A DNA stretch of 64,000 nt from Methylonatrum kenyense (GTDB taxonomy: Bacteria > Pseudomonadota > Gammaproteobacteria > Nitrococcales > Aquisalimonadaceae): positions 1 to 64,000 of the forward strand of contig NZ_JALPKO010000007.1 of assembly GCF_023195885.1 (NCBI RefSeq), read 5' to 3'. Of this stretch, positions 1 through 64,000 are shown one piece after another; the first letter of the stretch is position 1; each line of letters begins with the position of its first letter. A program made the translations under genes and the position numbers. The notes under the pieces were generated by a model. It made no database searches. It was not told the DNA's origin and saw only the letters and a program-made list of their open reading frames with translations.

Positions 1-66
1 TTTAGGTTTTAGGACAACGTCATTTTTTTTCGTAAAACATTAAACATTAAACGTAAAACTTAAACC
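1..66. repeat. AT-rich TTTTACG/TTTTAGG-type repeat, copy 1
   Basis: This stretch is built of short units related to TTTTAGG, then CGTAAAA and ATTAAAC on the other arm, so the two halves are roughly inverted relative to each other. It ends a few bases before the pth stop codon. Related blocks occur near 8600, 15472 and 29732, always at gene ends or gaps. It stands out from the GC-rich surroundings. It may act as a transcription terminator for pth, but that is inference; the left edge is cut by the window. Confidence 0.6.
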
Positions 67-68
67 GG

Positions 69-653
69 TCATTTCGCGTGGAGCTCATTCATCACCCGCT
101 CCAGGTCGCCGGCGATAAGTCTGGGCATGGCGTCGGCGGCGCGGTCGATGGCCTGTTCGATGGCGACGCGGTCATCCGCGGCGGGCTTGCCCAGGACCCA
201 GGGCGTGACCAGCCTGGCGTCGCCCGGGTGGCCGATTCCGAGCCGCAGGCGCAGGTAGTCGCGGCCGCCTAGCGCGCGTTCGGTATCGCGCAGGCCATTG
301 TGTCCACCGTGACCGCCGCCACGTTTGAGACGCGCGGTTCCGGGTGCCAGATCCAATTCATCATGCGCCAGCAGGATGGCGGAGGTCGGCAGCTTGAAAA
401 AGTTGGCCAGCGCGGCCACCGCCTGGCCGCTGCGGTTCATAAAGGTCATCGGCTTGAGCAGATGCACATCGCGGCCTTCGACAGTGATGCGGCCGGCCTC
501 GCCAAAGAATTTCGCCTCGGAACGCAGCGACCCGCCATGGCGCCGGGTCAGTTCATCCAGGAACCAGAACCCCGCGTTATGACGGGTCGCCGTGTACTTC
601 TCACCAGGATTGCCGAGTCCGACAATAAGCTGTATCGCGTCGGCCATCGGCAT
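69..653 (-). CDS. pth: Peptidyl-tRNA hydrolase
   Basis: Cytosolic enzyme that cleaves peptidyl-tRNA dropped from ribosomes and so recycles tRNA. The 194-residue product has the family N-terminus with GLGNPG (12-17), TRHNAG with the catalytic-type His25, the FMNRSG segment, an HDE motif and GGHNGL. The length matches the bacterial family. The start lies 12 nt after the rplY stop, giving the usual rplY-pth pair at the end of the lolB-ispE-prs-rplY-pth group. A second ATG two codons inside is also possible. No strong ribosome-binding site is visible, so translation is probably coupled to rplY. Confidence 0.97.
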   Translation of the reverse strand: MPMADAIQLIVGLGNPGEKYTATRHNAGFWFLDELTRRHGGSLRSEAKFFGEAGRITVEGRDVHLLKPMTFMNRSGQAVAALANFFKLPTSAILLAHDELDLAPGTARLKRGGGHGGHNGLRDTERALGGRDYLRLRLGIGHPGDARLVTPWVLGKPAADDRVAIEQAIDRAADAMPRLIAGDLERVMNELHAK

Positions 654-665
654 CCGGAAGGACGA

Positions 666-1355
666 TTACTCTTCGCCCTTTTCCTCCGCGTCGCCGGCGT
701 CCTTCGTGTCCTCGGCGGCCGGTTCCTCGGCTTCACCTTCGGCTTCGTCCTCGTCTTCCTCACGGGCGATGCGCGGCATCACGATGCTGACCACCGGATG
801 GTCGTGATCGTGCACGTCGCCGCCGTGGCTGAAGGCCTCGAGTTCGACACCTTCCGGCACGTTCAACTCGGACAGGTGGACGGCCTCGCCCACATCCAGG
901 TCGGCCAGATCCACTTCCAGGTATTCCGGCAGGTCCTTCGGCAGGGCGATGATCGCCACTTCAATCATGTCGCGATGGACCACGCCACCGGCCTTGACGC
1001 CCTTGCACTTCTCTTCGTTGACGAAGTGGATCGGCAGGCCGACGTGCAGCTTCTCGCCCGCCTTGACGCGCTGGAAGTCGATATGCAGCACGCGATCCTT
1101 GTACGGGTGGCGCTGCAGGTCCTTGACCACCGTCTGCTGCTTCTTGTTGCCGACACTGAGGTCGATGATCTGCGAGTAGAACGCCTCAAGCTCCATCAGA
1201 CGGGCCAGCTCGAAGGCGCTGAGTTCGATCATTTCCGGTTCCTTGCCGGCACCGTACACGATACCAGGAACCGCCTTCGCACGACGCAGGCGGCGGCTCG
1301 CACCTTTCCCCGTGTCCGTGCGCTTCTGCGCGGTCAGTTTCATTTCCACAGACAT
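666..1355 (-). CDS. rplY: 50S ribosomal protein L25, long CTC form
   Basis: 5S rRNA-binding protein of the large ribosomal subunit. The 229-residue product has the L25 N-terminal domain (KRTDTGKGASRRLRR and VPGIVYG near residues 11-35), then the longer CTC-type beta domain (from about residue 100). The last 35 residues are a very acidic tail rich in Glu and Asp. It lies between prs and pth, as in many gammaproteobacteria. The 5' gap to prs holds an inverted repeat that may separate the two transcripts. Confidence 0.96.
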   Translation of the reverse strand: MSVEMKLTAQKRTDTGKGASRRLRRAKAVPGIVYGAGKEPEMIELSAFELARLMELEAFYSQIIDLSVGNKKQQTVVKDLQRHPYKDRVLHIDFQRVKAGEKLHVGLPIHFVNEEKCKGVKAGGVVHRDMIEVAIIALPKDLPEYLEVDLADLDVGEAVHLSELNVPEGVELEAFSHGGDVHDHDHPVVSIVMPRIAREEDEDEAEGEAEEPAAEDTKDAGDAEEKGEE

Positions 1356-1450
1356 TGTCGATTACTCCGATGGTTAACCGGAACCCCCCGCGACCAGAGC
1401 GGTTCCAGAGTTGGCATCGCTCGTGTGAGGGATGCAAATAAGGTTGAAGT

Positions 1451-1512
1451 TTTCAGTGTTCAGTTTTCAGACAAGACGAGGGCACCGGCTGTCTGAAAAC
1501 TGAACACTGAAA
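1451..1512. repeat. TTCAG-type inverted repeat between prs and rplY
   Basis: A 23-bp arm at 1451-1473 is repeated in inverted form at 1490-1512 with 16 nt between. The arms are made of TTCAG-like units, unlike neighbouring coding DNA. It begins 11 nt after the prs stop codon (minus strand) and could form a long hairpin in either transcript. A T-rich tract follows on the minus strand, so a terminator or attenuator role for prs is plausible. It is a different sequence class from the TTTTACG repeats. Confidence 0.65.
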
Positions 1513-1523
1513 CCTGAAAACTT

Positions 1524-2480
1524 TTACTCAACGAATAATTCGCTTACAGATTCATCCGAGCTGATCCGGCGCATGCTTTCGCCGAGGATCTCCGCCATGC
1601 TGACGACGCGGATCTGCTTGCAGGCGGTGGCGGCTTCGGTGAGCGGGATGGTGTCGGTCACCACCAGTTCGTCCAGCGCCGAACCGCTTATCCGTTCTAT
1701 GGCGTTTCCGGACAGCACGGCGTGGGTGATGTACGCCACCACCCGCTCGGCACCGGCATCCTTCAGCGCGGTGGCCGCCTGGCACAGGGTACCCGCGGTG
1801 TCGACGATGTCGTCGACGATGATGCAGGTCTTGCCGCGCACATCACCGATGATGTTCATCACCCGCGCCTCGTTGGCCTTCGGCCGGCGCTTGTCGATGA
1901 TCGCCAGTTCGGCGTCGCCCAGACGCTTGGCGATGGCCCGGGCCCGGACCACGCCGCCGACATCCGGCGAGACCACGATCTTGTTCGGATAGACCTGGCG
2001 CCAGATGTCGCCGAGCAGGATCGGCGAGGCATAGACATTGTCCACCGGGATATTGAAGAACCCCTGGATCTGGTCGGCGTGCAGGTCGACGGTCAGGACC
2101 CGGTTGATGCCGGCTGCCTGGATCATGTCGGCGACCAGCTTGGCGGTGATCGGCACCCGCTGCGAACGCGGCCGCCGATCCTGCCGAGCGTAGCCGTAAT
2201 ACGGGATCACCGCCGTGATACGTGCGGCCGAGGAACGGCGCAGCGCATCGGCGATGATCAGCAGTTCCATGATGTTGTCATTGGTGGGCAGGCAGGTGCT
2301 CTGCACGATAAACACGTCCTTGCCGCGGACATGCTCGTCAATTTCCACCATGATCTCGCCGTCGCTGAACTTGCTGACGACCGCATAGCCGGGGCGACTT
2401 CGGAGATGGTCGGTGATCGCGGTAGCCAGTTGCGGGTTGGCGTTACCCGCAAATACCATCATGCGTCCGTTTTCGCTCAC
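1524..2480 (-). CDS. prs: Ribose-phosphate pyrophosphokinase
   Basis: Makes PRPP from ribose-5-phosphate and ATP for purine, pyrimidine, histidine and NAD synthesis. The 318-residue product has the FAGNANPQL opening, the TNDNIMELL segment, [11 protein letters not shown], the PRPP-binding [10 protein letters not shown] loop and the usual C-terminus. I chose the GTG at 2478-2480 (reads [13 protein letters not shown]) because the family often has a short lead before MMVFAGN and a GGGA lies upstream; ATG codons at 2462 or 2459 are alternatives. Longer frames upstream run through the tRNA-Gln gene and are not real. The tRNA lies 50 nt upstream on the same strand. Confidence 0.96.
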
Positions 2481-2530
2481 GCTGATCCCGCTATGCTGCG
2501 CCCGGCCCCTGTTCGGACCGGTCAAGAATG

Positions 2531-2605
2531 TGGCTGGGGTGCCAGGATTCGAACCTGGGAATGACGGGATCAAAACCCGTTGCCTTACCGCTTGGCTACA
2601 CCCCA
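2531..2605 (-). tRNA. tRNA-Gln (UUG)
   Basis: On the minus strand the sequence starts TGGGGTGTAGCC and ends in an encoded CCA, 75 nt in all. It folds as a cloverleaf: acceptor TGGGGTG pairs with CACCCCA, the anticodon stem is ACGGG/CCCGT with loop TTTTGAT (anticodon TTG), and the T arm contains GGTTCGAATCC. The U1-A pair is typical of bacterial tRNA-Gln. It lies between ispE and prs on the same strand and is probably co-transcribed with them. Confidence 0.97.
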
Positions 2606-2635
2606 GTAGATTGAATGCCTAATTGACTGAACGTA

Positions 2636-3529
2636 TTACCCGACATCGTGCGCCGTCGCACCAGCCTCGGCATCAATGCGGGCGTGCACATCGGAGCGAT
2701 CACGGCCCCGCGCCACACGCACCGGCCATCCCGCCTGCCGCGCGGACTCGGCAACGCTGCACGCCTGCTCCTGATCAACACAGGCCAGGAACACGCAGGC
2801 GCCGGTACCACTCATGCGGGCCGAACCGAACCCGCCAAGCCACTCAAGCGCTTGCGCGACTTCCGCATGCTTTCGGCTCACCACCGGCTCGCAGACATTC
2901 CGACCACCGCCGGCCAGAAAGGCCGGTATTCTGATTGGCGCACTATCTCTTGTCAATTCAGGGTCGGCAAAGACTTCGGCGGTACTGACAGGGCATTCGG
3001 GGCACAGCACCACATACCATGACGGCGCCAGATCGAGCGGCTGCAGTCGCTCGCCAACGCCCTCGGCCCAGCTGCTCCGGCCATGCACGAAAACCGGAAC
3101 GTCGGCACCCAGACCGAGGCCGATTTCGGCCAGTTCCTGCAGCGACAGACCGGTGCGCCAGAGGTGGTTCAATGCCAGCAGGGTGGTGGCGGCGTCGGAA
3201 CTGCCACCACCCAGGCCGCCACCCATGGGCAGTTGCTTGTGGAGCCGGATGCACGCGCCCCGGGATGTGCCGGTGGCGTCACGCAGGGCCTGCGCGGCGC
3301 GCACGGTCAGATCCTGCTGCTCGGCGATGCCGGGCAGCGGCACGGCCCGCCGGATACGACCGTCATCGCTAACCGCGAAGTCCAGCAGGTCGGCCATGTC
3401 CAGCAGGCGGAACACGGTCTGCAGCTCGTGGTAACCGTCGACGCGGCGGCCGGTGATATGCAGGAACAGGTTGAGCTTGGCCGGCGCCGGCCAGCCCCGC
3501 GACCAGACGTCGGCGGTCGGCTCAGTCAC
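2636..3529 (-). CDS. ispE: 4-diphosphocytidyl-2-C-methyl-D-erythritol kinase
   Basis: Phosphorylates the 2-hydroxyl of CDP-methylerythritol in the MEP isoprenoid pathway. The 297-residue GHMP-family protein has the APAKLNLFLHI opening, the GYHEL segment, the ATP-binding loop PMGGGLGGGSSDAA (about residues 101-114), LGADVPVF and the C-terminal MSGTGACVF motif. Its start overlaps the lolB stop by 8 nt, the standard lolB-ispE coupling. Confidence 0.96.
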   Translation of the reverse strand: MTEPTADVWSRGWPAPAKLNLFLHITGRRVDGYHELQTVFRLLDMADLLDFAVSDDGRIRRAVPLPGIAEQQDLTVRAAQALRDATGTSRGACIRLHKQLPMGGGLGGGSSDAATTLLALNHLWRTGLSLQELAEIGLGLGADVPVFVHGRSSWAEGVGERLQPLDLAPSWYVVLCPECPVSTAEVFADPELTRDSAPIRIPAFLAGGGRNVCEPVVSRKHAEVAQALEWLGGFGSARMSGTGACVFLACVDQEQACSVAESARQAGWPVRVARGRDRSDVHARIDAEAGATAHDVG

Positions 3530-4118
3530 GGCCGAGCTCCCAGCTACGCAGCGAGGCCCGCAGATTAATATCCGGCCCGTCCAGGGTCATGCGCGACGGC
3601 AACTGCAGGCCGTCGGATTCGGTCCAGCCGGTGTAGCGAATGCTCCAGCCAAGCTGGTCCAGGCTTTGCGGGCGGCCATGGTCGTCGAGTTCCATCTCAT
3701 GGTCGTGGTCGGCGGCCGGCAGGCCGCGCACCCAGTCCCGCAACACGGCCATCGGCAACTGGTAGCCGGTGTAGTGGTAAAGGAGTTCACCGGCGTCGAC
3801 GGCAAAGTCCTCGCGGCCGTCGGCGGTCCGCAGCGTCACGCCCTGGGCATTGCCCTGCAGCTGGACGGCGCCGCTGCCGAACGGGCCACGCATGTCCAGC
3901 CGCCAGGACTCACCGGTTTCACGCCAGTCCAGCGACACTGTGACATTGTCGGACGGGGTATTGATGGCCATACGGCCACTGGTTTGCCAGCGGTCCTTGG
4001 CCGCCAGTGCCTGCACACGCTCGGCGAACAGTTCATCCGCTGGCCTGTCCGGCGGCGGTGGTTGCGTGGCGCAACCGGCGAGCACGATCGCCAGCAACAG
4101 GAACAGCAGAATTCGCAT
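3522..4118 (-). CDS. lolB: Outer-membrane lipoprotein LolB
   Basis: Receives lipoproteins from LolA and inserts them in the outer membrane. The 198-residue product has a lipoprotein signal with lipobox LAGC (lipidated Cys16), a Pro-rich linker, then the LolB beta-fold region with GRMAI, a WRLDMRGPFG segment and a PxDHDHEMELDDHGRPQ stretch. The residue after Cys is Ala, compatible with outer-membrane sorting. The ATG overlaps the TGA of the upstream TPR gene (ATGA). Confidence 0.93.
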   Translation of the reverse strand: MRILLFLLLAIVLAGCATQPPPPDRPADELFAERVQALAAKDRWQTSGRMAINTPSDNVTVSLDWRETGESWRLDMRGPFGSGAVQLQGNAQGVTLRTADGREDFAVDAGELLYHYTGYQLPMAVLRDWVRGLPAADHDHEMELDDHGRPQSLDQLGWSIRYTGWTESDGLQLPSRMTLDGPDINLRASLRSWELGRD

Positions 4119-5830
4119 CAGGGATCCAGCCGCTCCAGCGTCTCGCGCAGCGTGCGGTGCTCGGCATCCAGCTCTTCCCCGCGGCGCCAGATCTCGCGCG
4201 CCTCGTCGCGGCGATCCATGGTCCAGAGCACCTCGCCCAGATGCGCGGCCACCTCGGCATCGGGCATGCGCTCGAAGGCACGCTCCAGGTAGTCCAGCGC
4301 CTCTTCGTAGTTACCCAGCCGGAAGTGGGCCCAGCCCATGCTGTCGAGTATCGCGGCGTTCTCGGGTTCCAGCGCATGGGCGCGGCGCACCAGGTCGAAG
4401 CCTTCCTCGTAACGGTCGGTCAGGTCCACCAGCGTGTAGCCAAGTGCATTCAGCGCATTGGCGTTGTCCGGTTCATCCTCGAGCACGCGGCGCAGATCGC
4501 GTTCGGCGGTCTCCACGTCACCGCGGTAGACGGCGATCAGGGCACGGCCGTATAGCAGGTCGACGTTGCCGGGATGGCGGCCGATGGCTTCATTATAGAG
4601 ATCGCGCGCTGCGTCGAATTCCTCGTTCCGCCGCAGCACCTCGCCCTCGATCAGGTAACTGCGCACGGCTTCCTCGGGAAATTCCTCGCGCAGTTGACGG
4701 ACTTCATCACGGGCCGCGGCAACCCGCCCCATGTCACCGAGCAGAATCGCCCGGCGCACGCTGGCGGCGACGAAATTGTCGCCCTCGACCTTTTCGTACC
4801 AGTCCAGCGCCTCACCGGACTGGTCCATGTCCTCGGCAATCTGTCCCAGCAGAAAGCGGGCGTCATCCAGCCGCCTGCCCTGCTCGTTGAGCTGCAGGAA
4901 ATACTGCCGGGCATCCCGCACATTGCCCGTCTCCAGGGTCAGGATGCCGGTGGCGTAGAGCAGATCGGGGTTTTCGGGATCGTTGCGCAGGGCGCGCCGG
5001 AATTCACTGAGGGCTTCGACACTGCGCCCGGCCCGAACCAGGGTCCGCGCCAGATACAGACGCAGGTCATGGTCGTCCGGGTCCGCCTCGCTCAATGCCC
5101 GCAGGGCGGACACACCGGCCTCGACACGACCCGCCTCGACCAGGGCCTGGGCGCGCAGCATCGCCAGTTCGCGCGAATCCGGTATCCGCTTGAGTCCGGC
5201 CTCGGCGGCGTCAATCGCGCGCCGGGCGTTGCCGGTGCGCAGCGCCAGCTGTGCGTAGGACAGATGCGCCTCCGGCACGTCACGGTAACCCTCAACCAGG
5301 CTCTGCAGCGTATCCAGCGCCCGACGGCGATTGCTCTCGCCCGCCAGTACGGTCCCCAGTTGGGCGAAGGCCATGCCCGGGTCGTCCATCAGGATGATGA
5401 CCTGCCGGAACGCGTCCTCGGCGCCCTTGCTGTCATCATCGCGGAGCCGGAACACGCCCACCGCCTGCCAGGCCGCAACGGTCTCCGAATCCAGGGCAAC
5501 CCAGCGTTCCGCCGCCTGCAGGCCCTTGGCATCCTGGTTTGCGTACATGGTGATGCGGGTCGCACGGGCGGCGATCTGCGGATCGTCGGTCAGGTGCATG
5601 GCCTTGAGGTAGGCGTCCAGTGCCGTGGAGACCTGGCCGCGGGAGCCGGCAAATTCGGCCAGCAATACCTGGTAGATAAGGTCCTCGTCCTCGGCGATGC
5701 GGGGCTGCATCTCAAGGATGCGCGGCCGGTCCTCGGCGCTGGCGGCACCGTCAGCCGAGCGCTCCTGGACAACGGCACAGCCCGCCAGCAGCAGGCCGAA
5801 CAGACTGACCGGAACCGCCCATTTCCACAT
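4118..5830 (-). CDS. TPR-repeat lipoprotein
   Basis: A 570-residue lipoprotein: signal peptide MWKWAVPVSLFGLLLAGC with lipid-attachment Cys18, then tandem tetratricopeptide repeats through nearly the whole chain (clear W-LG-Y/A-P spacing, strongest over the last 250 residues, such as NALGYTLVD and GWAHFRLGNYEEAL). A protein of this type precedes lolB in Pseudomonas. It probably acts as an envelope scaffold; no partner can be named from sequence. I start at the ATG at 5830 because it opens the signal peptide; an in-frame extension upstream runs through the hemA divergent region and has no protein-like content. Confidence 0.85.
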   Translation of the reverse strand: MWKWAVPVSLFGLLLAGCAVVQERSADGAASAEDRPRILEMQPRIAEDEDLIYQVLLAEFAGSRGQVSTALDAYLKAMHLTDDPQIAARATRITMYANQDAKGLQAAERWVALDSETVAAWQAVGVFRLRDDDSKGAEDAFRQVIILMDDPGMAFAQLGTVLAGESNRRRALDTLQSLVEGYRDVPEAHLSYAQLALRTGNARRAIDAAEAGLKRIPDSRELAMLRAQALVEAGRVEAGVSALRALSEADPDDHDLRLYLARTLVRAGRSVEALSEFRRALRNDPENPDLLYATGILTLETGNVRDARQYFLQLNEQGRRLDDARFLLGQIAEDMDQSGEALDWYEKVEGDNFVAASVRRAILLGDMGRVAAARDEVRQLREEFPEEAVRSYLIEGEVLRRNEEFDAARDLYNEAIGRHPGNVDLLYGRALIAVYRGDVETAERDLRRVLEDEPDNANALNALGYTLVDLTDRYEEGFDLVRRAHALEPENAAILDSMGWAHFRLGNYEEALDYLERAFERMPDAEVAAHLGEVLWTMDRRDEAREIWRRGEELDAEHRTLRETLERLDP

Positions 5831-6230
5831 GCTATCTACTCTGAGAACCCGTTCGCGTGTGCTGTCTCCGACCGCGCACGGAAGACCCCGTTCCCGGATC
5901 TTCCCGGTGCGCGGCGCACCAACACACACAGTACAATAATCCGGTCCCGTCGTGGCGCCCTTCCTTGTATTCGGAACGACGATTCCCGACAATTCACGGC
6001 CTTGTGGGCCGATGACCGCAGAAATGCTGTCATTGGCGAGCCATGCCGGGCGCGTCAGGATGTCCGGCAGCGACGCGGAACAGGGCCACGTCAACAGGAT
6101 TCGGCCGGAGCCGTGAACGCGGGGGGTTCCGAACGAGTCTGACGCGGGCGTTCATGATGTGCCGGGAGTGCCGGTCGTACAGCCGGTAACCGAATCCTCC
6201 GCCATTGCAGCGTGCCAGCCAACAGCAAAA
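5831..6230. other. Divergent intergenic region, TPR gene / hemA
   Basis: About 400 nt between two divergent genes, expected to hold both promoters. I see no clear operator, riboswitch or RNA gene. An in-frame GTG at 6159 would extend HemA by 24 residues without family support. Open frames crossing this stretch do not look like protein. Confidence 0.6.
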
Positions 6231-7502
6231 ATGCTCCTGTGTGCCCTCGGTCTCAATCACATGACCGCACCTGTCGAGGTGCGGGAACGCGTGGTCTTTC
6301 CGCTGGAGACCCTGCAGGAGTCCCTGCGGACACTCACCGCGCGCTCGTCCGTGCGCGAGGCTGCGGTGATCTCGACCTGCAACCGGACCGAGGTCTATGC
6401 GGTGTTGCAGACCGACGGCGATCCGGACCAGGTGCGCCGCTGGCTTGCCGGCTCGCACGGGGTGGATCCCGACTGGCTGGCACCATTCCTCTACCAGCAC
6501 ACCGGCCGCGACGTGGTGCGTCATCTGCTGCGGGTTACACCGGGGCTGGACTCGCTGGTGCTCGGCGAACCGCAGATCGCCGGACAGACCAAGACCGCCT
6601 ATCTGGAGGCGGCATCCGCCGGCACCATCGGCCCGGTGCTGGACCGCTTGTTCCAGCATGCCTTCACGGTGTCCAAGCAGGTTCGCACCGAAACCGAAAT
6701 CGGCGCACACCCGGTGTCGGTGGCCTTTGCCGCGGTCTCGCTGGCGCGGCAGATCTTCGGCGCCCTGGACGATTCCACCGCCCTGCTGGTCGGTGCCGGC
6801 GAGACCATCGACCTGACCGCGCGGCATTTGTACCAGCAGGGCGTGCGCCACTTCATCGTCGCCAACCGCACCCAGGCGCGGGCCGAGGAGCTGGCCGGTC
6901 TGTACCAGGGTCGAGCCATCGCCCTTGGCCAGCTGCCCGACACGCTGGTGGAGGCGGATATCGTCGTCTCGTCCACCGCCGCGCCGCTGCCGATCCTGGG
7001 CAAGGGCTCGGTGGAACGGGCCCTGCGCAAACGGCGCCACCAGCCCATCTTCATGGTCGATATCGCCGTGCCCCGCGACATCGAGCCCGAGGTCGGTCAA
7101 CTGGACGACATCTACCTGTATACCGTCGACGACCTGCGGGGCGTCATCGAGGCGAACCTGCGGTCCCGCAACCATGCCGCGACGGAGGCCGAGGAAATCA
7201 TCGAGCTGCAGGTCGAGCGTTTCATGAGCTGGCTGCGCAGCCTGGAATCGGTGCCCACGATCAGGGGATTCCGGCAGCGCGCCGGCGCCCACCGTGACGA
7301 GGTCCTGGAGCGGGCACGGCGGCGCCTGGCGAACGGCGAATCCGCCGAGGAAGTACTCGAGTATCTGGCGCATACACTGACCAACCGCCTGCTGCATCTG
7401 CCGACCACCCGGTTGCGCGATGCGGCGGCCGAGGGCGAGCGGGCCCTGCTTGAGGCTGCACAGCGATTGCTCGACGTGGGCGAGGAACAGGACCGGGAAT
7501 GA
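6231..7502 (+). CDS. hemA: Glutamyl-tRNA reductase
   Basis: Reduces glutamyl-tRNA to glutamate-1-semialdehyde, the first step of C5-pathway tetrapyrrole synthesis. With the ATG at 6231 the product is 423 residues and opens [19 protein letters not shown], as the family does; the catalytic Cys is Cys50 in STCNRTEVY. Downstream are [11 protein letters not shown], the NADPH-binding domain (VGAGETIDL) and the C-terminal dimerisation helices. No strong Shine-Dalgarno is seen at 6231, but the longer GTG start lacks homology. prfA follows after 7 nt, the common hemA-prfA operon. Confidence 0.96.
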
Positions 7503-7509
7503 GTCGACG

Positions 7510-8595
7510 ATGAACGCATCCATACGCGCCAAGCTGGAACGGCTGATCGATCGCTTCGAGGAAGTCAGCGCCCTGCTGTCGGATCCGGACACCATCGGTG
7601 ACCAGAACCGGTTCCGGGACCTGTCCCGGGAATACGCCAAACTCGAGGCGGTGGTCAGCACCTTCAACCGCTACCGTCAAGCGGAAGAGGACCTGGCAGC
7701 GGCACGCGGCATGGCCGAGGACAGCGATGCGGAGATGCGCGAACTGGCAGATGAGGAAGCCAGTGCCGCCGGGGAAACGCTGGAAACGCTGGAACGTGAG
7801 CTGGAACTGCTGTTGCTGCCGGAAGACCCGTTCGACGAGTCCAACATCTATCTGGAGATCCGCGCCGGTACCGGCGGCGACGAGGCGGCGCTGTTCGCCG
7901 GCGATCTGTTCCGGATGTACGGCCGCTATGCCGAACAGCAGGGCTGGCGGCTGGAGACCATCAGCGAAAGCGAAGGCGAGCACGGCGGTTACAAGGAAAT
8001 TGTCAGCCGGGTGGTTGGCCAGGGTGCCTATTCCCGGCTCAAGTTCGAATCCGGCACCCATCGCGTGCAACGCGTGCCGGAAACCGAATCCCAGGGGAGG
8101 ATCCATACCTCCGCCTGCACCGTGGCCGTGCTGCCGGAAGTCTCGGAGGTCGACGCAATCACGATCAACCCCAGCGAACTGAAGGTCGATACCTTCCGTG
8201 CCTCCGGCGCCGGTGGCCAGCACGTCAACAAGACCGACTCGGCGATCCGCATCACCCACCTGCCCAGCGGCGTGGTGGTGGAATGTCAGGATGAGCGCTC
8301 GCAGCACAAGAACCGGGCCAAGGCCATGTCGCTGCTACAGGCCAAGCTGCTGGGCGCGGAACGTGATCGCCAGGCCGCCGAGCAGAGCGCCCAGCGTAAG
8401 CTCCAGGTGGGCAGCGGCGACCGCTCGGAACGCATCCGCACCTACAACTTCCCCCAGGGCCGCCTGACCGACCACCGCATCAACCTGACCCTTTATCGAC
8501 TGGACGAGGTAATGGCCGGCAGCCTTGACCAGGTGATCGGCCCACTGGTGCAGGAACATCAGGCGGAAGAGCTGGCGAGGATGGCGGAGGCGTAA
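7510..8595 (+). CDS. prfA: Peptide chain release factor 1
   Basis: Recognises UAA and UAG stop codons and triggers peptide release. The 361-residue product has the PxT recognition tripeptide as PET in [10 protein letters not shown], the catalytic GGQ at residues 235-237 ([12 protein letters not shown]) and the SQHKNRAKA segment. Q237 is the residue normally methylated by PrmC. In many relatives prmC follows prfA directly; here it is almost 5 kb away, after an inserted-looking znu-dksA-aroG block. Confidence 0.98.
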
Positions 8596-8599
8596 TTCG

Positions 8600-8678
8600 A
8601 CGTTTTACGTTTTACGTTTTACGTTTTACGTTTTACGTCAACAGCTTAAAACCTAAAACGTTAAACTTTAAACGTTAA
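8600..8678. repeat. TTTTACG tandem repeat with inverted partner, copy 2
   Basis: Five tandem copies of a 7-nt unit (CGTTTTA) are followed after a short spacer by AAAACCTAAAACGTTAAAC, the inverted partner, so the whole can fold back. It fills the convergent gap between prfA and znuB and overlaps the znuB stop codon. It may serve both genes as a terminator. It is the clearest member of a family also found at 1, 15472 and 29732. Confidence 0.75.
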
Positions 8679-9508
8679 CTGTTACCCCGAAACCTGAAAC
8701 GCAAGGCTTTAACCCCCCAAACCCCCACCCCGATAACAATCCCGGTCAGGACGATCGCCGGGCCCGTCGGCAGGTCCATGGTCCAGGAGGCGGCGATGCC
8801 ACCGGCGGTCATCAGCATGCCCACCAGAACGGCCGCCAGCAGGACCAGGCCGAAGCTGCGGCTGACCAGCATCAGGCCGATCATCGGCGGCAGCGTGAAC
8901 AGGGCCAGCAGCAGGACGATGCCGACCACCTGAATCAGCAGGATAACCGCCAGCGCCACCAGCACCAGCAGCAACAGGGTCAGCACGCGCACCGGCACGC
9001 CTTGGACCCGGGCGAAGGTCTCGTCGAAGGCAACCGCGACCAGACCGCGATGCAGCACCGCAAGCAGGACCAGGGTTATCGCGGTGAGGATGGCCAGCAA
9101 CACCACATCGCGGGGCGCGACGGTGAGGATGTCGCCGAACAGATAGGTCATCAGATTGGGCGCATAGCCGGGCGTCATGTGGATGAACAGCACGCCGACC
9201 GCCATGCCGCCGGCCCACAGTACACCGATCATCGCGTCCTGCGACCGGGCCTGGCCCTCGCTGAAGAGCCCCAGGAACAGCGCCGCGGCAACAGCCACAA
9301 GCACGGCGCCAATCAAGGGGTCATGGCCCAGCCAGTAGAAGAAACCCAGGCCGGCGAACGCCGCATGGCTGATGCCACCGGCGATGAAAACCAGCCGCTT
9401 GACCACGACGAAGGTCCCCAGCACCCCACCGAGAACGCTGGCAAGCAGCCCCGCCACCAGGGCCAGCAACGTGAACTCGTAGCTGAAGAACAGCGCGAGT
9501 TCACTCAT
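8675..9508 (-). CDS. znuB: Zinc ABC transporter permease
   Basis: Inner-membrane permease of the high-affinity zinc importer. The 277-residue product has many hydrophobic segments; the family pattern is clear in GTFVVVKRLVFIAGGISHAAFAG and in SQDAMIGVLWAGGMAVG. The ATG at 9508 overlaps the znuC stop by 8 nt. The stop codon lies inside the AT-rich repeat at 8600-8678. Confidence 0.93.
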   Translation of the reverse strand: MSELALFFSYEFTLLALVAGLLASVLGGVLGTFVVVKRLVFIAGGISHAAFAGLGFFYWLGHDPLIGAVLVAVAAALFLGLFSEGQARSQDAMIGVLWAGGMAVGVLFIHMTPGYAPNLMTYLFGDILTVAPRDVVLLAILTAITLVLLAVLHRGLVAVAFDETFARVQGVPVRVLTLLLLVLVALAVILLIQVVGIVLLLALFTLPPMIGLMLVSRSFGLVLLAAVLVGMLMTAGGIAASWTMDLPTGPAIVLTGIVIGVGVWGVKALRFRFRGNS

Positions 9509-10256
9509 TCCCGCACTCGTCATGGGCGTGCAGCAGCCGGTGCGGTACACCGTGGGCGATCAGTTCCACCGGGCAGCCGTAGGCCTCCTCGAGCTGCGAA
9601 TGACTGAGCTGCCCGCTGCCATGGTAGAACAACCGACGATTGACGCAGGCGATCTGTTTTACGTGCACGGCCATGGCCGTCACGTCATGCGTGACCACGA
9701 CCACCGGGATTTGCCGGTTCAGTTCGGCCAGCAGATTGGCCAGGGTGCCGCGGGTCTCGGCGTCCACCGAGGCGGTGGGTTCGTCCAGGAACAGGATTTC
9801 CGGTTCGCAGACCATGGCCCGCGCGATCAGGGCGCGCTGCAACTGGCCCCCGGACAGGTCCGCAATCGGCTGTTCGGCGAACGCCGCGAGGCCGAGATCC
9901 GTCAGCACCCGGTCGACCGCCTCGCCATCGGCACGTGTTCGGCGCCGCAACCAGCCGCGATGGCCGATGCGCCCCATCATCACGGTCTCGCGCAGGCGCA
10001 GCGGAAAGTTGCGATCAAAGGTGGAGAACTGCGGCACATAACCGATACGCGGCAGGCCGCCGCCGGCCCAGTGGACCCGTCCGCTCCAGGGGGTTTCCAG
10101 GCCGAGGATTAGGCGCAACAGGGTCGTCTTGCCACCACCATTGGGGCCGATGATGGCCAGGAAGTCGCAGTCGTGGATCTGCAGGTTCACGTCGCGCAGT
10201 ACCGGCTCGCGATCGTAACCGAAGGTGACGTCCTGCAACTGCAGCAAAGGCACCAT
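9501..10256 (-). CDS. znuC: Zinc ABC transporter ATP-binding protein
   Basis: ATPase that powers zinc import with ZnuA and ZnuB. The 251-residue product has Walker A GPNGGGKTT, Q-loop, signature LSGGQLQR, Walker B ILFLDEP and the switch His in VVTHD. I use the ATG at 10256, two nt after the znuA stop; a TTG two codons upstream is also in frame. The C-terminus is His-rich (HGVPHRLLHAHDE), often seen in zinc-importer ATPases. Confidence 0.94.
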   Translation of the reverse strand: MVPLLQLQDVTFGYDREPVLRDVNLQIHDCDFLAIIGPNGGGKTTLLRLILGLETPWSGRVHWAGGGLPRIGYVPQFSTFDRNFPLRLRETVMMGRIGHRGWLRRRTRADGEAVDRVLTDLGLAAFAEQPIADLSGGQLQRALIARAMVCEPEILFLDEPTASVDAETRGTLANLLAELNRQIPVVVVTHDVTAMAVHVKQIACVNRRLFYHGSGQLSHSQLEEAYGCPVELIAHGVPHRLLHAHDECGNE

Positions 10257-10258
10257 GC

Positions 10259-11146
10259 TCAACTGTCCTGCTCCGCCAGCGCCCGGGCCAGCTTGCGCAG
10301 GGACTCCGGCCAGTCCGGTGCCAGCGGATCCACCTCGACGCTGCGGGTATCCAGTTCGCGGGCAATCAGGTCGGCACCGCGGCTGGAGAAGCCCGGCTGG
10401 ACGATTACCGTGCGAATGCCGGCCTCGCGTACTTCCTCGATCAGTCGCGCGAGCTGCGCCGGCGACGGGTCCTTGCCCTCGTGCTCGATGGCGCGCTGGG
10501 TCAGTGCATACTCGTCGGCAAAATAACCCCAGGCCGGATGGTTGACCAGGAAGCGGCGCTGCTGCAGCGGCTCCAGCGTGGCGGTCAATTCCTGATCCAG
10601 GGCATCGATGTCGAGCAGCAGTTGCGCCAGGTTGCGCTCGTAGTGGCCACGGCCGTCTGGGTCCAGCCCGATCAGCGCTTCGGCGATCGCCTCGGCGCTG
10701 CGGCGCATGACCCGCGGCGAAACCCAGAGGTGCGGGTCAGTATCACCGTGGGCGTGATCGTGGTCGTGGCCGTGTCCATGATGGTGATCCTCCAACCCCC
10801 GCAACTCGGCGTGGTCGGCCATGCTGACCACCTGGACGTCGCCGTTGCCGTCCTGCAGCCGGCCGAGGAAACGGCGTTCATAACTGTATTCCGGATGCCC
10901 GACCTTGACGTACAGGCGCGTGTCGGAGAGCGCACTGATCCGCCGCGGCGACGGCGAAAAGGTGTGACTGGACTGCCCCGGATCGACCATCACCGAAACC
11001 CGCACCCGGTCACCACCGATGGCCTCAACCAGTTGTCCCTGGGGCGCGACGCTGACCGTCACCGGGATTTCGGCAGTCATGACCGGCGAGGCGCTGGCCA
11101 GCAACATGGCGGCCAGGCTGGATAGCATCAGCCGACAATTGATCAT
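10259..11146 (-). CDS. znuA: Periplasmic zinc-binding protein
   Basis: Captures Zn(II) in the periplasm for ZnuBC. The 295-residue product has a signal peptide ending near ASPVMTA, the PGQSSHTF His, a His/Asp-rich loop of about 20 residues (near 125-145), DPHLWVSP and NHPAWGYFADEY. These fit a cluster 9 metal-binding protein. The ATG at 11146 is preceded by GGAA; the longer open frame starts inside the Zur-like operator and is rejected. First gene of znuABC. Confidence 0.94.
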   Translation of the reverse strand: MINCRLMLSSLAAMLLASASPVMTAEIPVTVSVAPQGQLVEAIGGDRVRVSVMVDPGQSSHTFSPSPRRISALSDTRLYVKVGHPEYSYERRFLGRLQDGNGDVQVVSMADHAELRGLEDHHHGHGHDHDHAHGDTDPHLWVSPRVMRRSAEAIAEALIGLDPDGRGHYERNLAQLLLDIDALDQELTATLEPLQQRRFLVNHPAWGYFADEYALTQRAIEHEGKDPSPAQLARLIEEVREAGIRTVIVQPGFSSRGADLIARELDTRSVEVDPLAPDWPESLRKLARALAEQDS

Positions 11147-11189
11147 GTTCGGTATTCCATGTAACGCCGTTTCGGCACCGCAGGTCTGC

Positions 11190-11208
11190 AACGTTACAGG
11201 ATAACATT
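11190..11208. promoter_or_regulatory. Zur-like operator upstream of znuA
   Basis: A 19-bp near-perfect palindrome: AACGTTA and TAACATT half sites around five bases, with a single mismatch. It fits the AT-rich TGTTAT-type palindrome known for gammaproteobacterial Zur. It sits 43 bp upstream of the znuA start, where zinc-loaded Zur would repress znuABC. Identification rests on pattern and position. Confidence 0.75.
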
Positions 11209-11280
11209 ACCTGCAAGGTCGCGGACCCGGCGGCGTGGAAATCGATCAGTGTTTCCGCAAACGTCGGGGTTCAAACAGAA

Positions 11281-11305
11281 CGGGCCCGCACTGGCAGCGG
11301 GCCCG
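11281..11305 (-). terminator. Rho-independent terminator of dksA
   Basis: A 9-bp perfect GC stem (CGGGCCCGC with its complement) and 7-nt loop, followed on the minus strand by TTCTGTTT. It lies 29 nt after the dksA stop codon. Confidence 0.75.
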
Positions 11306-11334
11306 GATCATAGGCAAGGCGGGGCGTGGTGGAA

Positions 11335-11766
11335 TCAGGCGACGCGCTGCTTCTCGCGGATTTCTTCCAGCGTCTTGCAGTCGATGCACAGGGTCGCGGT
11401 GGGGCGCGCCTCCAGCCTGCGCAGGCCGATCTCGACCCCACACTGTTCGCAGAAGCCGTAATCGTCCTTGCGGATTGCCTCCAGCGTCTGGTCAATCTTC
11501 CGGATCAGCTTCCGCTCGCGATCCCGCGTACGCAATTCCAGCGCGAACTCTTCTTCCTGAGTCGCACGGTCGGCGGGATCGGCGTAGTTGGTGGCATCGT
11601 CGCGCATGTGATGCACCGTGCGCTCCACCTCCTCCTGCAATTGCCGTTTCCAGGCCAGCAACAGGTCCCGAAAGTGGGCAAGCTGGTCCTCGCTCATGTA
11701 CTCCTCGCCCTTTTTCTCCTTGTACGGCGTGAAGTCTTTCACCGGGAGCGCGTGCTTCTGTTCCAT
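11335..11766 (-). CDS. dksA: RNA polymerase-binding factor DksA
   Basis: Binds the RNA polymerase secondary channel and with ppGpp reprograms transcription, notably of rRNA promoters. The 143-residue product has the coiled-coil tip DPADRA with Asp63 and Asp66, and a four-Cys zinc finger (Cys106, 109, 127, 130). The start has a strong AAGGAGAAGG ribosome-binding site. Length and motifs match canonical DksA, not the Cys-less paralogue. Confidence 0.97.
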
Positions 11767-11904
11767 GGTCCTTCTCCTTCAAAACCGATCGGCAAACGCG
11801 ATCAAGCACTCCTTATAGCAGCGTCGTTCACTGAAGGCAAAACGGCAAACCAGAGTCCGCATCAGGGCAATCTGTCCGAGGATTGAACAGCCGGCAATCG
11901 GGGT

Positions 11905-13002
11905 TCAGGCCGGCGCCTTGGACCGTTCCGGTAGCGCCTCCCGAACCTGCTCGGCGAACTCGCGCACGCATTTCTCGGTGGTCTCCCAGTCGATGCAGGC
12001 ATCGGTGATCGAGACGCCATACTGCAGCTCGGCCGGGTTCGCGGTCAGCTTCTGGTTACCCCAGCCGAGGTTGCTCTCCACCATCAGGCCGACGATGGAT
12101 TCGTTGCCCTCGCGAACCTGGCGCGCAATATCTTCCAGCACCAACGGCTGCAGCGCCGGATCCTTGTTCGAATTGCCATGGCTGCAGTCCACCATGATGT
12201 TGGCCGGCAGCCCCGCATCGGCCAGCGCCTTCTCGCACAAGGCAATGCTGACCGAATCATAGTTCGGCTTGCCGCCGCCACCGCGCAGCACGACATGACC
12301 GTAACGGTTGCCCCGGGTCCGCGTGATCGCGCACTGCCCCTGGCCGTTGATGCCGAGGAAACTGTGCGGATTGGCGGCCGACTGCAATGCATTGATCGCC
12401 ACATCGAGGCTGCCATCGGTGCCGTTCTTGAACCCCACGGCCGTGGACAGGCCGCTGGACATTTCGCGGTGGGTCTGCGATTCGGTAGTGCGCGCACCGA
12501 TCGCGGTCCAGCTGATCAAGTCCTGCAGGTACTGCGGCATGATCGGGTCCAGCGCCTCGGTTCCCGCAGGCAGCCCCATTTCCGCGATATCCAGGAGCAG
12601 CTTGCGTCCCAAATGCAGGCCTCGCTGGATCTGGAACGAGTCGTCCATGCCCGGATCGTTGATCAGGCCCTTCCAGCCGACCGTGGTCCGCGGCTTTTCG
12701 AAATAAACGCGCATGACCACGAAAACGCTGTCCTGCACCTCGTCGGCCAGCGCCTTCAGCCGGCGTGCATAATCCAGCGCCTGGTCCGGGTCATGGATCG
12801 AGCACGGACCGATCACCAGGAAGATGCGCGGATCCCGACGATCCAGGATGTCTTCGATGACCTGGCGCCCATGGAGCACGGTTTCACGCGCGACACCGTC
12901 GACCGGCAGTTCGCGGTGCACCTCCTCGGGCGTGGGAAGTAGCTCCTGGGTCAGGATATTCAGGTTGTCCAAGGTTTTCTGATCCGCCATTGCGTTCGCC
13001 AT
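11905..13002 (-). CDS. 3-deoxy-7-phosphoheptulonate (DAHP) synthase, class I
   Basis: First step of the shikimate pathway: condenses PEP and erythrose-4-phosphate. The 365-residue product has the E. coli AroF/G/H pattern: LVIGPCSIHD, MRVYFEKPRTTVGWKGL, GARTTESQTHREM, GFKNGTDGS and VDCSHGNSNK. The ATG at 13002 has a GGGAG about 7 nt upstream; a GTG four codons earlier also exists. I cannot tell which amino acid feeds back on it. It stands alone, divergent from the Trm112-like gene. Confidence 0.94.
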   Translation of the reverse strand: MANAMADQKTLDNLNILTQELLPTPEEVHRELPVDGVARETVLHGRQVIEDILDRRDPRIFLVIGPCSIHDPDQALDYARRLKALADEVQDSVFVVMRVYFEKPRTTVGWKGLINDPGMDDSFQIQRGLHLGRKLLLDIAEMGLPAGTEALDPIMPQYLQDLISWTAIGARTTESQTHREMSSGLSTAVGFKNGTDGSLDVAINALQSAANPHSFLGINGQGQCAITRTRGNRYGHVVLRGGGGKPNYDSVSIALCEKALADAGLPANIMVDCSHGNSNKDPALQPLVLEDIARQVREGNESIVGLMVESNLGWGNQKLTANPAELQYGVSITDACIDWETTEKCVREFAEQVREALPERSKAPA

Positions 13003-13212
13003 GTTCGCTCCCACTGATTCACCCGGTTATCACGCCCGCCGGAATGGCGGCGGACAGCGCGATGTGCGGGTGCAGCATAAATCGCGCGTTCGAGTGCGGC
13101 AATGGTATAGGCAGAGCGGTTTCGATTCACCTCCGGCGGGCCGGAACAGCAGTCGGCTCGCAGGACGGGTATCATCACGCCGCATACCTCGTTGCACTCG
13201 GAGTAAGCCGAT

Positions 13213-13482
13213 ATGTCCGTCGACCGCCACCTGCTGCAGGTTCTTTGCTGCCCGATCACGCACCAGCCGGTCAGGCCACTGCGCCGGGACGAATTGCGCC
13301 TGTTGAACGAACGCATCGACACCGGCGAACTGCTCTACCAGGACGACACGCCGGTCAGCGGCCCCGTACGCGATGGATTGATCACCGAAAACGGGGAACG
13401 CATCTACCTGGTCGAGGACGATATCCCGGTGATGCTGGAGGAGCGCTGCATCAGCGCCCGCGCGGCCGGCCTGAAAACCTGA
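13213..13482 (+). CDS. Trm112-like small protein
   Basis: An 89-residue protein with the Trm112/YcaR (UPF0434) pattern: N-terminal LLQVLCCPITHQPVRPL and C-terminal DGLITENGERIYLVEDDIPVML. The zinc-type CPxC pair of YcaR is reduced to CCP. The central part is longer than in the 60-residue YcaR. In eukaryotes Trm112 activates several methyltransferases including Mtq2, which methylates the GGQ glutamine of eRF1. Here the next gene, 13 nt on, is prmC, which does the same job on RF1 and RF2. A partnership is inference. Confidence 0.8.
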   Translation: MSVDRHLLQVLCCPITHQPVRPLRRDELRLLNERIDTGELLYQDDTPVSGPVRDGLITENGERIYLVEDDIPVMLEERCISARAAGLKT

Positions 13483-13495
13483 GGACAGCGTCACG

Positions 13496-14338
13496 GTGTC
13501 GGAAGGTGTCACTCTCGGACAGGGCCTGCATGCTGCCATTCGGCGACTGGCCGGCAAGTCACCGAGCCCGCGCGTCGATGCCGAGATGCTGTTCTGCCAT
13601 GTTCTGCACTGCTCGACCGTGCGCCTGCGCCTCGATTCGGAGCAGCCGCTTGACCGGGCGACCTGGCAGCGCATCGACCACCTGGTCGCGCGACGCCTGG
13701 CCGGTGAACCGGTCGCCTACCTGATCGGCGAGCGCGGTTTCTGGACGCTGGACCTGAGCGTCGACCCCCGCGCGCTGATCCCCCGGCCGGAAACGGAATT
13801 GCTGGTCGACCGCGCGTTGCACCGGGTGCCCCGCCCCAGCGCACGCGTGGCGGATCTCGGCACCGGCACGGGGGCCATAGCCCTGGCCCTGGCCAGCGAG
13901 CGTCCGGGCTGGCAGATCACTGGCATCGAACGGGATCCGGACACCCTGGCCCTGGCCCGCCGCAACAGTATCCGCCTGCAATTCAGTGTCGACTGGCGCG
14001 AGGGTGACTGGCTGAAACCGCTGGCCGGCGAACGCATGGACCTGATCGTCTCCAACCCGCCCTACATCGCCGACGGAGACCGCCATCTGGAACAAGGCGA
14101 CCTGCGCTTCGAACCGCGCCACGCCCTGGTCTCCGGGCCGGACGGCCTGGACGCCCTGCGCATCATCATCCGCGACGCCCCGCGACACCTGCGGCCAGGC
14201 GGATGGCTGCTGCTCGAGCATGGCTACGACCAGCAGGCAGCGGTCCAGGAGCTGATGCGCCGAGAGCGATTCCGCGACATCACCAGCCACAAGGATCTGG
14301 GCGACCAGCCGCGCGTCACCGAGGGCCGAATCGCGTAG
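13496..14338 (+). CDS. prmC: Release factor glutamine methyltransferase
   Basis: N5-methylates the GGQ glutamine of release factors with S-adenosylmethionine. The 280-residue product has the N-terminal helical domain with AYLIGERGFW and IPRPETELLVD, SAM motif ADLGTGTGAIAL, and the catalytic NPPY in IVSNPPYIADGD. It starts with GTG after the Trm112-like gene. It has lost its usual place next to prfA but keeps moeB as convergent neighbour. Confidence 0.95.
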   Translation: MSEGVTLGQGLHAAIRRLAGKSPSPRVDAEMLFCHVLHCSTVRLRLDSEQPLDRATWQRIDHLVARRLAGEPVAYLIGERGFWTLDLSVDPRALIPRPETELLVDRALHRVPRPSARVADLGTGTGAIALALASERPGWQITGIERDPDTLALARRNSIRLQFSVDWREGDWLKPLAGERMDLIVSNPPYIADGDRHLEQGDLRFEPRHALVSGPDGLDALRIIIRDAPRHLRPGGWLLLEHGYDQQAAVQELMRRERFRDITSHKDLGDQPRVTEGRIA

Positions 14339-14693
14339 TCCAATCCCTTTGCCGGGGGCCGGGACCTCAGCCCAAAAACATTGATGACTGGAATAGGAAT
14401 CTCTCGCTCCTATGCCGAGCCCCGTGCCGGGGAGGACAAGCTTTTCCCCGGACTGACCTACCTTCGGCCCAACAGGTCCGGCAAAAACCTTTTCCTCCCC
14501 CGGCACTCGGCGGCAACCGGATTGAGGCTTCCTGACCGAACCGCTTCGTATCTCAAGGCCCTATCCGATCGGAGCCACACCATCCGCAGCCTGGCAGGGG
14601 CAGTGGAAGTTTTCGGCTGGCCCTGTTGAACGGAACGTTCGTCAGGCCAGACGAAACCTTGCACTGGCCCCGAAACTTCCGGATAGAGACCGA
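14339..14693. other. Convergent gap prmC / moeB
   Basis: A 355-nt gap between two gene ends. An 82-codon frame (14381-14629) has no recognisable product or good start. The gap holds the 28-nt repeat at 14578-14605 that recurs at 45683, and several small GC hairpins. It looks like decayed or repeat-derived DNA. Confidence 0.5.
14578..14605 (+). repeat. 28-nt interspersed repeat, copy 1
   Basis: Matches 45683-45710 at 26 of 28 positions in the same orientation; the shared core is CGCAGCCTGG followed by AGGGGCAGTG after one variable base. Both copies lie in gaps between convergent genes. Confidence 0.7.
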
Positions 14694-15461
14694 TCAGCCC
14701 GACACTGACAAACCAGAACCACAAACCGGACAGGCCGGATCACGATCGAACTTTACCGTCTGCCAGACACCATCCAGTGCCGACCACAGGGTCAGGCGGC
14801 GGCCATCGGCCTCGGAAAAGCCGGTCAGCAGGCGGATCACCTCCACGGCCTGAAGACTGCCGACCACCCCCACCACCGGCGCCAGCACACCGGACTCCGA
14901 GCAGCTCAGGCGGGCATCGGCGCCGTCGGCCGGCGGATACAGGCAGGCATAGCAGGGGCGATTTCCCAGATCGGGACGGAGCACCGCGAGCTGGCCCTCC
15001 AGCCGAATCGCCGCGCCGGAAACCAGCGGTGTGCGGGCCTCCACGCAGGCGGCATTGACCGCGAACCGGGTGCTGAAATTGTCGCTGCCATCGACCACCA
15101 CATCCGCTGCCCGCACCTCGCGCAGCAGCGCTTCCGGATCGAGCCGCTCGGACAATGCCGTGAGCTGAACCTCGGGGTTGAGGTCGCCAAGCCGCGCCGC
15201 GGCCGAAGCCACCTTGGTCTGCCCGATCGACCCGGTGCCGTGGACGATCTGGCGCTGCAGGTTACTGATTTCGACCACATCGTCGTCCACCAACACCAGA
15301 TGCCCGACCCCCGCCGCCGCCAGATACATGGCCGAGGCCGACCCCAGCCCCCCCAGGCCGATAATAAGCACCCGCCCCGCCAGCAACCGCTCCTGCCCGG
15401 CGTAATCCACCTCGGGCAGCATCAAATGGCGGGAGTAACGGAGAAGTTGGGAGTTGTTCAT
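14694..15461 (-). CDS. MoeB/ThiF-family adenylyltransferase
   Basis: E1-like enzyme that adenylates the C-terminal Gly-Gly of a sulphur-carrier protein (MoaD or ThiS). The 255-residue product has the ATP loop GLGGLGSASA, the DDDVVEISNLQRQ segment, an acidic VVDGSDNF motif, a Cys pair YACLYP and a C-terminal CPVCG zinc pair, with SCSESGVLAPVVGVVG between. In Pseudomonas moeB follows prmC, so MoeB is likely, but ThiF activity cannot be excluded. Confidence 0.88.
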   Translation of the reverse strand: MNNSQLLRYSRHLMLPEVDYAGQERLLAGRVLIIGLGGLGSASAMYLAAAGVGHLVLVDDDVVEISNLQRQIVHGTGSIGQTKVASAAARLGDLNPEVQLTALSERLDPEALLREVRAADVVVDGSDNFSTRFAVNAACVEARTPLVSGAAIRLEGQLAVLRPDLGNRPCYACLYPPADGADARLSCSESGVLAPVVGVVGSLQAVEVIRLLTGFSEADGRRLTLWSALDGVWQTVKFDRDPACPVCGSGLSVSG

Positions 15462-15471
15462 AAAACCCGCT

Positions 15472-15545
15472 GTTTTAGGTTTAAAGTGTTAGGTTTTAGG
15501 TGGTTATGTACTCACGTAAAACGTAATACCTAAAACGTAAAACGC
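15472..15545. repeat. TTTTAGG/CGTAAAA repeat, copy 3
   Basis: TTTTAGG-like units on the left and CGTAAAACG-like units on the right form an imperfect inverted repeat around a spacer containing TATGTACTCA. It lies between the hslO stop and the moeB start, both on the minus strand, so it could end hslO transcription. Same family as 1-66, 8600-8678 and 29732-29758. Confidence 0.7.
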
Positions 15546-15562
15546 CGCGAAAGCTCGCGGCC

Positions 15563-16462
15563 TCAATGCCTCGTCCTTCCGGGCGGCGTGGTGTCGCCTT
15601 CGCCGCTGAACAACTGCTCCACATCGACTGGGTCGAACACATAGGACTGGCCGCAGAAGTCGCAGTGGGTTTCGATTTCCCCCTGTTCGGCAACGATCGA
15701 CTCCGACTCGGCGCGGCCCAGTGAAAACAGCGCCTCGGCGACCCGTTCGCGGGAACAGGGGCAGTGGAAGCGCATGGGCTCCGGGGCATAGAGGCGGATG
15801 TCTTCCTCGTGAAACAGGCGGTGCAGGATGTCGGGGATCGGCAACTGCAGCAGTTCCTCGGGCCGAATGGTCCCGGCCAGGTGCTCGGCACGATCCCAGG
15901 CGTCCGCGTCGGGGTTCGGCGCATCCGGCAGGCGTTGCAGCAGCAGTCCGGCGGCCGATTCGCCGTCACAGGCCAGCCAGATGCGGGTCGGCAATTGTTC
16001 GCTCTGGGCGAAGTAGCCGTCCACCGCCTCGGCCAGGCTCTCGGATTTCAGTGGCACGATGCCTTGATAGCGGTCGTTGGATTCATCGGGGTCGATGGTA
16101 ATCGCCAGATAGCCCTCGCCACAGAGCTCAGCCAAGGGACCATCCGCCACATCCGGCTCGCCATGCCGGGCGACCGCGCGCAGTTCCGATGCGTGACTGG
16201 CACTGGCCACCGCCATCGTCACCGGCCCCTCGCCCTGGATCTGCAGGATCAACGAGCCCTGGAACTTGACCGTCGCGGCAAGCAAACCGGCTGCGGCCAT
16301 GGCCTCGCCCAGCAGCCGCGCCACCGGCGCCGGGTAGTCGTGCCGACGGAGTACTTCCTGATAGCTGTGATCCAGATGAATCAGTTCCCCTCGCACATTG
16401 GCGTGCTCGAAAATGAAACGGCGGCGTTGATCGGGATCGGCGGACAAGGACACACCTCGCAT
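15563..16462 (-). CDS. hslO: Redox-regulated chaperone Hsp33
   Basis: Cytosolic holdase activated by oxidative unfolding of its zinc domain. With the ATG at 16462 the product is 299 residues and opens MRGVSLSADPDQRRRFIFE. The C-terminal redox switch is visible as CPC, then about 30 residues, then CDFC. The frame continues upstream 69 codons, but that part is translation of the palindromic element at 16554-16662 and is not protein. The element therefore sits in the hslO leader or promoter. Confidence 0.94.
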   Translation of the reverse strand: MRGVSLSADPDQRRRFIFEHANVRGELIHLDHSYQEVLRRHDYPAPVARLLGEAMAAAGLLAATVKFQGSLILQIQGEGPVTMAVASASHASELRAVARHGEPDVADGPLAELCGEGYLAITIDPDESNDRYQGIVPLKSESLAEAVDGYFAQSEQLPTRIWLACDGESAAGLLLQRLPDAPNPDADAWDRAEHLAGTIRPEELLQLPIPDILHRLFHEEDIRLYAPEPMRFHCPCSRERVAEALFSLGRAESESIVAEQGEIETHCDFCGQSYVFDPVDVEQLFSGEGDTTPPGRTRH

Positions 16463-16553
16463 TATGAATTGCGGCTCGACACTGCCAAGGAGACTGCCGC
16501 CAGCGCTCGCGGTCAAGCCGGGGCTCCGACGCCATTCGTGAAAAAAGCGGTGC

Positions 16554-16662
16554 CGGGTCGGGCCGGGGTCTTCCCGCTCCGGGATCGCTACAAGTTCATC
16601 CATGAACGCTCGACGGCCGCATCCCTGCGGCCGACGTCCCTGCGCGGGAACACCCCGACCCG
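16554..16662 (+). repeat. Structured palindromic element, copy A
   Basis: Outer arms at 16554-16577 and 16644-16662 pair with each other (with a small bulge). Inside are two hairpins: TTCAT-CC-ATGAA and, at 16614-16633, CGGCCGCA-TCCC-TGCGGCCG, joined by a GCTCGA linker. Three other copies (16753, 29796, 39664) share the loops and linker but differ in the stems. Confidence 0.85.
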
Positions 16663-16752
16663 ACTCCACTGCATTTCAGGATTTCCCCCTGGGCGATTAT
16701 CGCCGCGATGACCCAAAGCGAAGCCGTCACGGTGACGCACCGAAAGGCCCAA

Positions 16753-16860
16753 GGCGGGCGGGCGGAGGACGGCGGAGGAATGTCGATCGCAAGGATGCGA
16801 TCGTCAAGGCCCCACGGATGGGTTAACGCCGCTTCCTCCGCCGTCCTCCGCCCGCCCGCC
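16753..16860 (-). repeat. Structured palindromic element, copy B
   Basis: Outer arms of 28 bp (16753-16780 and 16833-16860) are perfectly complementary. Read on the minus strand, the core has CCCA-TCCG-TGGG, then a CCTTGA linker, then CGATCGCA-TCCT-TGCGATCG (16784-16803). It is opposite in orientation to copy A 90 nt away and begins 26 nt beyond the gatB stop, so it could also end gatB transcripts. Confidence 0.85.
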
Positions 16861-16886
16861 GTCGAAGCCACAAACCCAACGCGCAC

Positions 16887-18323
16887 TTAGCCGGACAGCT
16901 TCTTCTTCAGCAGTTCGTTGACCTGCGCCGGATTGGCCTTGCCCTTGGAGGCCTTCATCACCTGACCGACGAAGAAGCCCAGCAGCTTGTCCTTGCCGGC
17001 GCGGTACTGTTCGACCTGGCCCGGATTGGCGGCGATGACCTCGTCGATCATGGCCTCGATGGCACCGGTGTCGGTGACCTGCTTCAGGCCCTTGGCCTCA
17101 ATCACGGCGTCGGCATCGCCCTCGTCGTTCCACATGGCCTCGAACACGTCCTTCGCGATCTTGCCGGAGATGGTGTTGTCGCTGATGCGCTTCAGCATTC
17201 CGCCGAGCATGGCCGGCGTAACCGGACTGTCGCCGACTTCGCGGCCGTCGCGGTTCAGCGCACCGGACAGATCGCCCATGACCCAGTTGGCGGCCAGCTT
17301 GGCCTCGCCGCCGGCTGCCTCGACCACCGCTTCAAAGTAGTCGGCCTGGTCGCGGCTGGCGGTGAGTACGCCGGCATCGTAGGCGGACAGGCCGTAGTCG
17401 GCCATGAACCGCTGCTTCTTCGCGTCCGGCAGTTCCGGCAGCGTGGCGCGGATCCGTTCCACCTCTTCGCTGGTGATCTCCAGCGGCAGCAGGTCCGGGT
17501 CCGGGAAGTAGCGGTAGTCGTTGGCTTCTTCCTTGGTCCGCATGGAGCGGGTCTCGCCCTTCACCGAGTCATACAGGCGGGTTTCCTGGACCACGGTGCC
17601 GCCCGACTCGACCAGATCGATCTGGCGTTCGATCTCGTGGTTGATGGCCTTCTCGACGAAGCGGAACGAGTTCAGGTTCTTGATTTCGGCACGGGTACCG
17701 AACTCGGCCTGCCCCTTCGGCCTGATCGAGACGTTGGCGTCGCAGCGGAACGAGCCTTCCTGCATGTTGCCGTCGCAGATCTCCAGGTAGCGCACCAGCG
17801 AGTGGATCTTCTTCATGTAGGCGACGGCCTGCCTGGCCGAGCGCAAGTCGGGTTCGGACACGATCTCCAGCAACGGCGTGCCGGCGCGGTTGAGGTCGAT
17901 GCCGGTGACGCCCTCGAAACCCTCGTGCAGCGATTTGCCCGCATCCTCTTCGAGATGCGCGCGGGTCAGGCCCACCCGCATCGTCTCGCCGTCATCCAGC
18001 TCGATCGTGACCTCGCCGTCGTGCACCACGGGCAGCTCGTACTGGCTGATCTGGTAGCCCTTGGGAAGATCGGGATAGAAGTAGTTCTTGCGCGCGAACA
18101 CCGAATGCGGGGCGATGCTGCAACCGGTGGCCAGGCCGAAGCGGACCGCCATGTTCACGGCCTCGCCGTTGAGCACCGGCAACACGCCCGGTAGCCCCAG
18201 GTCCACGGCACAGGCCTGGGTGTTGGGGTCCGCGCCGTAGGCGGTGGAGGCGCCGGAGAAGATCTTGCTGCGGGTGGCGAGCTGGGCGTGAATCTCCAGC
18301 CCGATGACCGTTTCCCATTCCAT
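16887..18323 (-). CDS. gatB: Asp-tRNA(Asn)/Glu-tRNA(Gln) amidotransferase subunit B
   Basis: Part of GatCAB, which converts Glu-tRNA(Gln) and/or Asp-tRNA(Asn) to the amidated form. The 478-residue product opens [15 protein letters not shown], with the family segments [15 protein letters not shown]-like, [32 protein letters not shown] and [12 protein letters not shown], then the C-terminal YqeY-like helical domain. Three ATGs lie in a row (18329, 18326, 18323); spacing to AAGAAGG favours the last two. Complete gatCAB implies indirect aminoacylation here. Confidence 0.96.
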
Positions 18324-18375
18324 CATCATTACCTTCTTGTCAGTCCATCGCGCGCGATGGCGTTGAACAGCAGCC

Positions 18376-19836
18376 TCAGGCGAACGCCTCCGGCACCCGG
18401 GTGTGCCAGTCGGTGACCTGCTGGTAGGCATGGGCGGCGCCCAGCAGGCGCGCCTCATCGAAGTAATTGCCGATCAGTTGCAGCCCCACCGGACGTCCGC
18501 CGGCGAATCCGGCGGGCACGGAAATTCCCGGCAAGCCAGCCAGGTTGACCGCGATGGTGTAAATGTCCGACAGATACATGCTGACCGGATCGTCGCTGCG
18601 TTCACCGATATTGAAGGCCGCGGTCGGCGAGGTCGGGCCGAGGATCAGGTCCACGTCCTCGAAGGCACTGAGGAAATCGTCGCGAATCAGGCGCCGGACC
18701 TGCTGCGCCTTCAGGTAATAGGCGTCGTAGTAGCCGGCAGACAAGGCGTAGGTGCCGACCATGATCCGCCGCTGCACTTCGTCGCCGAAGCCCTCGCCAC
18801 GGGAGCGTTTGTACAGGTCCTCGAGATCCTTCGGTGCGTCACAGCGGTGTCCGAAGCGCACGCCATCGAAACGCGACAGATTGGACGAGCATTCAGCCGG
18901 CGCAATGACGTAATAGGCCGGCACTGCCAGGTGGGTATTGGCCAGGCTGATCTCGCGGAATTCGGCCCCCAGCTTACGGTATTCGGTGACAGCCGCGTCG
19001 ATTGCCGAGGCCACGGTCGGATCGAGTCCTTCGCCGAAGTATTCCTTCGGCAGACCGATCGTCAGGCCGTTCAGATCGGTCGCCAGGTGCTGGCTGTACC
19101 GCGGCACCTCGCGCTCGACACAGGTGGAATCCCGCATGTCGAAACCGGCCATGGCCTCGAGCAGCAACGCACAATCCTCGGCGGTGCGGGCCATCGGCCC
19201 GGCCTGATCCAGGCTGGAGGCGAAGGCGATCATGCCGTAGCGGGAGACGCGACCGTAGGTGGGCTTCAGTCCGGTAATGCCGCACAGGGCCGCCGGCTGC
19301 CGGATCGAGCCACCGGTGTCCGTGCCTGTGGCCGCCGGTGCCAGGCCGCCGGCCACGGCGGCTGCTGACCCGCCCGACGAACCACCGGGTACGGCGTCCG
19401 TGTCCCAAGGGTTCTTCACCGGACCATAGAAACTGGTTTCGTTGGACGAGCCCATCGCGAACTCGTCCATGTTTGCCTTGCCCAGGCAAACCATGCCGGC
19501 CGCCGACAATCGGTCGACCACATGAGCGTTGTACGGCGAGATAAAGTTATCCAGCATCCGCGAACCGCAGCTGGTGCGCACGCCCCGGGTGCAGAAAATA
19601 TCCTTGTGCACCATCGGCACACCGGTCAACGGCCCGGCCTCGCCGTCGGCTCGCGCCCGGTCGGCTGCATCGGCCGCCGCCAGGGCCTGCTCCGCGGTCA
19701 CGGTAACCAGAGCATTGAGCGCGACACCCTGGCCCTGAATGCGCTGCAGGAAGGCTTCGGTCAGTTCGCGGCTGGAGTGATCGCCACGGGCAAGCGCCGT
19801 GGAAAGCTCGGCAACGGTGCTGGTGTGAATGCTCAC
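18376..19836 (-). CDS. gatA: Asp-tRNA(Asn)/Glu-tRNA(Gln) amidotransferase subunit A
   Basis: Glutaminase subunit that releases ammonia for GatB. The 486-residue amidase-signature protein has the Ser-cisSer-Lys triad: Lys78 in MVHKDIF, Ser153 in GGSSGGS and Ser177 in [10 protein letters not shown]. The spacing matches characterised GatA. It lies between gatC and gatB on the same strand, 52 nt before gatB. Confidence 0.97.
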
Positions 19837-19924
19837 TATCGATTCCCGTAATGTGGTTGTGTCGTCGTCGGTGCAGCGGCCCGCACCCCGGGGGTATTAA
19901 CCGCATTCTTGGCGCTACGGAGTC

Positions 19925-20212
19925 TTACTCGATCACGCGGGGGACGAGGTACAGGCCGCCCTCGACGGCAGGCGCGACGCTCTGGAAAAGCTCGCGCTGG
20001 TTCTCTTCGCTGACCTGGTCGGGACGCAGCCGCTGGCGCATCTCCAGCGGATGGGCCAGCGGCTCGACGGCAGCAGTGTCCACCGCATCCATGGCCTCGA
20101 CAAATTCCAGGATGGCGGAGAGGTTGCTGGCATGTTCGGGCAAACGCTGGTCGTCGACGGCCAGCCGGGCCAGGTGCGCAATCTGCCGCACATCGTCTTT
20201 ATCCAGGGACAT
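19925..20212 (-). CDS. gatC: Asp-tRNA(Asn)/Glu-tRNA(Gln) amidotransferase subunit C
   Basis: Small subunit that wraps around and stabilises GatAB. The 95-residue product opens MSLDKDDVRQIAHLARL and has the ILEFVEAMDAVDT segment and PLAHPLEMRQRLRPD, all typical. The ATG at 20212 has a GGAGAG ribosome-binding site. The upstream frame to 20335 has no support. First gene of gatCAB, divergent from mreB. Confidence 0.94.
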   Translation of the reverse strand: MSLDKDDVRQIAHLARLAVDDQRLPEHASNLSAILEFVEAMDAVDTAAVEPLAHPLEMRQRLRPDQVSEENQRELFQSVAPAVEGGLYLVPRVIE

Positions 20213-20342
20213 AATTCTCTCCAACACGATTTCGACGGTCCGGTCACGGAGCAGGTGACAGGCAGGTATGATGGCGCCGACGGCGACGTCATCCGACGAC
20301 AGTTTCCGGCGGGCCGCCAAACCGCGGATTTTCAATCAATGA

Positions 20343-21494
<1,152 letters not shown>

Positions 21495-21674
21495 CCTGCA
21501 CGCAGCATAGCCGGGGAAAACCCGGGTATTACGCAAACTGTGGGCCTGGCAATAGATTTGGCGCTTCGCTGCGGTACCCTTTTCGGAACGGTCAGGGAAA
21601 CGTGGAGGAGATGCGGCCTTGGCTCCGCATTTCTCTGCAGACCACGTGGCAGCCATTCAAGTCCGGGGTAGGCC

Positions 21675-22685
21675 ATCAAACCGTTATTCGCGCAAGGTCC
21701 CTCAGCGACCACCCGCATCATCCTGCTGGCCATCGTGTCGGTGGGAATCATGACGCTCGACCATCGCGACCGCTTGACCGAGCCGGTTCGCGAGGCGGTG
21801 CATACGGCTGTCTCTCCGGTTCACTTCACGGTCAATCTGCCGTTCGAGATCAGCGATTATCTGAGCGAGACCTTGGCGACGCGGCGCGCCTTGCAACAGG
21901 AGAATTCCCGGCTGCGCGATCAACAGCTGCTCAACGCCGCCCGGCTGCAACGCCTGGATGAACTGGAGCGGGAGAACATCCGCCTGCAGGGCTTGCTGGA
22001 TTCATCCTACGAGGTCGAGGAATCGGTGGTGATCGCCGAACTCATGCGTCTCGACCTGAACCCCCATCGGCATGTGATTCAGCTGGACAAGGGCAGCCGC
22101 GATGGCGCCTTTGCCGGCCAGCCGGTTCTGGACGCGCATGGCGTTGTCGGCCAGGTCGACACCGTGGGCCGCGGCACCTCGGTGGTCCGGCTGCTTACCG
22201 ATCCAAGCCACGGCATCGCGGTCCAGGTGACCCGCAACGGGCTGCGCACGGTGGCCATGGGCAGCGGCAACCTCCGCAAACTGGAGCTGCCGCATCTGCC
22301 GAACAACGCGGATATCGAGGTCGGCGACCGGCTGGTGACCTCCGGACTCGACGACCGTTTTCCGCGGGGCTATCCGGTGGCAGAAGTGACCGAGGTCCGG
22401 CGTGAGCCCGGCCTGCCCTTCGCCCGGGTCATCGCAAGACCCTATGCCGAACTGGACCGCAGCCGGGAGATGCTGCTGGTCCGCACCACCCGGGAACAGG
22501 CGGAGGATCCGGAGCTGCCCGCGCCCCAGTTGCCGGCCGAGCAGCCACCGGAGGACACTGTGCCGCCGGCAGAAGGCCTGCTGCCCGGCATGACACCGCA
22601 GGATCGCGGCACACCGGACACCAGCGAACAGCCCGATGCGGGGCGGGCACCTCCGGCCGGCGGTGCGACTGAGGGCCAGCCGTGA
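21675..22685 (+). CDS. mreC: Rod-shape determining protein MreC, apparent AUC start
   Basis: Membrane-anchored elongasome protein linking MreB to PBP2. Read from the ATC at 21675 the product is 336 residues: N-terminus (M)KPLFAQGPSATTR as in known MreC, one transmembrane helix (RIILLAIVSVGIM), a coiled coil (about 65-105) and the beta-domain ending ARPYAELDRSREMLLV. A Pro/Glu-rich tail of about 60 residues follows. A TAG lies two codons before the ATC, and no ATG, GTG or TTG occurs until GTG 21735, which would cut the membrane helix in half. A GGGG at 21665-21668 could be the ribosome-binding site. Gene identity is firm; the start is inferred. Confidence 0.88.
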   Translation: MKPLFAQGPSATTRIILLAIVSVGIMTLDHRDRLTEPVREAVHTAVSPVHFTVNLPFEISDYLSETLATRRALQQENSRLRDQQLLNAARLQRLDELERENIRLQGLLDSSYEVEESVVIAELMRLDLNPHRHVIQLDKGSRDGAFAGQPVLDAHGVVGQVDTVGRGTSVVRLLTDPSHGIAVQVTRNGLRTVAMGSGNLRKLELPHLPNNADIEVGDRLVTSGLDDRFPRGYPVAEVTEVRREPGLPFARVIARPYAELDRSREMLLVRTTREQAEDPELPAPQLPAEQPPEDTVPPAEGLLPGMTPQDRGTPDTSEQPDAGRAPPAGGATEGQP

Positions 22686-23170
22686 GCGAGCTTGCCGGCC
22701 GCGGCCGACTGGTGATTGTGGTCACGATTCTCGTGGCATACGTGCTGGTGATCCTGCCGCTGCCGGCCTGGGCGCAACTGGCGCGGCCGGAATGGGTGGC
22801 GCTGGTGATCATTTACTGGTGCATGGCGGTACCACAACGGGTCGGTGTCGGCGTCGCCTGGCTGGCCGGCCTGGGCCAGGACGCCCTGCAGGCGGGCCTG
22901 CTGGGCCAACAGGCCCTGGCCTTCGCGCTGCTGGCGTTCGTCGTGCTGAAACTGCATCAACGGGTGCGCGTCTACCCGCTGGGCCAGCAGGCCCTGATCG
23001 TGCTGGCGCTGTTGTCCCTGGTCACGCTGGTCCAGATCTGGACCAATGGTCTGATTGACCGGCCCATGTCGATTCACAGCTACTGGCTGCCGCCGCTGGC
23101 GGGCATGCTGCTCTGGCCCTGGCTGGTCGTACTGCTGCGTGCGGTTCGCCGGTATTATGGTGTGCGGTAA
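22682..23170 (+). CDS. mreD: Rod-shape determining protein MreD
   Basis: Integral inner-membrane elongasome protein. The 162-residue product has about five hydrophobic helices and the family pattern ARPEWVALVIIYW and GLGQDALQAGLLGQQAL. It starts with GTG overlapping the mreC TGA (GTGA), and its stop is followed at once by the repeat at 23173. Confidence 0.92.
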   Translation: MSELAGRGRLVIVVTILVAYVLVILPLPAWAQLARPEWVALVIIYWCMAVPQRVGVGVAWLAGLGQDALQAGLLGQQALAFALLAFVVLKLHQRVRVYPLGQQALIVLALLSLVTLVQIWTNGLIDRPMSIHSYWLPPLAGMLLWPWLVVLLRAVRRYYGVR

Positions 23171-23172
23171 TC

Positions 23173-23189
23173 AATCAGTGTTTCCCTAG
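23173..23189 (+). repeat. 17-nt motif, copy 1
   Basis: AATCAGTGTTTCCCTAG, identical to the reverse complement of 63833-63849. It starts three bases after the mreD stop codon. A shorter relative (ATCAGTGTTTCC) is at 11245-11256. Confidence 0.6.
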
Positions 23190-23206
23190 AGGTCGCAGAA
23201 TCAGGC

Positions 23207-25132
23207 ATGGCCAGCAAGAAGGGACAAGGCGAGAACAGGCTCCGGGACCAGATCCAGGAAAAGCGGCTGTTCAACCGCCGCGCCATACTCGCCGGCGCCG
23301 GCGTCCTCGGCCTGATGGGACTGCTCGGCGGGCGCATGGCGCACCTGCAGATCACCGGTCACCAGCACTACGCGACCATGTCGCAGGCCAACCGCGTGCG
23401 GCTGGTTCCGGTGCCGCCGAACCGGGGTCTGATTCATGACCGGAACGGCGTGATCCTGGCCGAGAACCGGCCCACGTACCAGTTGATGGTCATCCCGGAG
23501 CAGGTGCAGGACCTGGAGGCCACGCTGGAAGGTCTGGGCAGCATCATCAAGCTGGAAGAAGCCGACATTGCGCGGTTCCACACGCAGCGGCAACGGCAAC
23601 GGCGGTTCGACGCCATTCCCATCAAGTTCCGGCTGGATGAACGCGATGTCGCGATTTTCGCGGCAAATCGCCACCGTTTCCCCGGCGTTGAGGTGGAAGC
23701 CCGGCTGAGCCGGGTCTACCCGCAGGGCGAACATGCGGTGCACGCCATCGGCCACGTCGGGCGTATCAACGAACAGGAACTGCAGCGGATCGATTCCTCC
23801 CGCTACCGCGGCAGCACGCATATTGGCAAGTCCGGCGCCGAACTGCAGTTCGAGGATCTGCTGCACGGTCATTCCGGTATCGAACGGGTGGAAGCCAATG
23901 CCCTGGGCCGGGTGATCCGGCCGCTGGAACGGCTCGACCCGAACCCGGGCAATGATGTCTACCTGACAATCGACAGCCGCTTGCAACGGGTCGCCGAGGA
24001 AGTCCTGGGCGACTGGCAGGGAGCCATCGTGGCCCTCGATACGCGCAACGGCGACATCCTGGCCCTGGCCAGCAAACCAATGTTCGATCCCAACCTGTTC
24101 GTCCACGGCATCGACCGCGACACCTTTCAGGCGTTGCAGGCGGATCCCTCGCGGCCGCTCTACAACCGCGCGATGCGGGGCCAGTACCCGCCCGGATCGA
24201 CCATCAAGCCGTTCGTCGCCCTGGCCAGCCTGGAAAACGAAATCAAGCGCGCCAGCGAGCGGGTGTTCTGCCCCGGCTTCTACACCCTGCCGGGGGTCAG
24301 TCATCGCTGGCGCTGCTGGCAGCGGCGCGGGCATGGCCACATGAACATGGAGGACAGCCTGGTCCAGTCCTGCGACGTGTACTTCTACGATGTCGCCTAC
24401 CGGCTCGGCATCGACCGCATGCAGGAGTACCTGGGCGGATTCGGCTTCGGCCGCCGGACCGGTTCCGGCATCCCCGGCGAACTGCCCGGCGTGCTGCCGT
24501 CGCGCGAGTGGAAGCGCGCCGCACGGGGCGAGGGCTGGTACCACGGCGAAACCCTGATCACCGGCATAGGCCAGGGATTCTTCCTGACCACGCCGATGCA
24601 ACTGGCACACGCCACTGCCGTGTTCGCGAACAAGGGCTCGGCGCACCCGCCACGGTTGATCAAGCGCATCGAGCGCAATGACAACGGCGAGGTCAGCGAT
24701 CTGCCACCGGAAGACAAGGAAACCCATTTCAAGCTGCGCAACGAGGCCAACTGGCAGGAAGTGGTCGACGGGCTGATCGCCTCGATCCGGGGGCCGCGGG
24801 GAACCGCGCGCAGTATCGCCCCGGGCCTGGATTACGAAGTCGCCGGCAAGACCGGGACGGCGCAGGTCTTCAGCCTGGGGCAGGACGAGGAGTACGATGC
24901 CGATGCCATTCCCACGCATCTGCGCGACCACGCCCTGTTCAACTGTTTCGCGCCGGCCGAGGACCCGCGCATTTCCGTGGCCGTGGTGGTCGAGAACGGT
25001 GGCAGTGGCGGCGGCGTTGCGGCACCAATGGCACGGCAGGTGATGGACGCCTGGCGCGCCCTCGAGCGCGGCGAACCGGTGCCGCGGCCTGACCCGCCGG
25101 ACGAGGACGAAGCGGAGGTCCCCGATGGCTGA
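23207..25132 (+). CDS. mrdA: Penicillin-binding protein 2
   Basis: Class B transpeptidase of the elongasome. The 641-residue product has a cytoplasmic start, one membrane anchor (about 25-43), the PBP dimerisation domain with PPNRGLIHDRNG, and the transpeptidase domain with Ser331 in STIK, SCD at 388-390 and KTG at 548-550. An acidic Pro-rich tail ends the chain. It overlaps rodA by 8 nt, so the polymerase RodA and PBP2 are made together. Confidence 0.97.
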   Translation: MASKKGQGENRLRDQIQEKRLFNRRAILAGAGVLGLMGLLGGRMAHLQITGHQHYATMSQANRVRLVPVPPNRGLIHDRNGVILAENRPTYQLMVIPEQVQDLEATLEGLGSIIKLEEADIARFHTQRQRQRRFDAIPIKFRLDERDVAIFAANRHRFPGVEVEARLSRVYPQGEHAVHAIGHVGRINEQELQRIDSSRYRGSTHIGKSGAELQFEDLLHGHSGIERVEANALGRVIRPLERLDPNPGNDVYLTIDSRLQRVAEEVLGDWQGAIVALDTRNGDILALASKPMFDPNLFVHGIDRDTFQALQADPSRPLYNRAMRGQYPPGSTIKPFVALASLENEIKRASERVFCPGFYTLPGVSHRWRCWQRRGHGHMNMEDSLVQSCDVYFYDVAYRLGIDRMQEYLGGFGFGRRTGSGIPGELPGVLPSREWKRAARGEGWYHGETLITGIGQGFFLTTPMQLAHATAVFANKGSAHPPRLIKRIERNDNGEVSDLPPEDKETHFKLRNEANWQEVVDGLIASIRGPRGTARSIAPGLDYEVAGKTGTAQVFSLGQDEEYDADAIPTHLRDHALFNCFAPAEDPRISVAVVVENGGSGGGVAAPMARQVMDAWRALERGEPVPRPDPPDEDEAEVPDG

Positions 25133-26243
25133 TGCCAGCCTGGTCGATCAGCGGATGACACGGGTGCAGCGCCATCTGCACCTGGACGGCCAGCTGCTGA
25201 CCGCGCTGGCACTGCTGTCCGGCGTCGGCCTGGCGATTCTCTACAGCGCCTCGAACCAGGACATGGCCGAGTTGCAGCGCCAGTTGATCCGGCTGGGCCT
25301 GGCCTTCGCCGCGATGGTGGCCATTGCCCAGGTGCCGCCGGAAACCCTGCAGCGCTGGACGCCCTGGGTGTTCCTGGCCGGGTTGGTGATGCTGGTGCTG
25401 GTGTTGCTGGTGGGCACCTATGGCAAGGGGGCGCAACGCTGGCTCGGCTTCGGCCCGGTGCGTTTCCAGCCGGCGGAGCTGATGAAGCTGGCGATCCCGA
25501 TGATGGTCGCCTGGTATCTCAGCAGGCGGCCGCTGCCGCCCAGCTTTTCCCAGGTGCTGGTGGCGCTGTTCATGACCGCGACACCCACCGCGCTGATCAT
25601 CCTCCAGCCCGATCTCGGCACGGCCGTCCTGGTCACCGCCGCCGGCCTGTTCGTGGTGTTCCTGGCCGGCCTGCGGTGGCGGGTCCTGATCGGTGCGCTG
25701 CTTGCCATCGTGGCGGCGATCCCGGTGTTCTGGATGTTCCTGATGCACGAGTACCAGAAGCAGCGGGTGCTGACCCTGTTCGATCCGGAACGTGATCCGC
25801 TGGGCGCCGGCTACCACATCATCCAGAGCACTATCGCGATCGGTTCCGGCGGGGTCTACGGCAAGGGCTGGCTGAACGGCACCCAGTCGCAGCTGCAGTT
25901 CCTGCCGGAACGCAATACCGATTTCATCTTCGCCGTGTTCAGCGAGGAATTCGGCCTGGTCGGCGTCGTGCAACTGCTGGTGCTTTACCTGTTCATCATC
26001 TGCCGCGGGCTGTATATCGCCTGTCAGGCGCAGGACAATTTCTCCCGCCTGCTGGCCGGCAGTCTGGCACTGACCTTTTTCGTCTACGTGTTCGTCAACG
26101 TGGGCATGGTGTCGGGCCTGATTCCGGTGGTGGGCCTGCCGCTGCCGCTGATCAGTTACGGTGGCACATCGATGGTGACGCTCATGGCCGCCTTCGGTAT
26201 CCTCATGTCGGTGCATACGCACCGCCGGATGTGGTCGTCATGA
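25125..26243 (+). CDS. rodA: Rod-shape determining glycosyltransferase RodA
   Basis: SEDS-family peptidoglycan polymerase acting with PBP2. The 372-residue polytopic protein has the family signatures GAQRWLGFGPVRFQPAEL, LQPDLGTA, QSTIAIGSGGVYGKGW, FLPERNTDFIFAVFSEEFG and GLPLPLISYGGTSM. About ten hydrophobic helices are visible. Confidence 0.97.
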   Translation: MADASLVDQRMTRVQRHLHLDGQLLTALALLSGVGLAILYSASNQDMAELQRQLIRLGLAFAAMVAIAQVPPETLQRWTPWVFLAGLVMLVLVLLVGTYGKGAQRWLGFGPVRFQPAELMKLAIPMMVAWYLSRRPLPPSFSQVLVALFMTATPTALIILQPDLGTAVLVTAAGLFVVFLAGLRWRVLIGALLAIVAAIPVFWMFLMHEYQKQRVLTLFDPERDPLGAGYHIIQSTIAIGSGGVYGKGWLNGTQSQLQFLPERNTDFIFAVFSEEFGLVGVVQLLVLYLFIICRGLYIACQAQDNFSRLLAGSLALTFFVYVFVNVGMVSGLIPVVGLPLPLISYGGTSMVTLMAAFGILMSVHTHRRMWSS

Positions 26244-26322
26244 GACCGTTGCCATGACCTGCGGGAAAGGTTCGACGGTGGCGGAATTTGGCACGCGCCG
26301 TTTGTCTTGCGAGAGATCGTCC

Positions 26323-27321
26323 ATGAACCGCACTCCCCTGCTTCACCTGCTGCTGGCCGCGCTGCTTTTCATCAGCATGCCCGCCGTGGCGGATTCGTTC
26401 GCGGAAAAGCGCGCCGACATCGACGCCTTCGCCGACCAGATGGCCGAACGCCATGGGCTGTCGCCGCGCGATCTGAAGAACATCCTGCAACATGCCGAAC
26501 ATCGCCAGGACATCATCGACGCCATCTCGCGACCGGCGGAAGCCATGCCCTGGTACCGCTACCGTCCGATCTTCATTCGCGAGGACCGGATCGACGCAGG
26601 CATCGCCTTCTGGGAGGAGTACGCCGTCGAAATCCAGCGCGCCTCCGAGGAGTTCGGCGTCAGCGAGGCGATCATCGTTGCCATCATCGGCGTGGAAACG
26701 CGTTACGGCGAACACCAGGGCCGGCACCGGGTGCTGGACGCCCTGACCACGCTGGCCTTCGATTACCCACCGCGGGCTGACTTCTTCCGCAGTGAACTCG
26801 AGCACTACCTGTTGCTGGCCGAAGAAGAGGGCTTCGACCCGCTGACCATCCGCGGTTCCTACGCCGGCGCCATGGGCATTCCCCAGTTCATTTCCAGCAG
26901 CTACCGCGCCTATGCGGTGGATGGCGACGGCGATGGCCGCCGCGACCTGCTCAGCAACACGGCGGACGCCGTGTCCAGCGTTGCCAATTATTTCGCCGAG
27001 CACCGCTGGCGCGAGGGTGATCCGGTGGTGTTCGAGGCCAGCCTGGAGGACGATGCCGAGATCGACGGCCTGGCCAATCAGGGGCGGCAACCCTACACCA
27101 CGGTTGGCGAGCTGCGTGCGGCCGGCGTGGTGGTGGACGAATCGCTGGATGACGAACTGGGCGCCGTGCTGATGGAACTCGACGGTGAACAGGGCAAGGA
27201 ATACTGGGTGGGGCTGCATAACTTCTATGTCATCACCCGTTACAACCACAGTCCGCTCTACGCGCTGGCCGTCTGGCAACTCAGCGAAATGATGCGGGAA
27301 CGCCGGGAGACCGACGCGTGA
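26323..27321 (+). CDS. mltB: Membrane-bound lytic transglycosylase B family
   Basis: Cleaves glycan strands to 1,6-anhydro-MurNAc ends. The 332-residue product has a Sec signal (LLLAALLFISMPAVA), then the SLT_2 fold with catalytic-type Glu in GVETRYGEHQGRHRVLDAL, and GSYAGAMGIPQFISSSYRAYAVDGDGDG. No lipobox Cys is evident, so it may be soluble periplasmic, unlike E. coli MltB. The ATG at 26323 opens the signal peptide. It overlaps rlpA (GTGA). Confidence 0.92.
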   Translation: MNRTPLLHLLLAALLFISMPAVADSFAEKRADIDAFADQMAERHGLSPRDLKNILQHAEHRQDIIDAISRPAEAMPWYRYRPIFIREDRIDAGIAFWEEYAVEIQRASEEFGVSEAIIVAIIGVETRYGEHQGRHRVLDALTTLAFDYPPRADFFRSELEHYLLLAEEEGFDPLTIRGSYAGAMGIPQFISSSYRAYAVDGDGDGRRDLLSNTADAVSSVANYFAEHRWREGDPVVFEASLEDDAEIDGLANQGRQPYTTVGELRAAGVVVDESLDDELGAVLMELDGEQGKEYWVGLHNFYVITRYNHSPLYALAVWQLSEMMRERRETDA

Positions 27322-28217
27322 CTCATCGCTCCGTCCTGCCACTTGTCATGCTCTGCGGCCTGATCCTGGCCGCCTGCAGCAGCACACCGGATGCCCCGCC
27401 GGACAAGGAACGAGATCGGGGGCCCGAGGTGGCACCGGACACCTCCCAGCTGGAGGACGTCGTGCCGCGCAACGAGCCGCGCAGCCGCTATGGCAACCCG
27501 GAGTCCTACGAGGTCTTCGGCCAGACCTACCACGTCATGGCGGAGATGCCGCGCACCTTCGAGGAGGAGGGTATCGCCTCCTGGTACGGCAAGAAATTCC
27601 ACGGACGGCGCACCAGCAGCGGCGAACCCTACGACATGTACAAGCTGACCGCCGCGCATCGGGAACTGCCGATCCCGGCCTATGTACACGTGACCAACCT
27701 GGACAACGGCCGCGAACTGGTGGTGCGGGTCAATGATCGCGGCCCGTTTGCCCGCAACCGGATCATCGACCTGTCCTACGCCGCGGCCCAGCGCCTGGAC
27801 ATGGTCGATGCCGGGGTCGCGCCGGTGCGCATCGAGCTACTGCATGCGGATGACGACGTGCCAGCGGTGGCCGACTCTGGCGACGGCGTAAATGAAGCCG
27901 GTGGAAACGTGGTCCAGGCAAGCGCCGCCGAGCGTCTGCCCGGCGAGGTGGAGGAAGCCACTGGCAACCGCGGCAGCAACGGCGATCCGCGCTATTTCCT
28001 GCAGGCCGGTGCCTTCTCCGAACGCGGCAATGCCGAACGCCTGAAGGAGCGATTGCATCAGGCGCGGTTCGACGAGATCCGCATCGACAATGCCGGAGAC
28101 GGCGGTCTTTACCGGGTTCAGCTCGGCCCCGTGAGCTCGGTGGAGGCCGTGGACCAACTGAGCCGGGAACTGGAGGATCACGGCATCACTGCCTCGCGGG
28201 TCGTCATCGAGCCCTGA
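27318..28217 (+). CDS. rlpA: Septal-ring lytic transglycosylase RlpA
   Basis: Outer-membrane lipoprotein acting on denuded glycan. The 299-residue product has a lipobox (LAAC, Cys19), a double-psi beta-barrel domain with EEEGIASWYGKKFHGRRTSSGE, HRELPIP and RVNDRGPFARNRIIDLS, and a C-terminal SPOR domain (about 225-299, FLQAGAFSERGNAERL). The DPBB catalytic Asp (NDRGPF) is present, so enzyme activity is likely. Confidence 0.94.
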   Translation: MTHRSVLPLVMLCGLILAACSSTPDAPPDKERDRGPEVAPDTSQLEDVVPRNEPRSRYGNPESYEVFGQTYHVMAEMPRTFEEEGIASWYGKKFHGRRTSSGEPYDMYKLTAAHRELPIPAYVHVTNLDNGRELVVRVNDRGPFARNRIIDLSYAAAQRLDMVDAGVAPVRIELLHADDDVPAVADSGDGVNEAGGNVVQASAAERLPGEVEEATGNRGSNGDPRYFLQAGAFSERGNAERLKERLHQARFDEIRIDNAGDGGLYRVQLGPVSSVEAVDQLSRELEDHGITASRVVIEP

Positions 28218-28231
28218 CCCGACCATAACGG

Positions 28232-28252
28232 ACGACGGCCGCACCCCGGCCG
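28232..28252 (+). terminator. Possible terminator after rlpA
   Basis: Hairpin GACGGCCG-CACCC-CGGCCGTC followed by ACTGCTTTCTT, 14 nt past the rlpA stop. The T tract is weak, so it may only attenuate transcription into dacA. Confidence 0.45.
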
Positions 28253-28296
28253 TCACTGCTTTCTTGCCAACGACAGACCAGGATGTACCAAACCCG

Positions 28297-29439
28297 ATGA
28301 ATGCGCCCCGTCTTGCCCTGCTTTCGCTCGTCCTCCTGTTGCTGACCGGATCTGCAATGGCGCAGTCCATGCCGGTGCCCTCACCGCCCTCGCTGGGTGC
28401 CCCGAGCTACATCCTGCTGGATTTCGAGAGCGGCAACGTCCTGGTGGAGCGCGAGGCCGACACACCGCGTGAACCCGCCAGCCTGGTCAAGCTGATGACC
28501 GCCTTCGTGGCATTCAACGAGCTGGAAGAGGGTCATCTGCAGCTCGACGAAAAGGTCATGATCAGCGAGACCGCCTGGCGCATGGGTGGCTCGAAGATGT
28601 TCGTCGAAGTCGGCAAGCAGGTGGCGGTAGAGGACCTGCTCCGCGGCATCATCATCCAGTCGGGCAACGACGCCAGCGTGGCCATCGCCGAACATATCGC
28701 CGGCAACGAGCAGACCTTTGCCCAGTTGATGAACAACCATGCCGAGGAGATCGGCATGTACAACACCAATTTCACCAATTCCACCGGCTGGCCGGATGAG
28801 GCGCAGACCACCACCGCCCGCGACATGGCCCTGCTGGCGGCAGCGATGATCCGCAACTTCCCGGAGTCCTACCAGTACTACTCGGAACGGGAATTCACCT
28901 ACAACGACATCACCCAGGGCAACCGCAACCTGCTGCTGACCCGTGACAGTTCCGTGGACGGGCTGAAGACCGGTCACACCAGCAGCGCCGGCTACAACCT
29001 GGTGAGTTCCGCCAAGCGCGACGACATGCGTCTGGTGTCGGTGGTCATGGGCACCGACGGCCCCCGCGACCGCGCCGATCAGTCGCAGGCGCTGTTCAAT
29101 TACGGCTTCCGCTTCTTCCGCAGCTATGCGCTGTACGAGGGAAATACCGAACTGGCCAGCCCGAAGCTCTGGAAAGGGGCCTCGGACACGATCCCGGTGG
29201 GCCTGGAGCGGACCCTGTACGTCACCATTCCCCAGCGGGAGTACGAGAACCTGGATGCCAATATGCGTATCGACAGCCCGGTCATTGCACCGGTCAGTCG
29301 CGGGGACAAACTGGGCGAGGTGACCGTCAAGCTGGACGGCGAGGTGATCATGGAAGCACCGCTAATCGCACTGGAGGACGGTGACACCGGTGGCTTCTTC
29401 GGCAGCCTGGTGGATGAAGTCCTGCTGTTCTTCCAGTAG
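28297..29439 (+). CDS. dacA: D-alanyl-D-alanine carboxypeptidase (PBP5/6 type)
   Basis: Trims the terminal D-Ala of peptidoglycan pentapeptides. The 380-residue product has a signal peptide ending GSAMAQ, Ser62 in SLVK, SGN in IQSGNDASVA, KTG in GLKTGHTSSAGYN, the PBP5 C-terminal beta domain and a terminal amphipathic helix (LVDEVLLFF) for membrane attachment. The ATG at 28297 opens the signal peptide. Confidence 0.96.
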   Translation: MNAPRLALLSLVLLLLTGSAMAQSMPVPSPPSLGAPSYILLDFESGNVLVEREADTPREPASLVKLMTAFVAFNELEEGHLQLDEKVMISETAWRMGGSKMFVEVGKQVAVEDLLRGIIIQSGNDASVAIAEHIAGNEQTFAQLMNNHAEEIGMYNTNFTNSTGWPDEAQTTTARDMALLAAAMIRNFPESYQYYSEREFTYNDITQGNRNLLLTRDSSVDGLKTGHTSSAGYNLVSSAKRDDMRLVSVVMGTDGPRDRADQSQALFNYGFRFFRSYALYEGNTELASPKLWKGASDTIPVGLERTLYVTIPQREYENLDANMRIDSPVIAPVSRGDKLGEVTVKLDGEVIMEAPLIALEDGDTGGFFGSLVDEVLLFFQ

Positions 29440-29451
29440 CCGGAGCGCCGA

Positions 29452-29721
29452 ATGACGGAAACCCGCGACACGATTATCGAATTTCCCTGCGAATTCCCGG
29501 TCAAGGTGATGGGCCGGGCCGAGCCGGACTTCGTGCTGCGCGTGGCCGGCATCGTGCGCGAACACGTGCCCGAATTGCGCGACGCCGATATCGATACCGC
29601 CGCCAGCCGCCGCGGCAACTACGTCTCGGTCACCGTTACCTTCACCGCCCGCAGCCAGCATCAGCTCGACCAGGTCTATCGGGCGCTGAATGCGGATGAG
29701 CAGGTGTTGATGACGCTTTAA
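29452..29721 (+). CDS. ybeD: DUF493 (YbeD) protein
   Basis: An 89-residue cytosolic protein of the YbeD family, ACT-like fold; role unknown, conserved beside dacA and lipB. The [24 protein letters not shown] and QLDQVYRAL segments match. Starts 12 nt after dacA. Its stop codon lies in the loop of a hairpin. Confidence 0.93.
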
Positions 29722-29738
29722 ACAGCGTCATCGTTTTA
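29711..29738 (+). terminator. Hairpin over the ybeD stop, possible terminator
   Basis: TGACGCT (29711-29717) pairs with AGCGTCA (29724-29730) around a loop holding the TAA stop; TCGTTTTA follows. It could end the mreB-ybeD transcript ahead of lipB. Confidence 0.5.
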
Positions 29739-29758
29739 CGTTTAACGTTTTAGGTTTA
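29732..29758. repeat. TTTTACG/TTTTAGG repeat, copy 4 (short)
   Basis: CGTTTTACG, TTTAACG and TTTTAGG units in a row, lacking the inverted second half seen in other copies. It lies directly before palindromic copy C. Confidence 0.6.
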
Positions 29759-29795
29759 AAGAACGAGCCGCTTTGTTCGCGGGCTTCGGTCTGGA

Positions 29796-29903
29796 GCGGG
29801 GTGTCGGGGTGCCTGTCGAGGGGACGCCGTGAACTCATCCATGAGGGCTTGACGGTCGCGTCCCTGCGACCGACACCCCACGACAGGCACCCCGACACCC
29901 CGC
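29796..29903 (+). repeat. Structured palindromic element, copy C
   Basis: Perfectly complementary 23-bp outer arms (29796-29818 and 29881-29903). The core has CTCAT-CC-ATGAG, a GCTTGA linker, and CGGTCGCG-TCCC-TGCGACCG (29853-29872; the closing pair is G-U). It ends 32 nt before the lipB ATG, inside the ybeD-lipB gap. Confidence 0.85.
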
Positions 29904-29935
29904 CCCGCAAGCTTCGACGACGAATCGGAAAACGC

Positions 29936-30595
29936 ATGTCCAGTCACACCGCCCGCGATACCCGCCCGCAACCACCGCTGCTGCGGCGGTTGGGGCTGCG
30001 CGATTATCGGCAGACCTGGCGGGCGATGCAGGACTTTACCGACGGGCGCGGGCCGGGGACGCGGGATGAACTCTGGCTGGTGGAACATCCGCCGGTGTTC
30101 ACGCTTGGCCTGAATGGCAAGCCGGAACACGTGCTTGATGCCGGCGACATACCGGTGGTGCCGGTGGACCGGGGCGGCCAGGTGACCTATCACGGGCCGG
30201 GCCAGGTGGTGCTTTACACGCTGCTGGACGTGCGCCGCCGCGGACTGGGCGTGCGCGCCCTGGTCATGCTGCTGGAGCAGGCGATGATCGACCTGCTGGC
30301 CGAACTGGACATCCGGGCACGCGCCCGTCGCGATGCACCGGGGGTGTATGTCGGCGACGACAAGATCGGCGCCATCGGCCTGCGGGTCCGGCGCGGTGCC
30401 AGCTATCACGGCCTGAGCCTGAACGTGGACATGGACCTGGCGCCGTTCGAGCGCATCAATCCCTGCGGATACCCCGGGCTTGGCGTAACCCGAATACGCG
30501 ACCAGGCCGCCTTCCACGATGCCAGCGTCGACACCGTCGGGCCGCGATTGGCAGAGCGCCTGCAGTTGCTGCTGGAAAAACGGAACAGGGACTGA
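29936..30595 (+). CDS. lipB: Octanoyl-ACP:protein octanoyltransferase
   Basis: Moves octanoyl from ACP to lipoyl domains, here including GcvH encoded in the window. The 219-residue product has [12 protein letters not shown], the catalytic Cys in INPCGYPG and [15 protein letters not shown]. The ATG at 29936 has CGGAA upstream; the longer frame reads through palindromic copy C. lipA, often next, is absent: the next gene is convergent and the two stop codons abut (TGATCA). Confidence 0.96.
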
Positions 30596-31654
30596 TCAGA
30601 CGGGGTCCGGGGAGACTTTCGAACGCCTGGCATCAGCGATCCGTTCCGCGGCCACCGGCAGCATGATGTAGCACAGGCAGTCCTGACGGATCACCGTGCC
30701 GTCCAGGGTCAGCATGCTTGGCATCATCGGCCGCCGGGTCACCAGTTCGCCATCGCGCAGCTGAAAATACGCCTCGGCGTCGGCTCCGTCCGGGTCGTCC
30801 ACGACCACCGGCATCGACTCGCCGCTGAAACGGCCCAGCGCGGTGCCCTTGGGCAGGACCTGGAAATTCAGGCGATCCAGATCCTCCAGCAGATCCAGCC
30901 CCTGACCGCTGCCATCGAATCCGAAGTCCTGGTGCGGCGGAATGCGAACGCGCGCCACGGTCTCGAACAGATCCACCTGATCCCTGGGCGGCAGCTCCGG
31001 AAGTTCCGACAAATGCAACACATCCTCGATGTACTGCTCCACATACGCGACCCCCGCCTCCAGGCCCGGCTTGCCGCATTCCAGTGTCACCGCCGGGCAC
31101 AGGTCCGCCATCGCCAGCGATTGCACGCCGCGCGGACGCGTGAAATAGACCATCGTCCGGCTGAACAACGAGGCCAGGGCCATGTAGCGCCCGTCCAGCC
31201 TGTTGATGCAGCCGTAATAGGGGTTGCGGCCGGTGTTGTTGTGAACATCGATGCTGGCAAACAGCTCCCGCCGCCGCAGACGTTCCACCAGGGCCGCCAT
31301 CAGCCGGGTCTCCGGGCAATCCGGCAGTTCGGTTTTCGGCCAGACCCGGTTGAAATCCACCTGGCCCTCGAGCCGGCGCACATCGAAGGCGGCGGCGTCC
31401 ACATTGCCGATGAACAACAGCAGGCTGCGCGGCAGCGGGCGGTCACGATACCGGCGCAGCAGCCGCTGCAGGGCCAGGAAACCGGTGGTTTCATTGCCGT
31501 GCAGAAGCACGGACAGGAACACCGGCTGCTGCCGCCGCCCGGGGAACTCGAGCAGGCTCGGCCCGCCCAGCAGATCCCGCAACGCCGTGGGCGGCACGTC
31601 CAGCAATTCGGCAGGTGGCGTCTCGTAATGGTGCAGGCGCAGCGGTTCGGACAC
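30596..31654 (-). CDS. M14-family succinylglutamate desuccinylase/aspartoacylase-like hydrolase
   Basis: A 352-residue cytosolic zinc hydrolase of the AstE/AspA type: zinc ligands in LLHGNETTG (His and Glu) and DVHNNTG (His), VTLECGKPG near the likely catalytic Glu, and a C-terminal beta domain. No signal peptide. It starts with GTG 4 nt after the GCS2 ligase stop. The substrate is unknown; aspartoacylase relatives cleave N-acyl amino acids. Genes upstream are a glutamate-cysteine-ligase-like enzyme and the MurNAc-recycling pair. Confidence 0.8.
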   Translation of the reverse strand: MSEPLRLHHYETPPAELLDVPPTALRDLLGGPSLLEFPGRRQQPVFLSVLLHGNETTGFLALQRLLRRYRDRPLPRSLLLFIGNVDAAAFDVRRLEGQVDFNRVWPKTELPDCPETRLMAALVERLRRRELFASIDVHNNTGRNPYYGCINRLDGRYMALASLFSRTMVYFTRPRGVQSLAMADLCPAVTLECGKPGLEAGVAYVEQYIEDVLHLSELPELPPRDQVDLFETVARVRIPPHQDFGFDGSGQGLDLLEDLDRLNFQVLPKGTALGRFSGESMPVVVDDPDGADAEAYFQLRDGELVTRRPMMPSMLTLDGTVIRQDCLCYIMLPVAAERIADARRSKVSPDPV

Positions 31655-31658
31655 GCGT

Positions 31659-34763
<3,105 letters not shown>

Positions 34764-35010
34764 GGCATTCCCTCCTTCTGAATGTTTCGCAGTGTATGTC
34801 AGGCACCGCTGCCGCTCGACCCCCGTCACCGGGAACGGCAGCCGACCGGCGGAATGCAGGTTCGCGTTGGCGGCCTCTGCTGGGCGGCGGTAGCATGCGT
34901 GATAACAGAGAATGCGCGTCTGACCGGATGCAGACCGGTGAAGCACCGGCCGGACCGCGAGAACAACGACATGGCGCGGGACCTGCCCGGCGCGCACCAA
35001 GGGGACCACA

Positions 35011-37326
35011 GTGATTCGCAGCATCCGCATCCGCCCTCGCCTGCCGGCTCTGGCGCTGGCCATGCTGCCCTGCCTGGTGTTTGCCGATACCCCCGAGCCA
35101 TGGCCGGTGCTGGAGGAAGAGCGCCAGCGCTGGGACGGTTGCGCCGATGCGCCACCTGCTTTCGAGATGACGCCGCTGGTGCTGCCCGACGACCCGGACA
35201 CGCCGATGGTGATCGATGCCGACCGGGCCACCTTCGACAACCGTCGCCGGGTGCATGATCTCGAGGGCAATGTCGAGGTGGATCATGGCGGGCAAAAACT
35301 GCGCGCCGATGCCATGCGCTACCTCGAACGCGAGGACCGGGCCGAGGCCCGCGGCCGCATGCGCTACCAGCAGGATGGCCTGATCCTCGGCGGCAGCCAG
35401 GGGCACATGCGGCTGGCCTCGGATCAGGGCGAAATGGACGATGTCGAATACGTGTTCGCCGAGACCCTGATGCAGGGCCGCTCCCGGCACCTGGAACTGG
35501 AAAGCCGGCAGGTGGTGGTGTTGAGCGACGCCAGCTACTCCACCTGCGAACCGGGCGATGAACTCTGGAACATGCGGGCCAGCCGGATCCGGCTCAATCG
35601 CGAGACCGGCCGCGGTGAAGCCTGGCACGCCCGCATGGTGATGTTCGGGGCCCCGGTTTTCTATACGCCCTACGTCAATTTCCCGATCGACGACCGCCGC
35701 AAGACCGGTCTGCTGCCACCGACACTGTCGCAGTCGGACCGCACCGGCACCGACATCAGTGTGCCCTTCTACTGGAATATCGCGCCGAACTACGACGCCA
35801 CGATCATCCCCCGCTACCTGAGCAAGCGCGGGCTGATGCTGGACAACGAATTCCGCTACCTGCAGCGGCGTTTTAATTCGGAGGGCGAGGCGCGGGTCGC
35901 CTACCTGCCGGACGACGACGAGTTCGGCAGCGACCGCTGGAGCGTGGCCTTCAACCACCGCATGCGCCTGGCCCGCAACCTGCGCTTCCGGGGTGAGTTC
36001 AACCGGGTCAGTGATGACGAGTATTTCCGCGACCTCGGCACCTCACTGTATCGTTCCAGCAGCAACAACCTGCCCTCCGAAGGCACGTTCACCTACAGCA
36101 CCACCGATGTGCGGGCCCGCCTGCGCACCCAGGTGTTCCAGAACCTGAACCCGGACCTGAACGTCGCCAACCGGCCCTATGAACGGGTACCGCAACTGGA
36201 TTATCTGTACACGCCGGCGCGGACCGAGCTCGGCGAGGTGCCCTTGCAGGGCACGTTCTACGGCGAGGCGGTGCGCTTCGACACGCCGGGCCGGAGGATC
36301 CGCGACACCGGCAACCGCTTCGACATCGCGCCCCGGGTCAGCATGCCGTTCGAATCGGCGGCCGGCTACATCCGTCCCGCCCTGACCCTGCGCGCGACCA
36401 ACTATGACCTGGACCGCGGCAGCCGGAACGAGGGCAAGGACGCCAGCGTAAACCGGGTGCTGCCGCTGGCCAGCATCGATTCGGCACTGTTCTTCGATCG
36501 CCATTTCGAGGGCTTCGGCCGGGAGCTGACCCAGACCCTGGAACCCCGTTTGTTCTACGCCTTCGTGCCGTACACGGACCAGGACGACATCCCGCTGTTC
36601 GACACCGGCCGTCCGGAGCCCAGTCTGTTCCAGCTGTTCAGCGAGAACCGCTTCATTGGTGGCGACCGGGTCGGTGACACCAACCAGATCAGCCTGGGCC
36701 TGAGCAGCCGCTTCCGGAACCGGCTCAGCGGTCGCGAGTACTTCCGGATCGGGGTCGGCCAGGCCTACTTCTTCACCGACCGCCGGGTGACCGCCTTCGC
36801 CGATGACGAACCGGACACCCGCAACCGTTCGGACATCATCACAGAAACCCAGGCCCTGCTGCCGGCCGGCTTTCAGGCCCGCACCGAATTCCAGTGGGAC
36901 CCGGACACCAGCAAGACCTCACTGGCCGGCGCGCGGCTGAGCTGGATGCCGCCGCGGACCTCGGCCAGTCATGGCCTGCGCCCGGTGATCACCACCGGCT
37001 ACCGATCGCGATACCGCGATGATCAGCGCCGGCTGGAAATCGGCGACGTGGCCGCCGTGTTCCCGATCAGTCAGCGCTGGAGCGGCCTGGGCGGCTGGCG
37101 CTATGACTCGCTGGAAGGGCAAACCATCGAGGCGTTTGGTGGTCTGGAGTACAGGGACTGCTGCTGGAGCATCCGGCTGGTCAGCCGCTATTTCCGGGAA
37201 GAACCGCAGGAAGAACCCGATCGCCAGATCCTGTTGCAGTTCGAGTTTCGTGGATTGGGCAATATCGGTGACAATGTGCGCGATCTTCTCGACGAAACCG
37301 TTTTCGGTTACGAACGCCTGAGGTAA
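35011..37326 (+). CDS. lptD: LPS-assembly protein LptD
   Basis: Outer-membrane beta-barrel that with LptE inserts lipopolysaccharide. The 771-residue product has a signal peptide (ALALAMLPCLVFA), the OstA jellyroll (PMVIDADRATFDNRRRVHDLEGNVEVDHG), the barrel with FPIDDRRKTGLL, and Cys residues near the N-terminus (WDGC, STCEP) and C-terminus (RDCCW) for the inter-domain disulfides. It starts with GTG preceded by AAGGGGA. surA follows after 10 nt. Confidence 0.97.
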   Translation: MIRSIRIRPRLPALALAMLPCLVFADTPEPWPVLEEERQRWDGCADAPPAFEMTPLVLPDDPDTPMVIDADRATFDNRRRVHDLEGNVEVDHGGQKLRADAMRYLEREDRAEARGRMRYQQDGLILGGSQGHMRLASDQGEMDDVEYVFAETLMQGRSRHLELESRQVVVLSDASYSTCEPGDELWNMRASRIRLNRETGRGEAWHARMVMFGAPVFYTPYVNFPIDDRRKTGLLPPTLSQSDRTGTDISVPFYWNIAPNYDATIIPRYLSKRGLMLDNEFRYLQRRFNSEGEARVAYLPDDDEFGSDRWSVAFNHRMRLARNLRFRGEFNRVSDDEYFRDLGTSLYRSSSNNLPSEGTFTYSTTDVRARLRTQVFQNLNPDLNVANRPYERVPQLDYLYTPARTELGEVPLQGTFYGEAVRFDTPGRRIRDTGNRFDIAPRVSMPFESAAGYIRPALTLRATNYDLDRGSRNEGKDASVNRVLPLASIDSALFFDRHFEGFGRELTQTLEPRLFYAFVPYTDQDDIPLFDTGRPEPSLFQLFSENRFIGGDRVGDTNQISLGLSSRFRNRLSGREYFRIGVGQAYFFTDRRVTAFADDEPDTRNRSDIITETQALLPAGFQARTEFQWDPDTSKTSLAGARLSWMPPRTSASHGLRPVITTGYRSRYRDDQRRLEIGDVAAVFPISQRWSGLGGWRYDSLEGQTIEAFGGLEYRDCCWSIRLVSRYFREEPQEEPDRQILLQFEFRGLGNIGDNVRDLLDETVFGYERLR

Positions 37327-37336
37327 ATCCGTTCCC

Positions 37337-38620
37337 ATGACAGCAATTTTCCAATCGCTGCGCGCTGCCGTCAGCCTGGCCGTGGTCCTGTTTGCAGGTG
37401 CCGCCCTGGCCGAGCCGATCGATCGCATCGTCGCCGTCGTCAACGACGACATCATTCTCGAATCGGAACTGCGCGCGGAAACCGTGTCGGTGCAACAGCA
37501 GTTTGCCGGCCAGAACCTGCCCACCGGCCGCGAGCTGGAACGTCAGGTGATGGAGCGCCTGATCATGAAGCGGCTGCAACTCAACCGGGCTGCGCAGATG
37601 GGTATCACCGTCGACGAACAGACCCTGAACGCTGCGGTCCGCCGGGTCGCCCAACAGAACAACATGGGCCTGCCGGAGTTCCAGCAGGCACTGCAGGCGG
37701 AAGGCATTCCGTTCGAGCGCTTCCGCCAGGACCTGGAAGAGGAAATCATCATCAGCCGGCTGCACCAGCAACAGGTGGAGCGGCAGGTTGAGGTGAGCCA
37801 GCAGGAAATCGACGAATTCCTGGCCACGGCGGCCGGCTCCGAAGACATGGAATACCGGGTCAGCCTGATCCAGATCTCGACCCCGGACGCGGCCTCCTCC
37901 GATGCCATCGCCGAAGCCCGCGAGCAGGCGGAGAGCGCGCTGGCCGAAATCCGCGATGGTGAAGACTTCAACCAGGTGGCAGCCCGGGTTTCCGATGGCC
38001 AGCAGGCACTGGAAGGCGGTGATCTGGGCTGGCGCCAGGCGGGCCAGTTGCCGAGCGCGATTGCCGAGGACGTGATGGCCATGGAAAGCGGCGAGGTGTC
38101 CGAGGTGCTGCGCGGCGGCAACGCCTTCTACATCGTCAAGCTGGAGGACCGCCGTTCCGAGGATACCCAGATCGTGACCCAGACCCGTGCCCGGCACATC
38201 CTGATCCAGCCCAGCGAGGTGGTCAGCGACCAGGATGCCCAGGCACGGCTGCGCAGCCTGCGCGAACGCATCGTCGAGGACGGCGAATCGTTCTCGGCAC
38301 TGGCGCAATCCCATTCCGATGACCGCGGCACCGCATCAGGCGGCGGCGACCTGGACTGGACCTCGCCGGGCCAACTGGTGCCCGACTTCCAGCGCGCCAT
38401 GGACAGCCTGGAGATCGGCGAAATCAGCGAGCCGTTCCAGAGTCAGTTCGGCTGGCACATCGTCGAAGTGCTGGACCGGCGCGAACACGACAGTACCGAG
38501 GATTACCGGCGTGCCCGAGCCGCCTCGCAGATCCGCGAGCGCAAGGGCGAGGAAGCGCTGGAGGGCTGGCTGCGCCGCCTGCGTGACGACGCCTTCGTCG
38601 ACAACCGCCTGGAGAGTTGA
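37337..38620 (+). CDS. surA: Periplasmic chaperone/peptidyl-prolyl isomerase SurA
   Basis: Escorts outer-membrane proteins including LptD. The 427-residue product has a signal peptide ending GAALA, the SurA N-terminal domain ([18 protein letters not shown]) and two parvulin domains (about 170-272 and 283-382, [11 protein letters not shown] and [11 protein letters not shown]). The spacing to lptD and pdxA is the usual operon. Confidence 0.97.
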
Positions 38621-38625
38621 GCGGC

Positions 38626-39603
38626 GTGGCCGACCGACTGGCGCTGACTGTCGGTGAACCGGCGGGTATTGGCCCTGACCTCGTCGTGCAGATTGCCCAG
38701 CAGGCCCGCAGCCACGGGCTGGTTGCCATCGGCGACCACGATGTCCTGCAGGACCGCGCGCGTGACCTGGGGCTGCCTCTGGTGCTGCGGGAGGATGACG
38801 GCGGTCCGGCCTGCAGGCAAGCCGGACGGTTGACCCTGCGGCATTGCCCCGTTGCCGCCAGCGTCCGCTGCGGCCGGCTCGATCCCGCCAACGGCCCCCA
38901 CGTGCTGGAGATGCTGCGCCTGGCCGGCCGGGGATGCCTGGACGGCGACTTCGATGCCGTGGTCACGGCGCCGGTGCAGAAAAGCGTGATCAACGAGGCC
39001 GGTGTCGCCTTCAGTGGCCACACCGAATTCTTCGCCGAGCTCTGCGGCCGCATGCGCCCGGTAATGATGCTGGCCGCCGGCGAGCTGCGGGTGGCGCTGG
39101 CCACCACGCATCTGCCGTTGCGGGATGTGGCCGATGCGATTACCGGACCACTGCTGGCCGAGGTGCTGGAAACCCTGGACCGTGACCTGCAACGCTGGCT
39201 GGGCATCGAACGACCCCGGATCCTGGTCTGCGGACTCAACCCGCACGCCGGCGAAGGCGGCCACCTGGGTCGCGAGGAGCTGGACGTGATCAATCCAGCG
39301 CTGGATTCGTTGCGGGCCAACGGCTTGAACCTGGTGGGGCCCTTGCCCGCCGATACCCTGTTCACGCCACGTTCGCTACAGGGTGCCGACGCAGTGCTGG
39401 CCATGTACCACGACCAGGGCCTGCCGGTGCTGAAACACGCCGGCTTCGGTGAGGCGGTCAACATCACCCTGGGCCTGCCGATCGTCCGCACTTCGGTGGA
39501 TCATGGAACGGCCCTGCCTCTCGCCGGCAGCGGCCAGGCCGAGACCGGCAGCCTGCAGGCGGCGATCGACTACGCGGCGCGCATGGTGCAGGCGGCCGCC
39601 TGA
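38626..39603 (+). CDS. pdxA: 4-hydroxythreonine-4-phosphate dehydrogenase
   Basis: Acts in pyridoxal-phosphate synthesis. The 325-residue product has [25 protein letters not shown], metal-binding His in [18 protein letters not shown] and [12 protein letters not shown] prefer the GTG at 38626, 9 nt after GGAGAG; the TTG three codons earlier overlaps surA with no room for a ribosome-binding site. The usual next genes ksgA-apaG-apaH are instead at 52-55 kb on the other strand. Confidence 0.96.
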
Positions 39604-39663
39604 TTGTCAGTGCTGGTCTCAGCGCAGACTCGCGAATAAATCAGAGTTAAGACCTTCCGGCGC

Positions 39664-39775
39664 GGCGGGGGCAGGGGAGCAGCAGCTCCGGAAACGCCGT
39701 AAACGCGTCCATGCGGGCTCGACGGCGGCATCCCTGCCGCCGACGTTCCTTCGCTGCTGCTCCCCTGCCCCCGCC
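39664..39775 (+). repeat. Structured palindromic element, copy D
   Basis: Perfect 22-bp outer arms (39664-39685 and 39754-39775). The core has CGCGT-CC-ATGCG (one G-U), a GCTCGA linker and CGGCGGCA-TCCC-TGCCGCCG (39723-39742). It fills most of the pdxA-alaA gap (39604-39891); 20 nt upstream is AATAAATCAG, which also occurs at the 63833 repeat. Confidence 0.85.
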
Positions 39776-39891
39776 TTCGTGCAGAACCTCTGCGATTTGC
39801 AAGTGCCGTGCTGGTTTCCGCCGCTATCGCGGCGATCCCTGCGTCTCGTTATACTGCTCGGCTTGTTTCACGCACCAGTATTGGGTGGGCC

Positions 39892-41124
39892 ATGCGCACG
39901 CTTCGCAAATCGCACAAACTCGCGGACGTCTGCTACGACATCCGGGGCCCCGTTCTGACCGAAGCCACCCGGCTCGAGGACGAAGGCCAGCGCATCATGA
40001 AGCTGAATATCGGCAACCCGGCCGCATTCGGCTTCGAGGCGCCGGACGAAATCCTGCAGGACGTGATCCGCAACCTGCCGCGGGCCCAGGGCTATTCCGA
40101 TGCGCGCGGCGTGTTCGCCGCGCGAAAGGCCGTGATGCAGCAATGCCAGCAGCAGGGCGTGCGCGATGTCGACGTTGACGATATCTGGCTCGGCAACGGT
40201 GTCAGCGAACTGATCGTGATGTCGATGCAGGCGCTGATCAACAACGGCGACGAGGTGCTGATCCCGGCGCCGGATTATCCGCTGTGGACCGCCGCGGTCA
40301 GCCTGTCCGGCGGCCGTCCGGTGCATTACCTGTGCGACGAGACCCAGGACTGGGAACCGGATCTGGCGGACATGGAGGCCAAGATCACCGAGCACACCCG
40401 CGGCATCGTCGTGATCAACCCGAACAATCCCACCGGCGCCGTCTACAGCCGCGAGACGCTGGAGCAGATCGTGGACATGGCCCGACGCCACCGACTGGTG
40501 CTGTTCGCCGACGAGATCTACGACAAGATCCTCTACGACGAGGTCAAACATCTGCCGATGGCCTCGCTCAGCGACGATGTGCTGACCATCAGTTTTTCCG
40601 GACTGTCCAAGGTCTACCGTGCCGCCGGCTTCCGTTCGGGATGGATGTTCCTCAGCGGCGATCGCAGCGGCGCCGAGGACTACATCGAAGGGCTCAACAT
40701 CCTGGCATCCATGCGGCTGTGTGCGAATGTGCCGGCGCAGTTCGCCGTACAGACCGCCCTCGGTGGCTACCAGAGCATCCGCGACCTGATCGTGCCCGGT
40801 GGCAGGCTCTACGATCAGCGGACCATGGCCTACGAGCGGGTCAATGCGATCCCGGGACTGTCCTGTGTCAAGCCACAGGGGGCCTTGTACCTTTTCCTGC
40901 GACTGGATCCGGAAATCTACCCAATCAAGGATGACCGCCGGATCGTGCTGGACCTGCTGCGCCAGGAACATCTGCTGCTGGTAGAGGGAACGGCCTTCAA
41001 CTGGCCGACGCCGGACCACCTGCGGCTGGTGTTCCTGCCCCACCGCGAGGATCTGAATATCGCCCTGGACCGGCTGGACCATTTCCTCGGACGACTGCGG
41101 CGGCAATACGGCACCGCCGCCTGA
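39892..41124 (+). CDS. alaA: Alanine transaminase, AlaA-type aminotransferase
   Basis: PLP-dependent fold-type I aminotransferase converting pyruvate and glutamate to alanine. The 410-residue product has KLNIGNPAAFGFEAPDEI, GNGVSELIVMSMQAL, NPNNPTGAVYS, DEIYDKILYD and the PLP Lys240 in SGLSKVYRAAGFRSGW. The pattern fits E. coli AlaA/YfbQ in length and motifs. The ATG at 39892 follows a GGGTGGG. Confidence 0.9.
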   Translation: MRTLRKSHKLADVCYDIRGPVLTEATRLEDEGQRIMKLNIGNPAAFGFEAPDEILQDVIRNLPRAQGYSDARGVFAARKAVMQQCQQQGVRDVDVDDIWLGNGVSELIVMSMQALINNGDEVLIPAPDYPLWTAAVSLSGGRPVHYLCDETQDWEPDLADMEAKITEHTRGIVVINPNNPTGAVYSRETLEQIVDMARRHRLVLFADEIYDKILYDEVKHLPMASLSDDVLTISFSGLSKVYRAAGFRSGWMFLSGDRSGAEDYIEGLNILASMRLCANVPAQFAVQTALGGYQSIRDLIVPGGRLYDQRTMAYERVNAIPGLSCVKPQGALYLFLRLDPEIYPIKDDRRIVLDLLRQEHLLLVEGTAFNWPTPDHLRLVFLPHREDLNIALDRLDHFLGRLRRQYGTAA

Positions 41125-41147
41125 GGCGATTTACCGCCGAATCGGGG

Positions 41148-41888
41148 TCAGAACGGAAGCACCGGCGCCACCAGCACGACCTCCCCGGTCGGCGCTCCGG
41201 TGGGCGAGCCGCCCTCGGGCTCGATCGAGACCGCGAATGCACCGGCCTGGCGCAGGTCCTGCAGGTCCTCCTCGGCCAGCGAAATGGTGCGGTCGCCGAC
41301 CCGGGGCAGCAGCCCCATTGAGCGCGGCACCGGATCCTCCTCGGGTGGCAGCAGCCAGAGCTCGTAATCCTGGTCGGGCAAGGTCTCCAGCGGTTCGACG
41401 GCGGTGATGCGCAGCCGCTGCTCGGCCTCCTGGGCCGCCAGCATCCAGTGCTGCCGGCCGCCCTCGCCGGAGAGCACGGCCAGATAATCCGCCGACGGCA
41501 CTTCCACCGGGGCCGGCGGCGGATCCGGCGGCATCATCATGGGCTGGAACACCAGCAGGGCGGCGACGCCGACCGCCCCGGCCAGGGCCAGCGTCCGCCA
41601 GACGCGGATGCTCGCGCCCAGTTTCTCCCGGATGCCTACCTCGGCTTCGCTGCGTCCTGCCATATTGATCCGCGCCAGTATCCCCAGCCAGACCCGCTCG
41701 GTGGGACGGCGCTCGGGCAGCAAGGCATGCAATGCATCGAAGTGCCGCTGCCAGCCGAGCACGCGCTCACGCAACTCCTGCTCGCGCTGCATCCGGCGCT
41801 CGAACCGCAGCCGCGTGCGGCCGGTCATCGTGCCGAGCACGTAAGCTGCGGCCAGCTCGTCGTCCAGCTTCTGCGTCCTGTCGTTCAT
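41148..41888 (-). CDS. RskA-like anti-sigma factor
   Basis: A 246-residue membrane protein: cytosolic N-terminal anti-sigma domain (DDELAAAYVLGTMTGRTRLRFERR), one transmembrane helix (about 101-118, TLALAGAVGVAALLVF), and a periplasmic RskA domain with DQDYELWLLPPEEDP. It would hold the sigma factor encoded just upstream. The ATG overlaps the sigma TGA (ATGA), so the two are made in step. Confidence 0.88.
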   Translation of the reverse strand: MNDRTQKLDDELAAAYVLGTMTGRTRLRFERRMQREQELRERVLGWQRHFDALHALLPERRPTERVWLGILARINMAGRSEAEVGIREKLGASIRVWRTLALAGAVGVAALLVFQPMMMPPDPPPAPVEVPSADYLAVLSGEGGRQHWMLAAQEAEQRLRITAVEPLETLPDQDYELWLLPPEEDPVPRSMGLLPRVGDRTISLAEEDLQDLRQAGAFAVSIEPEGGSPTGAPTGEVVLVAPVLPF

Positions 41889-42472
41889 TCCGCCAGGCAC
41901 CTGCGAAGGCTTTCCAGACCGCGCCGTATCCAGCTCTTGCCGGTGCCCAGGGGCCGTTTCAACTGGCGCCCCAGCTCCGCATGGGTAAAGCCATGCAGGA
42001 AACTGAGCACGATGCTGCGTTGCTGGTCAGGGCTGAGTCGTTCCATGCAGTCTGCCAGGCGCCGGTTTTCCTGGGCCACTGCGGACAGGTCCATCGGGCC
42101 GTCATCTGCCGATACCAGCAGTTCCACCAGGCCGTCGTCGCCGTCCGGCCGACGTCCGCGCTGGCGCACCACATCGATCGCCCGATGCCGTGCAATGCTG
42201 CACATCCAGGCCATCGCGCTGCCATGCCCCGGATGATAATCGGCGGCCCGGTGCCAAATACGGACATAGGCCTCCTGCAACACCTCCTCCGCAAGTTCGC
42301 GCTGATACAGCACGTGCAGGCAAACGGAGAACAGTCGCGGCGACGTCTGCCGATACAGGCGCTCGAATGCCTTCTGGTCGCCATGGCTCACCGACACCAG
42401 CAGATCGATCAGTTCGTCCCTTTGGCCCATATCCCCCGGTTCCGTATCCTGAGCGACCAATGTCGCACCCAT
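41885..42472 (-). CDS. ECF-type sigma-70 family factor
   Basis: About 195 residues with region 2 (DQKAFERLYRQTSPRLFSV to IARHRAIDVVRQ) and region 4 (LSPDQQRSIVLSFLHGFTHAELG, helix-turn-helix). Fits RpoE/SigK-like factors paired with RskA-type anti-sigma. The start is uncertain: ATG 42472 or ATG 42430 (opening MGQRDELIDLL). Its regulon cannot be read from the window. Confidence 0.88.
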   Translation of the reverse strand: MGATLVAQDTEPGDMGQRDELIDLLVSVSHGDQKAFERLYRQTSPRLFSVCLHVLYQRELAEEVLQEAYVRIWHRAADYHPGHGSAMAWMCSIARHRAIDVVRQRGRRPDGDDGLVELLVSADDGPMDLSAVAQENRRLADCMERLSPDQQRSIVLSFLHGFTHAELGRQLKRPLGTGKSWIRRGLESLRRCLAE

Positions 42473-42759
42473 GATGGAAGGTCGAGGCGACAAGTGCCAC
42501 ATCAGACGGCTGTCACCCTGACCGCCAGCCGGTGCAAGGCAGTACGAACCCTGCCCGGAACCGGATGCGGCGCCCACTCGATCCGTGCCCTTATTTCCTG
42601 CCCTGGCCGGATTGCGGTGCCGGACCGGACTGCCTGCGGCCGGACGGGAGGCACCCCGTTACGGGAGCCGCACGGAGCAGAGTGGAAATCCGCGTTTCCC
42701 GCGGCAACTTCTGTTGTATTGTTCTGCCTGATGACCATGCCCGAACCCGGAGCCGACCC

Positions 42760-44709
42760 ATGCGCCTTGTGCTTTTCGCGCTGATGCTTCTCCTCCTCCA
42801 GCCCGCCATGGCCGGCACCGCGCTGGCCGCGGAGCCACACGCCGAACGCAGCCTGTTCATTGCCACCTGGGACCGGCTTGGACGCGGCAACCGGGATGTG
42901 GACCTGGATCAGGTCCTGCAGCGTCTGGGAGACTACCCGCTGGCACCGTACCTGGAATGGCGTGCATTACGTCAGGGTCTGCCTGATGCCAGCGGCGAGG
43001 ACGTTCGCCGATTCGTGGAACGGCACCCCAACCTGGCAGTGACACCGCTTCTGCAGCGACAATGGCTGAACCATCTGGGCCAGGAACGCCGCTGGGCGGG
43101 GTTCCTGGCCCACTGGGATGGTCAGGGCGGTACGACAATGGACTGCTATCGCCTGCGTGCGCTGCGCATGGAACAGGGCGTGGATCAGGACTGGGTCGAG
43201 GAGGCCGTTGCGCTGTGGACCGTGGGCCATTCCCAGCCGGATGCCTGCGATGCCGTGTTCGACGTGCTCTACGACCGTGAGCTGCTGAGCCGGGAGCAGC
43301 GTTGGGAACGCATCCGGCTGATCATGGCGCGGGACGATCGTCAGTTGGCACGCGCACTACGACCCCGCATCGACCGTCGGGATCGGGACTGGCTCGATGA
43401 CTGGCTACGCCTTGCCGGCAACCCGGAACGCCGGTTGCGGGATCCGCATTTCGACACCAAATCGGATCGCGGGCGCGAGCTGATTGCCGATGGCATCCGC
43501 CGGCTCGCGATACGCGAGCGGGACGTGGCCCGCGAACTGCTCGACCGGTTCCGCGAACGCCAGGTCCTGGACCGCGAAACGGGCCTGGATCTGCAACGCC
43601 AGATCGCGCTGCGCGCGGCCTGGTCACGCGACGGGGAGGCCGCCGAGTTGCTGGCCGGTCTGCCGGCCGAGGCGGTCAACAACGACGTCTACGAGTGGAG
43701 TGCCCGGATCGCGGTGGGGCAGCAGCAGTGGGAGCGGGTGCTGCGGCTCACCAGCATGATGCCCGGCGAACTCGCCGGCACCGGCGAGTGGCGCTACTGG
43801 CGCGGCGAGGCCCTGGCCCGCAACGGACGCCGCGAGGAGGCCGAGGGGCTACTTGAGGAACTCGCCCGGGAACGCAGTTACTACGGTTTCCTGGCCGCGG
43901 ATCGGCTGGAACTGCCTTACGCGATGAACGATGCCACCGCCGCCCCGGACCAGGAACGGCAGCAGGCGCTGTCCGAGCGCATCGAGTTCCTGCGCGCACG
44001 GGAACTACGGGCCGTCAACCTGGAAACCGAAGCCCGCCGCGAATGGCTTGCCGGCATCGACCGCATGAATTCGGCCGAGGACCTGTTCCAGGCCGCGGCC
44101 ATGGCCATAGACTGGAACTGGTACGACCGCGCCGTGTTCACCGCCAACCGGGCCGGACTGAACGATGCCGTGCGCCTGCGATTTCCGATCGCCTGGCGGC
44201 AGGATTTCCAGCGCAGTGCCGAGGCGGAAGGCCTGGACCTGGCGCTGATCTACGCCATCAGTCGAAAGGAAAGCGCGTTCATCGCCGATGCCCGCTCGCA
44301 TGCCGGCGCGCTGGGTCTGATGCAGGTCATGCCCGGCACCGCACGCCAGACCGCGGCCGGCCTCGGCCTGCCCTCACCCAGTGACCGGGATCTGCGCGAG
44401 CCGACCGCAAACCTGCGGCTCGGCGCCAACTACCTGGCCGAAATGCTGGATCGGTTCGACGGCAACCTGATCATGGCTTCGGCCGCCTACAATGCCGGCC
44501 CCAATCGGGTGGATGGCTGGGTTCGGGACAATGCCGGACAACCGGCTGCGGTCTGGATCGAAAACATCACCTTCGGCGAGACGCGGGACTACGTGAAGAG
44601 TATCCTCGCGTTCCGCGCGGTCTATGACTGGCAGCTGAACGGTGAGCCACGCCGCCTGCGCGATGTCATGCCCGAGCGGATGCCCGGCCCGCGCCGCAGC
44701 GAGGGCTGA
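42760..44709 (+). CDS. slt: Soluble lytic murein transglycosylase Slt70
   Basis: Periplasmic exolytic enzyme releasing anhydromuropeptides that AmpD and the AmgK/MurU route later recycle. The 649-residue product has a signal peptide (LLLLQPAMAGTALA), a long alpha-superhelical ring domain, and a C-terminal SLT domain with catalytic Glu504 in ISRKESAF, GALGLMQVMPGTA and SAAYNAGPNRV. The ATG at 42760 opens the signal; the upstream frame is not family-like. Confidence 0.95.
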   Translation: MRLVLFALMLLLLQPAMAGTALAAEPHAERSLFIATWDRLGRGNRDVDLDQVLQRLGDYPLAPYLEWRALRQGLPDASGEDVRRFVERHPNLAVTPLLQRQWLNHLGQERRWAGFLAHWDGQGGTTMDCYRLRALRMEQGVDQDWVEEAVALWTVGHSQPDACDAVFDVLYDRELLSREQRWERIRLIMARDDRQLARALRPRIDRRDRDWLDDWLRLAGNPERRLRDPHFDTKSDRGRELIADGIRRLAIRERDVARELLDRFRERQVLDRETGLDLQRQIALRAAWSRDGEAAELLAGLPAEAVNNDVYEWSARIAVGQQQWERVLRLTSMMPGELAGTGEWRYWRGEALARNGRREEAEGLLEELARERSYYGFLAADRLELPYAMNDATAAPDQERQQALSERIEFLRARELRAVNLETEARREWLAGIDRMNSAEDLFQAAAMAIDWNWYDRAVFTANRAGLNDAVRLRFPIAWRQDFQRSAEAEGLDLALIYAISRKESAFIADARSHAGALGLMQVMPGTARQTAAGLGLPSPSDRDLREPTANLRLGANYLAEMLDRFDGNLIMASAAYNAGPNRVDGWVRDNAGQPAAVWIENITFGETRDYVKSILAFRAVYDWQLNGEPRRLRDVMPERMPGPRRSEG

Positions 44710-44713
44710 CCCG

Positions 44714-44739
44714 CAAGCTTAGCAACAGCTTGTGTTTTT
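44714..44739 (+). terminator. Possible terminator after slt
   Basis: CAAGCT pairs with AGCTTG across a 7-nt loop, followed by TGTTTTT, only 5 nt past the slt stop. The stem is short, so confidence is moderate. Confidence 0.45.
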
Positions 44740-44867
44740 CGGTTGCTGGAAGCAGCATATGTTGGGCGCTGCGGAAGTCACAGCAACTCGCAGCCCACCC
44801 CATTCGCACCGTTGTCTCGTGCCGCCGGAGCGGCGATGGGCGCGGTTTGCCCGGAGCCTGACCTGTC

Positions 44868-45083
44868 ATGTCCGACAACGGCTATCCCGCCTCACCCTGC
44901 GTTGGCCGCTGCCAGATGGATGCGCAGCGCCAGTACTGTCAGGGTTGCCGTCGCACGCTGGCCGAGATAGCTGGCTGGAGCACGATGGACATTGCCAGTC
45001 GACGGCGCGTACTGCAGGAGCTGGATGATCGCGGCCAGATGCCACTCGATACGCCTGCTGGATCCGGCCGAGGACTTGCCTGA
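44868..45083 (+). CDS. DUF1289 small Cys-rich protein
   Basis: A 71-residue protein with SPCVGRC and YCQGC, the four-Cys DUF1289 pattern, then RTLAEIAGWSTM. Probably binds metal; function unknown. Its TGA overlaps the ATG of the adenosyltransferase gene (TGATG), so they form a unit. Confidence 0.88.
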   Translation: MSDNGYPASPCVGRCQMDAQRQYCQGCRRTLAEIAGWSTMDIASRRRVLQELDDRGQMPLDTPAGSGRGLA

Positions 45084-45646
45084 TGGTCAAGCTCACGCGC
45101 ATCTACACGCGAACTGGTGATACCGGCGACACCGGCCTGGGGGATGGGCAGCGGGTGCCCAAGCATGGTGCCCGCGTTACCGCCTACGGCAGCGTCGACG
45201 AGGCGAACGCGGTGCTGGGACTGTGCCGGCTGCATACCGACGGCGAGCTGGACCGGGAACTTGCCCGGGTCCAAAATGACCTGTTCGATCTGGGTGCGGA
45301 CCTGTGCACGCCGGAGGTGGACAACCCGCCCTACCCGCCGCTGCGTATCGTCGCCGAGCAGATCGACTGGCTTGAGCAGGCGATTGATCGGCACAATGCA
45401 GAACTGCCGAGCCTCCGCTCGTTCGTGCTGCCGGGGGGTACGGCGCTGGCCGCACACCTGCATCAGGCACGGACCGTGGCGCGGCGGGCGGAACGGGATG
45501 TGTCGGCGCTGGCCGCAGCCGACGAAGTCAATCCACTGACCCTGACCTACATGAATCGCCTGTCGGATTATCTGTTCGTGCTGGCGAGGAAGGCCAACCG
45601 GGATGCGGGTGGGGACGTGCTCTGGCAGCCGGGCGCCAATCGGTAA
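45083..45646 (+). CDS. PduO-type ATP:cob(I)alamin adenosyltransferase
   Basis: Makes adenosylcobalamin. The 187-residue product has IYTRTGDTGDTGLGDG, AYGSVDEANAVLG, an FVLPGG segment and the ARTVARRAERDV helix with conserved Arg/Glu, then YMNRLSDYLFVLAR. Implies use of B12 coenzyme elsewhere in the genome. Confidence 0.93.
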   Translation: MVKLTRIYTRTGDTGDTGLGDGQRVPKHGARVTAYGSVDEANAVLGLCRLHTDGELDRELARVQNDLFDLGADLCTPEVDNPPYPPLRIVAEQIDWLEQAIDRHNAELPSLRSFVLPGGTALAAHLHQARTVARRAERDVSALAAADEVNPLTLTYMNRLSDYLFVLARKANRDAGGDVLWQPGANR

Positions 45647-45682
45647 GGGCCGAACGCCCATTCCCAGGGCAGGACAGAGCAA

Positions 45683-45710
45683 CACCACCCGCAGCCTGGT
45701 AGGGGCAGTG
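45683..45710 (+). repeat. 28-nt interspersed repeat, copy 2
   Basis: 26 of 28 bases match 14578-14605. It lies in the convergent gap between the adenosyltransferase and a phasin gene. Confidence 0.7.
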
Positions 45711-45723
45711 CCTTAAGCCGGAC

Positions 45724-46104
45724 TCAGTCGGCGGCGTCGAGTTGATTGCGGAGCTCCGCGGCATCGGCGAAGGAAATCACGTTTTCGCGGGTGATGCGCT
45801 GCCATTCCTCGGCCAGGTCTCGCTGCAGATTGGCCATGCCATCGGCGTCACCGGACAGGCGCTGTGACAGCTCGCCGATCAGGGCTTCGCGCTTGCTGAG
45901 AAAATCCCGGCAGGCCGGGGAATCGACAAATGCCTGAAGTGAACGGCATTGCCCCAGAGCAAATTGACTGTAGGCACCCATCACATCCAGTTGCAGACTC
46001 ACCATGTGCATCGCGTGGTCGAGCACCATACCGTAAATGCGCTGGCCGGCGACGGTGGCCAAGGCCGCCTGGCGGTGACTCAGGACATACAGGTCCTTTG
46101 GCAT
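45724..46104 (-). CDS. Phasin-like protein (1)
   Basis: A 126-residue helical protein of phasin type, with heptad-like pattern and the LGQCRSLQAFVDSPACRDFLSKREAL segment resembling the phasin pattern of a cargo-coating amphipathic helix pair. Phasins cover PHA granules. An AGGAG lies 8 nt before the ATG. No PHA synthase is in the window. Confidence 0.65.
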   Translation of the reverse strand: MPKDLYVLSHRQAALATVAGQRIYGMVLDHAMHMVSLQLDVMGAYSQFALGQCRSLQAFVDSPACRDFLSKREALIGELSQRLSGDADGMANLQRDLAEEWQRITRENVISFADAAELRNQLDAAD

Positions 46105-46277
46105 AAGCGAAGCTCCTGTCGACGTCCGGCGCGGGACCAGTGGTTACCGAGCGTAACACCGTAATCGGATCCCCAACAGCGCCAGTTGCAAATTTGCGAA
46201 ATCGTCGACTTTTCGCCGTCGACGCCGGCACCGGTGATAAACTGCGGACCGTTTTCCAGCAGCAGGGAAGCCTTGCC

Positions 46278-47150
46278 ATGTCCAGCGCCAGTGATCCGCA
46301 CTCCGCCATTCTTCTGGTCCACTGCCGGGACCAGCGCGGCCTGATCGCCGCGGTGACCGAATTCCTGTCGCGGCATGGCGGCAACATCCTCGACCTGGAT
46401 CAGCATGTGGATGCCGTCCGCGGTGTGTTCTTCATGCGGGTCGAATGGGATCTGGAGCGCTTCGCGCTGGCCCGGGACGCGATTGGTCCGGCTTTTGCGA
46501 AGGAAATTGCCGACCCCTTCGACATGCACTGGCGCCTGCATTTCTCCGATGAGCGACCGCGCATGGCGATCTTCTGTTCGCGCCTGTCGCACTGCCTGTT
46601 CGACCTGCTGGCGCGATGCCAGTCCGCCGAATGGCAGGTCGACGTGCCATTGATCATCAGCAACCATGACGAGCTGCGGCCGGTGGCGGAGAGTTTCCGG
46701 ATACCATTCGAGCACATCCCGGTCAGTGCCGAGACCAAGTTCGAGGCCGAGGCCCGACAACTCGACCTGTTGCGGCAGCACGACATCGACTTCGTCGTGC
46801 TGGCCCGCTACATGCAGATCCTGTCCGCGGATTTCATTAGCCACTATCCAGAACGGGTGATCAATATCCACCATTCCTTCCTGCCGGCCTTCGCCGGCGC
46901 GCGGCCCTATCACGCGGCGCATGACCGGGGTGTCAAGGTCATCGGCGCGACCAGCCACTATGTCACCGCCGAACTGGACGCCGGCCCCATCATCGAGCAG
47001 GACGTGGCCCGGGTGACACACAAGGACTCGGTCCAGGATCTGGTGCGCCAGGGGCGGGACCTGGAGACCGTGGTGCTGTCCCGCGCGGTCTGGAAGCATC
47101 TGCAGCGCAAGGTGCTGTGCTACGACAACCGCACCGTCGTATTCGGCTAA
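46278..47150 (+). CDS. purU: Formyltetrahydrofolate deformylase
   Basis: Hydrolyses 10-formyl-THF to formate and THF, balancing one-carbon pools; the glycine cleavage operon further right also feeds that pool. The 290-residue product has an N-terminal ACT domain (HCRDQRGLIAAVTEFL) and a formyltransferase domain with INIHHSFLPAFAGARPY and TSHYVTAELDAGPII. The ATG at 46278 follows AGGGAAG. Confidence 0.95.
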   Translation: MSSASDPHSAILLVHCRDQRGLIAAVTEFLSRHGGNILDLDQHVDAVRGVFFMRVEWDLERFALARDAIGPAFAKEIADPFDMHWRLHFSDERPRMAIFCSRLSHCLFDLLARCQSAEWQVDVPLIISNHDELRPVAESFRIPFEHIPVSAETKFEAEARQLDLLRQHDIDFVVLARYMQILSADFISHYPERVINIHHSFLPAFAGARPYHAAHDRGVKVIGATSHYVTAELDAGPIIEQDVARVTHKDSVQDLVRQGRDLETVVLSRAVWKHLQRKVLCYDNRTVVFG

Positions 47151-47186
47151 CCGGGTCTGTCTCAGTATTTCCCTGTGGACATAAAA

Positions 47187-47218
47187 AAGCCGCCGGTCCG
47201 GTGACGGACCGACGGCTT
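47187..47218 (-). terminator. Terminator between purU and phasin gene
   Basis: A 14-bp stem with one mismatch (AAGCCG/CGGCTT ends, GTGA loop) followed on the minus strand by six T. It ends the minus-strand phasin transcript and may also stop purU. Confidence 0.85.
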
Positions 47219-47237
47219 GTTACCGCTTACCGGAGTC

Positions 47238-47600
47238 TTAGGCGGCCTTGGCGGCCTTGCTCACGGTGGCGACATTTTCCTGGGTCAGCTTCTGCAGCTC
47301 GGCAGTCAGGTCCTTGCCGAAACCGGCCAGCGTGCTGGCATCTTCGTTCAGCTTTTCACCGACGGTCTTGGCAACCTTGGTCTGGTTGCTCAGGAAGTCC
47401 TGCAGGCTCTTGGCATCGCTGACCTTGGCGGCAGCGCGCAGCTGCTCGACGCTCAGGTCGGAATAGGCCTTGAGGGCTTCCAGCTGGAACTCGGAGACCT
47501 TGGCGAAGTGCTCGATCACCAGGCTGCTGGCCTTGCGAGCGGGGGCCAGATAGGTTTCGAACTGGGCATTGGTTTTGTTCAGGATTTCATCGTACAACAT
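47238..47600 (-). CDS. Phasin
   Basis: A 120-residue Ala/Lys-rich helical protein with the phasin pattern: ILNKTNAQFETYLAPARKAS, QLEALKAYSDLSVEQLRAA, SLQDFLSNQTKVAKTVGEKL. It would coat PHA granules. The ATG at 47600 has AGGAG 8 nt upstream, with its own promoter and terminator, so it is probably a strongly expressed single gene. Confidence 0.85.
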   Translation of the reverse strand: MLYDEILNKTNAQFETYLAPARKASSLVIEHFAKVSEFQLEALKAYSDLSVEQLRAAAKVSDAKSLQDFLSNQTKVAKTVGEKLNEDASTLAGFGKDLTAELQKLTQENVATVSKAAKAA

Positions 47601-47658
47601 GGTCAAATCTCCTACGATTCAGGGTTATCCGCAGGGGACCTATCCCCTGATGCAATGC

Positions 47659-47687
47659 AACATAGCACCCTGATTTGTGCTTTGCAA
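47659..47687 (-). promoter_or_regulatory. Promoter of the phasin gene
   Basis: On the minus strand TTGCAA, 17 nt, then TATGTT, 59 nt upstream of the ATG. The -35 box lies in the palindrome GCAACATTTTTGTTGC (47684-47699), a candidate binding site. A CAGGGG/CCCCTG hairpin sits in the leader. Confidence 0.55.
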
Positions 47688-47807
47688 CATTTTTGTTGCG
47701 CCGCGTCATCACTCCATTCCAGCGAATCCGGATGACAATTCGATGCTCGTCGCGAGATCTTCATCCGGCGTCGTCGCGGAACCCTCGGCAGTCGCCAGAA
47801 CGCCACC

Positions 47808-48158
47808 GCTGCCGGCGATTTCCATATCGATCCCTGGCGGCCCGCGCCGCGCGCCCACGGCGATAACGCCCGCAGTGGCAGCGGCGTCTATTTCGCCCAG
47901 CGGGATAAGGAGATCGAGCAGCTGGACCGCTGGATCCGGCGGCACACCACCGAGCGTTTCGGATCGGTGCGCGCTGTGGAAGCGGTACAGGTGTTCAAAC
48001 GCGCCTTCGAGGGCATTGCGCCGTCCAGCCGGCACAAGTCCGGCATCGCCCTGCGCTTCCCCCGGATTGCCCGCTGGCGGCAGGACCTGGCGCCGGGGGA
48101 TGCGGATTCGCTGGAACAGGTGCATGCCCTGCCCCGGCAGATCAGAAGCGCAGGTTGA
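47808..48158 (+). pseudogene. Remnant: exonuclease N-terminus joined to ATP-dependent DNA ligase C-terminus
   Basis: One open frame without a start codon. Its first 30 codons read AAGDFHIDPWRPAPRA, then HGDNARSGSGVYFAQ, matching the N-terminus of the ligase-associated metallo-beta-lactamase exonuclease (usually GDF-IDPWRP-RA-ITHAHxDHAR) with the ITHA segment missing and the His of DH changed to Asn. From about 47901 it changes to the C-terminus of the partner ATP-dependent ligase: EIEQLDRWIRRHTTERFG, AFEGIAPSSRHKSGIALRFPRIARW and DADSL. About 300 residues of exonuclease and 450 of ligase are absent. The 3' end overlaps a convergent gene by 17 nt. Confidence 0.75.
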
Positions 48159-48735
48159 CCCCGCCATGCACCAGACGTTGATCCCGGACCCGCACCGTGC
48201 CGCTGGCGGCATCTCCGCTGAATCGGTCACTGATGCCGGTAACAAGATAGCGATAGCCGATTTCAACCTCGACCCGGTCGGTGACTTCGATCAGACCACC
48301 CAGGCGCGGCCCGAGCACCCAGGAACCGGCGGTATCGCCGCTGACCCCGAAATGCTCGCCGCCGTCCAGGGGGTCGTTGCCGCGCCAGCGCACCTGCCCG
48401 TAGCCGGCAGCCGCACCCAGGTACCAGGAGAAGATGTTACCCGCCGAACGCACCCAGTCCGCATAAACGGTCACCACCCGCATCCGCGCCTCGTCGTAGC
48501 TGACCTGCACTGCATCACCGCCGTAGCGCCAGCCACCCTGCAGCCGCGTGACCCGCAGCAGGACCGAATCATCCATGCCGTTACTGTTGCCGCCGAGGTC
48601 ATTACCGGCGCGAAACCGGCTTTGCACCGTGGTTCCGGAAATACCCAGCGACCAGCTCTTGTCGCCGCCGTCCGCCGATGCCGGAGCCACCGGCAGCATC
48701 AGGGCGCAGGCAAGCCCGATCCATGCAAGACGCAT
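48142..48735 (-). CDS. Outer-membrane beta-barrel-like protein
   Basis: A 197-residue protein with a signal peptide (MRLAWIGLACALMLPVAPASA) and alternating pattern of short beta strands ending in Phe (GGVNLRF), typical of small outer-membrane barrels. EVEIGYRYLVTG and GSWVLGPRLGG look like barrel strands. The ATG at 48735 follows GGGAG by 5 nt. No family name can be given. It lies between two repair-gene remnants on the opposite strand. Confidence 0.75.
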   Translation of the reverse strand: MRLAWIGLACALMLPVAPASADGGDKSWSLGISGTTVQSRFRAGNDLGGNSNGMDDSVLLRVTRLQGGWRYGGDAVQVSYDEARMRVVTVYADWVRSAGNIFSWYLGAAAGYGQVRWRGNDPLDGGEHFGVSGDTAGSWVLGPRLGGLIEVTDRVEVEIGYRYLVTGISDRFSGDAASGTVRVRDQRLVHGGVNLRF

Positions 48736-48776
48736 CGTTTCTCCCATAATTCCCGCAAACCATCGGTGAGCCAATA

Positions 48777-49404
48777 ATGCCAGCAAATCAGTCGACGGAC
48801 CCGATCGATGGCTGGTTCCGCAGGCAGGGCTGGCAAATCCAGCCGTTCCAGCGCCAGGTCTGGCAGGCCTATGCCAACGGCGACAGCGGCCTGATCCATG
48901 CGCCCACCGGCACCAGCAAGACCCTGGCGGCCTGGTTCCGCCCGGTATGCGAGGCACTGCAGGCCGAGGGCGCCAAACACCAGAACAAGGAAGCGCCGCT
49001 GACCGTACTGTGGATCACGCCGCTACGCGCCCTCGCGGCGGACACCACCGGTCACCTGCAGACCACGGTCGAGCAACTCGGGTTGCACTGGCGGGTTGAA
49101 CGCCGCACCGGCGACACGCCGCAGCACATCCAGCGCTTGCGGCTGGCCCTGAGCGACGCCTCACTGCTCGACAATCTGCGCCAGTGCCTGAACGCGGCGG
49201 AGATGGCGCGCCGGCACTTTCGCGAAATCGCCCGCATCGCCGGGCTGGTCTTCCAGGGCTACCCGGGGCAATCCAAGTCCACCCGCCCCGAACGACTGGC
49301 GCCACTGGGTTTCCTGCTCTCGGTCAGCCGCATTCAGAGCCAGTTGAGCAGCGAGGACTGGCAGACCCGGGCCCAGGCCATGCTGGAGCGGCTGAAATCA
49401 AGAA
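48777..49404 (+). pseudogene. Remnant: Lhr-Core (ligase-associated) DEXH helicase with internal deletions
   Basis: The first 114 codons match the helicase N-terminus: GWQIQPFQRQVWQAY, Walker A region HAPTGTSKTLAAW, VLWITPLRALAADT and RRTGDTP. Codon 115 onward jumps to a C-terminal part: ASLLDNLRQCLNAAEMARRHF and AGLVFQGYPGQ, then after codon 168 a further jump to a short terminal piece (PERLAPLGFLL to MLERLK). Roughly 600 of over 800 residues are missing, with all other helicase motifs. Ser47 replaces the second Walker A glycine. The frame stays open to 49862, but past 49404 it reads antisense to the next gene. Confidence 0.78.
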
Positions 49405-49439
49405 CGCCGGGCCGGCTGAGGCAACAACCGGCCCGGCGT
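49404..49439 (-). terminator. Terminator of glycine-zipper gene
   Basis: A perfect 12-bp GC stem (49404-49415 with 49428-49439), then TTCTTGATTT on the minus strand, 43 nt after that gene's stop. Confidence 0.7.
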
Positions 49440-49482
49440 AATCGACGATTCGGCCGACCCCCTGCGAGATCAGGCCCGCCGC

Positions 49483-49965
49483 TCAGTACCAGTGCCGCCG
49501 ACCATGCCGCGGCGACTTCGAGCGGTGGTAGCGCGGCGCGCTGCGGTAGTGCCGCGGCGGTGCGTAACGCTTCGGTGGCGCGTGGTAATGATGGTGGTAG
49601 ACCACGGTCCGCCGCGGTGGCGCGTAGTGCCGGGCACGAGGTGGGGGTGCCGAATAGTAATGGTAATGCCTGCGGGACGAATAATGATGCCGAGGCGGGT
49701 GGTAATGGCGCGCCGTCCGATAATGCGGCGTCGCCACGGCAACCCCGGAGCCGGCGCCCAGCATGCCGCCCAGGATCGCGCCTTCACGACCACCAAGCTC
49801 GGCGCCCAGATACCCCCCGAGGGCGCCGCCGACAGCACCGCCAACCAGCGCCCGCTCACTGAGCCGATGGTCGGCCAATACGGCACCCGCCGGCAACAAA
49901 AGGCAAACTACGGCAATCAGCGAGCGTCCGGCCAGGACATGGATGAATCGTCGACCAGCTGCCAT
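49483..49965 (-). CDS. Glycine-zipper protein with His/Tyr-rich tail
   Basis: 160 residues: signal peptide (LIAVVCLLLPAGAVLA), a glycine-zipper segment (LVGGAVGGALGGYLGAELGG) that could insert in a membrane, then about 85 residues very rich in His, Tyr, Arg and Pro. The tail resembles metal- or polymer-binding low-complexity regions. Start at 49965 with AGGAG upstream. Function unknown. Confidence 0.75.
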   Translation of the reverse strand: MAAGRRFIHVLAGRSLIAVVCLLLPAGAVLADHRLSERALVGGAVGGALGGYLGAELGGREGAILGGMLGAGSGVAVATPHYRTARHYHPPRHHYSSRRHYHYYSAPPPRARHYAPPRRTVVYHHHYHAPPKRYAPPRHYRSAPRYHRSKSPRHGRRHWY

Positions 49966-50075
49966 GACAGCAACTCCTGTATCGCGTTGAATGAAGAGAC
50001 GCGTGCGAGGGGACGGAATGCCCCTCATCACACCACCCATGATCCACAACGAAACTGAACGGAGGCTGAAGCGCG

Positions 50076-50663
50076 GTGCAGGACGGAACGACCCAGGAAC
50101 CGATGGACTGGCACATTGACGTCAAACGCGGGCGACTCGCGGCCGCACGACAACAGCCGTCACCCAACCAGGATGCCCGCCCGGATCCGACCGACATCGA
50201 TCTGCTGATCCTGCACGGGATCAGCCTGCCGCCGGGAGAATTCGGTGGCCGCTGGATCGAAGATCTGTTTCTCAATCGACTGGACCCCGATGCCGACCCC
50301 TACTTCGCCGGCATTCACAGGCTGCGTGTCTCGGCGCATCTGCTGGTGCGGCGCGACGGCCGCCTGATACAGTTTGTGCCGTTTCACCGCCGCGCTTGGC
50401 ATGCCGGTGTGTCCTGCTGGCGGGGCCGTAAACGCTGCAACGACTACTCCATCGGCATCGAGCTGGAAGGAACCGATGACACGCCTTATGACGACAGGCA
50501 ATACCGGACCCTCGAGCACCTGCTGCCGTCGCTGCGCGCCGCCTATCCGGGCATCACGGCCGAGCGCATTGTCGGCCACAGTGACGTGGCCCCGGGCCGC
50601 AAGACGGATCCAGGGCCGGCATTTGACTGGCAGCGGCTGCGCCGAAGCGGAGGCATGAGCTGA
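50076..50663 (+). CDS. ampD: 1,6-anhydro-N-acetylmuramyl-L-alanine amidase AmpD
   Basis: Cytosolic amidase of peptidoglycan recycling. The 195-residue product has zinc ligands His47 (LLILHGISLPPGEFGG), His168 and Asp178 (GHSDVAPGRKTDPG) and HAGVSCWRGRKRCNDYSIGIELEG. It begins with GTG after GGAGG; an ATG at 50103 is possible. Overlaps ampE (TGATG). Confidence 0.96.
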   Translation: MQDGTTQEPMDWHIDVKRGRLAAARQQPSPNQDARPDPTDIDLLILHGISLPPGEFGGRWIEDLFLNRLDPDADPYFAGIHRLRVSAHLLVRRDGRLIQFVPFHRRAWHAGVSCWRGRKRCNDYSIGIELEGTDDTPYDDRQYRTLEHLLPSLRAAYPGITAERIVGHSDVAPGRKTDPGPAFDWQRLRRSGGMS

Positions 50664-51502
50664 TGGATGTGATCGCGATCCTGCTGGCGCTGCTGATCTG
50701 CCACTACTGGCCGGTCAGCCGGGACTGGAACATGCGCGCTCCTTTCCTTCGCTACGCGGACTGGCTGCAGGTCCGCCTGGACCTGGCGAACGACTGGAAC
50801 AGGACGCTGCCGGTGCTGCTCCTGCTGCTTCCTCCGGTGTTGCTGACCGCGCTGCTGCAACTGCTGCTGGGATACCGGCTGGCGGGCATCCCGGCGTTGC
50901 TGTTCGGCGTCCTGGTGCTGCTGTTGTGCCTGCCGCCGCTGCGTGCGGATCAACTGCTGAGCAAACTGATCCGCACGCTGGAGCGGAGCCGCGAGGACCA
51001 GGCACAACAGCTGGTTGACGAGAACCTGCCGGCGGACCGGGAGCGCTTCGGCGAAACCGCGTCCGAGCAGGCCGAACGGCATGCGCTATCCGAGGGCGCG
51101 CCGGATCTGCTGGCGCTGGCCTTCTGGTTCATCGTCTTTGGCCCCTTTGGCGCGGTGGCCTGGCGGCTGGCAGACCTGGCCCGCGGCCTCGCCGAAGATC
51201 ATGAGAGCGGCGGCCAGGCGTTGCGCGTCTGGCATGATTGGCTGGGCTGGCTGCCGGCGCGCCTGCTGCTGTGTGCCTACGGCTTCATGGGCAGCCTGCA
51301 GGCGGTACTCGCGAGCTGGCGCGGTCTTGGCCCCCATGTCAGTAACCGCGAGCTGCTCGACCGAAGTGGCCGCGCGGCACTGCACCTGCCGGCGGATGCC
51401 ACGCCAGTGCAGCGTCTGACCACGAGCCGGCAACTGATCCGACGGGCGCTGATCGGATTGTTCGCGGCGCTGATCGTGCTCAAGCTGATCCTGCCAATCT
51501 GA
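50663..51502 (+). CDS. ampE: AmpE-like membrane protein
   Basis: A 279-residue polytopic protein, four or so hydrophobic segments, with family DLLALAFWFIVFGPFGAVAWRL and short N-terminal ALLICHYW. Role in signalling linked to ampD is not settled. No ampR or ampC in the window. Confidence 0.9.
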   Translation: MDVIAILLALLICHYWPVSRDWNMRAPFLRYADWLQVRLDLANDWNRTLPVLLLLLPPVLLTALLQLLLGYRLAGIPALLFGVLVLLLCLPPLRADQLLSKLIRTLERSREDQAQQLVDENLPADRERFGETASEQAERHALSEGAPDLLALAFWFIVFGPFGAVAWRLADLARGLAEDHESGGQALRVWHDWLGWLPARLLLCAYGFMGSLQAVLASWRGLGPHVSNRELLDRSGRAALHLPADATPVQRLTTSRQLIRRALIGLFAALIVLKLILPI

Positions 51503-51503
51503 G

Positions 51504-52391
51504 ATGCGGATCGGAATTGACCTGGGCGGGACCAAGATCGCGGCCATCGCCATGGGCGATGCCGGCGATGAACTCGAGCGGCTGCGCGAGGCCACACCAC
51601 AGAATGACTATGCAGGCATCCTTGCCTGCATCCGTGGGCTTATCACCCGCCTGGAACAGTCGCATGGCCCCGCCGCCCGGATCGGCATCGGCACGCCCGG
51701 CTCCGCATCACCGGCCACCGGCCTGATCCGCAACGCCAATTCTGTGGTGCTCAACGGCCAGGCGCTGCAACAGGATCTGGAGAAGGCGCTGGGCCGCCCA
51801 CTGCGGCTGGCCAATGATGCCAACTGCTTTGCACTGTCCGAGGCCCGCGACGGGGCCGCCGCCGGCGCCGACTGCGTGTTCGGCGTGATCGTCGGCACCG
51901 GCACCGGTGCCGGCATTGTCGTCCGCGGCGCGCTGCAGCAGGGCGTCAACCGGATCGGTGGCGAATGGGGTCACAATCCCCTGCCCTGGCCGCGCGACGA
52001 GGAGTGGCCGGGACCGGCCTGCTACTGCGGTCGCCGGGGCTGCATCGAGACCTGGCTCAGCGGCCCCGGGCTGAGCGCCGCCCACCATCGCCAAACCGGA
52101 ATCGCGCTGAGCGCCGCCGAGATAGCCGCCGCCGCGGCCGGGGGTGATGCCGCCGCATGCCGTAGCCTGGAGGATTACGCAGATCGCATGGCACGCGGTC
52201 TGGCGACGGTGATCAATGTGCTGGATCCGGATGTGATCGTACTCGGCGGCGGCCTGGGGCAGATCCGGGCCCTGTATCAACTGGTGCCGGACCGCTGGGG
52301 GCAGTACGTGTTCTCGGACGTGGTCCGCACGCGCCTGCTGCCGCCCCGACATGGTGATGACAGTGGTCTGCGAGGTGCCGCCTTGCTCTGA
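51504..52391 (+). CDS. ROK-family sugar kinase
   Basis: A 295-residue kinase with ATP motif DLGGTK (6-11), GTGTGAGIVV, EWGHNPLPWP and zinc motif CYCGRRGCIE. Likely substrate fructose/mannose or N-acetylglucosamine. It starts 1 nt after ampE, so a link with N-acetylglucosamine released by recycling is attractive but unproven. Confidence 0.88.
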   Translation: MRIGIDLGGTKIAAIAMGDAGDELERLREATPQNDYAGILACIRGLITRLEQSHGPAARIGIGTPGSASPATGLIRNANSVVLNGQALQQDLEKALGRPLRLANDANCFALSEARDGAAAGADCVFGVIVGTGTGAGIVVRGALQQGVNRIGGEWGHNPLPWPRDEEWPGPACYCGRRGCIETWLSGPGLSAAHHRQTGIALSAAEIAAAAAGGDAAACRSLEDYADRMARGLATVINVLDPDVIVLGGGLGQIRALYQLVPDRWGQYVFSDVVRTRLLPPRHGDDSGLRGAALL

Positions 52392-52427
52392 CGGCAGCGG
52401 ACCACAGGGCGACTGAAACGACGAGAA

Positions 52428-53261
52428 TCAGCCCGGCCGCTTGGCCCCGGGGCAGGGCTGACTGATGCGCTGGCGCTCGCCATCCAGGCGGATGGCCGTC
52501 AGACAGCCACCCCAGAGACAACCGGTATCCAGCGCCACCAGATCCCCCTGCTCGAGATAGCCCAGGGTCGACCAGTGCCCCACAACCAGGGTCAGACCCG
52601 CCGGCATGGGCTTGCGCCCGGGAACCTGGAACCAGGGCACGAGGCCGTCGGGCTGGCCGCCCGGTGGACCCTTGTAATCCATCCGCATCCGGCCCTGCAT
52701 GTCACAGAAACGCATGCGGGTGAAGGCATTGATGATGCAACGCAGCCGGTCCCAGCCGGTCAGGTCGTCCGACCAATTGTCCGGGGTGTCACCGTAGATG
52801 TGGTCGAAAAGCTCCCTGTAGCCCTCGCCAGCCAGTGCCGTCTCCGCCTCTCGCGCGCGCTCCCGCGCCTGCTCCAGGGTCCAGGCCGGCAGCAGCCCGG
52901 CATGCAGCATCACGTAACCGAGCCCAGGATCCTCGTGCAACAGGGGCTGCCGACGCAGCCAATGCATCAGCTCGTCGGCATCCCGTGCATCCAGCACATG
53001 CTGCACGGTGTCGTTCTTCTTCAGGTTCGACGCCCCGGCCCAGGCGGCCAGCATGTGGATATCGTGGTTACCCAGAATCACCGTGGCGCAGTCGCCGAGG
53101 TCGCGCACATAGCGCATCACGGCCAGCGAGCGCGGGCCACGGTTGACCAGGTCGCCGGTCAGCCAGAGCCGGTCACGCTTCGGGTCGAATTGAAGGCGGT
53201 CGAGCAATGCCAGAAACTCATCATGGCAGCCCTGAATATCGCCAATGCAGTACGTCGCCAC
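52428..53261 (-). CDS. apaH: Bis(5'-nucleosyl)-tetraphosphatase, symmetrical
   Basis: Hydrolyses Ap4A. The 277-residue calcineurin-like product has YCIGDIQGCHDEF, LTGDLVNRGPRSL, ILGNHDIHML and VVGHWSTLGY. Starts with GTG. Last gene of the ksgA-apaG-apaH group. Confidence 0.96.
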   Translation of the reverse strand: MATYCIGDIQGCHDEFLALLDRLQFDPKRDRLWLTGDLVNRGPRSLAVMRYVRDLGDCATVILGNHDIHMLAAWAGASNLKKNDTVQHVLDARDADELMHWLRRQPLLHEDPGLGYVMLHAGLLPAWTLEQARERAREAETALAGEGYRELFDHIYGDTPDNWSDDLTGWDRLRCIINAFTRMRFCDMQGRMRMDYKGPPGGQPDGLVPWFQVPGRKPMPAGLTLVVGHWSTLGYLEQGDLVALDTGCLWGGCLTAIRLDGERQRISQPCPGAKRPG

Positions 53262-53279
53262 GGTAGTATCCGTCAGGCC

Positions 53280-53663
53280 TCAGTGCAGGGTGTTGGGCAT
53301 GGCCAGCGTGAACGGCTGGATTTCCGCGACGAAGCTCACACCATCATCGGCCAGCATCTCGTAGCTGCCGCGCATGCTTCCGACGGGTGTTTCGATCATC
53401 GCGCCGCTGGTATAACGAAATCCCTTGCCGGGCGACAGGTGCGGTTGTTCGCCAACCACACCTTCACCGCGCACTTCGCGCTCTTCGCCGTTGGCATCAG
53501 TTATCACCCAGTGGCGACTGATCAGGCGGACGGCCACCTCGCCGACGTTGCGGATGGTGACGGTGTAGCTGAAGACGTAACGGCCGTTGTCCGGATCGGA
53601 CTCGTGATCCAGATAGGTCGGGGCCACATCCACTTCCACGTTATATTGCTTGAGTTCGTCCAT
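53280..53663 (-). CDS. apaG: ApaG protein
   Basis: A 127-residue fibronectin-III-like protein of unclear function: YVFSYTVTIRNVG, LISRHWVITDANG, VVGEQPHLSPGKGFRYTSG and MRGSYEM. I start at ATG 53663, close to the E. coli length; an ATG six codons upstream lacks a ribosome-binding site. Confidence 0.94.
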   Translation of the reverse strand: MDELKQYNVEVDVAPTYLDHESDPDNGRYVFSYTVTIRNVGEVAVRLISRHWVITDANGEEREVRGEGVVGEQPHLSPGKGFRYTSGAMIETPVGSMRGSYEMLADDGVSFVAEIQPFTLAMPNTLH

Positions 53664-53781
53664 CACCGCCCTGGTATGCATGGTTTTGCCGACATAACGC
53701 GCCCCGAGTAGCGCGCCGGCACCTGGGCCGGCTTCCGCCCAGCGTCGGTCGGATGTTTTTTTCGAGCTTCAGTCTAACGCG

Positions 53782-54606
53782 TCACTTCGGCGACATGAAG
53801 GCAGCCAGGGCATCGGCAAGTGCCACAAACGCGGCCACCCCGAGTTGCTCCGGTCGCGCACTGGGGTCGACGCCGGACGCCCGCATGTCGGTTTCGTCGA
53901 GCAGGCCGGCCAGGCTGCGCCGGAGCATCTTGCGACGCTGGCCGAAGGCGGTTGCAACGATCCTGGAAAACACGGCTTCGTCCACTGCCCGCAACGGTTG
54001 TGGACGCAGCGGCAGCAGGCGCACCACGGCTGACTCGACCTTCGGTGCGGGTCTGAAGGCCCCCGGCGGGACGGTGAACAAGCGGTCCACCTGGCAATGG
54101 TACTGCACCATCACCGACAGGCGGCCGTAGATCCGGCTGCCGGGTGGAGCCGCCATGCGATCCACAAGTTCCCGCTGCAGCATGAAATGCATGTCGCGGA
54201 TCAACTCGCGCTGTTCGAGCAGATGAAAGATCAGTGGTGAGGAGATGTTGTAGGGCAGATTGCCGACCACCCGCAGGCTGGCGGCCTCGGTGGCAAACTG
54301 GCCCAGGTCCGCCTGCAGGGCGTCGCCCTGGCGCAGGGCCAGCTCGCCGAACTCCGCCGCCTGCGCCGCCTGCGCCGCCAGCGGCGCGACCAGATCCCGG
54401 TCCATCTCGATCGCATGCAGCCGCCCGGCGGCCCGCAGCAAGGGCAGGGTCAGCGCGCCCTGGCCCGGGCCGATCTCCAGCAGTTGGTCGTCGGGTTGCG
54501 GCCCGATCGCCCGCACGATCTGTTCCACAACACGCTGGTCATGCAGAAAGTTCTGGCCGAAGCGCTTACGCGCGCGGTGGCCCGGCGGCTTCGCCCCGGC
54601 ATTCAC
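53782..54606 (-). CDS. ksgA: 16S rRNA dimethyladenosine transferase
   Basis: Dimethylates two adenosines in the 3' end of 16S rRNA. The 274-residue product has RFGQNFLHD, LEIGPGQGALT and NLPYNISSPL. It starts with GTG overlapping the TGA of the phosphoribosyltransferase. Also called rsmA. Normally follows pdxA. Confidence 0.97.
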   Translation of the reverse strand: MNAGAKPPGHRARKRFGQNFLHDQRVVEQIVRAIGPQPDDQLLEIGPGQGALTLPLLRAAGRLHAIEMDRDLVAPLAAQAAQAAEFGELALRQGDALQADLGQFATEAASLRVVGNLPYNISSPLIFHLLEQRELIRDMHFMLQRELVDRMAAPPGSRIYGRLSVMVQYHCQVDRLFTVPPGAFRPAPKVESAVVRLLPLRPQPLRAVDEAVFSRIVATAFGQRRKMLRRSLAGLLDETDMRASGVDPSARPEQLGVAAFVALADALAAFMSPK

Positions 54607-55169
54607 CGGGAAGATGCATCCGAGTCGGAAAACACCGGCAGATGCGCCAGTGCGATCACCCCGTCATGCGCCTGCACATCACCCTCGGTACAGATCGCCG
54701 CGGTGCCCACGACGCGGCCACCGGCTTGCTCCACCAGCTCGCGCATGCCGGCCAGCGTGGACCCGGTGCTGATGACGTCGTCCAGCAGCAAAACGCGTTG
54801 ACCACGGAGGACTTCGCGGTCCTTCTGGTCCAGATACAGGCGCTGCTCACGGCCGCTGGTAATTGACAGGGTCGTGGCCTGCAGCGCATTGCCCATATAG
54901 GGCTTCCAGGCCTTGCGCAGAACCACCGAGGCCTTGCGGCAACGCAGGGCCAGGGCGTGAATCAGGGGAATGCTCTTGGCCTCGGCGGTCAGCAGCACGT
55001 CGAAGCTGACAGCCCTGAGCTGTTCCGCCAGGGCATCGGCGGCGGCCTCGGTGAGTTCCGGGTCGCCGAGGATATTGAGCACCGCAATGCGTACGCCGGG
55101 TGCGACCTCGAACAGGGGCAGCTCGCGCTGCAATGTGCCGATGTTCAGCCGAAAGCTCGATGCGCTCAT
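54603..55169 (-). CDS. Phosphoribosyltransferase family protein
   Basis: 188 residues with the PRPP-binding loop VLLLDDVISTGSTL and a VLLTAEAKSIPLIHALA segment as in adenine phosphoribosyltransferases. Probably purine salvage or regulation; the next upstream full gene is an adenosine kinase, which fits salvage. The ATG at 55169 follows GGAGGGTGAG. The frame continues upstream through the pdeM remnant but is not protein-like. Confidence 0.82.
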   Translation of the reverse strand: MSASSFRLNIGTLQRELPLFEVAPGVRIAVLNILGDPELTEAAADALAEQLRAVSFDVLLTAEAKSIPLIHALALRCRKASVVLRKAWKPYMGNALQATTLSITSGREQRLYLDQKDREVLRGQRVLLLDDVISTGSTLAGMRELVEQAGGRVVGTAAICTEGDVQAHDGVIALAHLPVFSDSDASSR

Positions 55170-55170
55170 C

Positions 55171-55527
55171 TCACCCTCCGTTGACCAGGACTCCGGTTCG
55201 CCGGGACGTCGGCCGGCCCCGCAGTCGCAGTACCGGGTGCAGGTGTCCGGCCAGCACGCAGCCCTGCCGCATCGGTTCGGGCTCATGCCGGAACACGAAC
55301 GGCCCATCGGCCAGTGGCCTGTGCCGCCAGTCCAGCATCCAGTCCTCCGGCAGGCGGTCAAGACCCCGATCGTGATTGCCCGCCACCAGGGTGGTCTGCA
55401 GCTGACGGTGCGCATCCGCCAGGATCAGCGTCCGCCGGGCCGGCCACCAGATCGCGCGACGCGGCAACTGGTGCAGGGTCTCGCCCTGCAACCGTATGGC
55501 CAGCCCCTGCTCCGCCGCGCCGGTCAT
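55171..55527 (-). pseudogene. Remnant: ligase-associated metallophosphoesterase (PdeM/MPE) with internal deletion
   Basis: 118 codons, open throughout. The N-terminus matches the family (LHQLPRRAIWWPARRTLILADAH); then RQLQTTLVAGNHD joins in directly, so the roughly 60 residues that carry the GDxLH metal motif are missing. VLAGHLHPVLRLRGR follows, after which the normal last 45 or so residues are replaced by an unrelated short end. It still overlaps the adenosine-kinase stop (ATGA) and abuts the phosphoribosyltransferase gene. Confidence 0.75.
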
Positions 55528-56474
55528 CCGAAAGCCGCGTCCGGCAGTGGCGTCGCGTATGCCCGCTGATAGGCGGCAGCGAACTGCTCACGGCTGAAGT
55601 GGTGATTCTGGGTGCCGTGGTGGGCGATCTTGATACTGCCCATCAGCGAGGCGATGCGGCCGGTCAGTTCCCAATCCAGATCGTGCAACAGCCCGTGGAT
55701 CAGGCCGGCACGGTAGGCATCGCCGCAACCGGTGGGGTCGTTTACCGCGCTTGCTGTTGCCGCCGGGATTTCGAGACAGCGACCGCCGGTGTAGATCCGT
55801 GAGCCATGGGCACCGCGTGTCACCACCAGTGCCTCCACCCGGGCCGCCATCTGCTCCAGACTCAGGCCGGTGCGCTGCTGCAGCAATTCCGACTCGTAAT
55901 CGTTGACCGCCAGCCAGGTCGCCTGCTCCATGAAGTGGCGCAGTTCCTCGTCCTGGAACATCGGCAGGCCCTGGCCGGGATCGAAGATGAACGGCAGGCC
56001 GGCCTCACGAAACTCGCGGGCATGCTGCAGCATGCCGTCACGGCCGTTCGGCGCCAACACCCCGAGCCGGGCACCACTATCGGCCGGCACATGCACCTGG
56101 TGCGCCTGGTTCATCGCACCGGGATGAAACGCGGTGATCTGATTGTCGTCCAGGTCCGTGGTGATGTAGGCCTGGGCGGTGTAGTGCTGGTCCAGCTCGA
56201 GCACATGGTCACGCGGTATCTGCCAGCGATCCATCCACTCCCGATAGGCCGGGAAGTCACGACCGACGGTCGCCAGACAGATCCCCTCATCACCCAGCAA
56301 GCGCATGTTGTAGGCGATATTGCCGGCACAGCCGCCGAATTCCTTGCGCATGTCGTCGACCAGGAAAGCCAGGTTCAGGATATGCACCTGATCGGGCAGG
56401 ACGTGATTCTTGAACCGATCACGGAACACCATGATCGTGTCGTAGGCGATCGATCCGCTGATCAATGCGGGCAT
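55524..56474 (-). CDS. Adenosine kinase (PfkB family)
   Basis: A 316-residue sugar kinase: GSIAYDTIM, EFGGCAGNIAYNMRLLG, AFHPGAMNQAH and the catalytic DPTGCGDAYRAG. Phosphorylates adenosine or a similar nucleoside. The ATG at 56474 has GGAGGA 6 nt upstream; the longer frame has no support. It lies after gcvPB on the same strand. Confidence 0.9.
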   Translation of the reverse strand: MPALISGSIAYDTIMVFRDRFKNHVLPDQVHILNLAFLVDDMRKEFGGCAGNIAYNMRLLGDEGICLATVGRDFPAYREWMDRWQIPRDHVLELDQHYTAQAYITTDLDDNQITAFHPGAMNQAHQVHVPADSGARLGVLAPNGRDGMLQHAREFREAGLPFIFDPGQGLPMFQDEELRHFMEQATWLAVNDYESELLQQRTGLSLEQMAARVEALVVTRGAHGSRIYTGGRCLEIPAATASAVNDPTGCGDAYRAGLIHGLLHDLDWELTGRIASLMGSIKIAHHGTQNHHFSREQFAAAYQRAYATPLPDAAFG

Positions 56475-56509
56475 GCAGATTCCTCCGGGATTGTCGGTCG
56501 GGGCGCTGC

Positions 56510-57973
56510 TCAGGCGTCGGGCGTCCAGCGGAGATCCAGTTCGCGTGCCGCCCGGACCTCGTCCAGCCGGCGGACGGGCAGCCGATGTGGCGCGCCCTGA
56601 ACCAGTTCGGGATCGCGCCGCGCCTCCTGCCGAATGGCCACCATGGCGTCGACGAAGCCGTCCAGCTCCTCGCGGGTCTCGGTCTCGGTCGGCTCGATCA
56701 GCAGACACTCCGGAACCAGCAACGGGAAATAGGCGGTCGGCGCATGATAGCCGTAATCCAGCAGGCGCTTGGCCACATCCATGGCGCCGACCCCGAGGTC
56801 GCGGGACTCGCGCTTCAGGCTGATGATGAATTCATGGCTGGCCCGGCGTTGCGGAAACCAGACCTGGAAACCTTCGGCACGCAACCGGCTCATCAGGTAA
56901 TTGGCATTCAGGGTGGCAAACTCGGCGACCCGGACCATGCCCTCGGCACCCAGCATCCGGGCATAGACGTAGGCCCGCAGGATGACGCCGGCATTGCCCA
57001 TGAAGGCCGACAGGCGGCCGATGCTCTGCGGCCGGTCGGTTTCGGTCAGCCAGCGGTAGTGGTCACCGTCGCGACCCGCCATCGGGATTGGCAGGAACCC
57101 CTGCAGCCGCTCGCCGGCCCCGATGGCACCGGCGCCCGGACCGCCGCCGCCATGCGGCGTCGAAAAGGTCTTGTGCAGATTGATGTGGATGACATCGAAA
57201 CCCATGTCACCAGGGCGGGACTTGCCAAGAATGGCGTTCAGGTTGGCGCCGTCGTAATACAGCAGGCCACCCGCCTCGTGGACCAGATCCGCCATCTCGC
57301 GAATGCGACGCTCGAACACACCGAGCGTGGAGGGGTTGGTCAGCATGATGCCGGCGGTCTTTGGACCCAGCGCCTCGCGCAGGGCCTGCATGTCGACATC
57401 GCCGTCGGCGTCGGTGGGCAGTTCGCGCACGGTAAAACCGCACATCACGGCGGTGGCCGGGTTGGTGCCGTGGGCGGCATCCGGCACCAGGATCTCGGTC
57501 CGTTCACTGTCTCCCCGCGCCTGATGGTAGGCACGGATCATTGCCACACCGGCGAACTCGCCCTGGGCGCCGGCCATCGGCGTCAGACTGAACTCTGCCA
57601 GGCCGGTGACCGTGCACAGCATCTCCTGCAACTCCTGCACGCAGGCGAGGAACCCCTGGCTCTGCGCCGCCGGCGCCCAGGGGTGGCGCTGCAGGAAACC
57701 CGGCAGCATGGCCAGCGAATTGCTGGCCCGCGGGTTGTATTTCATGGTGCAGGAACCCAGCGGGTAGAACTGGGTATCGATCGAAAAGTTCTTCTGCGAC
57801 AGACGCGTGTAGTGCCGCACGGCCTGCAGTTCCGACACCTCCGGCAGACAGGGTGGCTGCCGGCGCAGTGCCTCCGGTGGCAAGTCGCCGGTGTCCGGGG
57901 ATGCGGCCGGGGCCTGGACCTGCGCCCTGCGGCCGGGGCGGCCCTGATCGAAGATCAGACGGTCCTGCCTCAT
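56510..57973 (-). CDS. gcvPB: Glycine dehydrogenase (decarboxylating) subunit 2
   Basis: PLP-binding half of the P-protein. 487 residues with [33 protein letters not shown] and PLP Lys in [17 protein letters not shown]. The ATG overlaps the gcvPA stop (ATGA). Confidence 0.97.
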
Positions 57974-59331
57974 GCAGCCTCCCGCAGGATATCGGCCAGG
58001 GCGTCACGATAGGCCCGGATGTCGCTATCGGTGATGACCTCGGTGGCGCAGACCAGCACGCCGTTGGCAAGCGCCGGATCATGCTGTCCGAGGGGGTAAC
58101 CGCCAAGCAGGCCACGCCGGGCCAGACGTTCCAGCACCGGCTCGGCGGGTTGCCCCAGATCCAGCGCCCGTTCATGGAAACAGGCTCCCTGGTGCAGGGC
58201 GCGCACGCCCGGCAGTTCGCAGAGGTTCCGCACCAGCGTGCGGGTGCGTTCGTGGCAGCAGGCCGCCACCCGACGCAGGCCCTCGGCACCCAGCAGCGCC
58301 ATGTGGATGGTCGAGGCGGTCACCACCAGACCCTGGTTGGTGCAGATATTGGAGGTCGCACGCGACCGCCGAATATGCTGCTCACGGGCCTGCAGGGTCA
58401 GCGTGTAGCCCTCCACGCCATCCAGGTCGACGGTGCGACCGACAATACGCCCGGGCATCCGCCGGACCATGCTGCGGCGACAACAGAGGAATCCGTAGTA
58501 CGGCCCACCCGAGGACAACGGCACGCCCAGTGGCTGACCATCGCCGCAGGCAATATCGGCACCGTGCTCGCCCCAGTCACCCGGCGGCTTGAGCAGGGCC
58601 ATGGCCAGGGGATTGACCACACCGATGACCAGTGCGCCGGCGGCGTGCGCCCAGTCGGTCAGGCGGTCCACGGCCTCCAGCCGCCCAAAGAAATTCGGCT
58701 GCGGTATCACCACGGCCACCACGTCATCGAGCAGCGGCAAGGCCGCCACATCAACCACGCCGGAGGCCGGCTCCAGCGGCAGTGATTCCAGCGTCACCCC
58801 CTGGTTGCCAACCACGGCCTGTGCCACCTGGCGGTACACCGGATGCAGACTGTCGGCCACCAGGATGCGTCCGGAACGCACCTTCTGGTTCGCCCGGATT
58901 GCCATCAGCATGGCTTCACCAAGCCCGGAGGCACCGTCATACAGCGACGCGTTGGACACCTCCATCGCCATCAGGCCGCACATCATGGACTGGTATTCGT
59001 AGATCAACTGCAGCGTGCCCTGACTGGCTTCCGCCTGATAGGGCGTGTACGCGCTGTAGAACTCGCCCCGCGTCGCCAGTTGCCAGACCGCCGCCGGCAC
59101 GTGGTGCTGGTAGGCACCCGCGCCGATGAAGCACGGCCCGGTCTGGTCGCGGCCCGCACGATCCTGCATCAGCCGGCCGATTTCCATTTCCTGCAGTGCT
59201 GGCGGCATCGGCCGCAGGCTGCCCGCGCGCAACTCGGGTGGAATCTCGTCGAACAGCGTGTCCAGGTCCGGCACGCCAATCGCCGCCAGCATCTCGCGGA
59301 TGTCATCCTCGGTGTGCGGGATGAACGGCAC
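57970..59331 (-). CDS. gcvPA: Glycine dehydrogenase (decarboxylating) subunit 1
   Basis: N-terminal half of the split P-protein. 453 residues opening [15 protein letters not shown], with [27 protein letters not shown], and [12 protein letters not shown] start shares one base with the gcvH TAG. Confidence 0.97.
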
Positions 59332-59729
59332 TAGTCGTCCTCTTCCTCGGCAAGCATGTGTTCGTAATCCTCGGCGCTCATCAGTTCTTCGATCAGATCC
59401 GGATCCTCCGCCTTGATTCGCATGATCCAGCCGTCGCCGTAGGGATCGGTGTTGACCAGTTCCGGCTCGTCGGTCAGTCGGCCATTGGCATCCACCACCA
59501 CACCGCTGACCGGCGCATAGATATCGGATGCCGCCTTCACCGACTCGACCACGGCGCAGGCGTCCCCGGCTTCGACATCGGCATCCAGTGACGGCGTCTC
59601 GACGAACACCAGATCGCCGAGGGCCTCCTGGGCATGGTCGGTGATGCCGACAGTGATCAGGCCATCATCGTCCAGCCTTGCCCATTCGTGGCTGCTCGCA
59701 TAGCGCAACTCTGTGGGTAGTTCACTCAT
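59331..59729 (-). CDS. gcvH: Glycine cleavage H protein
   Basis: Lipoyl carrier of the glycine cleavage complex. 132 residues, lipoylated Lys65 in ESVKAASD, with [12 protein letters not shown]. LipB in the same window would prime it. Acidic C-terminus. Confidence 0.97.
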
Positions 59730-59759
59730 CCCTGCTGTCCCCTGTTGAGATATCGGTTT

Positions 59760-60863
59760 TCATTCGCTCGACACCAGCACGCGTCCATGGCGTACAAATG
59801 GCGGCCGTACGACTCGCGCCTCCAGCAAACGTTGGCGGCTCTGCACAACGACGGTCTCCCCGGGCTCCAACGGCAGTCGCGCCAGACCGATCGAGCAGCC
59901 AAGCTGCGGTGAGTATCCGCCACTGGTGACGACTCCGCCGCCATCGCGACCGGTCAGTGCCACCGCCTGCCCCTGACGCAGCATGCCACGCGCCTGCAAC
60001 ACAAGCCCGAAGAGGTTGCGGTCCGGCCCGGCCTCGCGCTCAGTCGCCAATGCCTGACGGCCGATGAAGTCGCGCGTCTCCGGTTGCCAGGCCACGGTCC
60101 AGCCCAGCCGCGAGACCAACGGTGAGGTACTCGCGTCCATATCCTGCCCGTACAAGTGCATGCCGGCCTCAAGACGCAGGCTATCCCGGGCGCCCAGGCC
60201 ACAGGGCGCAACACCGGCATTCATCAGCCCTTGCCAGAGGCCCGCCAACTGTGCGGCAGGTACAGCAACCTCGAAACCATCCTCGCCGGTATATCCTGTC
60301 CGACCAAGCAGCCAGGCGCCGCGTTCCAGACAGCCGAACGGCTCGAGTCCGCGCAGCGCGTCACCCAAGTCCGACTCCAGCAGGCTGGCCAGAACGTCCG
60401 CGGCCTGCGGTCCCTGTACCGCAAGCAGGCCCAGGTCGTCGCGCAAGCGCAGATGCACATTGAAATCGGCGCCCTGCGTCAGCATCCAGTCCATGTCGCT
60501 GGCCCGGTTGGCGGCGTTGATCACGCAGCGGAAACGGTCCTGCTGCAGACGGTAGACGATCAGGTCGTCGAGTACCCCGCCCCGGACATTCAGCATGCAG
60601 CTGTACAGGGCCCGTCCATCATCCAGGCGCGCCACATCATTCGCCAGCAGGCGGCGCAGGAACGCTTCGGCCTGATCACCGGCGACATCCACCAGCCCCA
60701 TGTGCGAGACATCGAAAACGCCGCAGGCGGAACGCACCGCGGCATGTTCGCGCAACTGCGAGCCGTAGTGCAGCGGCATATCCCAGGCGGAGAAATCGAT
60801 CATCCGCGCGCCGGCCGCCCGGTGCAGGGCATTCAACGGCGTCTGTTGTTGTGCACTGCTCAT
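59760..60863 (-). CDS. gcvT: Aminomethyltransferase (T protein)
   Basis: Transfers the methylene to THF and releases ammonia. 367 residues with DFSAWDMPLHYGS, VFDVSHMGLVDV, YTGEDGFEV and GLGARDSLRLEAGM. ATG at 60863; GTG three codons upstream also in frame. The 87-nt leader behind fbpB shows a GAGACGG/CCGTCTC hairpin, not a glycine riboswitch. Confidence 0.97.
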   Translation of the reverse strand: MSSAQQQTPLNALHRAAGARMIDFSAWDMPLHYGSQLREHAAVRSACGVFDVSHMGLVDVAGDQAEAFLRRLLANDVARLDDGRALYSCMLNVRGGVLDDLIVYRLQQDRFRCVINAANRASDMDWMLTQGADFNVHLRLRDDLGLLAVQGPQAADVLASLLESDLGDALRGLEPFGCLERGAWLLGRTGYTGEDGFEVAVPAAQLAGLWQGLMNAGVAPCGLGARDSLRLEAGMHLYGQDMDASTSPLVSRLGWTVAWQPETRDFIGRQALATEREAGPDRNLFGLVLQARGMLRQGQAVALTGRDGGGVVTSGGYSPQLGCSIGLARLPLEPGETVVVQSRQRLLEARVVRPPFVRHGRVLVSSE

Positions 60864-60950
60864 GGACCTCACCGTCGGGGTGCGAACTTTGCCGTCATGA
60901 TAGAGACGGAAACGGTCGCCGTCTCGTGACGCGGGGAATCGCCGGCCGGG

Positions 60951-62663
60951 TCAGGCCCCGCCAAGCCGCAGATCACGGCCGGCGGTCGCTTGCACGGTGC
61001 CCCGGGACGAGCGGCGTGGCTGCTGGGCGGATCGACGGACCAGGAAGATCACCGGCAACAGGCCGACAAGCACCAGGGTGACGGCCGGCAGGGCGGCCCG
61101 TTCCCATTCGCCCTCGCTGGTGAGTTCAAAGATGCGAACGGCCAGTGTGTCCCAGCCGAACGGGCGCATCAGCAGCGTCGCCGGCATTTCCTTCATCACG
61201 TCGACGCAGACCAGCAGTGCACCGGCAAACAGGCCCGGCCGCAGCATCGGCAGGTAGACCTCACGCAGCAAGCGACCCTGGCCAGCCCCGAGGCAGCGCG
61301 CGGCTTCGGGGATACTTGGCCGGATCTGCTCCACCGCGGCATCCACCGAACTGAAGGCAACCGCCATGAACCGGATACTGTAGGCCAGCAGCAGGGCAAC
61401 CAGGCTGCCGGCCAGCCAGCCGCCACCACCGAGACCGAACAAGGAGACCATCGCATTATCCAGCCAGGTAAAGACCAGCATGACCGCCACCGCCAGCACC
61501 GAACCGGGCAGGGCGTAGCCAAGCGTGCTCGCCGCTACCGCCCGTCGCGTCAGCCAGTCCGGCTGGATGCGCTTGGCGTAGGCCAGTACCAGGGCGACGC
61601 TGACGGTGATGAAGGCGGCCATCAGGCCCAGCCCAACCGTTCGCAGCAACAGGTTCAGGTAGCGCGCATCCAGATCGCCGATGGAATGCCAGATCACCCA
61701 CCAGACCAGCTGGAACAGCGGAATCAGGAAAGCGACGGCGAGCACGCCGCCGGCGAAACCGGTGGCCAGCCAGGCTCGCGTGCCCCGCAGCACGATCCGG
61801 TGGCCGCTGCCTGCGACCTGGAAAAAGCGTGCCCTGCCACGGGTGTAGCGTTCGGTAAACAATGCCACCGCCACGAACAGCAGCAGCAACGAGGCGAGTT
61901 GCGCCGCCACCTCGATGCTGAAGAAACCGTACCAGGCCTTGTAGATGGCAGTGGTGAACGTGTCATAGTTGAATACCGCGACGGCCCCGAAATCGGCGAG
62001 CGCCTCCATCAGCGCCAGCGCCGTGCCGGCGGCGATGGCCGGCCGGGCCATCGGCAGGGCGACGCGGAAGAACGCGCGCCAGGGTCCCATGCCGGCAATC
62101 CGCGCAGCTTCCATCAGGGTCGGCCCCTGTGCCATGAAGGCGGTGCGGGCCAGCATGTAGACATAGGGGTAGAGCACCAGGCCCATGACCAGGACCACGC
62201 CGCCGGGGGAACGGATCGGCGGGAACCAATCACTGCTGCCGAACCAGTCGCGCAGACTGCCCTGCACCGGCCCGGAGTAGTCGAGAATGCCGATGAAGGT
62301 GAAGGCGAGCACGTAGGCGGGCACGGCCAGCGGCAGCATCAGCGCCCAATCGAAAACCCGCCGACCCGGGAATTCGCAGACCGCCGTCAACCAGGCCAGC
62401 GACACCCCCAGCAGCAGCACCAGCGCAGCGACGCCGACGATCAGGAACACCGTGTTGCCGATCAACCGGGTCAGCACCGTCTGTGACAGGTGCTCCCAGA
62501 TGGCCTGATCGGGCTGCAGCCAGGACAGCAGGGTAATCAGGATCGGCGCCAGGATGATCGCCGCGATCGCTACCGCCAGCCAGCGCCAGCCACCGGTGCC
62601 GCCACCCCGGGTGGAACCCGCAGTCGGGCTCATCCAGCGGATATCGGCCTCCGGCGTTGCCAT
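60951..62663 (-). CDS. fbpB: Ferric-iron ABC transporter permease
   Basis: A 570-residue fused permease with two binding-protein-dependent transport domains, about twelve helices, EAA loops near EAARIAGMGPWRAF and EAARCLGAGQGRL. Pairs with the binding protein just upstream (6-nt gap). The ATPase FbpC is not in the window. Confidence 0.93.
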   Translation of the reverse strand: MATPEADIRWMSPTAGSTRGGGTGGWRWLAVAIAAIILAPILITLLSWLQPDQAIWEHLSQTVLTRLIGNTVFLIVGVAALVLLLGVSLAWLTAVCEFPGRRVFDWALMLPLAVPAYVLAFTFIGILDYSGPVQGSLRDWFGSSDWFPPIRSPGGVVLVMGLVLYPYVYMLARTAFMAQGPTLMEAARIAGMGPWRAFFRVALPMARPAIAAGTALALMEALADFGAVAVFNYDTFTTAIYKAWYGFFSIEVAAQLASLLLLFVAVALFTERYTRGRARFFQVAGSGHRIVLRGTRAWLATGFAGGVLAVAFLIPLFQLVWWVIWHSIGDLDARYLNLLLRTVGLGLMAAFITVSVALVLAYAKRIQPDWLTRRAVAASTLGYALPGSVLAVAVMLVFTWLDNAMVSLFGLGGGGWLAGSLVALLLAYSIRFMAVAFSSVDAAVEQIRPSIPEAARCLGAGQGRLLREVYLPMLRPGLFAGALLVCVDVMKEMPATLLMRPFGWDTLAVRIFELTSEGEWERAALPAVTLVLVGLLPVIFLVRRSAQQPRRSSRGTVQATAGRDLRLGGA

Positions 62664-62669
62664 GAACCG

Positions 62670-63692
62670 TTACCGGTAACCGACCCGATCCATCAGCATG
62701 ACGGCATCCACCTGGCGACGACCGGCCTCGGACACGTCGATGTCATCGCCCTGGAATTCGCCCCAGCCACGCACGCGCTCGGTCCACTCGGTTTCCGGGC
62801 GTACCGGATATTCCATGTTCAGCGCGCCGAACATCTCCTGCGCCTCCTGTTCCGACAGCCACTCCAGCAATTGCAGGGCTGCCTCGGGATTCGAGGCGTG
62901 GCGGGTGATTCCGGCGCCGGAGACGTTGACGTGTACGCCCTCGGCGTCCTGATTGGGCCAGAACAGGGCCAGCGGCGTCTCGTCCCCATCGCGTTCCTGG
63001 AGACGGCCGAAATAATAGGTATTGACGATGCCGACGTCGCACTGGCCGGCAACGATGGCCTCCATCACCGCGGTGTCATTGGAGAACGGCTGGGTGGCCA
63101 GGTTATCGACCCAGCCGGAAACGATCTCCTCGGTAAGCTCCTCGCCGTGGCGGGCGATCATGGTCGCGACCAGGGACTGGTTGTAGACCTTCTTCGAGGT
63201 GCGCAGGCAGAGCCGGCCGTCCCACTGATCATCGGCCAGCGCCTCGTAGGTGGACAGGTCCTCCGGATCCACCCGCTCGGTGCTGTAGACAATGGTGCGG
63301 GCACGGACCGAGAGACCGAACCAGCGACCATCCGGATCACGCAGGTTGGCCGGCACGTTGCGCTCCAGCGTGTCCGACTCGATTGAAGCCAGCACATCCT
63401 GCTCCGCCGCCTGCCAGAGGTTGCCGGCATCGACTGTCATCAGCATGTCGGCGCGGGTGTTTGCCCCCTCGGCCCGAAGCCTTTGCAGCAACGGCCCGGC
63501 ATCGTCGGTGACGTAACGAACACGCATGCCGGTTTCCTCGGTGAAGCGGTCGAACAGCGGCTTGATCAGATGCTCCTGGCGCGCCGAGTAGACGATGATC
63601 TCGTCACCCTGCCCACCCGACTGCTGGCTGGCCCAGAACGAGACACCAAGTACGGCCGCGGCGACGAGACCCACAATCAACAATACGCGCAT
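62670..63692 (-). CDS. fbpA: Ferric-iron ABC transporter substrate-binding protein
   Basis: A 340-residue periplasmic protein: signal/anchor MRVLLIVGLVAAAVLGVSFWA, IIVYSARQEHLIKPLFDRF, and the C-terminal lobe with VGIVNTYYFGR, whose Tyr pair is typical of iron-binding ligands. A Fur box lies 36 nt upstream. Confidence 0.95.
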   Translation of the reverse strand: MRVLLIVGLVAAAVLGVSFWASQQSGGQGDEIIVYSARQEHLIKPLFDRFTEETGMRVRYVTDDAGPLLQRLRAEGANTRADMLMTVDAGNLWQAAEQDVLASIESDTLERNVPANLRDPDGRWFGLSVRARTIVYSTERVDPEDLSTYEALADDQWDGRLCLRTSKKVYNQSLVATMIARHGEELTEEIVSGWVDNLATQPFSNDTAVMEAIVAGQCDVGIVNTYYFGRLQERDGDETPLALFWPNQDAEGVHVNVSGAGITRHASNPEAALQLLEWLSEQEAQEMFGALNMEYPVRPETEWTERVRGWGEFQGDDIDVSEAGRRQVDAVMLMDRVGYR

Positions 63693-63727
63693 GAGACCGG
63701 CTTCCTGACGGTGAACGGGACAATGTC

Positions 63728-63746
63728 AGCAATGATAATCATTCTT
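63728..63746. promoter_or_regulatory. Fur box upstream of fbpA
   Basis: Contains AATGATAATCATT, 13 bases identical to the core of the classical 19-bp Fur consensus. It lies 36 nt upstream of fbpA, fitting iron-dependent repression. Confidence 0.88.
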
Positions 63747-63832
63747 ATTACGGCCTGCAAAAAGACTTGCGCATGACCTGAAGAAACCGTGCAGAAATCG
63801 GCCGCGACGCGACCCGGGGAGCGATTCGCTGA

Positions 63833-63849
63833 CTAGGGAAACACTGATT
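63833..63849 (-). repeat. 17-nt motif, copy 2
   Basis: Reverse complement is AATCAGTGTTTCCCTAG, identical to 23173-23189. On the minus strand it follows directly on the stop codon of the edge gene, and GGGAA/TTCCC ends can pair. Confidence 0.6.
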
Positions 63850-64000
63850 TATTCCCGCGCCTGCGTTGGAGTCCGTATTTTTTCCGAGGCCAGCCGCGGC
63901 AGGTGGGCGCCCGAATGCAGGGCAAGAGCGGTGAACAGACGCTTCGCCGGGGGCAGGCGTTCGGTGGCCAGGAAACCGAGGTTGCGGGCCAGTTGCCGCA
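63849..64000 (-). CDS. Unidentified protein, C-terminal end only
   Basis: The last 50 codons of a gene entering from the right edge: ARNLGFLATERLPPAKRL then FTALALHSGAHLPRLAS, ending in TAA at 63849-63851. The pattern recalls the C-terminal helix of FAD-dependent monooxygenases, but this is weak. Cut by the window. Confidence 0.5.
   Translation of the reverse strand, partial: RQLARNLGFLATERLPPAKRLFTALALHSGAHLPRLASEKIRTPTQARE

Follow-up and report, generated by a model that had tools for sequence, protein, structure and literature searches.

The window analysed here, a stretch of 64,000 nucleotides from Methylonatrum kenyense, carries the genes mreB, mreC and mreD in that order. The following features were recognized at the locus, where AUH denotes an ATC, ATT or ATA start codon:

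20451..21494, + strand: mreB, the upstream neighbour of mreC, with an ATG start (NCBIfam NF010539, E 1.5e-162)
21665..21668, + strand: GGGG, the Shine-Dalgarno-like core of mreC, at a place that is G-rich (-12 to -8) across 183 AUH loci
21669..21671, + strand: in-frame TAG stop, which bars any upstream in-frame start of mreC
21675..21677, + strand: proposed ATC start codon of mreC; the aligned codon 1 is ATC, ATT or ATA in 181 of 257 loci
21675..22685, + strand: mreC coding sequence, read from the ATC to the TGA stop at 22683-22685
21735..21737, + strand: GTG, codon 21 of mreC, the first in-frame canonical codon, within the membrane helix and judged not to be the start
22682..23170, + strand: mreD, with a GTG start overlapping the mreC stop (TIGR03426, E 1.1e-31)

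The product of mreC was identified as MreC by TIGR00219 of NCBIfam (196.1 bits against a curated cut-off of 92.75), and it is the one mreC match in the source genome. Its frame from stop to stop covers 21672-22685. Direct reading of the sequence gave TAG at 21669-21671, GCC at 21672-21674 and ATC at 21675-21677, immediately followed by AAA CCG TTA TTC GCG CAA GGT CCC TCA, which encodes KPLFAQGPS, and there was no in-frame ATG, GTG or TTG between the TAG and GTG 21735. The sequence-only reading had placed the opening of the conserved MreC N-terminus at this ATC, had seen a TAG two codons before it, and had put the earliest conventional start codon, GTG 21735, inside the helix; all three points were borne out by the codons themselves, and the homologous codon is conserved in relatives. 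Residue 1 counted from the ATC aligns with residue 1 of PDB chain 7eft_A, cell shape protein MreC.

A consensus scan of 21400-21760 revealed no sigma-70 promoter or terminator, and Rfam at its gathering threshold gave nothing near mreC, the sole match in the window being a tRNA gene at 2534-2605 on the - strand. The gap between mreB and mreC (21495-21674) is 180 bases long in the window, and its median over 242 loci is 81.5. In this gap, GGTACCCTTTTCGGAAC is common to the window and locus L002, and TGACCTGATTCACGGA is common to L005, L007 and L009; these shared stretches are possibly a promoter or a processing site of mreC.

The mreC locus was read in the genus, family and order of the source and then in the class; the best 80 of 555 named relatives were read as well. 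The first search gave an mreC match in 92 of 95 genomes (own included), of which 86 were read first and three of the other six later; the class search gave a match in 250 of 276 genomes, and among the matches listed about one or two per family were taken. Removal of 16 exact duplicates from the 273 loci (L001-L273) left 257, one of them E. coli, and 11 of these with an unclear N-terminus were set aside, leaving 246 classified loci. The sample is biased towards MreC proteins similar to that of the window, so that a count such as 183 AUH loci in 257 is not a class frequency. A later phylum search contributed 29 loci, the best of 101 matched genomes besides the window's own, which were kept outside the 257.

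Within the order, 54 genomes (own included) were sampled; one had no match and one had a match without the N-terminus. Codon 1 of the remaining 52 loci was ATC in 35 and ATT in 17 (at codon 0 in L035), and at least 8 changes between ATC and ATT took place on the tree within the order. Two of these loci, L021 and L044, are called canonical by our rule owing to a TTG or GTG that lies in the Shine-Dalgarno (SD) stretch, two to four codons upstream, and they have the AUH codon as well; in eight more of the 52 a canonical codon lies farther upstream.

Over the 257 loci, the aligned codon 1 was ATC in 87, ATT in 58, ATA in 36, ATG in 22, GTG in 2, TTG in 2 and another codon in 50. An AUH start without a usable ATG, GTG or TTG was found in 162 loci on a strict count, which asks for AUH at codon 0 or 1 with the frame free of canonical codons from the upstream stop up to codon 4, and in 183 on a loose count that takes any AUH at codon 0 or 1. 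The other 21 also carry a canonical codon, either at codon 3 or farther upstream, from which a start is formally possible instead. A canonical codon lay within -3 to +2 in 42 loci (7 of which also have AUH at 0 or 1), 16 lacked AUH and had a canonical codon farther upstream, and 5 had neither. A canonical start is thus possible in 58 of the 246 classified loci, E. coli included, and the AUH start of mreC is not indispensable. The nearest canonical codon in the 51 canonical loci without AUH was ATG in 31, GTG in 17 and TTG in 3; GUG and UUG starts do occur at mreC, far more rarely than AUH. AUH codons occupy the homologous position in relatives with as little as about 40-50% identity. Of the 117 families sampled from the class, 67 are represented by one or more AUH loci (4 of these by a canonical locus too) and 37 by canonical loci only. 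Among named genomes, Methylobacter psychrophilus has ATA, Candidatus Thiodiazotropha endoloripes ATT, and Methylobacter luteus ATC, six codons downstream of a TTG. The phylum-search loci (the best 29 of 101) comprised 8 with AUH at codon 1, 9 with ATG and the rest with a start elsewhere or unclear; two of the 8 repeat earlier loci, and two have a TTG two codons up as well.

The neighbouring genes of the same loci served as controls, scored by a similar, somewhat looser rule. The start of mreB was canonical in 112 of 112 scorable loci, a further 130 having late-starting alignments and 2 running off the edge, and that of mreD in 124 of 125. The ATG start of E. coli mreC sits at the homologous codon 1, and ATG was also found in five loci whose MreC is nearest to that of E. 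coli among four queries (L306, L314, L318, L320 and L321). Codon 1 is GTT in L162, L249 and L173; a purine-rich, SD-like sequence precedes it, and none of the three has a canonical start ahead of codon 4. These may be GUU starts, and in L173 an ATC stands one codon before the GTT.

A tree of the 246 MreC proteins, built with the first ten codons omitted, required at least 28 changes between AUH and canonical labels, at least 16 between AUH and ATG (shuffles 23-28) and at least 47 exchanges among ATC, ATT and ATA (shuffles 72-84). The tree is built on one gene, is unrooted and has many weak branches; we read it as suggesting that AUH is old in mreC and that canonical starts arose repeatedly. 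ATG is disfavoured at this codon, though it does occur.

The pattern of substitution bears on where the protein begins. In 181 moderately diverged pairs of AUH loci, a set in which codon 1 is conserved by construction, the mismatch per codon position was 0.57/0.55/0.58 in the 45 bases upstream of the AUH codon, 0.07/0.06/0.35 in codons 2-10 and 0.23/0.09/0.40 in codons 11-20. Protein-level constraint starts at the AUH codon and spans codons 2-20, which would be lost with a start at GTG 21735. In the window, the SD lies at a normal spacing from the ATC, with a duplex energy with the anti-SD of -6.3 kcal/mol, and a G-rich peak at -12 to -8 was seen over the 183 AUH loci, 170 of which had an SD energy of -4 kcal/mol or lower, compared with 9 of 28 ATG loci. 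The median energies were -6.6 for AUH and -2.45 for ATG, and after subtraction of each site's own shuffles the medians were -2.61 and 0.1, respectively. The bases next to the start also showed preferences: C was found at -2 in 137 of 183 AUH loci and in 10 of 35 canonical-start loci, and C or T at -1 in 154 of 183 AUH loci (-2 and -1 are 21673-21674 in the window). Codon 4 is TTA in the window (21684-21686) and A-ending in 97 of 183 AUH loci, perhaps by selection for an open start region.

A gene-finder would choose GTG 21735, as it is the first in-frame ATG, GTG or TTG, and a GTG of this internal kind lies, in a close relative, where the published numbering of Pseudomonas aeruginosa MreC begins. 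However, this start would cut the membrane helix and would leave codons 2-20, which evolve as protein, untranslated, and its SD is poor (-1.5 kcal/mol). The first downstream canonical codon is moreover variable in place between AUH loci (median codon 17; codons 10-30 in 166 of 183, 8 before and 9 after), and E. coli has its ATG at the homologous codon 1. We regard initiation at GTG 21735 as very improbable. Still less credible is an out-of-frame start further upstream (ATG 21611, for instance), from which ribosomes would reach mreC by frameshifting or by reading through the stop. ATG 21611 is preceded by GGAGGAG and its frame of 116 aa overlaps the mreC start, but this SD almost abuts the ATG, the GGAGGAGATG motif is absent from the mreB-mreC stretches of L002 and L003, and a spaced SD with an ATG frame overlapping codon 1 occurred in only 4 of 176 AUH loci with a readable gap. 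The 116-aa frame had no NCBIfam match at E 0.001, there was no coding signature upstream of mreC codon 1, and no conserved upstream frame was found in the stretches of close relatives examined; this start, like GTG 21735, was rejected on these grounds. A misread ATG, raised as a possibility in the sequence-only reading and favoured by nothing beyond the rarity of AUC starts, has a practically negligible chance and is ruled out by codon 1 of the relatives, since the same class stands there in 52 of 52 readable same-order loci (ATC or ATT) and in other groups, isolates included. Taken together, the comparison strongly supports the ATC as the start site of mreC, and the source bacterium and most of the related Gammaproteobacteria examined appear to use a rare AUC, AUU or AUA start for mreC. 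The start-codon part of the earlier interpretation is strongly supported by this comparison of relatives.

The case of P. aeruginosa illustrates how such a start may be missed. In locus L308, mreC starts with ATC and has GTG as codon 17. Its product aligns with the MreC fragments in PDB 6zlv and 6zm0, which we take to be the P. aeruginosa structures of PMC8137920, with near identity throughout the aligned part. The residues P114, F115, R175, E188 and R190 named in PMC8137920 all match L308 at positions 16 higher, and no other offset from -60 to +60 matched even three of the five. This offset places the first residue of the PMC8137920 numbering at codon 17, which in L308 is the intra-helix GTG; that paper treats its first 14 residues as the cytoplasmic part plus the membrane region. 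From the alignment, the published P. aeruginosa numbering appears to start 16 residues late, at an intra-helix GTG in the close relative L308.

Common gene-finding programs accept only ATG, GTG and TTG, and they are likely to misplace the mreC start. In many genomes the annotated MreC probably lacks its N-terminal residues together with part of the membrane helix, an error that may carry over into laboratory constructs.

Starts at AUU, AUC and AUA are inefficient owing to third-base mispairing and initiation factor IF3. In the source genome, infC itself starts with ATC and has no canonical codon in the stretch examined. Among the best 30 of 52 infC matches, own genome included, an in-frame ATC-GC start-like codon was found in 29, one having no ATC in the frame examined; 21 of the 30 had no canonical codon and 9 had one somewhere in the stretch. 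In L298, the infC locus of genome G014, the sequence is ATC GCA ATG, and AUC or AUG could start. PMC9410913 gives infC and pcnB as the two AUU genes of E. coli, with IF3 repressing infC through that codon; for the AUU start of pcnB, both PMC9410913 and PMC13009471 cite Binns and Masters 2002. In Staphylococcus aureus, AUU and AUA starts with strong SDs gave ~10% of AUG output in poor medium, and ccpN up to 30% in rich medium, according to PMC13009471. As for the effect of dosage, PMC7793260 reports that overexpression of MreC in E. coli makes cells shorter and wider and that co-expressed MreD suppresses the shortening. It proposes that PBP2 activity is set by the balance between MreC and MreD, and quotes ~180 MreC copies per cell.

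We conclude with good confidence that mreC is translated from AUC 21675, a start of the infC and pcnB kind, and is probably held low by this IF3-discriminated start. The AUC would be decoded as formyl-methionine by the initiator tRNA, and the good Shine-Dalgarno sequence would set it in the P site. The third-base mispair would expose the complex to discrimination by IF3 and slow initiation at mreC. The start codon would then act as a fixed brake that keeps MreC scarce, probably matched to MreD, as MreC activates the elongation machinery and disturbs cell shape when overproduced in E. coli. With infC of the same genome carrying the same kind of start, MreC output may follow IF3 activity. The rare start probably holds MreC at a low level, and we infer the low output, the dosage benefit and the IF3 dependence of mreC from known AUU/AUC/AUA biology, the strong SDs and the AUC start of infC, with which the regulatory half of the earlier interpretation (held low and tied to IF3) fits.

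The AUH start may be real and yet only a constant brake, or a historical relic maintained because strong SDs compensate for it, with no role for the level of IF3; we find this quite conceivable, if somewhat short of an even chance. The free exchange of ATC, ATT and ATA (at least 47 changes) agrees with it, as do the stronger SDs of AUH than of ATG loci noted above, before and after correction by shuffles. The compensation between SD and start codon is significant by a rank test, a kind of test that ignores kinship, and gave no signal in 3 independent pairs on supported branches; we offer as a suggestion a trade-off that keeps overall initiation within a range. The SDs of mreB and mreD did not differ between the AUH and ATG groups, the ATG side having only 5 and 6 loci. 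Against a merely constant brake stands a weak argument: a need for weak initiation alone could be satisfied by GUG or UUG, and their rarity (4 of 257 at the aligned codon 1; at most 20 of 246 in loci without an AUH rival, with nearby and upstream candidates) points, weakly, to the IF3-sensitive class. A further reading, which we put forward tentatively as rather unlikely, is that mreC is a second target of the IF3 level beside infC over much of the Gammaproteobacteria, Pseudomonas-like bacteria included. The availability of IF3 would set the dosage of MreC and link the state of the translation machinery to the activation of cell-wall elongation, and enterobacteria like E. coli would have lost this link through AUG and a weak SD.

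The AUC-initiated mreC resembles the known systems to different degrees. As in mreC, the AUH start of infC is conserved in the relatives read; however, infC is autoregulated by its own product, whereas mreC encodes a cell-wall elongation protein on which any effect of IF3 would act in trans. As mreC would be, pcnB of E. coli is a gene outside translation limited by its start, AUU, but it is described as nonessential in PMC9410913, while mreC is an elongasome gene. The S. aureus genes ccpN (AUA) and cvfC1 (AUU) share with mreC a conserved AUH start and a strong SD; they are other genes, of the Firmicutes, and their ~10% of AUG output was measured directly, per PMC13009471, whereas mreC is known by comparison. 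E. coli mreC has the mreBCD order and the lysine-proline after codon 1 of the window's gene, and differs from it in its ATG start with a weak SD of -3.0 kcal/mol.

To our knowledge, only a few bacterial genes have so far been credited with AUU, AUC or AUA starts. A search of the open-access literature, with subscription journals and preprints outside its scope, gave no report of an unusual start in mreC; the kind of start codon is known already, and its use by mreC is apparently unreported there. It has probably gone unseen because E. coli has AUG and gene-finders take ATG, GTG and TTG only. With mreC, a core cell-shape gene joins the AUH-start genes, and this holds for no fewer than 67 of the 117 families sampled from the class. 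The AUC start of mreC offers a direct test of why MreC is restrained, and of whether cell-wall elongation is tied to the supply of an initiation factor.
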